Source: Desulfobacteraceae bacterium
GTDB lineage: Bacteria > Desulfobacterota > Desulfobacteria > Desulfobacterales > SKZT01
Assembly: GCA_011389745.1 (NCBI GenBank)
Contig: JAABTQ010000022.1
Span: 1-47,730, forward strand
Direction of reading: 5' to 3'
DNA length: 47,730 bases
The notes under the pieces are model-generated. The model searched no databases. It was not told the DNA's origin and worked only from the letters and a program-made list of their open reading frames with translations. Position numbers and translations under genes: made by a program. Positions 1-47,730 of this stretch are shown piece after piece. Each line of letters starts with the position of its first letter. Within the stretch, counting starts at the first letter, position 1.

Positions 1-266
1 GTTTATATGACATGAGCGGAAATGTCTGGGAGTGGTGTTGTGATTTTTTTTTGGAAAATGCTTACCGGTTTCATGAGGACAAAAACCCCTTGTATAAAAC
101 GGAAGGTCCGGATCGTGTCATCCGTGGGGGAGGCTGGAACACCGATGCCTGGAGTGTTCGTTGTGCCCGAAGATTTGGGTTTCCTTCACAATATTTTGGC
201 TCCGCCCTCGGATTTCGCCTGGTTTTACTGAACCAACCGGCACCGAAACCTGACGCCGATGGGTAA
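1..266 (+). CDS. Formylglycine-generating enzyme family protein, C-terminal fragment
   Basis: The reading frame is open from the left edge (the codons before the first ATG read L-Y-D) and ends with TAA at 264-266, so this is the 3' end of a longer gene. The motif LYDMSGNVWEW, then a GGGW block and the closing ALGFRLV, is the characteristic end of the FGE-sulfatase (SUMF1/C-type-lectin-like) fold. Family members either convert a sulfatase cysteine to formylglycine or serve as domains in other signalling or defence proteins. The catalytic part lies outside the window, so the exact function cannot be judged. A short proline/aspartate-rich tail follows the domain. Confidence 0.85.
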   Translation, partial: LYDMSGNVWEWCCDFFLENAYRFHEDKNPLYKTEGPDRVIRGGGWNTDAWSVRCARRFGFPSQYFGSALGFRLVLLNQPAPKPDADG

Positions 267-434
267 AGGTCGGAATTTCCCCCAAAATCTGTCCATGGAT
301 AAAACGATGAAACCTATTTTCCTGCCTTGATTTAAATACTTTCGGTATTATTATGATTGCTTCACTTAAATATTTTAATCAATCATCGGGTCAACCCCAA
401 AAAGCATTTTTATTGAGGATCAAGCAAAAAACTT
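267..434. other. Intergenic region before typA
   Basis: AT-rich spacer of about 170 bases. A GAGG run about 17 bases before the typA ATG is the only ribosome-binding-like element seen. No convincing promoter or hairpin was found. Confidence 0.4.
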
Positions 435-2279
435 ATGAAAAATCAGACCTTTAATGAAAATATTCGAAACATCGCAATCATCGCACATGTAGATCACGGA
501 AAAACGACGTTGGTTGATGCGATGTTTCGTCAAAGCGGTGTTTTTCGAGATGGAGCTCAAGTCAATGAAAGACTCATGGACAGCATGGATTTGGAAAGAG
601 AAAGAGGAATCACCATAGCTGCTAAAAACTGTTCGGTCATATGGAAAAATATCAAAATTAACATTATCGATACCCCTGGCCATGCGGATTTTGGCGGGGA
701 GGTTGAGAGAGCACTTTCCATGGCAAATGGTGCACTCCTTCTGGTGGATGCCTCGGAGGGTCCCCTGCCCCAGACCCGGTTTGTTCTTAAAAAAGCACTG
801 GATCTGAAAATTCCGGTCATTCTGGTCATAAATAAGATAGATCGGCAGGATGCCAGGCCGGATGAAGTTTTGGATGAGGTTTATGATCTTTTTATTGATC
901 TGGATGCCACAGATCAACAACTCGATTTTCCGATCCTTTATGCCATAGGAAGAGACGGTATCGCCCAAAAAACTTTGGATGAAAACGGTAAAAATATCGA
1001 CATCCTACTTGATACCATTATCGAAAAAATTCCCGCTCCGACTTATGACTTATCGGAACCTTTTCAGATGCTTGTGGCGGATCTTGGTTATTCGGATTAT
1101 TTGGGAAGACTCGCCATCGGAAAAATTTCTCATGGTAAGGCCGAACACAATGACGCCCTGGTTTGTATGGGAGAAAACGGTTCTGAAACCCAGCTAAAAG
1201 TCACCAGGTTACAGTGTTTTGAAGGTATAAGCCTCAAAGAAGTGGATGTAGCAACTCCGGGAGATATTGTGGTTCTCTCAGGAATAGACAATGTGAAAAT
1301 CGGCGACACCATTTGCAACAAAAATTTTCCCAAACGTCTTCCGCGAATTACCGTCGATGACCCCACGGTTTTTATGAAATTCTCCATAAACACTTCTCCT
1401 TTTTCCGGTAAAGAGGGAAAATTTGTACAATCCAGTAAAATCCGTGAGCGACTTTACAAAGAGACCCTTCGTAACGTGGCGATCCGCATGGAGGAAACCG
1501 AGGATCGGGAAATATTTTTGGTCAAAGGAAGGGGTGAGTTCCAAATGGCCATTTTAATCGAAACCATGCGAAGAGAGGGATTTGAGCTTTCCGTCGGACG
1601 GCCCCAGGTGATCTTCAAATATGAGGATGGCATGCAGCTTGAGCCCATGGAACACCTGTTTATCGACTGTGATGAAACATTTCTTGGTATTGTTACTGAA
1701 AAGTTATCCATGCGTAAAGCCAAAATGACCAACCTGGTCAACAACGGAAAAGGACGGGTACGCATAGAGTTTTCAGTTCCATCACGATCTCTTATCGGTT
1801 TTCGGGATGAATTTCTAACAGACACTCGCGGAACGGGAATAATTAACGGTTATCTTGAGGGTTACGCCCCTTTTCGTGGAGAGTTTGCCACACGATTTAC
1901 CGGAAGTCTTGTTTCAGACCGAATAGGAATCGGTGTGGCATATGCACTTTTCAATCTGGAACCCCGGGGGCAGCTTTTTACAATTCCCGGAGACCCGGTT
2001 TATGAAGGGATGATCATCGGGGAACACAATCGCGAAAACGACATTAACGTTAATCCCTGCAAGGAAAAAAAGTTGAGCAACATGAGAGCTGCCGGAAAAG
2101 ATGAAAACATTGTTCTGGCACCGATAAGACCTATGACACTTGAGAAGGCCCTTCATTTTATCCGGGAAGATGAACTGGTGGAAGTCACTCCTAAATCCAT
2201 CCGACTTCGAAAAGCCATACTTTCAGCGCAACAGCGCTACATGCAGCGTAATGTCGTCAAAAAGGCCGCAAACGGTTAA
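435..2279 (+). CDS. typA: Ribosome-associated translational GTPase TypA/BipA
   Basis: TypA/BipA is a translational GTPase related to EF-G that binds 70S ribosomes and supports ribosome assembly and stress growth. The 614-aa product is full length for the family. The G1 motif AHVDHGKTT is at residues 17-25, the switch I segment ERERGITI at 54-61, G3 DTPGHAD at 79-85 and G4 NKID at 133-136. A domain II beta-barrel, EF-G-like domains and the BipA-specific C-terminus (around GTGIINGYLEGY and VTPKSIRLRKA) follow. The start at 435 gives the usual short N-terminus before the G1 motif. It is a single gene, converging with the peptidase gene downstream. Confidence 0.97.
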   Translation: MKNQTFNENIRNIAIIAHVDHGKTTLVDAMFRQSGVFRDGAQVNERLMDSMDLERERGITIAAKNCSVIWKNIKINIIDTPGHADFGGEVERALSMANGALLLVDASEGPLPQTRFVLKKALDLKIPVILVINKIDRQDARPDEVLDEVYDLFIDLDATDQQLDFPILYAIGRDGIAQKTLDENGKNIDILLDTIIEKIPAPTYDLSEPFQMLVADLGYSDYLGRLAIGKISHGKAEHNDALVCMGENGSETQLKVTRLQCFEGISLKEVDVATPGDIVVLSGIDNVKIGDTICNKNFPKRLPRITVDDPTVFMKFSINTSPFSGKEGKFVQSSKIRERLYKETLRNVAIRMEETEDREIFLVKGRGEFQMAILIETMRREGFELSVGRPQVIFKYEDGMQLEPMEHLFIDCDETFLGIVTEKLSMRKAKMTNLVNNGKGRVRIEFSVPSRSLIGFRDEFLTDTRGTGIINGYLEGYAPFRGEFATRFTGSLVSDRIGIGVAYALFNLEPRGQLFTIPGDPVYEGMIIGEHNRENDINVNPCKEKKLSNMRAAGKDENIVLAPIRPMTLEKALHFIREDELVEVTPKSIRLRKAILSAQQRYMQRNVVKKAANG

Positions 2280-2288
2280 TACAGTGAA

Positions 2289-2834
2289 TTACCAACTACG
2301 AACAGGCCCAACATCCATATGAACAAAATTCGAATATTTCCCGACTCCGCCTTTTTCAAGCCTCAAACCCATGCGATGAAGATCATTGAGATGCACGCCT
2401 TCCAAAACTACATCAGCCGCCATGCCTTTTAAATGATAACTCTTTTTGGCTACACCCCTGCTTTTTTTTCGAAGATGCATGTTATACTCAGGAGAGCGAT
2501 AACCGGAATAAAGGCGATAACGGCGGCCGGTAGCTTTAAGCCCTGTCCTGACGGCATCTAAAAGAACATACAAATCCGGAGAAATAGGATAAACTTTATC
2601 ATTATAATGGCATCTGAAAAGATGGTCCAGGGTTTTAAGTGCGCCTGAATCGAAATTACCCCGCTTGTCCAAATAACGGAGTTTTAAGGACTCGTTGGTG
2701 TGTGCATGAAAAAAATTGAGTTTACCCGAGCAATATTTAGATACTGGAGATGAAAAAGCCAATTGTGGAATACCCGGCACAGAAGCCAAAGCAATGCCTT
2801 TAATCAAAAGTTTCATGGCCTCTCTTCTTGTCAT
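2289..2834 (-). CDS. YcbK/DUF882-type peptidase (M15 family), exported
   Basis: A 181-aa protein of the DUF882/YcbK group, related to peptidase M15 D-Ala-D-Ala carboxypeptidases that act on cell-wall peptides in the periplasm. The N-terminus carries a twin arginine (TRRE, residues 2-5) followed by a hydrophobic stretch ending near AFSS (26-29), consistent with a Tat-type signal peptide. The GYRSP motif (111-115) and the zinc-ligand set H134, D141 and H172 in the patterns YHLKGMAAD and VHMDVG are intact. It converges with typA with only about 10 bases between the stops. Which peptidoglycan bond it cuts is not visible. Confidence 0.9.
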   Translation of the reverse strand: MTRREAMKLLIKGIALASVPGIPQLAFSSPVSKYCSGKLNFFHAHTNESLKLRYLDKRGNFDSGALKTLDHLFRCHYNDKVYPISPDLYVLLDAVRTGLKATGRRYRLYSGYRSPEYNMHLRKKSRGVAKKSYHLKGMAADVVLEGVHLNDLHRMGLRLEKGGVGKYSNFVHMDVGPVRSW

Positions 2835-3193
2835 GGATATCCTCCCAAATGGTTTTAAGTTATTGCCAACATCTGCTATACAACCTCATAATCTAAATCA
2901 ATTGGTTTATAACGGAAACAGATACTATATAGTTAGCTAAAGCTAATATCCTTTTTTTATTTAAAATTCAATATCTAATTTGTATTTAATCATTAATTTT
3001 GCTTTAAATTTTAGATGATTTTTCATTTTTTTTTTAAAGTACCATCCATAATTTAAGGCATAGGATACATTTTTCTGAGGAATCATTCAATTCCTTTCAT
3101 GCATTATCCTGTTTCTTTTAACTGTTTTGTGATAAATGATGATAGAAATGGTTTTGTGGAGTTCTCATTGTTTCAAAATCAAGGAGTGGTTTC
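2835..3193. other. AT-rich intergenic region between divergent genes
   Basis: About 360 bases between the divergent DUF882 gene and the 582-aa gene. Strongly AT-rich with long T runs around 3000-3040. It must hold both promoters, but no clear -35/-10 pair could be assigned. The downstream gene has an AAGGAG ribosome-binding site ending about 10 bases before its ATG. Confidence 0.4.
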
Positions 3194-4942
3194 ATGCAGG
3201 ATTTAACAAGATCCCAGAAAGCCAGAGTGGCTATCCGTTCATTTAAAACCCTTGCCAATGCGCTTGCCTTGAGAGGATTTTTCCGACCGTCCGGAAAAAT
3301 GGGCCAGACACTAGCAGATTGTCTGCTTACCCTGAGTCCTGAAATTTATGGCAGCATGAACGACCCGAGGATTGTTGAACTGAAGGGACTTGAATACGTT
3401 ATTGACCGGTTACCGAAATCCATAGAGCAGGCCACGCGGTTAATTCTAACCGATGAAGAGCAATTCGGCGATAAAGTGTTCGAAAAAGTTATACCTTTAA
3501 AACGCAGACGCAGCTGTTATCTGATTAGCACAACTGAGATATGTTTTGTGATAACCCGTGGACTGAGCGAAATTTATGATATCCTTACCCATATTACTTT
3601 CCTGAACATCGAGGCCAAAAAAATCAGAAACCGAATGACTGATGAAGCCGGCAATGTCACTATAGAATGGAATGGCCTGCAAGAAACGGTTCAAAATATC
3701 GATCATTTAGACGAGCAACAACTGGATCAGGCCATCTGGAACCTGAGTCTTATTTTGGGACGTTCTTACCACGAAACGCGTCAATCTTATGAACATTTCG
3801 AAAAAAACAAGTCTCTTTCAAACAGCAATAACGGCCTTTTCAATATTGTGTACCATTTGGGAAACCGGGTTTTCCGTGAAAAACAATCCATGGAAAATTT
3901 TCTGATCGTTTATATGACCCCTTCTTTGATGAATGTCATCTCCCATCAGCATTATGGACAAAAATGGTCGGATGACATCAAGAAAAAACTAATGGATCTT
4001 GGCCTTCAGCAAAGGCCTCTTCATATCATCAGCGCAAATTTGCACAGCGTAGTCAATCTCCTTTACGGGTATGCCGCTGCTCAGGAATGCAGGATACAGC
4101 CAGGAAATTCGAATGATCTGCTTTACAGTTTTATCCAGTGTATCAGGGAACGGAGCAATGAAATTCTTAACTATGCTCGTGAACATGGACTTTATGAACT
4201 GCCGGATCAATCGGGAACGCACATTGATTGCCAGGTTATCGATACCTCGAAACTGGTATCCGTGCCGATGCACCCGGATCTGGAATTTAATTTCGTTGAC
4301 ACACCAGACACTCAACCGGTAATCCTTGTCATGGATTATGCTTTTGGTGCCCAGGCGTTTGAGGTCATGGACTGCCTGCTGAATCCATGGTCGGAACTAC
4401 ATAAAGTGATGATAAATGTCGCTTCAATCTCCGTTATGGGTAAAGCCGGGATTCTGTCCGGCAACAAGGGTGACATCATGCTTGCTACCGCTCATGTGAT
4501 TGAAGGTTCTTCAGACAACTACATGTTTGAAAATGATCTTGTGCAAGGCGATTTCGATAAGGACATGGAGGTTTATGCCGGTCCCATGGTCACGGTACTC
4601 GGCACTTCTCTCCAGAATCGTGACATGCTTTTACGGTTTCAGAGCAGCTGGAATAACATCGGACTGGAAATGGAAGGGGGGCATTACCAGCGAGCAATCA
4701 GCGCCGCAATTATTAAAGGGCATATTTCTAAGGGCATTAAAGTCCGCTATGCCTATTACGCGTCAGATAACCCTCTGATAAGCGGACAGACCCTCGCGGC
4801 CGGAGAAATGGGTCCCGAGGGAATCCGGCCGACCTATATGGTCACCAAGGTAATTCTGGAAAAAATCCTGAACCAGTTGCCGGCCTCAGAGTCCACAAAA
4901 AATAACGAACAAAACTCTGTCGCGATTGCCAGAAATTTTTAG
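3194..4942 (+). CDS. Conserved hypothetical protein with nucleoside-phosphorylase-like C-terminus
   Basis: I do not recognise this 582-aa protein with certainty. The first roughly 350 residues look alpha-helical and basic and match no family I can name. The C-terminal third resembles the purine nucleoside phosphorylase/AMP nucleosidase fold: DYAFGAQAFE near residue 380, GDIMLATAHV near 425, and GLEMEGGHYQRAI near 491-503, the last similar to the catalytic/ribose-binding M-E motif of that superfamily. This would suggest an N-glycosidic-bond enzyme with a large added domain, but that is inference. The gene stands alone behind a good ribosome-binding site (AAGGAG). There is no signal peptide or membrane span. 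Confidence 0.75.
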   Translation: MQDLTRSQKARVAIRSFKTLANALALRGFFRPSGKMGQTLADCLLTLSPEIYGSMNDPRIVELKGLEYVIDRLPKSIEQATRLILTDEEQFGDKVFEKVIPLKRRRSCYLISTTEICFVITRGLSEIYDILTHITFLNIEAKKIRNRMTDEAGNVTIEWNGLQETVQNIDHLDEQQLDQAIWNLSLILGRSYHETRQSYEHFEKNKSLSNSNNGLFNIVYHLGNRVFREKQSMENFLIVYMTPSLMNVISHQHYGQKWSDDIKKKLMDLGLQQRPLHIISANLHSVVNLLYGYAAAQECRIQPGNSNDLLYSFIQCIRERSNEILNYAREHGLYELPDQSGTHIDCQVIDTSKLVSVPMHPDLEFNFVDTPDTQPVILVMDYAFGAQAFEVMDCLLNPWSELHKVMINVASISVMGKAGILSGNKGDIMLATAHVIEGSSDNYMFENDLVQGDFDKDMEVYAGPMVTVLGTSLQNRDMLLRFQSSWNNIGLEMEGGHYQRAISAAIIKGHISKGIKVRYAYYASDNPLISGQTLAAGEMGPEGIRPTYMVTKVILEKILNQLPASESTKNNEQNSVAIARNF

Positions 4943-4967
4943 GTGCCGCCCCATTTTTATTCATGGT

Positions 4968-5174
4968 TTATTCATTGCCGACTTTAGGCCTTATTTTGCA
5001 AAAACTTTTATGCACACACTCTTTGTTTTCTTGTTCCCTGCACAATATACACCGATCATCGGTGCACATCTGACAGGAAAAACAATCCTTGCATGGATGC
5101 TTTTTGTGAACATTTACATCGGCCTGGGGCACATAGACTTTTCCTTCTAATCCTGAAATTTTGATAAAAGGCAT
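4968..5174 (-). CDS. Small cysteine-rich protein
   Basis: A 68-aa protein with eight cysteines. C28, C31, C34 and C37 are spaced exactly every three residues, followed by C42, C45, C53 and C59. The HPCKDC start of the cluster and the following TDDRC..C suggest a structural zinc or iron-sulfur site. A GAAGGG sequence sits about 9 bases before the ATG. It reads convergently toward the 582-aa gene. I can assign no function. The dense, regular cysteine spacing and the ribosome-binding site make a real gene more likely than chance. Confidence 0.65.
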   Translation of the reverse strand: MPFIKISGLEGKVYVPQADVNVHKKHPCKDCFSCQMCTDDRCILCREQENKECVHKSFCKIRPKVGNE

Positions 5175-5260
5175 ATCGATACCCTTCGAACAGGTCTCAT
5201 GTCAAAAATTTATTTTTCTGCTTTAACTGCAAGACCCCGGATTAATAACATTATTATTTT

Positions 5261-5659
5261 CTATCCATTAAACTGCATAAACACCTTTTCATTTTTTCCT
5301 TCGATTTCCGGCACATTCTCCTGCCAATTATAAATTTTGCACCCATCGCTGCTATTTGTTGGAACCGAGCATCCGATAAAAGGCATGATCGGGTCCCCAG
5401 CGATTGATTTGTAATTGATCATTATAGCTTCGTTTTTCGGTATAGTGTCAAACTCAAAAAGCTGGGTAAAAAAGATTGAACACTCTCCATCAAAAAACTC
5501 ACTGTTACCTCGTATTTTAAGGATTTGTGTTTTAAACTTCTCAGTAGCCTCTTCGTAATTTTCAGCCTCCACAATAAGGTTAAAACCTCCATGCCTTCTG
5601 TTTTCTTCCACATTTTCCTGCTGATTGGTGACATGAAGAAAATTACCAATATAAATCAT
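5261..5659 (-). CDS. Hypothetical protein, 132 aa
   Basis: An unrecognised soluble protein beginning MIYIGNFLHV. The frame is open further upstream to an ATG at 5746, but a strong AGGAGG at about 5670-5676 lies 10 bases before the ATG at 5659, so the shorter start is preferred. The sequence has an early beta-strand-like segment, a charged helix (EAENYEEATEKFK), and a C-terminal half with two cysteines (IGCS and DGCK). There is no signal peptide or transmembrane segment. It lies between the cysteine-rich small gene and the YitT gene, all on the minus strand, with no evident functional link. Confidence 0.7.
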   Translation of the reverse strand: MIYIGNFLHVTNQQENVEENRRHGGFNLIVEAENYEEATEKFKTQILKIRGNSEFFDGECSIFFTQLFEFDTIPKNEAIMINYKSIAGDPIMPFIGCSVPTNSSDGCKIYNWQENVPEIEGKNEKVFMQFNG

Positions 5660-5802
5660 TATTCCTTTACCTCCTCGTTTCAAAAGATAATTGTTTTTTC
5701 TAAAATATGAAGACTTTGATGGCATAACATCAGTAATTTTTTGCATGAAATATATTCCACCGGAGATTCTGTGTCAAACATAACAAGACTGTTGAAACTT
5801 TT

Positions 5803-6696
5803 TTATAAGACTTTCAGCTTACCGTGCCTTTTTCCCAAAACCTCGAGCGTATCATTGATCACCATAAACGCATTCGGGTCGATACTGAAAACAAGCTCTT
5901 TCATTTTTGGAAGTTCCGTTAAGCTAATAATGGTAAAAATAACTTTCTTAGCCCTTCCTGAATAAGCGCCTGTCCCATTAAAAAATGTTACCCCCCGATC
6001 TTCGCGTATCAGGATTTCCTTTGCAATGATTTCAGTTTTATCTGAAATAATCATGATGGATTTTCTTTGATTAAACCCTGATAACACAGTATCGATTACC
6101 CTTCCGCTTGTGTAGACAAAAATAATGGAATAAAGCGACAATTCAAAATCATGAAAAAACGCACCAGCACCGATTATAAAAATATTGGTCAGGCTAAAAA
6201 CCGTGCCGGGCCTCAATCCGTACTTTTTATTTAAAACCACGGCCAATACATCCAACCCACCGGCAGAACCCAGGGATCGTAAAATAATTCCGGCACCGGC
6301 CCCACAAATAATTCCTGAATATAGTGCCGACAGGATTGGATCGGTAATGTCAGGAGGTGGCAACTGAATCATGGAAGCCATTGCCGCAAAGGTAACAATG
6401 CCTGTGACTGTATAAATCATAAACCTTCGACTGACATGGATCCAGCCAATAATAATCATAGGGATATTGAGGATAAAATATAAAAGACCAAAATTGATAC
6501 CCGGAAATATGTAGTACAGCAAAACAGCGATCCCCGTAACTCCTCCGGAGAGCAATTCGGCGGGTATCAATATGGATTTCATTCCAATCACATAAATAAG
6601 ACTTCCAACAAAAATCAGTCCAAGATTTACGGCCAAGGACTTAAACCCTGTAAAAAATTTATGTCGTGATACCAATTTTTTCAGCATTTTTCTCAC
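5803..6696 (-). CDS. YitT family membrane protein (DUF161/DUF2179)
   Basis: A 297-aa integral membrane protein. About five hydrophobic spans fill residues 18-205, including the conserved SGGVTGIA segment (50-57) and GLDVLA in the second half. Residues about 212-290 form the soluble DUF2179 domain (KSIMIIS start, then RGVTFFNGTGAYSG). This architecture is that of the YitT family, whose transport or regulatory role is not well established. The gene has its own unit. The roughly 280-base upstream region is shared divergently with the metal-transport operon. Confidence 0.92.
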   Translation of the reverse strand: MRKMLKKLVSRHKFFTGFKSLAVNLGLIFVGSLIYVIGMKSILIPAELLSGGVTGIAVLLYYIFPGINFGLLYFILNIPMIIIGWIHVSRRFMIYTVTGIVTFAAMASMIQLPPPDITDPILSALYSGIICGAGAGIILRSLGSAGGLDVLAVVLNKKYGLRPGTVFSLTNIFIIGAGAFFHDFELSLYSIIFVYTSGRVIDTVLSGFNQRKSIMIISDKTEIIAKEILIREDRGVTFFNGTGAYSGRAKKVIFTIISLTELPKMKELVFSIDPNAFMVINDTLEVLGKRHGKLKVL

Positions 6697-6913
6697 AATG
6701 CACTAATTTATTTTTAATGATTATAAGTCCAAATCAAACTTGATGAAGCCCAGCTATAGGACACCGTATTGAATGTTGTCAATGAAAAGTGATAAGATCA
6801 TCATTATCCTGCTTTACTCGGGGTGAACAAACAAGTCGCCGGAAATGCTTTCGATTCCAATACTTCCAGAGAGAGAAAAATGTCAACATCAATATCCTGA
6901 TCAAAATTCCAAT

Positions 6914-6942
6914 TTGACCTGCATCATATATAAACCTATAAT
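6914..6942 (+). promoter_or_regulatory. Sigma-70-type promoter of the metal-transport operon
   Basis: TTGACC at 6914-6919 and a perfect TATAAT at 6937-6942 are separated by exactly 17 bases. Transcription would start near 6949, about 30 bases before the first gene of the operon. No clear MntR, Fur or DtxR operator palindrome was recognised beside it. Confidence 0.65.
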
Positions 6943-6978
6943 GAGTTGTTTATTTTCATTGTTTGTTAATTTGAGCAC

Positions 6979-7536
6979 GTGAACAGATTTTTTCGACAAT
7001 CGGGATCCAGAGACATGCGAATTTTTGCTACAGTCATTGTTTGGGTGGTTTTTATCGGGGGTCTCACGCTGTACATGAATCAGCGGGGTTCTGTCGATTA
7101 TTCAGTGGATAATTTCTACGAGTTTAAACCGGTTGAAAAAGTGTATGCCCTTGAGGTGACTCCATCTTTTGTCCTTGAATCTGACCCATTCGGTCTAAAC
7201 ATCGACAACCGGGACGGTTCCCCTGCTTTGCTGGTCAGATTGGGTGAACAAATTATTCTTAAAGTGGATGACCCCTCAAATAGGATCGAATCCTACAAGG
7301 TCGAACCCCTGCATGGTCTGCTAAGCGGAGAAAATGAAATTTATATTGAAGCAAGCCCTCCATTAAACCTTACTTCAACTTACAATGCTCTTCGCGTTCA
7401 AATCATTGAAAACAGTTTTTCATTGGCGGAAAAAACCTTATGGTCAGCCCCCGGATCAAAGGTATCAGGTACTTTTCAGTTTACTTTGCAAGATGAAGAT
7501 CTCAACTTATCAGAGGAAAAAGATGTCCAGCACTGA
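6979..7536 (+). CDS. Hypothetical membrane-anchored protein, first gene of metal ABC operon
   Basis: A 185-aa protein (GTG start) with one hydrophobic span at about residues 14-33 and an otherwise polar, beta-rich exported part. An alternative ATG at 7015 would place the span at the extreme N-terminus. Neither start has a strong ribosome-binding site. It follows the promoter at 6914-6942, and its 3' end overlaps the ATPase gene by 14 bases, which indicates translational coupling. It occupies the place where metal ABC operons usually carry the solute-binding protein, but has no recognisable ZnuA/TroA fold and is much too short for one. Function unknown; a periplasmic accessory role is inference from position. 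Confidence 0.75.
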   Translation: MNRFFRQSGSRDMRIFATVIVWVVFIGGLTLYMNQRGSVDYSVDNFYEFKPVEKVYALEVTPSFVLESDPFGLNIDNRDGSPALLVRLGEQIILKVDDPSNRIESYKVEPLHGLLSGENEIYIEASPPLNLTSTYNALRVQIIENSFSLAEKTLWSAPGSKVSGTFQFTLQDEDLNLSEEKDVQH

Positions 7537-8314
7537 AATAATAGAACCTGCCGCCATCGAAGTTGAAAATCTAACGGTAAGCTACGGTTCCAAGCCCGCT
7601 CTTCTGGATGTTTCCCTAACCATTAAAAAAGGACTTCTGGTGGGAGTGATTGGACCCAATGGCGCCGGCAAGTCAACTTTGATTAAGGCTATCCTGGGAT
7701 TTGTCAAGCGCGATGTCGGGGTTGTTCGAATCCAGGGAATTCCGGCAGAAAAAGCCAAAGGGCTTGCGGCATATGTACCTCAGAGAGGAACTGTCGACTG
7801 GGATTTTCCCGTATGTGTTAAAGAAGTGGCCATGATGGGACGCTATGGCCACATTCCATGGTACCGCAATCCCGGAAAACAAGACTGGAAAATGGTTAAC
7901 GAAGCTCTGGAAATGGTGCGTATGACCGAATTTTCCGACCGCCAAATCGGGCAGCTTTCGGGTGGGCAGCAGCAGCGGGTTTTCATGGCCCGGGCACTTG
8001 CACAAAGCTCTGAAATTTTGCTTCTGGACGAGCCCTTTGCCGGAGTGGATGCCGCCACCGAACGCGCCATTCTGGATGTTTTAGACCGCGCCAGGTCATC
8101 AGGCCGTACGCTGGTGGTGGTACACCATGACCTGACAACCGCTGCCGAATATTTTGATCGACTGATTTTAATTAAGCAGCGCTTATTTGCCTATGGCAAA
8201 CCCGAGGCTGTCCTGGATGAGAATCTTTTGAGCGAAGTATACGAAGGCAGGCTAAGGGTTTTTTCCAATATTAAAAATACTCAAAAGAACTCCAACTCTC
8301 AGGCTTTTTCATGA
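7523..8314 (+). CDS. Metal (Mn/Zn/Fe) ABC transporter ATP-binding protein
   Basis: The ATPase of a TroB/MntB/ZnuC-type importer, 263 aa. The Walker A motif GPNGAGKST is at residues 44-52, the Q-loop at Q87, the signature LSGGQ at 145-149, Walker B ILLLDEP at 165-171 and the switch histidine at H201. The start at 7523 has a GAGG 8 bases upstream and removes a long non-homologous N-terminal extension. It overlaps the preceding gene by 14 bases and the permease by 4 (ATGA), so the three genes form one operon. The exact metal cannot be read from the ATPase. Confidence 0.93.
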   Translation: MSSTEIIEPAAIEVENLTVSYGSKPALLDVSLTIKKGLLVGVIGPNGAGKSTLIKAILGFVKRDVGVVRIQGIPAEKAKGLAAYVPQRGTVDWDFPVCVKEVAMMGRYGHIPWYRNPGKQDWKMVNEALEMVRMTEFSDRQIGQLSGGQQQRVFMARALAQSSEILLLDEPFAGVDAATERAILDVLDRARSSGRTLVVVHHDLTTAAEYFDRLILIKQRLFAYGKPEAVLDENLLSEVYEGRLRVFSNIKNTQKNSNSQAFS

Positions 8315-9813
8315 TTTCCATATTTGAACCTATAATAATTCCTCTCAGAGAACCCTTTTTTATCAAAGCCCTTATTGGTGGTTCCATAGTGGCAGTGGTT
8401 TGCGGCGTGGTGGGATGTCTGGTGATACTGCGACGGATGGCTTTTCTGGGTGATGCTCTGTCCCATGCCATGATTGCAGGAGTCGTGGGTGGTTATCTTT
8501 TTATGAAACTGCTGTTCGGAATCGAAGCATATGCACCGGCAATGCTTGTAGGTTCTTTGATTGCTGCGGTATTGACCGTTTTTTTAATCGGCTTTGTGTC
8601 ACGCCTTTCAAGAATCAAGGAAGACACATCCATTGGAATCATGTATACGGGTGTATTTGCCGCGGGCGTGGTATTGGTATCAATTTTTAAAAATTATGTT
8701 CATATTGACCTGATGCATTTTATCATGGGCGATGTCCTGGGCATGGCTGATGTTGACCTTTGGGCATCGGCCTTCATCGCGGCGTTTGTTCTGTCGGTAA
8801 TTTTGCTTTTTTTCCGATATTTTCAACTGGCCAGTTTCGATCCGATTATGGCTGCCTCAATCGGTATGCCCATAGTCATGATCGATTATGTTCTGACGAC
8901 CTGCGTCTCTTTAGTGGTGGTCAGCGCGGTAAGTATGGTAGGTGTGATTCTGGTGGTCGGTCTTTTGATTACTCCAGCGGCTACTGCCTACCTTTTGTCG
9001 GACCGCCTGGACAGGATGATGATCCTTTCGGCTTTGTTCGGCCTCACCAGTATCATCGGCGGCCTTTATTTGTGCTTCTGGCTGGACTCATCAGGTGGCG
9101 GCGCGATCATGCTCTTTTGTACATTTCAGTTTTTACTGGTGCTTTTCATTGCCCCCCGATACGGGCTGATCGTGCGATGGATCAAGCTTCGAAGAATGAT
9201 TCCCCAGCAACTTGCGGAAGATATTATAGGATCCGTTGCCAGGCACGCCCCTGTCAGCCCCGCACAAATCCGAAAGCTTCTTCCGGAACATGTCAAAATT
9301 CAACGCGCCATAAAGTCTCTGATATCGGAAAATTTTCTACGCATGTCCGACAATGCACTGATGTTAACACCGGAAGGACAAAAAGAGGCGCAGCGTATAA
9401 TCCGCTCCCATCGTCTCTGGGAGGCCTACCTTCAGCATGTGGGAACACCGGGTGAAGAAATTCATCCCAAAGCTCACAACCTTGAGCACATGCACGATCC
9501 CAGCACCGTGGGATATATCGATGACATTCTCGGCCACCCTGTTCAAGATCCTCACGGACAGGAAATCCCCGAGGACCCATCCTGCCGGGAACCCGGTGCA
9601 ATAGTATTATTAAGCCAACTTCGTTCAGGCCGAAAAGTCAAAATAGTCAACGCACCGATATCCGGAATGGGCTCCGAACTTCAACCGGGTGAAATCATCA
9701 TGACAGGCAACCGCCAAAATGGCGGAAAAATCTGGATGGTGGAAAACCAGAAAGGTCAATGGATAAGACTCGATCACCATGCAGCAGATGGCGTCATCGT
9801 TGAATGTGTATGA
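8311..9813 (+). CDS. Metal ABC transporter permease fused to DtxR-type regulator
   Basis: A 500-aa fusion. Residues 1-290 are an ABC-3/TroC-like permease with about eight hydrophobic spans and the motif RRMAFLGDALSHAM (41-54). Residues about 305-365 form a winged-helix-like segment. Residues 366-420 match the DtxR/MntR dimerisation and metal-binding domain: RSHRLWEAYL, a His/Glu-rich stretch H385-H395, and the diagnostic GHPVQDPHGQEIP at 408-420. Residues about 425-500 look like the SH3-like FeoA domain of DtxR. Chlamydial YtgC-YtgR is a known precedent, in which the regulator part is released by proteolysis. Here release or regulation is inference. The 4-base overlap with the ATPase shows coupling. 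Confidence 0.9.
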   Translation: MISIFEPIIIPLREPFFIKALIGGSIVAVVCGVVGCLVILRRMAFLGDALSHAMIAGVVGGYLFMKLLFGIEAYAPAMLVGSLIAAVLTVFLIGFVSRLSRIKEDTSIGIMYTGVFAAGVVLVSIFKNYVHIDLMHFIMGDVLGMADVDLWASAFIAAFVLSVILLFFRYFQLASFDPIMAASIGMPIVMIDYVLTTCVSLVVVSAVSMVGVILVVGLLITPAATAYLLSDRLDRMMILSALFGLTSIIGGLYLCFWLDSSGGGAIMLFCTFQFLLVLFIAPRYGLIVRWIKLRRMIPQQLAEDIIGSVARHAPVSPAQIRKLLPEHVKIQRAIKSLISENFLRMSDNALMLTPEGQKEAQRIIRSHRLWEAYLQHVGTPGEEIHPKAHNLEHMHDPSTVGYIDDILGHPVQDPHGQEIPEDPSCREPGAIVLLSQLRSGRKVKIVNAPISGMGSELQPGEIIMTGNRQNGGKIWMVENQKGQWIRLDHHAADGVIVECV

Positions 9814-9824
9814 TTTATTCAGAT

Positions 9825-10265
9825 TTACTTTACTTTTTCGAAAAAAGCATCGGTAAGGCCGTCGAGAAACATATAAGACTCTGCTCTGATGCATAGAATC
9901 TCTGAATCAGGCGTTTTAAGTATTGTTTTAAGGTGTGGATGCCTTGTCAACAATATTTCTTTTATGGTATGCCTTTTGGGGTCATGGTGAGACATGATTT
10001 CGCATTTACCGGAAACGGTAAGAGCCTGGGCCTGGGACCGGGGGATTGTTTCACGGGAGTCGATCAAAAGACTCACATCGGGGTTATTTTCAATGTTGGC
10101 ATATTTTTTAGTCAATCTCGATGTGGCCATGTAAAACTCGATAGCATTTTCCTCGACAGCATAAGCCATCAAGGAGCAATAAGGACCTTTTTCCGAAACG
10201 GTGGCCAAAACACATATATCCTTTTTCCGTGCCAGAGCTTTTATTTGTTCAATCATTTTTTTCAC
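9825..10265 (-). CDS. Pyridoxamine 5'-phosphate oxidase-like split-barrel flavoprotein
   Basis: A 146-aa protein of the split-barrel FMN-binding superfamily. The N-terminus has ICVLATVSEKGPYCSLMAY, the typical beta-hairpin, followed by IEFYMATSRLTKKYANIENNPDVSLLID, which matches the phosphate-binding and dimer region. It probably uses FMN or a related cofactor, but the substrate is unknown; true PdxH residues for pyridoxamine phosphate are not evident. An AGGAGG-like ribosome-binding site lies just before the ATG. It converges with the metal-transport operon, about 10 bases apart. Confidence 0.88.
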   Translation of the reverse strand: MKKMIEQIKALARKKDICVLATVSEKGPYCSLMAYAVEENAIEFYMATSRLTKKYANIENNPDVSLLIDSRETIPRSQAQALTVSGKCEIMSHHDPKRHTIKEILLTRHPHLKTILKTPDSEILCIRAESYMFLDGLTDAFFEKVK

Positions 10266-10399
10266 CTCCTAAATGGATATTTGTTCGGAATTCATGATTC
10301 ATGCATTCCAGGGTTATTTTATAAACAACCCCTCCGGAGTCGGATATTTATTTTTTCACAAATACTTATATCACAGAAAATCATCGGAGAATAATTGGG

Positions 10400-11785
10400 A
10401 TGGCTGATATCCAAAAACTTGTTAAAAGCCAAAAGATTTTCATCAAAAATGGTAAAACCATAAATTTGGATTTTCGGTTGAAACAATTATCGATTTTAGA
10501 AAAAGCAGTCATCGAAAATGAGACAAGAATTGTTTCCGCATTAAAAAAAGATCTGGGAAAATCAGCCTATGAATCTATTATGACAGAGGTCGGTTTTATA
10601 TCAGATGAAATCCGACTGGTCAGAAAACATCTGAAATCATGGTCCAAACCACACAAGGTCAGGACTCCCCTTAAGCTGTTTTTTTCCATGAGCCGCATTT
10701 ATCGAGAACCTTATGGTGTATGCCTGATTCTGTCCCCATGGAATTACCCGGTTCAATTAACCCTGTCACCTTTAATCGGTGCCATTGCTGCTGGAAATTG
10801 TGCCGTGATCAAACCATCGGAACATTCTCCGGCAACTTCCCAGGTGCTGGAAGATATCTTCAAAGACTATTTTCCCTTAGATTACATTGCCGTAGTCCAG
10901 GGTGGGATTGATTTAAGCACCAATTTACTTAAAGAAAAATTTGACTATATTTTTTTTACCGGAAGCCCTGAAGTCGGAAAAATAGTAATGACTGCCGCAT
11001 CCGAGAACCTTATCCCCGTTACCCTGGAACTTGGCGGAAAATCACCCTGTATTGTGGATTATAATGTGGATATCGATCTTGCCTCCAAAAGAATCGTATC
11101 AGGCAAATTTTTAAATGCCGGACAAACCTGCGTTGCCCCGGATTATCTCATGGTGCATAAGACGGTCAAAAATGATCTGGTTTCTGCAATGGTCATTGAT
11201 TTAAAAAATTTTTACGGAAATAATCCGCAAAAAAGTCCGGACTATGGAAGAATAATCAATCATAGGCATTTTGACCGATTGACCCGTTTTCTTGAAACAG
11301 GCAATATCATTTTCGGAGGCATTACAAATAGAGATGATCTTTATATGGCCCCAACCCTCATTGAAAATCTTACATGGAATGATTCGATCATGCGGGAAGA
11401 AATTTTCGGACCTATTCTTCCGATATTCGAGTTTGAAGACCTCAATGAAGTGATTGATCAAATAAATGACAGACCCAGACCACTTGCCCTTTATTTTTTC
11501 TCCAGGAATAAAAAAAACAAAGAAAAAATATTAAACCATATTTCTTTTGGGGGAGGATGCATCAACGATACGGTCCTTCACGTGGCAAACCCTCACCTTC
11601 CCTTTGGCGGCGTGGGCAATAGCGGTATTGGAAACTATCACGGCAAAGCCGGATTTGAAACCTTTTCTCACCGAAAAAGTGTTCTCGAAAGGCCATTTTG
11701 TTTCGACATACCCCTTCGATTTCCCCCGTACCAGGGAAAACTTAAAATTTTAAAAGCTGTCTTTAATTTGCCTTTTTATAGATAA
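10400..11785 (+). CDS. Aldehyde dehydrogenase family protein (class 3 type)
   Basis: An NAD(P)-dependent aldehyde dehydrogenase, 461 aa, the length of the class 3/fatty-aldehyde type. The substrate-fold asparagine lies in SPWNYP (N115), FTGSPEVGK in the Rossmann domain is at 186-194, the general base E210 is in ELGGKSP, and the catalytic thiol C244 is in GQTC. The C-terminal LPFGGVGNSGIGNYHG block is also intact. It oxidises aldehydes, likely long-chain or aromatic, to acids in the cytoplasm. It appears monocistronic. The C-terminal hydrophobic tail found in membrane-bound homologues is weak here. Confidence 0.93.
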   Translation: MADIQKLVKSQKIFIKNGKTINLDFRLKQLSILEKAVIENETRIVSALKKDLGKSAYESIMTEVGFISDEIRLVRKHLKSWSKPHKVRTPLKLFFSMSRIYREPYGVCLILSPWNYPVQLTLSPLIGAIAAGNCAVIKPSEHSPATSQVLEDIFKDYFPLDYIAVVQGGIDLSTNLLKEKFDYIFFTGSPEVGKIVMTAASENLIPVTLELGGKSPCIVDYNVDIDLASKRIVSGKFLNAGQTCVAPDYLMVHKTVKNDLVSAMVIDLKNFYGNNPQKSPDYGRIINHRHFDRLTRFLETGNIIFGGITNRDDLYMAPTLIENLTWNDSIMREEIFGPILPIFEFEDLNEVIDQINDRPRPLALYFFSRNKKNKEKILNHISFGGGCINDTVLHVANPHLPFGGVGNSGIGNYHGKAGFETFSHRKSVLERPFCFDIPLRFPPYQGKLKILKAVFNLPFYR

Positions 11786-11971
11786 CAGCATTTTTTTATT
11801 AATATTAGATCTTTATTTAAATAAAACTTTCGTGTATAAGTAGCCAATTTATTCGATAAAAACAGCTCAAAACTTGCAAAAGGATTCTTTGAGTATTATT
11901 TTATATGGTTAGACAAAACATAATCGAAATATCAAATAACAATTTTATTTAAACAAAAATACAGGAAATCT

Positions 11972-12913
11972 ATGGATAATTTCAGCCGAGTGCAGTTTGA
12001 ACAACCGGATTTGAACGAACTTTCAAGCAATTTTACAGTCGTCGATCTTCATTTTCATACAAATCATTCGGATGGTTTAAACAGCGTAAAAGCCGTTGCA
12101 GAAAGGGCACGCGAACTTGGCATCGGCGTGGCGATCACAGATCATAACGAGATACAGGGCGCGGTTGAGATTGCCGGGGAAAAAAATCTTCTTACCATTC
12201 CTGGTATCGAAATCACTTCTACCGAAGGGACTCATCTTCTGGTTTATTTTTATAGTATTGCAGGGCTGAAAAAGTTCTACAAAAATGATCTTAAACCATA
12301 CATGGGGCATGATGTAATGAGTTCAACGGATCTGACGATGGAAGAGATCATTCTAAGAGCTCGAAAATATAACTCAGTGGTAATTTTTCCCCATCCATAC
12401 TGCGCCATGTACACAGGTGTATGCAATTATCAATTCTCAACAAAACGACTCGATACACTTCTTCAAATGTGTGATGGAATCGAAGCCATCAATTCCGAAA
12501 ATTTAAAAAAATGGAACCTGAAGTCTGCTTTATTAGGCTTTAACCTAAACAAAGCCCTGACCGGCGGAAGTGATGGCCACACTCTTTATCATATGGGCAG
12601 AGTAGTCACTTACTCAGATTGTATACCAACCCGAAAAGCATTTTTGGACGCCATCAAAGAAAAGCAGACGAAAGTAATCGGAAAAGAAATCAGCTTGCTT
12701 CGAAAGGTAACCTCCAACGGACTCAAATTGAAAACCAGTTTTCGTAATTGCCCGGACCTTGTCGAAAAAAATATCAAATATGGGTGTAAGGTGATCAATT
12801 TAAAATCCCGGCTTCTGAGAGATAATGTGATCCGCCATTTTAATGGAAAAAACTATGTTGAAGAAACAGCCATCTATCATTCCATGATGACAAGTTATCA
12901 CATAAAGAACTAA
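11972..12913 (+). CDS. PHP domain metal-dependent phosphoesterase
   Basis: A 313-aa protein with an intact PHP domain. Metal ligands are visible in DLHFHTNHSDG (H27, H29, D34), in ITDHNE (D57, H58), in GIEIT, in FPHPY near 138, and in GGSDGHT near 198. PHP proteins hydrolyse phosphoesters (histidinol phosphate, nucleoside phosphates, nucleic acid ends); the substrate is not evident. The start at 11972 has AGGAAA about 8 bases upstream. Its stop overlaps that of the convergent cardiolipin synthase gene. The last 100 residues are less typical of the family. Confidence 0.88.
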   Translation: MDNFSRVQFEQPDLNELSSNFTVVDLHFHTNHSDGLNSVKAVAERARELGIGVAITDHNEIQGAVEIAGEKNLLTIPGIEITSTEGTHLLVYFYSIAGLKKFYKNDLKPYMGHDVMSSTDLTMEEIILRARKYNSVVIFPHPYCAMYTGVCNYQFSTKRLDTLLQMCDGIEAINSENLKKWNLKSALLGFNLNKALTGGSDGHTLYHMGRVVTYSDCIPTRKAFLDAIKEKQTKVIGKEISLLRKVTSNGLKLKTSFRNCPDLVEKNIKYGCKVINLKSRLLRDNVIRHFNGKNYVEETAIYHSMMTSYHIKN

Positions 12914-14343
12914 AGATAGGGCGAAAATATCCATGCAAAAGCATCCCGCAGTTTAATGGCAAGATTTCGCTTGTCGAGATCTGTTAGGGTGACCTCACCG
13001 GACCGTCTTATACAGTTTCGGATATGAGTTGAAACTGTATGGGCAAAAGTCTCATCAAAAATTTCAATATTCAGTTCAAAGTTGAGCCTCAAACTTCTCG
13101 GGTCAATATTGGCAGACCCGATTTGGGTATAATAATCATCGACCACCAGCAGTTTGGAATGTACAAAAGGAGGTGGTTGAAAAAATATTCTTACCCCCAA
13201 TTGGGCTAGTTTCCATAAAAAGTTACTGGCAGCCCACTTCATAAAAGGAAGATTGTTCTTTACAGGTAAAACCACATTAACCTCTACACCACGCAATGCA
13301 GTGGTTTGAAGCGCACCGACAATTTCTCTTGATGGTAAAAAATAGGGCGTCATGATCAATACTGACTTACGGGCTGATGAAATGGCCCCTGCCAAAACAA
13401 ATGTAAGTTTTTCCGGGTCCTCGTTGGGGCCATCGATAATGGTCCTGCAAATCGCATCGCCTTTTTTTTCATGCGGTCCTGCCGTAGGATTTGTATATTC
13501 TCCGGTAGCAAATCCCCAATCCTCCAGGAAGGCCTTTTCCATTTGAGCCACCACCGGACCTTTGATTCTGAAATGAGTATCGATAACCCGGGATGGATTT
13601 TGAAGATTGTCCGCCAAATGGCGATCTCCGATATTTATTCCTCCTGTAAATCCCACACGGCCATCAGCAATAAGCAGTTTTCTATGATTTCTTAGATTGA
13701 TGTGAAATTCCGGGGGTTTGATTTTTGGAGGAATAAAACGGGCCATATTCACACCCCGTTTTTTTAAAAGGGTCCCTGCCCGGGGAATCGAATACCACTC
13801 CCCTACCCCATCGATAAGCACGCGAACTTCCACGCCGCGATCTTTAGCCTGAGTCAGGGCCTCAATAAATTTTCTTCCGGATCTGCTAGTTTCAAAAATA
13901 TATGTGATCAAATAAATAGACTCGTTGGCATTTTGAATAGCTTCCAGCATAGCCGGAAAAACTTCTTCGCCATTATGGAGGATTTCTATTTGATTTCCTG
14001 ACAACAATGGAAGTTTTGTAACCGCATCTGAAATTCTAGCAATGTCTCGATAAGCTGTTGGAACCCTGGTACTGTGTATGACATTTTGATAATATTCCGG
14101 AAACCTTCCAAACCCTTCATCCAGCCGAAAAGGAGATCGCAAGCCTAACTTTTTGGCTCTTACCCGAACCCGGTTGATCCCGAACACAAAGTAAAATAGT
14201 GGGCCAAGAAGTGGGAAAAAAATACAAAGAAAAACCCAACCCCAAGCAGATCTGGGATCATTTTTATTAAGTATCGCATGCCCTGCGGCGAATAAACCCA
14301 GCGTCATATGGAGCGCACCGATACTCCAGGTTAAAATTTCCAT
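12910..14343 (-). CDS. cls: Cardiolipin synthase (phospholipase D family)
   Basis: A 477-aa membrane-associated enzyme that joins two phosphatidylglycerols to give cardiolipin and glycerol. Two N-terminal hydrophobic segments (about 5-24 and 33-54) form the PLDc_N region. Two complete HKD motifs follow: H220-K222-D227 with a FTGG tail, and H395-K397-D402 with GSAN. The overall order and length match bacterial Cls. GGAG lies about 10 bases before the ATG. The gene supports membrane lipid metabolism together with pgsA (17826-18392), although the two are not linked in an operon. Confidence 0.94.
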   Translation of the reverse strand: MEILTWSIGALHMTLGLFAAGHAILNKNDPRSAWGWVFLCIFFPLLGPLFYFVFGINRVRVRAKKLGLRSPFRLDEGFGRFPEYYQNVIHSTRVPTAYRDIARISDAVTKLPLLSGNQIEILHNGEEVFPAMLEAIQNANESIYLITYIFETSRSGRKFIEALTQAKDRGVEVRVLIDGVGEWYSIPRAGTLLKKRGVNMARFIPPKIKPPEFHINLRNHRKLLIADGRVGFTGGINIGDRHLADNLQNPSRVIDTHFRIKGPVVAQMEKAFLEDWGFATGEYTNPTAGPHEKKGDAICRTIIDGPNEDPEKLTFVLAGAISSARKSVLIMTPYFLPSREIVGALQTTALRGVEVNVVLPVKNNLPFMKWAASNFLWKLAQLGVRIFFQPPPFVHSKLLVVDDYYTQIGSANIDPRSLRLNFELNIEIFDETFAHTVSTHIRNCIRRSGEVTLTDLDKRNLAIKLRDAFAWIFSPYL

Positions 14344-14548
14344 ACGGTGATATCTCCATTTATATTTTTCACAAACAATTGTCCTCCCGATCTCCCTAAA
14401 TTGGAGAAGATTTTTCGTTCAGTGCTTGAAAGAAAACTCCCCTCCCAACATGATGGGCTGGGTGGAGGGAAGATAACTTACTGATATTATGACCCCTACC
14501 CTGACCCTCCCCCGCTGGGAAAGGAATAATGGATTTTTCGTTCAGAGA
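14344..14548. repeat. Intergenic G/C-tract repeat-like sequence
   Basis: The spacer holds C-rich and G-rich runs around 14437-14475 and 14491-14520, bracketed by two copies of TTTTTCGTTCAG at about 14409 and 14532. This looks like a degenerate dispersed repeat rather than a gene. No further copy of this exact unit was seen in the window. Confidence 0.3.
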
Positions 14549-15208
14549 CTAATTTTTCGAGATATTTTTTTTAGTTATTAGTCGCATAAAAAATTGCGTG
14601 AAGGAAGCGGAAATATTCAAAATTAAATCAAACCAATCTCGTTGAATTCTTTTTAGGGATTCTTCCGGTTCATCGGCATGGTCTACAACAGATTGTTCAG
14701 ATATATGGGGCTCCATTTCCACACCTTGCTGCTCAGTCGCCTCTACGTATTCAATTGCCGACTCTTTCTCAATCGGCTCGGGTTGTTGAACTGAAGCCTG
14801 TTCCTCAAAGGTTTCTTCAGCTTCAGGCTCAGGTTCTTCTGAAGAAGCCGCCTCTTTAACAATCTCTTCAGCTTCTGAAACTTTTTCAGCTATAGGTGAC
14901 AAGACTTCGGGTTCGACATCATCTGACTGATCAATATCAAAGGTTTTAAATGCATTGTGCCAAACATTGAAAAGCTGATTTTCAAGGGCAGATCTAATTT
15001 CAGGACGGAAATTTTCCAGGTTGTACAAAGCGTCTTTAACTGTACTGGAGAAGATGACATTGGCTTTGATTCTGACATCAACGATTTTTAGTAAGGCCTT
15101 TTCAATATTTTCATTTGATATTTGGATCAAATTGAACTCCTCACCATAAACACCAACGATATCTTTCATTCTTCTGATACAAACAGTTTGCATATCCATG
15201 TTCATCAT
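14549..15208 (-). CDS. Hypothetical protein with acidic low-complexity region
   Basis: A 219-aa protein of unknown function. Residues about 1-95 are a globular region with alternating helix-like segments. Residues about 100-180 are extremely rich in Glu with Pro and Gln, probably disordered. The last 35 residues form an amphipathic, partly hydrophobic helix (WFDLILNISASFTQFF) with a basic end. AAAGGGG about 8 bases upstream favours the ATG at 15208; another ATG lies at 15226. There is no signal peptide. It is divergent from the S1 protein gene. Confidence 0.7.
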   Translation of the reverse strand: MMNMDMQTVCIRRMKDIVGVYGEEFNLIQISNENIEKALLKIVDVRIKANVIFSSTVKDALYNLENFRPEIRSALENQLFNVWHNAFKTFDIDQSDDVEPEVLSPIAEKVSEAEEIVKEAASSEEPEPEAEETFEEQASVQQPEPIEKESAIEYVEATEQQGVEMEPHISEQSVVDHADEPEESLKRIQRDWFDLILNISASFTQFFMRLITKKNISKN

Positions 15209-15383
15209 TTTTATTACCCCTTTCATTTACTTCTTTAAACCAAATGTTTTTTATCTTAAAAAAGATAAACTATAGATATGAAAAAGGGATTGTGTCAATT
15301 AATTTTAGGAATTTAAAAAATTTTTCGTTATTCTTATTGGTTTTTCCAACGCTTTTTCTAATATCCTATACCTGAAAAATTCA

Positions 15384-15413
15384 TTGACGCTATAAATAAA
15401 ATCTGATTAGATT
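15384..15413 (+). promoter_or_regulatory. Possible promoter before the S1-repeat gene
   Basis: TTGACG (15384-15389) and TAGATT (15408-15413) are separated by 18 bases, about 50 bases before the start codon. The match is only moderate. Confidence 0.3.
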
Positions 15414-15466
15414 CGGCTAATTATATTTTTAGTAACAATACAAACCTGTAACCGGAGCAACATTGA

Positions 15467-16909
15467 ATGAATGATCATTTCTCGGATGAATCTGGAGAAG
15501 AGAGCTTTGCGGAACTTTTAGGTGCCTATGACAAAGGTATGGGCGAAAATCTGCAAGTGGGTGATAAGGTTAAAGGAACCATTATTTCCATTGGTAAGGA
15601 TACAGTTTTTATCGACACCGGAACGAAAATGGATGCTGTAGTCGACAAAAAAGAGCTTCTTGATGAAGATGGTAATTTTCTCCACCAGGAAGGGGACGTC
15701 ATCGAATTGTATGCCGTGGTGGTGAACGAACAGGAAATTCGTTTATCCCATGCGCTATCGGGTGTCGGCGGCCTGGAAATGCTCCGGGATGCCTATGAGA
15801 ACAATATTCCCATCGAAGGCAAAGTAAGTGGAACCTGCAAAGGCGGTTTTCATGTTCAGATTTTGCAAAGGCGTGCCTTTTGTCCGGTAAGCCAGATGGA
15901 TACCAGCTATGTTGAAACTCCGGATGACTATGTTGGCCGGGCCCATGATTTTTTGATTACTCAGTTTGAAAACAATGGTAAAAATATAGTTGTATCAAGA
16001 CGTCTGCTACTCGAAGCTGAAATTGCCGAAAATCGCAGTCGTTTTTTTAAAGAACTGAATGTGGGACAGGAAATGGAAGGCACTGTGGTGCGATTGATGC
16101 CTTACGGAGTCTTTGTGGAACTATTACCCGGAATCGAGGGTATGGTGCATATCTCGGAGTTGAGTTGGTCCCGCTTGGACACCCCGGAAGAAGCAGTTTC
16201 GCATAACCAGAGGATTTTAGTTAAAATTATCGGTGTGGAAGACGCAGAGTCATCAGATCGCAAAAAAATCGCTCTGTCTGTTAAACAACTTCAGAATGAT
16301 CCATGGGACAATGCCAATGACCAGTTTAAGGTGGGTCAAAAACTTGATGGCAAAGTTACACGAATCACCAATTTCGGCGCTTTTGTTGAAATTGCTCCCG
16401 GAATCGAGGGCCTTGTGCATATCAGTGAAATGAGCCACACCCGGCGGGTATTGAAAGTCGAAGATGTTGTCACTGCCGGAGAATCGATTCAGGTAATGAT
16501 CAAGGAACTGGATACCGACCGTCGGCGAATATCACTTAGCATCAAAGATACAGAGGATGACCCCTGGTCGGAGGTGAAAGATAAATTTGTCGTTGGCCAA
16601 AAAATTGAAGGAACCCTTGCAAAAAAAGAATCCTTTGGTTGTTTTATTGATCTGGCTCCAGGTATCACCGGGTTACTGCCCAAATCAAAAATCAAGGCTT
16701 CGGGAACTCCGGAGATCGATAAAGCAAAGATAGGCGATACCCTTACCCTGACAGTAATACAGATCGATTCAGCCTCTCGTAAAATAACCCTTGCCCCGGC
16801 CAGTAGCGAGGAAGAAGTTGATTGGCGAAAGTTTTCCGGAACGTCCGACCAGCCCATGAGCGATCTGGCAGCCAAACTTCAACAGGCTTTAAAATCCTCG
16901 AAAAGTTAA
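15467..16909 (+). CDS. S1 RNA-binding domain protein (ribosomal protein S1-like)
   Basis: A 480-aa protein with five S1/OB-fold repeats at about residues 29-95, 114-178, 198-273, 287-361 and 374-447. Repeats 3 and 4 carry the near-canonical pattern PGIEGxVHISEx. It probably binds RNA in translation, as S1 does. It is shorter than the six-repeat E. coli S1 (557 aa), so it may be a paralogue rather than the main RpsA. Many deltaproteobacteria have more than one S1 protein. The start gives an acidic N-terminus before repeat 1. Monocistronic as far as can be seen. Confidence 0.9.
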   Translation: MNDHFSDESGEESFAELLGAYDKGMGENLQVGDKVKGTIISIGKDTVFIDTGTKMDAVVDKKELLDEDGNFLHQEGDVIELYAVVVNEQEIRLSHALSGVGGLEMLRDAYENNIPIEGKVSGTCKGGFHVQILQRRAFCPVSQMDTSYVETPDDYVGRAHDFLITQFENNGKNIVVSRRLLLEAEIAENRSRFFKELNVGQEMEGTVVRLMPYGVFVELLPGIEGMVHISELSWSRLDTPEEAVSHNQRILVKIIGVEDAESSDRKKIALSVKQLQNDPWDNANDQFKVGQKLDGKVTRITNFGAFVEIAPGIEGLVHISEMSHTRRVLKVEDVVTAGESIQVMIKELDTDRRRISLSIKDTEDDPWSEVKDKFVVGQKIEGTLAKKESFGCFIDLAPGITGLLPKSKIKASGTPEIDKAKIGDTLTLTVIQIDSASRKITLAPASSEEEVDWRKFSGTSDQPMSDLAAKLQQALKSSKS

Positions 16910-17038
16910 GCACATGCACTTCAGATGAGTAACTGGCAGACAAGGAATGACAATTCAATCTTTTCCCCGAAGACGGCGGGACAAAGCGGCTGTTAATTGG
17001 TATATACGTTTGGCGTAGTCTAATGAAAGGAGGTCCAA

Positions 17039-17530
17039 ATGAGTATCGTGCATACAAGTCACATTCGGATTGAAAAACATAAAGGATCGCATCGAACGGC
17101 CCATATTGAAAACTTTTCCAAACCAATTGATTTCGGAATTCATGGAGGAATCAAGGCATTTTATCAGGATAAATACGGTAGAGAACTCACGGGTCCGGAG
17201 TATCCGGCAACATTGGACTATATGATCGCCGGGATAGCGGGTTGACTGACGGGAACTCTTGCAGGCGCACTGGCAGTGCGCGGAATTCCTACTTCGGATA
17301 ACCTGGTCGCTCATGTGGAAGGCATCATCGAAGATATTGACAGTGTAATCAGAATTACTGCAATTAAACTCAATTACCAGTTTAAAATTCCTTCGGGAAC
17401 CCGGGAAAAAGCTCAAAGAGCTTTAGATTCATACGCCGATAGTTGCCCGGCCTACTCTTCCGTAAAAGGCTGTATAAAATGCACCTGGGAAGCGGAAATG
17501 GAGGAAACAGGAGGCCAACACGAAAGTTGA
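17039..17530 (+). CDS. OsmC-like protein, probable selenoprotein (in-frame UGA, Sec69)
   Basis: Reading through one in-frame TGA at 17243-17245 gives 163 aa. The two halves form a single OsmC/Ohr fold: an N-terminal beta segment, PATLDYMIAGIAG-U-LTGTL, VEG..ED, the KLNYQFKIPSGT strand, and ADSCPAY with C136. The TGA falls exactly where the family has the peroxidatic cysteine (A-x-C-L-T). A hairpin follows at 17265-17281. Both halves are in the same frame and a strong AAAGGAGGT precedes the ATG. OsmC/Ohr proteins reduce hydroperoxides with a Cys pair; here Sec69 and C136 would be that pair. A nonsense mutation is the alternative. No selA, selB or selC lies in the window. Confidence 0.85.
17243..17281 (+). 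promoter_or_regulatory. UGA (Sec) codon with bacterial SECIS-like hairpin
   Basis: After the TGA at 17243-17245 and a 19-base spacer there is a perfect 7-bp stem, GCGCACT pairing with AGTGCGC (17265-17271 and 17275-17281), with loop GGC. Bacterial SECIS elements are hairpins just downstream of the UGA, inside the reading frame, with a G at the start of the loop. This one meets those conditions. Only the downstream helix was inspected; longer pairing toward the UGA was not folded. Confidence 0.6.
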
Positions 17531-17564
17531 TCAGTTTGCACATATAAATTGATACAGTGAAAAC

Positions 17565-17597
17565 AAAAAAGGGCTTTCGGATAATACCCTAAGCCCT
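17565..17597 (-). terminator. Rho-independent terminator after tRNA-Cys
   Basis: On the minus strand AGGGCTT pairs with AAGCCCT across a loop of about 12 bases and is followed by six T residues. It lies about 10 bases past the 3' end of tRNA-Cys and ends the tRNA transcript. Confidence 0.75.
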
Positions 17598-17606
17598 ATA
17601 ATCTGC

Positions 17607-17681
17607 TGGAGGCGGCAACCAGATTCGAACTGGTGAATAGCGGTTTTGCAGACCGCTGCCTTACCACTTGGCTATGCCGCC
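17607..17681 (-). tRNA. tRNA-Cys (GCA)
   Basis: A full cloverleaf can be drawn on the minus strand: acceptor GGCGGCA/TGCCGCC, the T-loop TTCGAAT, and anticodon loop CTGCAAA with anticodon GCA (17649-17647). The discriminator U73 and an encoded CCA end are typical of bacterial tRNA-Cys. It follows tRNA-Gly by about 12 bases in one transcript. Confidence 0.97.
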
Positions 17682-17693
17682 TTTAAAAAAAAA

Positions 17694-17768
17694 TGGAGCG
17701 GGAAACGGGATTTGAACCCGCGACTTCGACCTTGGCAAGGTCGCACTCTACCACTGAGTTATTCCCGC
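17694..17768 (-). tRNA. tRNA-Gly (GCC)
   Basis: The minus strand shows acceptor GCGGGAA/TTCCCGC, a GTTCAAATC T-loop, anticodon loop TTGCCAA with anticodon GCC, and an encoded CCA end. It is the first gene of the two-tRNA transcript. Confidence 0.97.
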
Positions 17769-17785
17769 TCAGTCAAGAAGTATTT

Positions 17786-17814
17786 CTTCTAAACAATTAT
17801 TATACTTTTGTCAA
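17786..17814 (-). promoter_or_regulatory. Promoter of the tRNA-Gly/tRNA-Cys operon
   Basis: A perfect TTGACA (complement of 17809-17814) and TAGAAG (complement of 17786-17791) are separated by 17 bases. The predicted start is about 10 bases before the tRNA-Gly 5' end. The -10 box is only a four-of-six match. Confidence 0.5.
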
Positions 17815-17825
17815 CATAAATTTGC

Positions 17826-18392
17826 CTAAAACTCAAGATGACGGCGAAACCTGATAAAGTAATCAGCACCGGACCAGATGGTCATTACCAGAGCGCACCA
17901 GAGGAAAAACATACCGATGGCATGGAAATTAACACCAAAATATGGGTAATGAAACAATAATGGAATGAGTGCTGAAATCTGAAATCCAGTTTTGTATTTT
18001 CCAAGCTTTGATGCAGATACATCCTCACCGACTTCCGAAATAATGTTTCTAAGTCCTGTCACCGCCAGCTCACGTCCGATAATCACACATACAACCCAAG
18101 CCGGAATCCACCCGTGAGAAGTCAACATGATGAATGCCGATGACACCAGCAGTTTGTCGGCAACCGGGTCCATAATTTTTCCAAAACTTGAAATTAATTC
18201 CCAGCGCCTTGCCATATATCCGTCCAGATAATCGGTTATCGCGGCAAGGCTGAACAAAATGGCCGACGCAAAAGTGGTAATCCGGTTCGGAAACATCATT
18301 AAAATAACGATTCCAGGTATTGCTCCAATTCTGAAAAGAGTATATGTATTGGGATTTCTGAAAACCTTTTTTAATTTTTCGGCGGTTATCAC
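17826..18392 (-). CDS. pgsA: CDP-diacylglycerol-glycerol-3-phosphate 3-phosphatidyltransferase
   Basis: PgsA makes phosphatidylglycerol phosphate from CDP-diacylglycerol and glycerol 3-phosphate, the committed step to phosphatidylglycerol and cardiolipin. The 188-aa protein carries the complete CDP-alcohol phosphotransferase signature D57-G58-x2-A61-R62-x8-G71-x3-D75-x3-D79 and several membrane spans. The start is a GTG at 18392 with a weak, distant AAAGGG. It follows the transaldolase-like gene by about 40 bases on the same strand, a small probable operon, and lies upstream of the tRNA promoter. Confidence 0.95.
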   Translation of the reverse strand: MITAEKLKKVFRNPNTYTLFRIGAIPGIVILMMFPNRITTFASAILFSLAAITDYLDGYMARRWELISSFGKIMDPVADKLLVSSAFIMLTSHGWIPAWVVCVIIGRELAVTGLRNIISEVGEDVSASKLGKYKTGFQISALIPLLFHYPYFGVNFHAIGMFFLWCALVMTIWSGADYFIRFRRHLEF

Positions 18393-18431
18393 TTTTTCCG
18401 AAACCCTTTCCGGTTAAAAATTATTAAAAAA

Positions 18432-19076
18432 TTACTTTTCTGCCTTTTTCCAGTCATCTAAAAAGGCTTTCAACCCCTTGTCCGTTAAAGGATGACTTGC
18501 CAATCTGCTTAAAACACTATACGGGATAGTGGCAATATCGGCTCCAATAAGCGCCGCATCCAGAACATGAAGAGGATTGCGAACACTGGCAACAATAACC
18601 TGTGTATCAAATGCGTAATTGCCATAAATTTCAACTATCTGCTCAACCAGAAGCATTCCATCGGAAGAAATGTCATCTATTCGTCCGACAAAAGGACTGA
18701 CAAATGTAGCACCAGCTTTGGCCGCCATAAGCGCCTGCAATGGCGAAAATACAAGCGTTACATTGGTCTTGATGCCCTCCTCCGTTAATGTTTTGGTGGC
18801 TTTGATGCCATCAATGGTCATCGGAATTTTGACGACAATATTGTCATGAATTTTCGCAAGCTTTCCAGCTTCTTGTATCATACCGTCATAATCGGTTGAA
18901 ATGACCTCTGCGCTGATCGGTCCATCGACAATTTCACAAATTTCTTTGATAATATCTTGAAATCCACGGCCCTCTTTGGCAATCAGGGATGGATTAGTTG
19001 TTACGCCATCAACCATTCCCATGGCATAGGCATCTGTTATCTCAGCTATATTAGCGGTATCAATGAAAAACTTCAT
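18432..19076 (-). CDS. Transaldolase / fructose-6-phosphate aldolase-like
   Basis: A 214-aa member of the small transaldolase family (TalC/FSA group). It opens with [10 protein letters not shown], has TNPSL at 27-31, and carries the Schiff-base lysine K83 in VVKIPMT. Enzymes of this length either transfer dihydroxyacetone units in the non-oxidative pentose phosphate pathway or cleave fructose 6-phosphate; the sequence alone does not decide. GGAGG about 8 bases before the ATG sets the start. It is followed by pgsA. Confidence 0.93.
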
Positions 19077-19211
19077 TTTGTTTTCCTCCGAATTTATTCT
19101 CTAAAAAAAGTAAAACAGCGTTCTGTTTTTTTATCTGGTCATTTGTAATTTTTCAAAAAGCCCGGAATCCAGGTTTGTCGATCCATGAACCAACATGACC
19201 TTATTGAAAAG
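19077..19211. repeat. Intergenic spacer with REP-like half-element
   Basis: AT-rich except for AGCCCGGAATCCAG at 19159-19172, which matches one arm of the palindrome at 46190-46218. It is probably a degenerate copy of a dispersed repeat. Confidence 0.3.
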
Positions 19212-19466
19212 TTAGGTTTTTTTTTCCAAGTATTTATTTTTACAATCCTCACTGCAAAAGTAAAGAATTTTACCATCAACGGTTAAGGATATCCCGCTTC
19301 TTTTTGGAAAATACACCTCACAGACCGGATCTTTTACCATAATATCATCAATTTGCCTATCCGAACCTGTCGAGGTTTTCGGTCCCGGAACCGCACTGGT
19401 AAATATCCTGTACTTAAGAGCCCGGTAAGCCAGATATAAAATTATAATGAGTAATAACAGTTTCAT
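19212..19466 (-). CDS. Membrane-anchored YHS/TRASH-type metal-binding protein
   Basis: An 84-aa protein with one N-terminal hydrophobic helix (residues 2-15) and a C-terminal YHS-like domain. The domain has MVKDPVC (C49), then a YFCSEDC pair (C71 and C75). The three cysteines are the expected set for metal binding in this family, as in PP0621-type proteins. It overlaps folK by 4 bases (ATGA), so it is translationally coupled to folate synthesis without an obvious functional link. Confidence 0.85.
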   Translation of the reverse strand: MKLLLLIIILYLAYRALKYRIFTSAVPGPKTSTGSDRQIDDIMVKDPVCEVYFPKRSGISLTVDGKILYFCSEDCKNKYLEKKT

Positions 19467-19954
19467 TTATAAGGAATAACCTTTTGCGCTGAATCCCCCA
19501 GCTCTTCTAAAAGCCGGGCAACTGTTTTTTTTAAAACCGGATGGACAATGGTCGGATCAATGTCACATAGGGGTTTTAAAACAAACCGTCTTTCGTGCAT
19601 TCTTGGATGGGGTATCACCAAATTTGCATTATTAATAACATGGTCGTCATAAAACAAAATATCCAAATCAAGAGAACGGGGACCAAATCGAATCTGTTTA
19701 AAATCTCTGCCACAATCAGCCTCGATGCTTTTTATCCGACCAAGCAAATCAAGGGGTTTCAGCATGGTGTCTATTTTGATCGCTGCATTTAAAAACCAGG
19801 CCTGGTTTTCGTATCCCACAGGTTCGGTTTCATATAATGAGGACTCTTTAATTAAAGATGATAATACCAATCCGGCCAACTGATCAATTCCGAATCGGAA
19901 ATTGTTGTATCTGTTTCCCAAATTTGAACCTATTGAAAGATAGACCACCGGCAT
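19463..19954 (-). CDS. folK: 2-amino-4-hydroxy-6-hydroxymethyldihydropteridine diphosphokinase
   Basis: HPPK transfers pyrophosphate from ATP to 6-hydroxymethyl-7,8-dihydropterin in folate synthesis. The 163-aa product starts MPVVYLSIGSNLGNR and contains the HPPK signature FGPRSLDLDILFYDD and the following IPHPRMHERRFVL block. The ATG at 19954 is preferred over a TTG two codons upstream. It overlaps the YHS gene by 4 bases. A repeat-containing spacer separates it from dapF. Confidence 0.95.
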   Translation of the reverse strand: MPVVYLSIGSNLGNRYNNFRFGIDQLAGLVLSSLIKESSLYETEPVGYENQAWFLNAAIKIDTMLKPLDLLGRIKSIEADCGRDFKQIRFGPRSLDLDILFYDDHVINNANLVIPHPRMHERRFVLKPLCDIDPTIVHPVLKKTVARLLEELGDSAQKVIPYK

Positions 19955-19986
19955 AGACAATCAGTACGACTTTCTTTTAGCTTACA

Positions 19987-20100
19987 AGTAACTCCTCACA
20001 AGTCCCCCTTTGAAAAAGGGGGATTTAGGGGGATTTTTTAAACGGCATCAGCTTGTCAAATCCCCCCGGCCCCCCTTTTTCAAAGGGGGGGAGCAGTTAC
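19987..20100. repeat. Palindromic intergenic repeat (REP-like)
   Basis: A long imperfect inverted repeat between folK and dapF. The arm at about 20003-20037 (TCCCCCTTTGAAAAAGGGGG then ATTTAGGGGGATTT) pairs with 20058-20090, and the flanks GTAACT (19987) and AGTTAC (20095) extend the palindrome. A half copy of the same motif occurs at 45997-46026. Such elements are dispersed in many Desulfobacterota genomes. The transcript would form a strong hairpin that may punctuate the operon. Confidence 0.75.
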
Positions 20101-20137
20101 GTATTGGTTTGGGCTCGGCATGCCGAGTGGGAGGCTT

Positions 20138-20971
20138 CTAACAAGAATATTCCCAGGCATCCCGCCACATTTTTCCAGAATATACTACCCGTGCGTCTCC
20201 TTCGAGATAGACATCTGCAATATGACTGTTATTTTTGTTAAAAAATATATTCAAAAATACACCGCTTTTAGTCAGGACTCTGACAGGAGAATCAAGCTTT
20301 TCCTTAATTGCCATGATAACGGCTCCGGCAACCGACCCTGTTCCACAAGCCAGGGTTTCATCCTCTACTCCACGTTCATAGGTACGTATGCCCAAAGATC
20401 CATCATTTTGAAGCGATATAAAATTGACATTGGTTCCTGCAGGGGCAAAAAACTTACAATACCGAATCTCACGTCCCTGATTGACAACATCAATCCGATC
20501 AAGCTTATCCACCAGCACCACTACATGAGGCACACCGGTGTTAACACTGTTGACGGACAGAGGACCTTTTTCCAGCTCGATAATATAATCTGTTTTAATA
20601 TCTCTAGGGTCAGGCATCTTTATTTTGACACCCTGACCGGTAATAGCAGCCGTAACAATTCCGGCATCTGTTTCAAAAGACAATTCTTTTCCGGCAATAC
20701 CGGTCAGAAATGCAAAACGAGCAGCACATCTTGCCCCGTTTCCACACATTTCGGCAATACTGCCATCAGAATTAAAGAATCGCCATTTGAAATCAACCAC
20801 ATCAGAATTTTCCACCAGAATTAATCCATCGGCTCCCACCGACATTTTTCTTTGGCAGACTTTATTGATCATTTCCGACAATCCGCTTTCTTCAACTAGT
20901 TTTTCGCGGTTGTCAATTAAAATAAAATCATTTCCGCTTCCACTCATTTTAAAAAAAGGAATCTGATCCAT
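20138..20971 (-). CDS. dapF: Diaminopimelate epimerase
   Basis: DapF interconverts LL- and meso-diaminopimelate for lysine and peptidoglycan synthesis. The 277-aa protein holds both catalytic cysteines, C76 in MCGNGARC and C209 in ETLACGTG, and the N-terminal MSGSGNDFILID. It lies directly after lysA (about 40 bases) on the same strand. The ribosome-binding site before the ATG is weak. The C-terminus ends in the palindromic repeat region. Confidence 0.97.
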   Translation of the reverse strand: MDQIPFFKMSGSGNDFILIDNREKLVEESGLSEMINKVCQRKMSVGADGLILVENSDVVDFKWRFFNSDGSIAEMCGNGARCAARFAFLTGIAGKELSFETDAGIVTAAITGQGVKIKMPDPRDIKTDYIIELEKGPLSVNSVNTGVPHVVVLVDKLDRIDVVNQGREIRYCKFFAPAGTNVNFISLQNDGSLGIRTYERGVEDETLACGTGSVAGAVIMAIKEKLDSPVRVLTKSGVFLNIFFNKNNSHIADVYLEGDARVVYSGKMWRDAWEYSC

Positions 20972-21012
20972 ATATTGCTGTCCATTTGTGGTTTTTAAAA
21001 AAATTACAGTTT

Positions 21013-22269
21013 TTATAACAAGAAAGAGGGAATGGATTCTCCTTTATTCAAATCCTGATATGTTTCTCTTTGCCTTATCACTTCAAACCGATCTTTGTAT
21101 ACCATGACCTCGGCAGCCCTTGGCCGCGAACAATAATTTGAGGACATAGTAAATCCATATGCCCCGGCGCTCATCACTGCAAGAAAATCACCTCTCTGGA
21201 CATCAGCAATTTGACGGTCCAGAGCCAAAAAATCCCCGGTCTCACATATGGGACCCACAACATCGGCTATGATTGTGCCTTTTTCCGTTTTTTTAACCGG
21301 TTCTATGGCATGAAAAGCTTTATACAATGTGGGACGCATCAGATCATTCATAGCAGCATCGACTATAGCAAACTCCTTAATTTTTCCGCTTTTGCGATAA
21401 AGTACCTGTGTTACCAGTATTCCCGCATTCCCCACAATCACGCGTCCGGGTTCCAGAATCAAAGCCAGTGATGTTTCTTTTAAACTATTTACCAGTGCTT
21501 TGGCATATTCGACAGGATGCGGGGGAGATTCATCGGAATAGGTAATGCCCAAGCCGCCTCCCATGTCAAGATATTGAATGATAATCCCAAGCTCTTTCAA
21601 AGTTCCTGCCAATAATTTTAATTTTGTCAAGGCATCTTCAAAAGGCCTCACCTGTGTGATTTGAGACCCGATATGACAATCAATTCCAATAATCTGAATG
21701 TTTTTCATTTCCATGGCAGCCTTGTAGGCCTCTAAAGCTGCATCACTTTCAATGCCGAACTTATTTTTTTTCAGGCCGGTGGAAATATAAGGATGGGTTT
21801 TGGGATCGACATCCGGGTTTACACGAAGAGCGATGGGGGCTTTTAACTTCAGGTTTTTTGCACGACTGTTTATCAGTTCAAGCTCTTCCAAGGATTCCAC
21901 ATTAAACATCAGAATTTTTGAACTGATGGCATAATCGATTTCATCAATTTTTTTGCCGACTCCGGAATAAACAATTTTACCCGGTGAAAAACCTGCTTCA
22001 AGCCCACGATAAAGCTCTCCTCCGGAAACGATGTCCAAACCGCTTCCCATACTTGCAAATAAATGCAGTATAGCAAGATTGGTATTGGCTTTGGCTGAAA
22101 AACAGACAAGGCGATTCATACCCTCAAATGCACCGTTAAAAGCCTCAAAATGTCGTTTCAATGTCGCATGACTATACAAATAAAATGGAGTTCCGACATC
22201 TTCGGCAATTTTTGTCACGGAAACGGATTCACAATATAATTCATTGTTTTTATATTGAAAATGATGCAT
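21013..22269 (-). CDS. lysA: Diaminopimelate decarboxylase
   Basis: LysA is a PLP enzyme that decarboxylates meso-diaminopimelate to lysine. The PLP lysine is K60 in CFSAKANTN, with the glycine-rich GGGLGITY and GPICETGD sites present. The start MHHFQYKNNELYC at 22269 is chosen because it matches family N-termini and follows an AGGTGG; the open frame continues 27 codons upstream, into the preceding lipoprotein gene. The result is 418 aa, standard length. It sits between the LptM-like lipoprotein gene and dapF, and the three are likely one operon. Confidence 0.96.
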   Translation of the reverse strand: MHHFQYKNNELYCESVSVTKIAEDVGTPFYLYSHATLKRHFEAFNGAFEGMNRLVCFSAKANTNLAILHLFASMGSGLDIVSGGELYRGLEAGFSPGKIVYSGVGKKIDEIDYAISSKILMFNVESLEELELINSRAKNLKLKAPIALRVNPDVDPKTHPYISTGLKKNKFGIESDAALEAYKAAMEMKNIQIIGIDCHIGSQITQVRPFEDALTKLKLLAGTLKELGIIIQYLDMGGGLGITYSDESPPHPVEYAKALVNSLKETSLALILEPGRVIVGNAGILVTQVLYRKSGKIKEFAIVDAAMNDLMRPTLYKAFHAIEPVKKTEKGTIIADVVGPICETGDFLALDRQIADVQRGDFLAVMSAGAYGFTMSSNYCSRPRAAEVMVYKDRFEVIRQRETYQDLNKGESIPSFLL

Positions 22270-22288
22270 AAGCCACCTGGAATAAAAT

Positions 22289-22795
22289 TCAATTTTCGGA
22301 ATTGGGTAATTTACCGTCCATTCCCACTTCAACTGTATTAGACCATTCACTTGTCAGGCCGCTGTCGGTATATGACATTACCTTATAGCGATAAACATAG
22401 CCGTCTTCATGAATCTCACTATAATTAAACCGGTTTTCTGCATGGCCCCAAAGACTAAAAGCCGTAGCCAGTTCCGATACCTTTTCAAAAAGATCCGGGC
22501 ATCCCGGGCATGTTTCGGAGTCTGTAAAGGATTTTTTCGATCGGTATATTCGAAAGCCATCAGGAGGAGGCAAATTTTTTTCTGTCTGCACAGTCCAGGT
22601 TAATGCTATGGAATTATTGTACAGTTTCGCCTCAAGATCGGTTACCGTCGCCGGCGGAAGCATTTCCGGAGGTACCGGAGGACCTTTTTTACCACAGCAA
22701 AATAGTGAGAGTAGAAGAAAAAGAACTACCCATATTTTTAAATAACAGTGACGGTTATTTTTATTTTCGGATTTTTTAAAAATTATCTTTGGCAT
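22289..22795 (-). CDS. LptM-like lipoprotein with fibronectin type III domain
   Basis: A 168-aa lipoprotein. A basic N-terminus and hydrophobic helix (residues 20-33) end in a lipobox LFCC, followed by GKKGPP, the short motif of LptM/YifL lipoproteins. E. coli lptM likewise precedes dapF, and here the gene precedes lysA-dapF. Unlike LptM, the protein continues for about 120 residues with a probable fibronectin type III-like beta domain: ATVTDLEAKLYNNSIALTW, GFRIYRS, YRYKVMSY and the closing SEWSNTVEV. The added domain may bind a partner in the periplasm. Role in LPS transport is inference. Confidence 0.85.
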   Translation of the reverse strand: MPKIIFKKSENKNNRHCYLKIWVVLFLLLSLFCCGKKGPPVPPEMLPPATVTDLEAKLYNNSIALTWTVQTEKNLPPPDGFRIYRSKKSFTDSETCPGCPDLFEKVSELATAFSLWGHAENRFNYSEIHEDGYVYRYKVMSYTDSGLTSEWSNTVEVGMDGKLPNSEN

Positions 22796-22813
22796 GACAT
22801 TCTCTGGTTTTTA

Positions 22814-24232
22814 TTAAACAATTTTTGAAATAACATTACGATATTTTTGCAATTCTTTTTCAATTCGAACTTTAGCGGTTTCGATGGCTTCCATCACCAT
22901 TTTTTTTGAAGTACCACCATAAGAATTTCTTCGATCCACCATTTTCTCAACAGTTAGAAAAGAAAAGATATCTTCTGCAATCAAAGAAGAAAAAGATTTT
23001 AATTCCTCAAGACTCAGTTGATGCAGTTCTTTTTTTACACCCAGAGCATGCTGAACGGCCTTTCCCACCACAGCGTGTGCTTCCCGGAATGCAACACCTT
23101 TTGTCACCAGATAATCCGCAAGGTCTGTGGCATTTAAAAAACCTTCGGTCGTTGCTTTCGCCATGACCACATTGTTGACCGTAATGTTCGGCAACATCCC
23201 GGAATAAATATCCGTACACACTTTTACCGTGTTTACGGCATCAAAGAGAGGTTCTTTATCTTCCTGCATGTCCCGGTTATATGCAAGGGGAAGGGATTTC
23301 ATCAGGGTCAGGATCGCGACAAGGTCCCCGAAAACACGCCCGGTTTTTCCCCGAACTAACTCGGCAACATCCGGATTTTTTTTCTGAGGCATAATACTGC
23401 TCCCAGTGGTAAACGTATCCGAAAGTTCAATAAATCTAAATTCGGAAGAGGACCACAGAACCATCTCTTCGGAAATCCTGCTGAAATGGACCATACAGAT
23501 GCTTGCAGCAGATAAAAATTCCATAATAAAATCACGATCCGATACCGAGTCGATGCTGTTTGAGGATACTTCGGGAAAATCTAAAAGCTCGGCAGTATAA
23601 TGTCTGTCAATCGGGTATGTAGTACCGGCAAGGGCCGCACTCCCCAATGGCATGACATTGGTTCTAACGAACCCGTCCCAAAACCTGTTGGTATCCCGGG
23701 TAAACATTTCAAAATATGCCATTAAATGGTGAGAAAAAAGTACCGGTTGTGCTCTTTGAAGATGTGTATATCCAGGAAAGACAATATCTATATGCTTTTG
23801 AGCAAGCTCCAGCAATGATTGTCTAAGTACGATCAGTAATTTAATGATTTGAAGGATTTCATGCCTTAAGTACATCCGGATATCCAATGCCACCTGATCG
23901 TTTCTGCTGCGGGCTGTGTGGAGTTTTTGAGCCACCTTACCCACCTCCTGAAACAACCAGGTTTCCACATGCATATGGATATCTTCAAGACTATCATCAA
24001 ACTGGTATTTACCATTTTCGATATTGCTTTTAACCCTGCCCAGACCCTCTACAAGAGTCAAACCCTCTTCCTGGGATATAATTCCCGTGCGAGCCAACAT
24101 TTTACAATGGGCAATACTTCCCTGTATATCATACAAATACAGATATTTATCAAAATCAATGGAAGATGTAAAAGCTTCAACACTTTGATTGGTTTTTTCT
24201 GAAAATCGGCCGCCCCACAACTTTCTGGTCAT
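22814..24232 (-). CDS. argH: Argininosuccinate lyase
   Basis: ArgH splits argininosuccinate into arginine and fumarate, the last step of arginine synthesis. The 472-aa product has the fumarase-superfamily signature GSSIMPQKKNP, the N-terminal KLWGGRFSE block, and HTARSRNDQV. It follows argG by about 11 bases and closes the arg cluster. All key motifs are intact. Confidence 0.98.
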   Translation of the reverse strand: MTRKLWGGRFSEKTNQSVEAFTSSIDFDKYLYLYDIQGSIAHCKMLARTGIISQEEGLTLVEGLGRVKSNIENGKYQFDDSLEDIHMHVETWLFQEVGKVAQKLHTARSRNDQVALDIRMYLRHEILQIIKLLIVLRQSLLELAQKHIDIVFPGYTHLQRAQPVLFSHHLMAYFEMFTRDTNRFWDGFVRTNVMPLGSAALAGTTYPIDRHYTAELLDFPEVSSNSIDSVSDRDFIMEFLSAASICMVHFSRISEEMVLWSSSEFRFIELSDTFTTGSSIMPQKKNPDVAELVRGKTGRVFGDLVAILTLMKSLPLAYNRDMQEDKEPLFDAVNTVKVCTDIYSGMLPNITVNNVVMAKATTEGFLNATDLADYLVTKGVAFREAHAVVGKAVQHALGVKKELHQLSLEELKSFSSLIAEDIFSFLTVEKMVDRRNSYGGTSKKMVMEAIETAKVRIEKELQKYRNVISKIV

Positions 24233-24243
24233 ACCATTCCTTT

Positions 24244-25446
24244 TTATAGATTCAGCAACTTCTGAATTCTGAGGCGAAGTGCGTTCAAGCGGATAAATCC
24301 CTCTGCATCCTTTTGACTGAAAACCTTGTCGTCTTCAAAAGTCGCGAAATCCACACTGTAAATAGACTTCTCCGATTTTCTTCCCATGACCGTACAATTT
24401 CCTTTGTAAAGCTCAAGACGCACTATCCCGGAAACATTTTCCTGGGTTTTATCAATCATATCCTGAAGCAATTTCATTTCGGGTGTAAACCAGAAACCAT
24501 AGTAGATCATTTCGGAATACTTAGGTATAAGTGAATCCCTCAGATGCATCACTTCCCGGTCCATGGTTATGGATTCAACAGCCATATGCGCATCCCTTAA
24601 AATCGTGCCACCCGGTGTTTCATAAACTCCTCTGGACTTCATGCCCACAAACCGGTTCTCCACGATATCAGTCCGACCAATACCATGGCAACCGCCAAGC
24701 ACGTTTAAATTTTTTAACAGGTTTGCCGGTGTCAGGATTTCACCATTGATGGCTGTGGGATTACCCTTTTCAAATGTAATATCGATAACTTCCGGTTTGT
24801 CCGGTGCGTTTTTAGGAGATACACTTAAAGTAAACATATTTTCATCAGGGGTTTTCCATGGGTCCTCCAATATACCTCCTTCATAGCTGATATGAAGAAG
24901 GTTTCTATCGGTGCTATAGGGCTTGGCAGGAGTTGTCGGAACAGGTATGCCATGTTTTTCAGCAAAAGCCATCAGTGCGGTTCTGGACGTTAAATCCCAC
25001 TCTCTCCAGGGAGCAATAATTCGTATGTGAGGATCAATGGCGAAATAACTCAACTCAAATCTCACCTGATCATTTCCTTTACCGGTGGCCCCATGCGATA
25101 CCGCATCGGCTCCTTCCAATCCGGCTATTTCCATCTGACGCTTGGCGATAAGTGGCCTGGCTAAAGATGTTCCAAGAAGATATTTTCCTTCATAAATGGC
25201 ATTGGCGCGAAAAACCGGAAAAACAAAATCTTCCACAAAAATCTCTTTCAGATCATCAATATAGACCTTTGAGGCCCCGGTTTTGAAAGCCTTTTCTTTA
25301 ACCTGATCCAGTTCATCTTCCTGTCCGATATCAGCTGAAAAAGTGATGACTTCACAATCATAAGTCTCAATGAGCCACTTTAGTATCACAGAGGTATCGA
25401 GTCCTCCGGAATAGGCCAGCACAACTTTTTTTACGTTTTCTCCCAC
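24244..25446 (-). CDS. argG: Argininosuccinate synthase
   Basis: ArgG condenses citrulline and aspartate using ATP. The PP-loop AYSGGLDTS is at residues 11-19, and [13 protein letters not shown] and the [10 protein letters not shown] block are intact. A GTG at 25446 is preferred as start because AGGAGA lies 9 bases upstream and the 400-aa product has the family's usual length. The open frame extends 15 codons further. It lies between argF and argH in the arginine operon. Confidence 0.97.
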
Positions 25447-25493
25447 GCTATATAGTCTCCTGTTCCCACAACGATTGAAGTTACTATTCAAAA

Positions 25494-26405
25494 TTATTGG
25501 ACTAAAGCTTCAAGAATTGCTTTGTGCATATGAAGCTTGTTTTCAGCCTGATCCCAAACCACGGATTGAAAACCCTCGAGTACTTCATCGGTGATTTCCT
25601 CTCCCCTGTGGGCAGGCAGGCAATGAAGTACGATGGCATCTTTTTTGGCTTTTCCAAGCAATGACTGATTCAGCTGATACGGAAAAAACACCTTTTTTCT
25701 TTCCTTTGCTTCTTTTTCCATGCCCATACTTGCCCAAACATCCGTGTTGACAACATCAGCATCCGATATGGCCGGTGCCGGGTCTGTGGTCACAACAATC
25801 TCTCCGCATCCGTGTTCTGTTGCTTTTTTCAAAATTTCCGGTCGGGGTAAATAATTTTCCGGACATGCTAACACCAGCTTTAACCCCAGGACTGCGGAAG
25901 CATTGATCCACGAATGAGCCATGTTGTTTCCATCTCCAATCCAGGCAATCTTCAGGTTTTCATAGTGACCTTTATTTTCAACAATGGTCATGACATCGCT
26001 AAGCACCTGGCAGGGATGGTAAAGATCCGTAAGCGCATTGATCACCGGAATGGTGCAATGTTTTGCAAATTCCTCAAGTAGAGCCTGAGAGTAGGTGCGT
26101 ATCGCCAGTGCATCAAGATATGCTGAAAGCACTCTTGCGGTGTCCCTGACAGGTTCATGTCGAGCCATCTGAGTGGTCTCAGCACTTATATATATGGGAG
26201 TTCCTCCCAGTTGAATCATGGCTGCCTCAAAGGATAACCGGGTTCTTGTGGAATGTTTCTCAAACAAAAGCCCCAGGGCTTTTCCAGAAAACAGTTTTTC
26301 GCCCATCCCTTGTTTTTGGAGTGTCTTCAGTTGAATGGCACGTTTAATGAGGCGGTCCACGTCATCTTTGGTCAAATCCCATATAGTTAGGATATCTTTT
26401 TTCAC
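25494..26405 (-). CDS. argF: Ornithine carbamoyltransferase
   Basis: ArgF makes citrulline from ornithine and carbamoyl phosphate. The carbamoyl-phosphate motif STRTR is at 52-56, the [10 protein letters not shown] ornithine-site motif is near residue 265, and the length (303 aa) is typical. It lies about 18 bases after argD and is followed by argG, so it is an anabolic enzyme of the arginine operon. Confidence 0.98.
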
Positions 26406-26423
26406 GAAAATACCTCCCCTCGT

Positions 26424-27602
26424 TTAAAGAATTTCATCCAGGTATGCTACAAGGGCATCAATATCATCTTTTTGGATGATCAATGGAGGAATAAACCGAA
26501 GAATGTTCTCCTGAACACAGTTAATAAGAAATCCATTTTCAAGGCAGGCGTTAACAACCGAAGCACCTTCCCTGTTGATCTTCATACCCAGTAAAAGGCC
26601 AATTCCCCGAACATCTTCAACTGAGTCATGTCTGTCTTTAAGCCATAAAAGCCGACTTTTAAAATAATTTCCAATTTGCCTGCAATGATCGATAATGTTT
26701 TCCCTGAAAAGGGTTTGTACGACTTCCAGAGCAGCCGCGGTTACAAGAGGGGTGCCGCCGAAGGTCGACGCATGAGAACCTGGCTGAAATGCCTGAGCGA
26801 TTTTTTCCCTGGCAAGCATAGCCCCAATAGGAAGCCCATTGCCAAGGGCTTTTGCCAATGTCATGATATCCGGTTCAATTCCAAAATGCTGATAACCAAA
26901 AAGCTTGCCTGTTCGGCCCATGCCGGTCTGTATTTCGTCAAATATCAGTAAAATTCCCTTCTCGATGCAAATTTGCCTCACTGACTCCATATAACCTTCT
27001 TCCGGTGTTCTTATGCCCCCCTCTCCCTGAATCGGCTCCAAAATCACTGCACCAGTTTGCGGTCCGATCTTCGCCCTTAGCGCTTCAATGTCATTAAAAG
27101 GAACAAAATCAAATCCTTCCAATACCGGATCATAACCCTCCCTGACCTTGGCCTGGCCGGTAGCCGAAAGTGTGGCCATGGTCCTGCCATGAAATGATTT
27201 CTCCATAGAGATAATCCGGTATCTTTCCGGTTGACCCTGATGTTTAAAATATTTTCTGGCAAGTTTTATAGCGGCTTCATTGGCTTCAGCTCCACTGTTT
27301 CCAAAAAAAACACGGTCTGCAAAACTGTTCCTGACAAGCCAACCGGCAAGTATAGCCTGTGGTTCAGTGTAAAAAAGATTTGACACATGCCACAAAGTAT
27401 TTGCTTGTTTACAAAGGGCCTTAGTAATTTCCGGATGAACATGCCCCAGATTGCACACAGCTATACCCGCCACAAAGTCCGTATAACTTTTTCCCTGATC
27501 ATCCCAGAGCGTACACCCCTGACCGCGCGTCAACAGCACCGGAAATCTTTTGTATGTTGTGGCCATGAATTGGTCGGAGTGTTCCATAATATTTTCATTC
27601 AT
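26424..27602 (-). CDS. argD: Acetylornithine aminotransferase
   Basis: A class III PLP aminotransferase of 392 aa that converts N-acetylglutamate semialdehyde to N-acetylornithine. The Schiff-base lysine is K251 (TLAKALGNG), with the PLP-ring aspartate D222 in FDEIQTGMGRTG and GNSGAEANEAA at 101-111. It may also act as succinyldiaminopimelate transaminase, as many ArgD do. Its start overlaps the argB stop by 4 bases. Confidence 0.96.
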   Translation of the reverse strand: MNENIMEHSDQFMATTYKRFPVLLTRGQGCTLWDDQGKSYTDFVAGIAVCNLGHVHPEITKALCKQANTLWHVSNLFYTEPQAILAGWLVRNSFADRVFFGNSGAEANEAAIKLARKYFKHQGQPERYRIISMEKSFHGRTMATLSATGQAKVREGYDPVLEGFDFVPFNDIEALRAKIGPQTGAVILEPIQGEGGIRTPEEGYMESVRQICIEKGILLIFDEIQTGMGRTGKLFGYQHFGIEPDIMTLAKALGNGLPIGAMLAREKIAQAFQPGSHASTFGGTPLVTAAALEVVQTLFRENIIDHCRQIGNYFKSRLLWLKDRHDSVEDVRGIGLLLGMKINREGASVVNACLENGFLINCVQENILRFIPPLIIQKDDIDALVAYLDEIL

Positions 27603-28480
27603 ATTGTTACTTCCGTTCCGATGCCTCTGTGGGTAAAAAGCTCCAGAAGAAGCGCATGCCGTTTTTTTCCGTTGATAATCTGTACTTTTGCCACACCGTT
27701 GCTCAATGCATCCAAAGCAAATTCAATTTTGGGAATCATTCCTCCGACAATTTGCTTTTCCCTGATCATGTTATCGATAGTATCCGAATTAATCGAAGAA
27801 ACCAGTTTTCCGGATACACTCATCACACCATCAACATCAGTCAAAAGTATCAAACGACCGGCTGACAGGGCGGCAGCAATTTTTCCGGCCACAAGGTCTG
27901 CGTTGATATTAAACGTCTCACCCGATTCTCCCGACCCGACCGGAGCAATAACAGGGATAAAACCTTTGCCCGAAAGTGTATTTATAATGTCAGGGTCAAT
28001 GCGGATCACTTCCCCCACGAGACCCGGGTCGATAATCTCCGGAGGTTTGTTTTCATCCTCCTGATGCATGATATAATGCTTTTTCGCCAGAATCAGCCCT
28101 CCGTCCTTTCCGCTCAAACCTACGGCTCGTCCACCCTGCATATTAATCTGGGCAACAATGGATTTGTTGACCTTGCCTCCTAAAACCATCTCCACAACGT
28201 CCATGGTGCGTTCATCAGTAAGCCGCATACCCCGAACAAACCGGGGCCGAATTCCCATCTGATCCATGACTGAGTTAATTTGAGGTCCGCCGCCATGAAC
28301 CACCACAGGATTGATACCAATATATTTGAGCAGTACAATATCATTTGCGAAATCCTGTTTGAGCTGTTCATCCACCATAGCATGGCCTCCGTATTTGATT
28401 ACGATGGTCATTCCATAAAAGTGCCGGATATATGGCAACGCTTCAATAAGTATGTCTGCAATCTGGGTCATGTCGTTCAC
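27599..28480 (-). CDS. argB: Acetylglutamate kinase
   Basis: ArgB phosphorylates N-acetylglutamate, usually the feedback-controlled step. The amino-acid-kinase fold motifs KYGGHAM (K29, G31, G32), VHGGGPQIN and LLTDVDGV are present over 293 aa. The GTG at 28480 and the ATG at 28471 are both possible starts; neither has a clear ribosome-binding site. It is followed by argD with a 4-base overlap and preceded by hslU about 30 bases upstream, so the arginine genes may be read from the hslVU transcript. Confidence 0.97.
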   Translation of the reverse strand: MNDMTQIADILIEALPYIRHFYGMTIVIKYGGHAMVDEQLKQDFANDIVLLKYIGINPVVVHGGGPQINSVMDQMGIRPRFVRGMRLTDERTMDVVEMVLGGKVNKSIVAQINMQGGRAVGLSGKDGGLILAKKHYIMHQEDENKPPEIIDPGLVGEVIRIDPDIINTLSGKGFIPVIAPVGSGESGETFNINADLVAGKIAAALSAGRLILLTDVDGVMSVSGKLVSSINSDTIDNMIREKQIVGGMIPKIEFALDALSNGVAKVQIINGKKRHALLLELFTHRGIGTEVTI

Positions 28481-28513
28481 TTATCGTCTAACTGTTGGCT
28501 CGGTCGTAGCAGG

Positions 28514-29887
28514 CTATAGAATATATCGGCTTAAATCTTCGTTTTCCTTGATATCCTTCAGTTTGTTTTCCACATGGGTTTTATCAATCACTACCTTCTT
28601 TTCAGCAACATCCGGAGCATCAAAAAGGATATCTTCCAATAGATATTCCATCAGAGTATGAAGTCTTCGTGCACCGATGTTTTCCGTTGCCGTATTGACC
28701 TCCTCTGCTATTCGGGAAATCTCTTCCACAGCATCGTCTGTAAAAGAAATATCAACACCCTCCGTTCGCAAAAGGGCTACATATTGAAGAAGAAGCGCAT
28801 TTTTCGGCTCGGTCAAAATCCTGATAAATTCTTTATAACCTAACGAATCCAGCTCAACCCGGATTGGAAAACGACCTTGCAATTCCGGGATTAAATCTGA
28901 AGGTTTAACGGTATGAAATGCTCCAGAGGCAATAAACAAAATGTGATCCGTTTTTATAGGACCATATTTTGTATTAACGACACTTCCCTCAACAATAGGC
29001 AGTAAATCCCTTTGCACACCCTCGCGAGATACGTCCGGACCATGGCTATGGTCCTTTCCGGCAATTTTATCGATTTCATCTAAAAATATTATTCCATACT
29101 GCTCCACCTTTTCAATTGCCTGGCTGATGACTTTATCCAAATCAACAAGGTTCTGAGCTTCTTCCTGGGCAAGAATTTTCATACCCTCTCTGATCTTGAC
29201 CTTACGGCGCTTGCTTGTTTTAGGAAGAATATTGCTGAACATATCCTTAAAGTTAATGCCCATTTCCTCCATACCCACATTGGAAAAAATTTCCACCATA
29301 GGCAAGGAACGGTCCGGAAGATCAAGATCCACATAGCGCTCATCGAGCTTACCTTTGCGAAGCATGCCTCTTAGCTTTTCACGGGTACCCTGGGCCTCGT
29401 CAGGATTATGGGTCACGATTTCAAATGCGGTTTCTCCGGTATTGTCACTTTTACTTTGAGGTTGTCCTCCGGTTTTGGGCAAAAGGATATCGAGCATTCG
29501 TTCCTCGGCAATCCGCCCGGCCTTTTCCTGAACCGCCTCTTGTTCCCTGCCTTTAAGATCATTGACGGTAAGTTCAAGAAGATCCCTGACCATGGATTCG
29601 ACGTCTCGGCCCACATAACCGACTTCGGTAAACTTTGACGCCTCAACTTTAGCAAAGGGAGAATCCGTTAATTTGGAAAGTCTTCTGGAAATTTCTGTTT
29701 TCCCAACTCCGGTAGGCCCGATTAGAATAATGTTTTTGGGAGCAATCTCATCTTTGAGGTGCTCTTCTACATGACGACGTCGCCATCGGTTTCGAAGGGC
29801 AATGGCCACCGAGCGCTTTGCCTTTTGCTGGCCAATGATGTATTTGTCTAGTTCTTTAACAATTTCTACAGGTTTCAGGTCACTCAT
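28514..29887 (-). CDS. hslU: ATP-dependent protease ATPase subunit HslU
   Basis: HslU (ClpY) is the AAA+ unfoldase that feeds HslV. The 457-aa protein has Walker A GPTGVGKT at 57-64, the intermediate I-domain with charged helices at about 110-240, Walker [11 protein letters not shown] near 268, and the C-terminal LSRYIL that inserts into HslV. It follows hslV by about 30 bases. Confidence 0.98.
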
Positions 29888-29918
29888 GATTTATTCCGTT
29901 TGGGTCGATAAGTGGTTT

Positions 29919-30452
29919 TTATAATTCTTCAACTACAAACCAATTATTAGTGTAAATGCAAAGGGATGCCGCAATGGCCATGGATTCTTCAACAAGACGT
30001 TTAGCATTCAAATCACTATGTTTTATAAGTGCCGCGGCAGCAGCCCTGGCCGCGGTTCCTCCCGAACCGATACCGATAATGTCTTCATCGGGTTCGATCA
30101 CATCGCCGTTTCCTGAAATAAGAAACATGTTGGTCTTGTCCACGGCGATTAAAATTGCTTCCAGGCGGCGCAGATACTTATCGGTTCTCCAATCCCTGGC
30201 AAGCTCCACAGCACTTCGGGTCAAATTGCCGTTGTATCGTTCCAGCTTGGCCTCGAATTTATCATACAAGGTAAATGCATCGGCGGTGGCACCGGCAAAT
30301 CCGACAATAATCTGATCATTATAAATTTTACGTACTTTTTTGGCATGATGTTTGATGACCGTATCATTTAAAGTCACCTGACCGTCGCCTGCGACCGCAA
30401 TTTTTCCATCTTTCCGCACTGCCAGTATTGTCGTACCATGATAATTCATCAC
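29919..30452 (-). CDS. hslV: ATP-dependent protease subunit HslV
   Basis: HslV (ClpQ) is the proteolytic chamber, a proteasome-beta-like threonine peptidase. The catalytic threonine lies in HGTTILAV, with MMNYHG before it, a short propeptide that must be removed to expose Thr7. Length 177 aa is normal. It is read between xerC and hslU, the same order as the xerC-hslV-hslU (codV-clpQ-clpY) cluster of Bacillus. Confidence 0.98.
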
Positions 30453-30503
30453 TTGCTCTCCCGGACTTGATTTGAGTGGAAATAAATTTTCATTCTAAAT
30501 CAC

Positions 30504-31427
30504 CTATCGCCTTGGATGGGTCTTATCATAGGTCTCCATCAGTTTATCGATACTCACATGGGTATACCTCTGGGTCGTTGAAAGGCTTTTATGTCCCAAT
30601 AGCTCCTGAACCGCTCTTAGATCCACCCCGGCATCAAGCATGTGAGTTGCAAATGAATGCCTGAGCGCATGAGGCGAAACAGGTGCCGGCAAGGCACATT
30701 CTTTAACGATTTTTTCAAGAATTCGTCCGATGGATCTTGTGGTCAAGCGCCCGTTGTTTTTATTTAAAAAAAGAGGGCCGTTGCTATCTGGTACGCCTTT
30801 TTTTATCTCCAGTTGTTTTCTGTAAGTTTTAACGAAAGACAGGGCCTTGTTTCCAACCGGAACCACTCTTTCTTTATTACCCTTGCCCAGAACGCGAATC
30901 AGCCTTTTGGTGAAATCAACATCGAACACATCGAGTCCTGCAAGCTCAGAAACCCGAATGCCCGTGGAATAAAGCATTTCAAAAATAGCTCTGTTTCTCA
31001 AGTTCAATACGCCATCCATTTTTATGGAATCGAGCAAACGAAACATTTCATCCACCGGCAGATAAACTGGAATTGTTTTTTCCCGTTTGGGTGTCGCGAC
31101 CAATTTAGCCGGACTGACTTTAATATGGCCTCTTTTAACCAAATACCTGAAAAACGAACGTATGCTTGAAAGTTTACGAGCGGTTGTGGACTTCTTATTT
31201 TTTTTATATAAAACTCCAAGAAAACCACGAATCGTCAAAGGGCTGATCAGATTCAAATCAGTAACGTTTAATTTTGCCCCGCTTCCGGCCATATCGGTTT
31301 TCAAATATTGATAAAATTCCTCTAAGTCCCGCTGATAAGCCCTGCAAGTATTTGCGGAATAACCTTTTTCAGTGGAAAGGCTGATGAGAAAAGATTCAAT
31401 CAACTGCCTAAGGGTTAAATCTTCCAT
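30504..31427 (-). CDS. xerC: Site-specific tyrosine recombinase XerC/XerD family
   Basis: A tyrosine recombinase of 307 aa, likely resolving chromosome dimers at dif. An N-terminal SAM-like core-binding domain (about 5-100) precedes the catalytic domain with R158 (STGIRVSEL), K182, H253 and R256 (HALRH), H279 and nucleophile Y288 (TTQRYTH). No phage or integron genes lie beside it; the hslVU neighbourhood supports a housekeeping Xer. XerC and XerD cannot be told apart with certainty here. Confidence 0.93.
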   Translation of the reverse strand: MEDLTLRQLIESFLISLSTEKGYSANTCRAYQRDLEEFYQYLKTDMAGSGAKLNVTDLNLISPLTIRGFLGVLYKKNKKSTTARKLSSIRSFFRYLVKRGHIKVSPAKLVATPKREKTIPVYLPVDEMFRLLDSIKMDGVLNLRNRAIFEMLYSTGIRVSELAGLDVFDVDFTKRLIRVLGKGNKERVVPVGNKALSFVKTYRKQLEIKKGVPDSNGPLFLNKNNGRLTTRSIGRILEKIVKECALPAPVSPHALRHSFATHMLDAGVDLRAVQELLGHKSLSTTQRYTHVSIDKLMETYDKTHPRR

Positions 31428-31443
31428 GGAATGTGCCGGCTCT

Positions 31444-31770
31444 TTAATCGACTCTTCGTGTCTTCTTTTTCAGCCGGATAATTCTTTTCCGATACAAAGC
31501 AGCCATTTTCGAATCATCCCCATCGAGAAAACCATCACGTTTAATTTTGAGCTCCCGTATTTTCTGCTTTATGTCGCGCACTTTACCACTGGATTTTTTG
31601 GCCGAATCTTCTGAAATTCCCCTTGCATTTCTGATTTCACCGATCAGTTCATTTTTATTCATGCCATGCACGCCTGTGATGCCGGGAATTTCCATTGCCA
31701 AAGTTCGTAGTTCAGTAGCAGTCATTTTTTCCAAGGGTTTTTCTTTGACTTCTTTTTTTTTACCTGCCAT
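31444..31770 (-). CDS. Rho N-terminal-domain-like small basic protein
   Basis: A 108-aa, very basic protein. Residues about 13-50 (KMTATELRTLAMEIPGI then NKNELIGEIRNARG) resemble the helix-extended-loop-helix of the Rho termination factor N-terminal domain, which also occurs alone in small proteins. The rest is a lysine-rich helix with KIRELKIKRD. It may bind nucleic acid. It is first in the unit with xerC (about 15 bases apart). Confidence 0.75.
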   Translation of the reverse strand: MAGKKKEVKEKPLEKMTATELRTLAMEIPGITGVHGMNKNELIGEIRNARGISEDSAKKSSGKVRDIKQKIRELKIKRDGFLDGDDSKMAALYRKRIIRLKKKTRRVD

Positions 31771-31808
31771 GTTTTATAAAGCCTCCTTCATCTGGTGTAA
31801 AAAGCACA

Positions 31809-31836
31809 AGCGGAGGCTGTCTGAAAAGCCTCCGCT
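31809..31836. terminator. Strong hairpin between genes
   Basis: A perfect 10-bp stem (AGCGGAGGCT pairing with AGCCTCCGCT) with an 8-base loop lies between the uracil-DNA glycosylase gene and the Rho-N-like gene, both on the minus strand. The T tract after it is weak on that strand, so termination is likely but not certain. Confidence 0.5.
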
Positions 31837-31998
31837 TTCACGTAATCTTAACAACGGCTCCGAAAGTTTTATTTAACCATTTTTGTGTTATTTAAAATCA
31901 GTCACAAAAAAATGTAACCATTCAATTTTAAGAATCTTTTATCAATATTTTAAAAGGAATCAATTAAAACATTTTTTCATGTTTTGTCAATAGGGTTG

Positions 31999-32703
31999 TC
32001 ATGGGTCCATAATCTTCATAATCTTTTGGACATCCTCCCATACATCCTTTTTTTTAACCGGATTTCTCAGTAAATACGCTGGATGATATGTCGGCATAAC
32101 CTTTATTCCTTTATAATCAAAAAACCTTCCTCTCACCCTGGAAATAAACACCTCTTTTTCTAAAAGAGCATTTGCGGCAACACTACCAAGAGCACAAATA
32201 AAATCAGGTGAAATCGAATCCAATTGTCGTTTCAGAAAAGGAAAGCACGCCTTGATTTCGTCCGGTTGGGGATTTCGATTTTCAGGCGGACGACATTTAA
32301 TGACATTGCAAATATAAATCTGGTCACGGGATAGTTTCATGGCCTCGATTATTTTAGTGAGCAATTGTCCTGCTCTACCAACAAATGGTTCTCCCTGCCG
32401 GTCTTCATCGTATCCGGGACCCTCACCCACAAAAACCAGCTGAGCGTCTGGGTTACCGGTTCCAAAAACAATATTGGTTCGGCCTTTCCAAAGTTTGCAT
32501 CGTCTACAGTCTCCCAAATCATTTCGAATTTGCTCAAGGGTTTCCGACCGACACCCTGATTTGGCTGACGCCCAATCCTCGAGGATACGGTACGTCCGTT
32601 CGGAGGGATCATACCCCTTACACCCGCATCGGGCCATAAACCTTAGTGTATTACTAAAATCCTCTATTACAGCCGCTACAGGATTATTTAAGGATTTTTG
32701 CAC
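31999..32703 (-). CDS. Uracil-DNA glycosylase, family 4 (iron-sulfur)
   Basis: A 234-aa UDG that removes uracil from DNA. Family 4 features are all present: the 4Fe-4S cysteines C66 and C69 (CRRC), C137 and C153, the active-site loop GEGPG (93-97), and HPAYLLRN (207-214). About 45 residues precede the domain, an N-terminal extension of unknown use. It follows coaBC by about 4 bases, so the two are co-transcribed. Confidence 0.95.
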   Translation of the reverse strand: MQKSLNNPVAAVIEDFSNTLRFMARCGCKGYDPSERTYRILEDWASAKSGCRSETLEQIRNDLGDCRRCKLWKGRTNIVFGTGNPDAQLVFVGEGPGYDEDRQGEPFVGRAGQLLTKIIEAMKLSRDQIYICNVIKCRPPENRNPQPDEIKACFPFLKRQLDSISPDFICALGSVAANALLEKEVFISRVRGRFFDYKGIKVMPTYHPAYLLRNPVKKKDVWEDVQKIMKIMDP

Positions 32704-32707
32704 AATA

Positions 32708-33919
32708 TTATTTAATTTGTTTTGCGCTTAAACTATGGATTCTATCTAATAATTCATGGGCGACATTATTTTTTTCCATAGAGTCAAGAGATTCAGAAGT
32801 ACCATTTCGATAAAAAAACGTTACCTTGTTTGTTTCCGAATCGAAACCGGAACCGGGTTTACCCACGATATTTCCTACAATAATATCCAGATTTTTTTCA
32901 GCAAGTTTTTTATTGGCATATTTTTCAAGTTCTTGAGTCTCCGCAGCAAACCCAACAAGAATCTGCCTTTGTTTTTTTTCACCTATTGTCTTTAAGATAT
33001 CCTGGGTCCTTTCAAATTCAACTACCAGATCCCCGCTCTCTTTCTTGATTTTATGGGATGACATAATTTTGGGTCTGTAATCTGAAACAGCCGCACTTTT
33101 AATAATGATACCCGCTTCTTCTATGTGAGAAAATACTGCAAAAGCCATTTCCTCAGCAGTGCGCACTTTGATAACCGACACATTGACAGGGTCCGGAAGA
33201 CATGTCGGACCTGTCACAAGGGTGACATCCGCCCCCCGGTGCTCCGCAGCCCTGGCAATGGCATAACCCATTTTTCCTGAGGATGGATTGCTTATAAAAC
33301 GGACCGGATCCATGGGCTCCTGGGTCGGGCCCGCAGTAACCAGAACCTTTTTCCCTATAAAATCCTTATTTGTCAGTTGATTTATAATTCGATCCAAAAT
33401 TAATTCGGGTTCAGGAAGGCGCCCCGGTCCGGTAGTTCCACATGCCAGTTCTCCGGCACCCGGCTCAAGAATAATGTAACCATCTGATTCCAGAATATCC
33501 AGGTTTCTCTGCACTGCGCGATTTTCATACATATGGGAATTCATGGAAGGGCAAACTATCCTGGTACATGTAACCGCGAGTATGAAAGTACTCAAGGCAT
33601 CGTCTGCGATACCGTTTGCAAGTTTGCCGATCATATTTGCCGTAGCAGGTGCGATTACCGCAATATCGGCCTCCTGGGCCCATTCAATGTGTTTAAAACA
33701 CGTATCGTCATTTTCATTAAAAAGGCCGGAGAATACCGGAACTCCCGATAGCGCATGAAAGGTCAGAGGCCCGACAAACCAGGATGCATTTTCCGTCATA
33801 ATTACCCTCACATTTGCTCCCTGCTTTTTCAAGCCTCTTAAAAGCTCAACGGCCTTGTATGCCGCAATACCCCCGCATACCCCCAAAATAACTTTTTTTC
33901 CGTGAATTCCAGGTTTCAT
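32708..33919 (-). CDS. coaBC: Bifunctional phosphopantothenoylcysteine decarboxylase/synthetase
   Basis: CoaBC makes phosphopantothenoylcysteine from phosphopantothenate and then decarboxylates it, in coenzyme A synthesis. The flavoprotein CoaC part (about 1-185) has H77, [10 protein letters not shown] and the catalytic C160 in [12 protein letters not shown]. The CoaB part begins [12 protein letters not shown] and contains [12 protein letters not shown]. Length 403 aa is full. It is followed closely by the UDG gene. Confidence 0.97.
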
Positions 33920-33967
33920 GACATCAAATGCTCTGATCTTTAGTAAATCTCACCCCCGGACCAGTGT

Positions 33968-34438
33968 TTAATTAAAAATGGTAGAAACATCTTCTTTTGA
34001 TGCCGGAGCCATCCATACTTCAACACGTGTAAGAAAAGTATATTCCTCTATCCTGATCACACAAACCCGATTTTCTTTTTCAAAAATCAGGATCATTGGA
34101 CTGAATTTGATAGCGGCTTTAGATCGCCAATTATCTTTGGCCATATTACTCTCAAAAAATCCAGCCAAAGAACTTCCGTCATAACGTCCTTCAAAAACCA
34201 GAAGGCCGGCAGCAAAACCAGGTGTTCTGTATACAGTGGATCGTTTCATTTTTACTTTTAGTTCCCCCGGAATGAGTACATCAGGGAAATCGAAATATTG
34301 ATTATGTCCTGATGATTTACTTTCCAGTGATTTTGTTTGTGTTGCCGCACTCTCTTTCTTTACCGATGTTCCGGTGCACCCAAAAAACATGATCAATAAA
34401 ACAACCATCATTGCGGATAATATAACACTTTTTTTCAT
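33968..34438 (-). CDS. Putative lipoprotein of unknown function
   Basis: A 156-aa lipoprotein: a basic start, a hydrophobic helix and the lipobox MFFGC with C21. The mature part begins with a Ser/Lys/Thr-rich linker, then a small domain (YFDFPDVLIPGELKV, later SSLAGFFESNMAKDNW and RVCVIRIEE). The family is not one I can name. It lies about 50 bases before coaBC. An AGGAG ribosome-binding site supports the start. Confidence 0.82.
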   Translation of the reverse strand: MKKSVILSAMMVVLLIMFFGCTGTSVKKESAATQTKSLESKSSGHNQYFDFPDVLIPGELKVKMKRSTVYRTPGFAAGLLVFEGRYDGSSLAGFFESNMAKDNWRSKAAIKFSPMILIFEKENRVCVIRIEEYTFLTRVEVWMAPASKEDVSTIFN

Positions 34439-34625
34439 GAAAACTCCTTTAAGACTTTTGGTTTAAAAAAGAAAATCATCTTTTTTGAAGGATTTTCGGT
34501 TTCGAAAACTCCAACAACTAATTGAGCCATTTGGCTTTTACCATTTTTTGATTTAAAATCATACAAACTTTTCTTATTCTCATTGTCAAATATAACATAA
34601 CCTCATTGGATCTGATTATTTAACT
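34439..34625. other. Intergenic spacer
   Basis: About 190 AT-rich bases on the way from the DegT gene to the lipoprotein gene. No clear terminator or promoter was assigned. Confidence 0.3.
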
Positions 34626-35762
34626 TTATTTCAAGGCTTCTATAATAACTTTCACAATACGCTGCTGATCTTCGGCCTCTAGATAAGGGTGCATCGGGAG
34701 GCTGAAAATCCTCTCCGCGCAGTCTTCACTCACAGAAAATGCACCGGGTTTATATCCAAGAAAGGCAAATGCCTTTTGCAGGTGTAATGGTTTCGGATAA
34801 TAAACGGCAGTTGGAATCCCTGATTCTTTAAGTTTTTCCAATAGCAATTGCCGTTGAGCATAATTTTCTGCCAAAACAGAATATTGTGCCCATGCGGATA
34901 TCATTTTATCTGGTATGACAGGTGTTTTCAAGGATGTTTCCAAAAGCAGTCGCGAATATCTCTCTGCCACTTCCTGCCTCATCCTGATTTCCTGGGGAAA
35001 AATATCGAATTTGCACAAAAGTATAGCTGCCTGAATTGTGTCCAGACGGCCATTGATACCGATTCTCACATTTTCGTATCTATGATTTCCCTGGCCGTGG
35101 TTTCTCAGTGAGACCATGATCTCATTCAGATCATTGTTGTTGGTAAAACACATCCCACCGTCGCCATAACCTCCTAAAGGTTTTGCCGGAAAAAATGAAG
35201 TGCAGGCAATGTCTCCGAATGATCCGGCTTTTTTTCCATGATATTGAGCGCCAAATGATTGTGCGGCATCTTCTATGACAAAAAGATTGTATTGTCCGGC
35301 AATTAAATTAATTTCATCATAATCCGCCGGAAGTCCGAAAAGATCAACGGTGATGATTCCTTTTGGTTTTAATCCCTTTGCTTGATTATGTATTTTAAAA
35401 CCTTCGAGAGCTTGCTTAAGCTTATCAGGATCAAGGTTGAAGGTATCAGTCCGGATATCCACAAAAACAGGGGTTGCCCCAAGAAGTGATATCACTTCGG
35501 CAGTGGCAATAAAAGTAAATGGTGTTGTAAAAACGGCATCTCCAGGTCCGACCTTCAATGCCATCAACGCAAGTAATAGGGCATCCGTACCTGATGAACA
35601 TGAAAGTGCATGCTTTACTCCGGTAAATGAAGCCAAAACCTCTTCAAGCTCAACCATTTCCGGCCCCATAATGTATTGACCATGCTGGAGTATCCCTTGA
35701 ATTTTTTCATCAAGTTTTGCTTTAATTCGTTTTTGCTGAACCACCAGATCTATGAATTGCAT
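34626..35762 (-). CDS. DegT/DnrJ/EryC1/StrS family sugar aminotransferase
   Basis: A PLP enzyme of 378 aa that transaminates nucleotide-linked ketosugars. The Schiff-base lysine is K194 (SFFPAKPLGGYGDGG), and the PLP-ring aspartate is in VIEDAAQSFGA. The ATG at 35762 is chosen because GGAG lies about 6 bases before it; a TTG five codons upstream is unlikely. No other sugar or envelope-polysaccharide gene is adjacent, so its pathway is open. Confidence 0.93.
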   Translation of the reverse strand: MQFIDLVVQQKRIKAKLDEKIQGILQHGQYIMGPEMVELEEVLASFTGVKHALSCSSGTDALLLALMALKVGPGDAVFTTPFTFIATAEVISLLGATPVFVDIRTDTFNLDPDKLKQALEGFKIHNQAKGLKPKGIITVDLFGLPADYDEINLIAGQYNLFVIEDAAQSFGAQYHGKKAGSFGDIACTSFFPAKPLGGYGDGGMCFTNNNDLNEIMVSLRNHGQGNHRYENVRIGINGRLDTIQAAILLCKFDIFPQEIRMRQEVAERYSRLLLETSLKTPVIPDKMISAWAQYSVLAENYAQRQLLLEKLKESGIPTAVYYPKPLHLQKAFAFLGYKPGAFSVSEDCAERIFSLPMHPYLEAEDQQRIVKVIIEALK

Positions 35763-36068
35763 TAATTCTCCGTTCAAAATTATAATAAAGTCCCTCTGAA
35801 AATCTCCTAGTCATCAAACACCTGATAAAAGAGGTTTTAAGTTAGCCTAAACAAAGATGAAATTCAAACGATTTCATCATCTTTATAAAAAATCCAATCC
35901 AAAAATGAAAGCGCATGCTCCTGGAAATTATGGTTTAATTCAAGGTTATCTTTACCAAGAAAGCTTTTTATGATAGAAATTTCAAATAGTTCGAATTAAA
36001 CCAACTTTACGGTTCGTTCTGACGAATTACCTACCCCATTTGGGAAACTTCTTGAAACAGGAAAATAA
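35763..36068. other. Divergent intergenic region
   Basis: About 300 AT-rich bases between the DegT gene and the first response regulator. Both promoters should be here. I found no convincing -35/-10 pair or operator. Confidence 0.3.
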
Positions 36069-37577
36069 ATGCAATGCAAAGCCCTCATAGTTGATGATGA
36101 TCCCTTGCTGGTGATTTATTTAAAACTTCACTTTTCTGATAATGGAATTGAATCAGAAAGTGCATGTGATGGAATAGAAGCTATAGAAAAAATCAATATG
36201 TTCGAACCTGATATTATCCTTTCTGACATCATGATGCCACGAATGGATGGTTACGAACTTCAAAGTAAATTGCGCAAAAATCCGGATACCGAAAACATCC
36301 CCTTTGTTTTTCTGACTGCAAAAGCTGATATATCAGACCAGCTCAAGGGTTTCAGGACGGGTGTTGATGACTACGTGTGCAAACCTTTTGAAATTCATGA
36401 TCTTGTCCGACGACTGCAGCGTGCGATAAAGCGCACCGAACAAATCAGAAGTTTCCAAACAAAAGCCGATTTCAGTGGCAATCTTTCTCAAATAATATGG
36501 ACTGATGTTTCTCAAGTTATCGAATTGAATTACAAAACCGGCGAACTTCTCTTTATATCCCCTGCGAGAGAACATATCGGCAGAGTATTCTTTAACAATG
36601 GGCGGTTAATCAACGCACAAGCCGGTCATTTTGAAGGAGAAGAAGCTTTCTTTTCGCTCATGACGATTAAAGAAGGTTTATTCGAATTTTTCAGCAAAAC
36701 AATTGATACTTCCCCACTGATAGAAAGCAGTAACACCTCAATGTTCCTAAAAGGGGCAAGCATGGTCGAAGAATATCAGAGTTTATGTAAGCTGTTTCCA
36801 GATTTGAATGTAATCGTAAAATTAACCGGAAACAAAATTCCTGTCGAAATCAAAAAAAATATCGACAATCAATTGCTGTTAAAAATTTTTTCGCTTATTG
36901 ATAAAAAATATTCGGTCGGAAGTATTTTACAATCAGGCGGCATGAGCCCCATTAGAGCTGCTTCAATACTTTTAGGTCTTTTTAAAAGAGGCTGTCTGGA
37001 AATTGGGGATTATAAATCAGGTGTCATTGAAAAAGATTACCAGTCCTTTTCGGTTATCATCGATAAGGAGTTGATGACAGTTATGATCAATATTGAAAAA
37101 CGATCTCTCACAGGCATTCTGGAATTTCGAAACCGAGCTGAACCCCAAGCTGTTTTTTTTCAAAATGGTCTACCTGTTCACGCATTTTATGGAAAAGTGA
37201 CAGGGGAAAAAGCCCTTTTCCGTATTTTTCGTGAGCAGGGAGGACTTTTAAAATTTCTTCGGCAACCAGTATCGCAGCCTTCGACTATTGAAAAATCCCT
37301 TACAGATCTACTACATGAGTGCGCTAAGGAAATTCAAAAATTTCAAAAAGTCAACAAGGGGTTTTTTAACAAAAAACTTACCGTTAATGATCAAAAATTT
37401 CGGAAATTTTCCAAATATAAAAGTATACCCGAATTTCGAAATTTTATTGCTTTGGTTCAACAATATGCCAAGGTTTGCGATGTCATTGAAAAAAGTCCAC
37501 TTACCGACAGCGTCACTTATGACCGAATCAATTATCTGTTAAAAATCGGCATACTGGAATTTAAAGAAAAAACATGA
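36069..37577 (+). CDS. Response regulator with two DUF4388 (PATAN) domains
   Basis: A 502-aa regulator. Residues 1-125 are a receiver domain: acidic pocket DDD (9-11), phosphorylated D53 in SDIMMPRMDG, T/S site in FLTAKAD, and K near 108 in VCKPFE. A DUF4388/PATAN domain follows at about 133-235 (DFSGNLSQI start, KTGELLF, INAQAGHFEGEEAFF). A second such region starts near 335 (SLTGILEF, VHAFYGKVTGEKALFRIF). A helical linker and a C-terminal helical domain occupy the rest. No DNA-binding motif is seen, so output is likely protein-protein. A shorter paralogue follows 47 bases downstream. Confidence 0.92.
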   Translation: MQCKALIVDDDPLLVIYLKLHFSDNGIESESACDGIEAIEKINMFEPDIILSDIMMPRMDGYELQSKLRKNPDTENIPFVFLTAKADISDQLKGFRTGVDDYVCKPFEIHDLVRRLQRAIKRTEQIRSFQTKADFSGNLSQIIWTDVSQVIELNYKTGELLFISPAREHIGRVFFNNGRLINAQAGHFEGEEAFFSLMTIKEGLFEFFSKTIDTSPLIESSNTSMFLKGASMVEEYQSLCKLFPDLNVIVKLTGNKIPVEIKKNIDNQLLLKIFSLIDKKYSVGSILQSGGMSPIRAASILLGLFKRGCLEIGDYKSGVIEKDYQSFSVIIDKELMTVMINIEKRSLTGILEFRNRAEPQAVFFQNGLPVHAFYGKVTGEKALFRIFREQGGLLKFLRQPVSQPSTIEKSLTDLLHECAKEIQKFQKVNKGFFNKKLTVNDQKFRKFSKYKSIPEFRNFIALVQQYAKVCDVIEKSPLTDSVTYDRINYLLKIGILEFKEKT

Positions 37578-37624
37578 ACTATTATGGACAATGATCATTT
37601 TTAAAATTGACCCTTGGAGACATC

Positions 37625-38395
37625 ATGAAAGGTAAGATCCTTATTGTCGACGATGATCTGTTGCTTGTCAAAATGCTTGAAATACGGTTCACCAAGGAAA
37701 CCTTTGTAACTTATTCACTGAATGACGGTGGTGAAGTTTTGGAAAAAATCCATCAGATTAAACCGGATGTTATTATTGCGGATATTATGATGCCGCGCAT
37801 GGATGGATACGAACTTCGCCGGTGCTTATTAAAAGATCCTGCAACGGCATTTATGCCTTTTATTTTCCTGTCAGCCAAAACAAGCCCTTCAGATCAGTTA
37901 GAAGGTTTTCGAATGGGAGCAGATGATTATATTTGCAAACCTTTTGACCTTGAAGACCTTATTACCCGGGTAAAAAAAGTTATCAAACGAGCAGTAAGGA
38001 AAAGATTTTTCGATACCCGGGCGGATCTCAGCGGTAACCTAACCCAACTGAAACTCGTGGATATTATTCAACTCATTGAACTTAATCATAAAACAGGTGA
38101 ACTTATCTTTAAAAACCCAAAAGGAAAACGAGTAGGGAAAGCCTTTTTTAAACATGGAAACCTAATCAATGCACAAAAGGGCCTATTAAATGATGAGGAG
38201 GCTTTTTACGGCCTCATGGCGGAAAACAAGGGTTATTTTGAATTTTATGTAACTTCCGTTAATGTTTCGCAAACAATAACACTACCCAATATGTCTATCC
38301 TTTTAAACGGGAGCCGGCTAATCGATGAGTCTTCATTGGAAGTTCAAAAAGGATTCACTGACCCAAAAGTTCAAATGGATAATGGAGTTGGTTAA
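37625..38395 (+). CDS. Response regulator with one DUF4388 (PATAN) domain
   Basis: A 256-aa paralogue of the preceding gene. Receiver pocket DDD (9-11) and phosphorylated D53 in ADIMMPRMDG are intact, and a single DUF4388 domain occupies about 130-240 (DLSGNLTQLKLVDII, KTGELIF, INAQKGLLNDEEAFY). The second DUF4388 and C-terminal part of the neighbour are absent. The ATG at 37625 has GGAG 5 bases upstream, so it is preferred over a TTG at 37607. Shared motifs point to tandem duplication. Confidence 0.92.
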   Translation: MKGKILIVDDDLLLVKMLEIRFTKETFVTYSLNDGGEVLEKIHQIKPDVIIADIMMPRMDGYELRRCLLKDPATAFMPFIFLSAKTSPSDQLEGFRMGADDYICKPFDLEDLITRVKKVIKRAVRKRFFDTRADLSGNLTQLKLVDIIQLIELNHKTGELIFKNPKGKRVGKAFFKHGNLINAQKGLLNDEEAFYGLMAENKGYFEFYVTSVNVSQTITLPNMSILLNGSRLIDESSLEVQKGFTDPKVQMDNGVG

Positions 38396-38423
38396 ATCTG
38401 ATTAAATAAAAAAAGGAGTTTGT

Positions 38424-39470
38424 ATGACTGCATCATCAGCTGAAACAAAAAAAATCACCCTGGCCCTGCAAGGCGGAGGTTCTCATGGGGCTTTCACATG
38501 GGGAGTGCTTGATAGACTTTTGGAAGATGACCGAATTGAAATCGAAGGTATCAGTGGAACAAGCGCCGGTGCAATGAACGCCGTTGTGCTTACCTACGGA
38601 TATGAAATCAATGGAAGGGAGGGGGCCAGGAAAGAACTGCGAAAATTTTGGAAAGCCATCAGTCTGAAAGGCGCATTCAGCCCTTATCATTCCGGCATAT
38701 TCAATCCGCTTGGTACAGACTGGTCACCGCTGGCATTGTGGTTTGATCTGCTGTCCCAAACCTTATCACCATACCAGATGAATCCTGGTAATTTCAATCC
38801 ACTGCGTGATATGCTCGAGGAAACCATCGATTTTGATCAACTGAGGAAATGCGGAAAAATCCGGCTTTTTATTTCTGCCACCAATGTCAATACCAATCAT
38901 CTTCATATTTTTACCAACAATCAAATCTCTCTGGACGTTCTGATGGCCTCGGCCTGCCTGCCCTATATTCACCAGGCGGTCGAAATTGATGGAGAGTATT
39001 TCTGGGATGGCGGATTTATGGGCAATCCAGCTCTGGAACCGCTGGTACGCCGGTGTGAAACATCAGATACCATCATTGTTCAGGTCAACCCTACCTTTCG
39101 GGAACAACTTCCCCGATTTGCCCTAGATATTGCCGACCGTCTCAATGAGATTACATTCAATTCCAATTTGATGCGTGAAATTCGATCTTACGTGGATGTT
39201 ACCAGAATGATCGAAATGGGACAAATTCATGATCCGCGGATAGAACGCGCCTATTTTCATATTATTCCGATAGGTCAGGAACTGGGTCGTTTGGGAGTTC
39301 GGAGCAAACTTGACACCAGTTGGACTTTATTGAGCCGTCTTTTTTCGGTGGGAAGACAACAGGTGGAATACTGGCTGGCAAATCATTTTGATGATATCGG
39401 CCTGCGATCCACCTTGAATCTGGATGAATGGACGCCCACGGAAGACATAATTAACGGAAAGTGCTCATAA
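38424..39470 (+). CDS. Patatin-like phospholipase family protein
   Basis: A 348-aa serine lipid hydrolase. The oxyanion-hole glycines lie in LQGGGSHGAF (16-25), the nucleophile S47 in GISGTSAGA, and the partner aspartate in WDGG near 195. It probably hydrolyses acyl esters; the site of action is unclear because no signal peptide is visible. AAAGGAG before the ATG is strong. It lies about 30 bases after the second regulator and 43 bases before the GntP gene. Confidence 0.93.
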   Translation: MTASSAETKKITLALQGGGSHGAFTWGVLDRLLEDDRIEIEGISGTSAGAMNAVVLTYGYEINGREGARKELRKFWKAISLKGAFSPYHSGIFNPLGTDWSPLALWFDLLSQTLSPYQMNPGNFNPLRDMLEETIDFDQLRKCGKIRLFISATNVNTNHLHIFTNNQISLDVLMASACLPYIHQAVEIDGEYFWDGGFMGNPALEPLVRRCETSDTIIVQVNPTFREQLPRFALDIADRLNEITFNSNLMREIRSYVDVTRMIEMGQIHDPRIERAYFHIIPIGQELGRLGVRSKLDTSWTLLSRLFSVGRQQVEYWLANHFDDIGLRSTLNLDEWTPTEDIINGKCS

Positions 39471-39513
39471 ATACCGGATCACTTTGTTTTAAATATTTAA
39501 GAGGTTTAAAAAA

Positions 39514-40977
39514 ATGGCCGGGATCATTGGCATACTGATATCACTGGGAATACTGATTTATTTGGCTTACCGAGGAATCAGCGCACTTATTGTAGCGCCT
39601 CTCATGGCTATTTTAGCGGTTCTTTTAAGTTCCGATCCTTCTGTTCTTGGAAGTTACACCCAGATATTTATGCCGGCTCTTGGGCAATTTGCCATTCTAT
39701 ACTTTCCTCTTTTTCTTCTGGGGGCGATATTTGGTAAACTCATGGATGATTCGGGTTCAGCCCAAGTCATTGCAGAGCGTATTGTGGAAACCCTGGGTAA
39801 AAACCGGTCAATCCTGGCCATTGTATTGGCATGTGCTATTTTGACCTATGGCGGCGTTTCCCTTTTTGTGGTGGCTTTTGCCGTATATCCCATCGCAGTG
39901 GCAATGTTTCAGGAAGCCGACATTCCCAAAAGACTGATTCCGGCCACCATTGCGCTGGGGGCATTCACTTTCACCATGACCGCTTTGCCGGGAACACCGG
40001 CCATTCAGAATGCCATCCCCATGCCGTATTTCAATACGACTCCTTTTGCTGCACCATTTATTGGTATCATTGGCGGCATCATTATGTTTGTTTTAGGAAT
40101 GCTGTGGTTGTCTCGCCGGGAAAAAAGCGCCAGAGAAAAGGGTGAAGGCTTTGGTGAAGATCATGATGAAGCCCGAAGGCCCGAGATTTCCAAAAATATA
40201 CGGGATTATGCCCAGTGTGAAAATTTTGATGTGATGGAAATTACACAGGATGACCGTGCCATCACACAGAACATGCCGAATTTTTTAATTGCGATCTTAC
40301 CGGTGGTCCTTGTTATATTTATAAACTATCTATTTACCCGCTTTATCATTCCCGCAATGGATACATCATACCTGTTGCTCCCCCAATACGGCTCCTCCGA
40401 TATCAATGCCGTCCGCGGTGTCTGGTCCATCATCAGTTCTCTGGTAATATCAATTGTCATTCTCATTTTATTAAACATGAAAAATTTTCCTAGCATCAGG
40501 CGAACATTGGATGACGGCGCAAACGCATCGGTTCTGCCATTGTTTAATACAGCTTCTTTGGTGGGATTCGGTGCGGTTATCGCATCATTGCCGGCATTTG
40601 AACTGATCCGGGATTTGGTTTTAGGCATAGCACCGTCAAATCCCCTGATATCTTTATCTGTTGCGGTCAATATTCTTGCCGGAATCACAGGCTCGGCATC
40701 GGGAGGGATGAGCATTGCACTGCAAACGCTGGGAGATAGATACCTGGAACTCTCGCAATCGGCCGGAATCAGTCCCGAACTGATGCATCGTGTAACATCT
40801 ATTGCCACAGGAGGCCTGGATGCATTGCCTCAAAATGGTGCGGTCATAACCCTGTTAACCATCTGCAAGTTGACACACCGACAATCTTACGGTGATATTT
40901 TCGTCGTTGCGGCAGTAGTACCCGTTCTGGCACTTGTTGTCGTAATTATCCTTGGAACTTTTTTGGGAAGTTTTTAA
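39514..40977 (+). CDS. GntP family permease
   Basis: A 487-aa carrier of the gluconate/hydroxy-acid GntP family. It has about twelve hydrophobic spans and conserved loops LTYGGVSLFVVAFAVYPIA, ALPGTPAIQN and GITGSASGGM, with a longer charged cytoplasmic loop at about 207-250. Substrates of the family are gluconate and small hydroxy acids such as 3-hydroxybutyrate; none can be assigned. It probably shares a transcript with the phospholipase gene. Confidence 0.92.
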   Translation: MAGIIGILISLGILIYLAYRGISALIVAPLMAILAVLLSSDPSVLGSYTQIFMPALGQFAILYFPLFLLGAIFGKLMDDSGSAQVIAERIVETLGKNRSILAIVLACAILTYGGVSLFVVAFAVYPIAVAMFQEADIPKRLIPATIALGAFTFTMTALPGTPAIQNAIPMPYFNTTPFAAPFIGIIGGIIMFVLGMLWLSRREKSAREKGEGFGEDHDEARRPEISKNIRDYAQCENFDVMEITQDDRAITQNMPNFLIAILPVVLVIFINYLFTRFIIPAMDTSYLLLPQYGSSDINAVRGVWSIISSLVISIVILILLNMKNFPSIRRTLDDGANASVLPLFNTASLVGFGAVIASLPAFELIRDLVLGIAPSNPLISLSVAVNILAGITGSASGGMSIALQTLGDRYLELSQSAGISPELMHRVTSIATGGLDALPQNGAVITLLTICKLTHRQSYGDIFVVAAVVPVLALVVVIILGTFLGSF

Positions 40978-41073
40978 TTTTATTAGTCTCAAATAGGGTT
41001 AAAACCTCCGCCTTTCAGGCGGATAGATTTATCATTCAAGATATGATAATTCAAGAGCCTGAAAGGAGGGTTT
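40978..41073 (+). other. IS200/IS605-type left-end hairpin region
   Basis: Holds a perfect CCGCCT-TTC-AGGCGG hairpin at 41008-41022 and, at 41057-41070, AGCCTGAAAGGAGG, related to its reverse complement. A subterminal hairpin just before tnpA is expected at the left end of an IS200/IS605 element, and the GGAGGG serves as the gene's ribosome-binding site. Confidence 0.45.
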
Positions 41074-41187
41074 ATGGATTTTCGGTATGGAATCCACACG
41101 GTATTCAATATGGAATACCATTTTTTATGGACCGTGGCGTCTTTTACATTTGATTCAATCGGTTGGATCGATTTTCACTCAAGCTGA
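41074..41187 (+). pseudogene. IS200/IS605 tnpA transposase, N-terminal stump
   Basis: The first 19 residues, MDFRYGIHTVFNMEYHFLW, match the usual start of the small Y1 transposase TnpA (RYGSHTV.NIEYH..W). After the tryptophan the similarity stops, and a TGA ends the frame after 37 codons. The catalytic HUH and tyrosine motifs are missing, so it is a dead element. It starts the decayed island that continues to about 46 kb. Confidence 0.6.
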
Positions 41188-41699
41188 CTTAGCTGTCCGG
41201 CCATGTACTGGTAAAAATTATCTCTTGGCTCCTACCTGGAAAAACAGCCTCGAAACTATGCATGGGAGCCTTGGAATTCTTCAATAAAATCCTCTTTGTC
41301 CTCACGCTCAATCAAATTTCGGAATCTGATAGGGATCGTCTTGTATTCTGCATTCCACCAACATAGCTCACCTTCTGTTTTCGCGGTTTTTTCCGAAAAA
41401 TATAGCAGGCTAAGTAAGTAGTGTTGTGCAACGTAAAAATTAACTAAATATCGTTGTAGGGATAGTTCACCGCATAACAATTGATTCTACAGTTTCCGGT
41501 AAACATCAAGGTTCGATTTCCGGCGTCTATCCATTTTTTTCCACAATCCCTGAATCCAGGCTCGCCGTACTCCCACTTTTTCGCTTTACTGACGATATAC
41601 ACACATAAAATTATTCTCTCAAGATTATCCAATTCGGTCAGTATCGATTGTCAATTAATCCGCCTCTGAGGAAGTAATTAAAGATTTTCCGCTCCTACC
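41188..41699. other. Decayed stretch without a clear gene
   Basis: About 500 bases with only short open frames. On the minus strand a 74-codon frame (41256-41480) with a coding-like C-terminus (KTIPIRFRNLIERED then KEDFIEEF) ends at a stop, and another frame (41444-41632) overlaps its N-terminal end. Neither has a recognised family. They may be fragments of a lost gene. Confidence 0.25.
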
Positions 41700-41908
41700 T
41701 CACCCGAATAACGCACAGCCTTCCTGCTTAAATCTTTCGACCATCTCTATTAGTTCCTCTTCCGTCGTCTCGAAATACTCGGCTATACACGTCAGGCACA
41801 TCATCCGTTCAATCTTCGGATGGATGAGTTTCTTGTTTAGTCCAATTTCATTCTTTGAAATTCTTCTTTGTCGCAATAGGCACAATTGATTTGCTTTCCT
41901 CCGCTCAT
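41700..41908 (-). pseudogene. Small CxxC zinc-ribbon-like protein, frameshifted
   Basis: Starting at an ATG that overlaps the brxL stop (ATGA), the frame reads MSGGKQINCAYCDKEEF and then stops after 23 codons. The other frame continues with KNEIGLNKKLIHPKIE, MMCLTCIAEYFETTEEEL and QEGCALF, ending at 41700. Adding one T to the run at about 41858-41860 would join them into a protein of about 69 aa with two CxxC pairs, a probable zinc site. It may be a true mutation or a sequencing slip. Translational coupling to brxL suggests a linked function. I do not know the family's role. Confidence 0.6.
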
Positions 41909-43362
41909 TGTTCTCCCTTGAGTAACGTGTATGCGGCTAAGTTCTTCCCTCCGTATTCAAGCGGGTCTATCTTCTGCAATTGCTGCCGGATCACCGTGCG
42001 CATCTGCACGGCCGGACGCAGACAGTATCGCTTGAACTCCCCCTTGTCGATGCTGTCTAGCACTGTGACATGCGGAAACAGCAATTTAAGGTAGGCCGTG
42101 CACAACCGTAAAACCGCTTCCGTGTCGCGGGTGTCCGCCTCGGGAGGATATTCCACCAGCCTTTCAACGACATGCCGGTAAATCAGTGTTTCTGCTGGTT
42201 GGCGCAGCAGATGCATGATTTCGGAAAAATACTCTGTGTTCAGCGCCCAGCCGTTGATTTTCAGGTTCTCACTCATGCGCGGGATGTCGCGCCCTCGGAT
42301 AAAACCGTGGAACCGGTCCAGTAATGCCGACTCATGAAACACTTTAGGCAGCCTCTGAAACATGTCTCTGGTTTCGTCCATCTCTGTTTGCGGGATGTTC
42401 CCCAGCAGGATCACACCAGCACCGCCAATGATACGGTTCTTGCCGACCGTTATCTCTCCACTTTCCATGTAGGCTTTAAGCCCGCCCTGCATCTCGTTCG
42501 GGTCGTGGAATTTGATCGACTGGATTTCGTCCAGCGCTACAAAGTCGTTCGACGCGATCAGACCGGGGCTCTTTCCATTGATGTCGCCGAACATTTTCGC
42601 CCGCGTCAGCGTTCCCCCGCTGACCAGCCATCCGTATTTCCCTACCTGCCCGAACAGATAGGACTTGCCTGTGCCCTTGGGGGCCAGTTCCACCAGATTC
42701 AGGCGCGGTTCGATGAACGGCAGCGGGCGCGTCAGCACCGTGTGTTTCTGTACCCAATCTTCGTATCCCGCCGGGTTGTAATCAATCGCTCCCAACACAA
42801 CATCGATCCACTCCTCAGTATTAAACTCACTGCGAGCCTCTCTATAGGCGTCCAGATCGATCGTGTACGGACAGAAATTCTTGTACTCTAAGAGCGTGAA
42901 GCATCCTCGCGGATTCTCGCCGTCCGGGGTTCGGTATCCCAGTTGTACCAATCCCCAGCCCCCAGCCGTTTTTATAACTTCTTCTTTGATCCGCTCCCAG
43001 ACATAATCCTCGATCAGCGTTTCAGTATGCCCAAGCCCCAATTCCGGAATCGCAAACGTGTACTCGTCTGACCGCACGCTAAATTGGATTTCAATTTTGG
43101 CCAGAAACTTCTTCGTGTGCCCCTCACTTCGCGCCGCGTCCTTCAATTCAAGCAAATTTTCACGGCGCGGGATGATTTCGTAAATGTATTCTCGTAAAGC
43201 CTCAGCATCGTGAATTTTACCGTCAGACCCAGCTTTGCGCTTCAGAATCCAATCCCGCAAAAACGACGGTATCGACGCCGCCTTGAAAATTGCCACAATG
43301 TTCGGGTCCTTACAGACCGTCGTGTCTTGGAATGCCGCTCGCAATTTTTCAGTATCGACCAT
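41905..43362 (-). CDS. brxL: BREX system Lon-related AAA+ protein BrxL (short form)
   Basis: A 485-aa AAA+ protein of the BrxL type. Walker A APKGTGKS is at 227-234, Walker B VALDE at 275-279, and a sensor-like GVILLGNIP near 345. N-terminal residues 1-215 are the usual BrxL region. The C-terminal Lon-protease domain of long (about 680-aa) BrxL is absent, as in the short form that goes with BREX type 4-like loci. BrxL proteins form DNA-binding AAA+ rings in anti-phage defence. It follows the pglZ fragment by about 20 bases on the same strand. The segment is richer in G+C than its flanks. Confidence 0.8.
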   Translation of the reverse strand: MVDTEKLRAAFQDTTVCKDPNIVAIFKAASIPSFLRDWILKRKAGSDGKIHDAEALREYIYEIIPRRENLLELKDAARSEGHTKKFLAKIEIQFSVRSDEYTFAIPELGLGHTETLIEDYVWERIKEEVIKTAGGWGLVQLGYRTPDGENPRGCFTLLEYKNFCPYTIDLDAYREARSEFNTEEWIDVVLGAIDYNPAGYEDWVQKHTVLTRPLPFIEPRLNLVELAPKGTGKSYLFGQVGKYGWLVSGGTLTRAKMFGDINGKSPGLIASNDFVALDEIQSIKFHDPNEMQGGLKAYMESGEITVGKNRIIGGAGVILLGNIPQTEMDETRDMFQRLPKVFHESALLDRFHGFIRGRDIPRMSENLKINGWALNTEYFSEIMHLLRQPAETLIYRHVVERLVEYPPEADTRDTEAVLRLCTAYLKLLFPHVTVLDSIDKGEFKRYCLRPAVQMRTVIRQQLQKIDPLEYGGKNLAAYTLLKGEQ

Positions 43363-43382
43363 GGTTGATTGCCCTATTTTAA

Positions 43383-44327
43383 CTACAGGTCAAAGTCGTC
43401 TTTCTCAACAATCTGCACACGTTTGCCGCCGGTCTTCGCTTTCGGCATGAACTGCCCTGTCCTCGAGAAAACCACAACCGGCGTCAGTCGCTCCTCCAGA
43501 GTCGCCCCGCCGTGAAGCTCAAAACCCTGTCCGCCGCCCTTCTTGGGCAGCCGGTTATACCCGCGCACCACCCACTGCCTGCCGTCCAACGTTTCCTCCA
43601 GTTCCGGCGGACATCCACCTTGCTCCGCCCGCTCACGGTAGCGCCAATCGGAGACTTCCGCGCCAGCCTCACAAACAAGGGTCTGCGCCAGCCTCGGTTC
43701 GGATTGCCACGCTAACACCGCAAGCCGAGAACTCCCGTGGTCTGCTGTGACAAGTACTCTTTCAAACCGTACCAGCCCCTCCGCTACACGCCGCAGCACC
43801 TCGCCGCCGATCACATCCAGCGCCGCTGCCAGATTTTCCTCCGCGCTTCGAGCCTCATGCGCCTCCACGCCATTGTGCACGATGTTGTCAAACCGCTTGA
43901 TGTCCGGCAACCGCCGCGCGAGGTCTGGCCAATGGATGTTGTTGAATCGCGTTGTTGTCGGCAAATGCACCTCGCCGACCGCAATCGAATCCACGCCGAT
44001 ATTCCGCTCCCGCGCCAGCGCCACCAACATCGATAACCACTCCGCGCCCATCGCGTCCACCACTAGCAACGCGCACCCGTTGTCCAAAGCATACCGTTGC
44101 ACCATCGCGTCCCGCGATTGCACCGAACTCGAAGGAACCACCTGTTGCGCCCTCTCGTAAAACTCCGGCGTCACGCGGCCAACCATTTTTAGTTCCCGGT
44201 ATACCCTGAAATACTCTTCCAGTGCCTCATCGCCGAAAACGAGATCTGCATTCAAATACGTTGCCGCTTCTGGATACACGACTTTTACAGCGTTTGACAC
44301 AATGCCGTCCACATGATATTTAGTCAA
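43383..44327 (-). pseudogene. pglZ: BREX PglZ phosphatase-like protein, N-terminally truncated
   Basis: A 314-codon frame holding the C-terminal half of a PglZ (alkaline-phosphatase-superfamily) protein. Metal-site motifs are LLVVDAMGAEW (D91), LPTTTRFN, VHNGVEAHE and VTADHGSS (D196, H197), followed by the usual beta-rich C-terminus. The only start is a TTG preceded directly by three in-frame TAA codons, and a typical PglZ is several hundred residues longer, so the N-terminus is gone. It precedes brxL, the BREX order, but brxC/pglY, brxP or pglX are missing. Probably non-functional, though a short translated domain cannot be excluded. Confidence 0.75.
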
Positions 44328-44503
44328 TTATTATTATCCTTTCGGGGCAGGTTTGGATTGATACCGGCACTTTTCGTTCTAAGCGACAAGCCAGAACCTG
44401 TTATGATCAACCGGCCAAATAGAACAGCCGGATTGTATTATGATATCGTGGATACGAAAGACTTTCAGCAGGAAATCAGTCAACCCAAGAAAGAAAAAGC
44501 CGT
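44328..44503. other. Junction with possible coding remnant
   Basis: Sequence between the truncated pglZ and the broken toxin gene. A plus-strand frame (44313-44612) reads PEPVMINRPNRTAGLYYDIV and then DTKDFQQEISQPKKEKAVYR, which looks coding in composition but matches no family I know. It may be the end of a lost gene at the breakpoint. Confidence 0.25.
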
Positions 44504-44831
44504 TTATAGAGCCCAGAGCAGGATGCTTAATAATTTTGTGTCCGTCGCCCGCGACTCCGTCGACACGAAAATGATCAGGGCAATGCTGCGTTTCTTGCTA
44601 TCCACCCTATAGACGATTATGAATGGCTTACGAATGATTTCACGGATTAGCAGGATCATCGAACTCCGGAACTATTCGACCGGATTCGGGAAAATCGGCT
44701 AATTGCTCCACAGCTTGAAATAGGCTCATGACGAATCGTTGGGCTGCAGCAGAGCTGTCCCCGGCAATAAATGCAGCAATTCCCTTAAGATCATTTTTAG
44801 CACTGGGAGACCAGATCAGCTTGAAAGCCAT
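44504..44831 (-). pseudogene. RelE/ParE-type toxin, frameshifted
   Basis: The first 63 codons (MAFKLIWSPSAKNDLKGIAA to FPESGRIVPEFDDPA) form the N-terminal two-thirds of a ParE toxin and then hit TGA. In another frame the protein continues as IREIIRKPFIIVYRVDSKK and RSIALIIFV, to a stop near 44504. The same DFPESGRI.PEF motif occurs in the intact toxin at 45302-45592. It overlaps the antitoxin remnant by about 16 bases. A one-base indel at about 44650 explains the break. Confidence 0.75.
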
Positions 44832-44999
44832 TCCGTGATCTCCTCTTTAACTCGCTCGTGGGAAATACACTTACCTTCATCAAGCTCGCGAAAGCCTTTC
44901 CGTACACCAGCCACGAAGTTAATTCTTTCCTGGATTTGCTCCCAGGTAGCGTCTTCCGGAAGCTCCTGAATACTTAATGGCTATTTCTTTGGTGCTCAT
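44816..44999 (-). pseudogene. Antitoxin gene remnant, frameshifted
   Basis: Behind a strong AGGAGG, an ATG at 44999 gives MSTKEIAIK. The frame is then lost and resumes in another as IQELPEDATWEQIQERIN, FVAGVRKGFRELDEGK and ERVKEEITEWLSS, stopping at 44816. This is the composition of small antitoxins found with ParE, and the stop overlaps the toxin start as in a coupled pair. Both genes are broken. Confidence 0.65.
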
Positions 45000-45301
45000 G
45001 TTCAAACCTCCTCATTTTTAGTGGAATTAATCCGCTGATTATTTGTTAACCCATTATATGAGGACAGGTCAACTATCAATACCGCATCGCGTATGGCGCT
45101 GTGTTCAATCTTGCCACCGATGATCATACAGACCACATTGAATTTTGACTTATAGAGGAGCTGCGATCCTCAAAAGAGATAACCCAGAAAGAATATCTGA
45201 AAAAGGCCGGGCCGATGTTTAAGTCTACGCAAATCCAATGGGACATTAACAAGCAGGAAAGTCTGTTAAATTCTTCCAAATCTTGAATGCCGGGTTAGCG
45301 T
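45000..45301 (+). other. Degenerate coding remnant
   Basis: From about 45060 a plus-strand frame reads YQYRIAYGAVFNLATDDH, HIEF, then TGA, and continues in the same frame as LIEELRSSKEITQKEYLKK and AGPMFKSTQIQWDINK to a stop at about 45285. There is no start codon or ribosome-binding site and no hairpin like that of the selenoprotein gene, so a decayed gene is more likely than readthrough. No family was recognised. Confidence 0.3.
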
Positions 45302-45592
45302 TCAACTCGCTGGTTCCTTTGGAAGCTGCGCACCATGCCACACAGCAACAATCCAAACGGTCCCGCCGCTATTTTTATAAAAAAACCGATACGGTGAAAC
45401 AATCACCTCCCGATAGGGAAGATCTGGAAACTCCGGTATAATTCTTCCGGATTCAGGAAAATCCTCAAGCATTCGCAAGATCTTTTCGGTTCTAATTCGA
45501 AAACTAGCCGCAGCTGAAAATTTATCCCGTCGAATATATGAGAGGGCAGAAAGAAACTGTGTCCGGGCAGAAGTGGTAAAGCGGATGTTCAC
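45302..45592 (-). CDS. RelE/ParE family toxin
   Basis: A 96-aa toxin with the ParE/RelE fold pattern: RFTTSARTQFLSALSYI helix region, FPESGRIIPEF, and the strand set REVIVSPYRFFYK and WIVAVWHGAQ. ParE members poison DNA gyrase, RelE members cut mRNA; the pattern here is closer to ParE. It overlaps the antitoxin gene by 4 bases and is intact. Confidence 0.88.
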   Translation of the reverse strand: MNIRFTTSARTQFLSALSYIRRDKFSAAASFRIRTEKILRMLEDFPESGRIIPEFPDLPYREVIVSPYRFFYKNSGGTVWIVAVWHGAQLPKEPAS

Positions 45593-45870
45593 GAGGATTT
45601 CTCGGCTAAAAACGAATCCGCTTCAGCAAGAACATGGTCCAGATCATATCCCTCATCCATTTCTATTTCCCTATCTCCCTTGGCCAAAAGGCGCAAAATC
45701 TCTTTTTCATGTTCAGATTTCTCATACGCCTCGACACTGATTAGTACCGCAGTTGCCCGCCCCCGCTGTGTAATAACCAATGGTTCTTTTTTGTTTTGTA
45801 ATTGTTTCAAGACATTAGCGGCATTCTGCCGCAATTCACTCACTGGAATGATGTTGAATAATTTACCCAT
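45589..45870 (-). CDS. Phd/YefM family antitoxin
   Basis: A 93-aa antitoxin. The N-terminal DNA-binding part (IIPVSELRQNAANVLKQL, then PLVITQRGRATAVLISVEAY) is typical of Phd/YefM. The acidic C-terminus would wrap the toxin. It precedes and overlaps the toxin gene and probably represses its own promoter. GGAGG stands before the ATG. Confidence 0.92.
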   Translation of the reverse strand: MGKLFNIIPVSELRQNAANVLKQLQNKKEPLVITQRGRATAVLISVEAYEKSEHEKEILRLLAKGDREIEMDEGYDLDHVLAEADSFLAEKSS

Positions 45871-46245
45871 AGCGTACCTCCTATTGTATTTTTAAACGTA
45901 CCACCAATTGCAGAAAAAGACAAGGTTTTATAAATGCCATAGGTATGCCGAGAAAATGTGGAAAAAACCTCGTTGCCAAGTGTGTATAAAGATCAGCTTT
46001 GAAAAGGGGGGCGGGGGATTTTTAAAATTGCAATGCAAAATCGGGGTTTATTTTACCTAAAATGAGCGATTTCAATTGCGGAAATCTCTTAACGTCATAC
46101 CGGCAAAGCCTGTTCCGAGCTTAACCGGGAGCCGGGCACGAAGAGAAGATTTTAAGCGCTATCCATGTGGATTCAAGATGTTGGTTTTTCTGGATGCCGG
46201 ATCAAGCCCGGAATCCAGAAAACTTTTGATTGCCGAAATAACTTC
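45871..46245. repeat. Intergenic region with repeat fragments
   Basis: Contains a half copy (45997-46026, CTTTGAAAAGGGGGGCGGGGG plus ATTTTTAAA) of the palindromic element at 19987-20100. It also has an imperfect palindrome at 46190-46218 (CTGGATGCCGG and CCGGAATCCAG arms) related to 19159-19172, and an ATGCAAAATCGGGG box (46033-46046) with an inverted near-copy at 46722-46735. No gene is seen. Confidence 0.45.
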
Positions 46246-46686
46246 TTACCAAAAAATTATTTTATCAGCTTCTACATATCCCTGCCAAACCTGTGGAAGC
46301 TTTAAAGGGGTTATAAAATCTTCAATATTTGACGTGTCATCTATCGTTTTGGCAAATCCATCAAGAACATTGGCTGTGCCGCAAGAGTAAATATTAACTC
46401 CCAATTGGGCTATCTGAAAACGAGCCATTTGTTCTAAATTGTCCGGCAAATCGGAAGCTGACAGGCCCTCCAGTTGGCCGGCGATCAAATCCTTTGCCTC
46501 AGAGGTGACAGGAATTTTGGCCAGCTCTCCTTTTCTGGTGATACTCACACTATTGGGCCCATAAAATATGGTGACATTGGGAACATGACTGATTTGTTTT
46601 GCCATAAAAGCATCCAGATAGGCAGCATACTGACTGTAAGCCTTGATGCTGTCTACAACAATCAATAAGTTTTTCATGTTGTCCAT
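46246..46686 (-). CDS. DsrE/DsrF-like family protein
   Basis: A 146-aa protein of the DsrE-like fold. It starts MDNMKNLLIVVDSIKAYSQ, has an alternating beta-alpha pattern, and carries the single conserved cysteine in IYSCGTANVL. Relatives move sulfur as persulfide, though many members have unknown roles. GGAG about 8 bases upstream favours the ATG at 46686. It is flanked by inverted copies of a short box. Confidence 0.75.
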   Translation of the reverse strand: MDNMKNLLIVVDSIKAYSQYAAYLDAFMAKQISHVPNVTIFYGPNSVSITRKGELAKIPVTSEAKDLIAGQLEGLSASDLPDNLEQMARFQIAQLGVNIYSCGTANVLDGFAKTIDDTSNIEDFITPLKLPQVWQGYVEADKIIFW

Positions 46687-46940
46687 TTTCAATTTCTCCT
46701 TTTTTGGTGGGTGATCATTTTACCCCGATTTTGCAAAGCAATCAGCAGGTTTTCTTCGGGCAGACATGCTTTTAGGCCAATTCCAATGCAACATCGGGGT
46801 TCAGTTTTCGTGAATTTGATTTTGTTAGATTGGAAAAATTTGCGTATTCGAACAAGAATGATTTTGGGTACCAGTCCTCTAAACATTTTCAATAATTCAA
46901 AAGAAATTCCAGGTAATTGCCAGGGAATGTAGATTGAACA
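46687..46940. other. Intergenic region
   Basis: About 250 bases with two further copies of the ATGCAA-ATCGGGG box, one inverted (46722-46735) and one direct (about 46785-46798). No gene was accepted. Confidence 0.35.
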
Positions 46941-47730
46941 TTAAAACGACAGCTCTTTTTCAGCTTTTTTGGCTCTTATGTCAGCACCGCATTCTTTGAA
47001 AATTTCTATCGCTTTTAAAAGATATTCCCTTGCCTTTAATTTATCTCCTTTGCGTTTTAACAGGTCTGAGTAGACCTTAAAATCTGCACCCAAATGCATC
47101 TGTTTCGAGTTTTGTTCATCACTTATAATTGCCTTTTTTATCCATTCTTCCGCTTCGGAAAGATGCTTATCATCAACGTTCAACAAAATTTCTCCAATAA
47201 ACCTGTATCTCCAACCCTCCCAGAGTTTTATTTTAGCTTTTTCAGCATAATTATTTAAGTTTTCGAAATCTAACTTAGAATTTTCCAGTCTCACCATTGC
47301 ACTGATCGCACCGAGTCTTAAAAACTCACTCCAGGAGCGGAAACCTCGGCAGTGTTCGACAAAAACAGCCGCTTTGGTATAGTGATCCACTGATTTTTGC
47401 CAGAGCTTCGTTTCATAGAAGAGTTGACCAAGTCCGGTTCGAGCTACTGCATTGAAAATATCGAGATTTATTTTTTCACAAAACTCGACACCCATTAAAA
47501 GATTTTTTTCAGCTTCCTCCAGCATACCTTTTTCCAGAAAGGTATATCCAACAGCAGTGTATGCCAGTGCCTTTGTATAGAAATCCCCACTCTCCTCAGC
47601 TATCCGGACAGCTTCTTTTGCCTTTTTTCCGGAGTGGTCTAGTTTTCCCCAAAATTGATAACAAAAAAAACTCAGGTAACTCAGGGTGGTGGACATACCC
47701 AACAGGTTTTTTCCTGCCTTGACAATACTG
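46941..47730 (-). CDS. TPR-repeat protein, C-terminal part
   Basis: The frame stays open to the right edge (codons before 47702 read S-I-V-K-A-G-K-N-L), so this is the 3' end of a longer gene. The visible 260 or so residues are tetratricopeptide-like helix pairs, with AVRIAEESGDFYTKALAYTA, YTFLEKGMLEEAEKNL and the last REYLLKAIEIFKECGA. This tail is typical of adenylate-cyclase/ATPase-TPR and MalT-like signalling proteins. The N-terminal domains are outside the window. Confidence 0.82.
   Translation of the reverse strand, partial: SIVKAGKNLLGMSTTLSYLSFFCYQFWGKLDHSGKKAKEAVRIAEESGDFYTKALAYTAVGYTFLEKGMLEEAEKNLLMGVEFCEKINLDIFNAVARTGLGQLFYETKLWQKSVDHYTKAAVFVEHCRGFRSWSEFLRLGAISAMVRLENSKLDFENLNNYAEKAKIKLWEGWRYRFIGEILLNVDDKHLSEAEEWIKKAIISDEQNSKQMHLGADFKVYSDLLKRKGDKLKAREYLLKAIEIFKECGADIRAKKAEKELSF

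Follow-up and report, generated by a model that had tools for sequence, protein, structure and literature searches.

A predicted OsmC-like selenoprotein in a Desulfobacteraceae genome and its apparently selenocysteine-only relatives

The 47,730-nt stretch of DNA that we analyzed, hereafter the window, carries on its forward strand a gene (17039–17530) for a predicted OsmC-like selenoprotein, whose in-frame UGA at codon 69 is read as selenocysteine (Sec) with a probability of about 0.93. The frame opens with an ATG at 17039, meets a TGA at 17243–17245, and is then open until a second TGA (17528–17530), the terminal stop included in the gene. It encodes 163 residues, with ...MIAGIAG-U-LTGTLAGAL... 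around codon 69 when the joined frame is translated. The Shine-Dalgarno-like sequence AAAGGAGG (17026–17033, forward strand) can be read 5 nt upstream of the ATG. An earlier note on this DNA had proposed that two same-phase frames separated by one TGA together form an OsmC-domain protein. This is confirmed by a match of the joined frame to the Pfam OsmC family PF02566 (48.1 bits, E 1.7e-12; curated cut-off 27.5) that covers residues 55–151 and extends across the in-frame TGA. With a GC content of 45%, against 43% for the window and 45% for the upstream gene, the gene is not an outlier. A promoter and terminator scan returned nothing beyond chance.

The protein is predicted to have the OsmC fold and to place residue 69 in the peroxidatic position. 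An AlphaFold2 model built with 53 relatives reached a pLDDT of 88.8 and a pTM of 0.84, and the top 50 Foldseek entries retrieved with it were all of the OsmC/Ohr type. VIA-align superposed the model on the OsmC-like structure 3cje with a Z of 12.6 and an rmsd of 2.5 over 125 residues; a likeness to methionine adenosyltransferases was set aside, as its Z of about 7 is the common background level. All 53 aligned family members match PF02566. In sequence alignments, U69 and C136 correspond to the peroxidatic and resolving cysteines of Thermus thermophilus OsmC (1ukk) and of other solved OsmC/Ohr proteins, so that the TGA indeed falls at the redox-cysteine position, as had been claimed. In the model, residue 69 lies within a long core helix (59–80) and Cys136 separates helix 122–135 from helix 137–142, a predicted geometry that is that of the Ohr/OsmC peroxidatic and resolving pair. 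The codon of the predicted resolving cysteine (TGC, 17444–17446, forward strand), part of an invariant CP motif, is TGC or TGT and never TGA in all 162 family loci. Eleven residues are invariant in the alignment of 53 relatives: R19 (codon 17093–17095, forward strand), A21, G33, H35 (codon 17141–17143, forward strand), T58, L59, U69, G72, G95, C136, and P137.

From the fold, the positions of these residues, and the neighborhood of the gene in one lineage, peroxide reduction is the probable activity of the predicted Sec protein. The selenolate of Sec69 would reduce a hydroperoxide, or a related substrate in which sulfur or selenium is oxidized; this would leave at Sec69 a selenenic acid that would react with Cys136 to give a selenenylsulfide, from which a dithiol reductant would regenerate the protein. 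This putative cycle follows from established Ohr chemistry. The neighborhood in question is that of seven Desulfobacterales loci of a single lineage (L071, L090, L096, L102, L106, L110, and L111), where the gene is followed, at a median distance of 27 nt, by a rubrerythrin gene. Six of the seven also have a flavodoxin gene, and thioredoxin-reductase-like genes lie nearby, a cluster that is possibly an oxidative-stress operon including the selenoprotein. The rubrerythrin adjacency suits a peroxide role and probably reflects a single evolutionary event; because it is confined to one lineage, it counts as weak support. Clustering of gene neighborhoods revealed no partner common to the whole family. 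The window copy stands alone between the gene of a five-domain S1 RNA-binding protein (15467–16909, forward strand) and the convergent genes of tRNA-Cys(GCA) (17607–17681) and tRNA-Gly(GCC) (17694–17768) on the reverse strand.

Alternatively, the selenoprotein may act on another substrate, such as an electrophile or an oxidized form of sulfur or selenium, or serve as a thiol-disulfide relay, a more tentative proposal that departs from the main reading in activity alone and leaves the Sec assignment intact. Ohr/OsmC peroxidases combine an arginine with a catalytic glutamate located ten residues before the peroxidatic cysteine. Here this glutamate is not in place: the −10 position is occupied by Leu59, and a near-invariant Asp60 is found at −9. 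The invariant Arg19 may be the counterpart of the arginine. The invariance of R19 and H35 and the want of a consistent gene partner also speak for another activity. YhfA-type OsmC proteins form a branch without the Ohr arginine and glutamate, whose activity is uncharacterized (PMC8945050), and an OsmC homolog devoid of thiol peroxidase activity has been reported (PMC4069020). Against such a substrate or relay function stand the conserved pair geometry and OsmC fold and the redox genes adjoining the rubrerythrin lineage's copies. Of the selenium-dependent hydroperoxide reductase using Sec69 and C136 that the earlier note had envisaged, the Sec reading and the invariant partner cysteine thus hold, whereas peroxidase activity is a prediction from homology of fold and residues.

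The genome that holds the window, that of a sulfate-reducing bacterium (3.6 Mb, 99.9% complete, 2.45% contamination), encodes what Sec insertion calls for, as the note had suggested checking: selA (601 bits), selB (373 bits), a tRNA-Sec with a UCA anticodon (74 bits), and two divergent selD genes (364–367 bits; L030, G000:C30:8096–9022, and L031, G000:C45:101430–102350). Both selD copies themselves contain an in-frame TGA where SelD is known to carry Sec (AGUASK and CGUAAK, respectively). A decoding of UGA as another amino acid, by reassignment to Trp or Cys or by stop suppression, would equally keep the frame open, but it is highly improbable: this complete sel gene set is present, Cys136 is never encoded by TGA, and the code is not generally reassigned, since TGA ends 10 of the 40 long open reading frames (ORFs) of the window as an ordinary stop.

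We propose, with strong computational support, that UGA69 is read by SelB and tRNA-Sec under the direction of a hairpin located downstream, within the coding region. This SECIS-like element, GCGCACU-GGC-AGUGCGC (17265–17281, forward strand), starts exactly 19 nt past the TGA and consists of two arms (17265–17271 and 17275–17281) enclosing a GGC loop (17272–17274); the apical loop, with its GG, begins at about +26. Perfect stems of 7 bp or more around a loop of 3 to 8 nt turn up in the same position range at 1.5% of random window positions. When 55 nt were folded and compared with shuffles, the z score was −2.8 after TGA69 and −0.2 after the terminal TGA, a difference consistent with the two UGAs being decoded according to their context. 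The family comprises two sequence types, type A (ULTGT), which includes the window protein, and type B (UMMGT). The perfect 7-bp stem with a GGC loop at +19 described previously is exact for the window. The helix conserved in its type A relatives, also at +19, has 6 bp and UGGNN as its loop; only some members add the seventh pair (U-A). Across 33 type A sequences, compensatory changes have preserved the hairpin: 99% of cells are paired and 32 cells are compensatory, a level reached by none of 500 shuffles, and the signal is lost when the partner strand is slid. Three pairs have changed on both sides, with GC replaced by AU in 11 sequences and the outer pair occurring as CG, GC, or GU. Type B has a 7-bp stem about 7 nt nearer to the UGA (93% paired), whose outer pair is broken in some members. 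RNAalifold recovered the helices of both types unprompted. In three divergent type-A-like loci (L056, L053, and L073, with UMTGT or UMLGT), the downstream hairpin resembles neither conserved form.

The covariation of the hairpin as RNA also bears on the idea that UGA69 is a true stop, with a separate C-terminal polypeptide restarted at a GTG at 17276 or two subunits that associate. An 84-residue ORF (17276–17530) does exist; however, no Shine-Dalgarno sequence is visible upstream of 17276, and a restart there would drop residues 69–79 of the core helix, which are conserved in relatives. Translation in two pieces is thus very unlikely, and UGA69 is better explained as a Sec codon.

The conservation of this codon across relatives carries the Sec reading beyond the window. 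The codon aligned with position 69 is TGA in all 162 homologous loci, which represent 128 distinct proteins; neither a Cys codon nor any other sense codon occurs there in these loci, and Cys occupies the position in the remote OsmC proteins of solved structure. The note had named both a residue other than Cys or Sec in homologs and a different sense codon in close relatives as observations that would speak against it; among the 162 loci neither was found. The loci were collected in several ways. The scan of GTDB species relied on two peptide patterns, both outside the Sec position, and confirmed 289 stretches, of which the best 80 were kept; scans at the level of the class, of the phylum, and of the Planctomycetota supplied further loci. 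When stops were read through in a six-frame search of 39 relatives, 5 proved to carry the gene, each with exactly one TGA. Two loci contain a second TGA, which is their final stop. Full-length family matches score above ~160 bits and have the TGA, and they are separated by a gap from generic OsmC proteins, which score at most ~50 bits and lack it. A locus with TGC at this position (L181), considered as a Cys form of the family, was rejected as a generic OsmC protein (31 bits). The clade therefore appears to be Sec-only, and Sec appears to be obligatory in it, where Sec-only means that no Cys form exists among the 162 loci, a count outside which stand 209 lower-scoring relatives from the genome collection. 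On either side of the TGA, substitution patterns give dN values far lower than dS, which shows that both parts are under purifying selection. Seen in a single genome, such a TGA could pass for a pseudogene or sequencing error, in which a Cys codon mutated to TGA left two dead fragments. This reading is refuted to near certainty, since 128 distinct proteins spread over many phyla share the position of the TGA and selection continues past it.

OsmC-like selenoproteins were first predicted in 2005 from the Sargasso Sea, as three sequences of COG1765 with a UxxT motif and Cys homologs (PMC1088965), and the family was found again in the GOS survey (PMC2398784). Among the 119 families inventoried in 2026 (PMC13188914), it is the sole OsmC entry that we came across. 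The note's statement that such proteins had been predicted elsewhere is thus accurate for a family on record, but the window protein falls outside the NCBIfam model NF041052 (OsmC_like_Se), which describes an OsmC-related (seleno)protein, with 21.3 bits for a cut-off of 95. Among 53 family members, 19 match this model at an E value of 0.01 or better, the best being 1.5e-06. These weak scores indicate a separate OsmC branch whose Sec occupies the equivalent place in the structure. The NF041052 and Sargasso OsmC-like proteins, possibly one and the same family, share with the window family the OsmC fold, the PF02566 domain, Sec at the peroxidatic position, and a downstream bacterial SECIS. True NF041052 members have their TGA in ULLTQ or UMFSQ, fitting or close to UxxT, whereas the motif of the window family is UxxG, usually UxxGT (ULTGT or UMMGT). 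Furthermore, the Sargasso family has Cys homologs (PMC1088965), and none was found for the window family. According to the inventory's rule that a different Sec motif defines a distinct subfamily (PMC13188914), the window family would be a new one. True NF041052 selenoproteins also occur in the same phylum as the window genome (L146 in G580:C113, L147 in G423:C73, and another at G423:C247), G423 having two TGA copies. Compared with the Ohr/OsmC organic hydroperoxide reductases, the window family has the same fold and the same positions of the peroxidatic and resolving residues, but it uses Sec instead of Cys, shares ~10–20% identity with them, and does not conserve the glutamate. Like the YhfA-type OsmC proteins, it combines two redox residues with an incomplete Ohr Arg/Glu set (PMC8945050); unlike it, Escherichia coli YhfA has no Sec described.

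This subfamily is widespread: a single genome collection yielded 289 candidates, and 162 loci were read. As the NCBI family models do not cover it, its genes are at risk of split or truncated annotation. The 2005 screen kept candidates with at least two Cys homologs and more than 50% of TGA/Cys pairs (PMC1088965), a filter that disfavors Sec-only families, so that the clade would tend to escape published screens for TGA/Cys pairs. Other Sec-only families may be hidden by the same filter. A family without a Cys form also offers a testable case of why sulfur cannot replace selenium.

The 162 loci span the Desulfobacterota, Planctomycetota, Acidobacteriota, Actinomycetota, and other phyla. Among the best 80 of the 289 stretches, carriers include bins assigned to the Planctomycetota, Acidobacteriota, Actinomycetota, Rokubacteria, Methylomirabilota, Chloroflexota, and Nitrospirota, and one named strain, Desulfosarcina cetonica JCM 12296 (L078), has the gene. 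Within the class of the window genome, the scan gave no signal of co-occurrence between selA and the gene, since almost every genome there has selA (360 of 389). The cross-phylum set says more: as a raw count, selA was detected in 23 of 27 carrier genomes, and the four others may be incomplete bins. The phylogenetic tree supports both a 20-row clade that includes the window protein (100/100) and an 89-row clade almost wholly of type B (100/99), but it does not show type A as a single clade. The nearest relative of the window protein (73%) comes from a Planctomycetota bin, in a clade rich in Planctomycetota, although bin labels are not fully reliable, and the gene was found in only 2 of 392 Planctomycetota genomes. 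The congeneric sister genome (G001, 95% complete) lacks it. This patchy distribution points to likely horizontal transfer, seemingly among Sec-using bacteria; no copies were found in a plasmid search. Taken together in a more speculative model, which we hold only tentatively, the family would be a Sec-obligate OsmC branch outside current selenoprotein models that has spread horizontally among Sec-using phyla, its two main types having differently placed SECIS hairpins; selenium would be chemically required, no Cys form surviving, and the substrate would differ from the usual organic hydroperoxides.

Near the OsmC gene of one relative (L023, from ~398, forward strand), a DsbA-like frame contains an in-frame TGA within DYTUPWCYF and likely encodes another selenoprotein, of the UxxC kind. 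Judging by eye, we take it to be of the 2-hydroxychromene isomerase/FrnE type.
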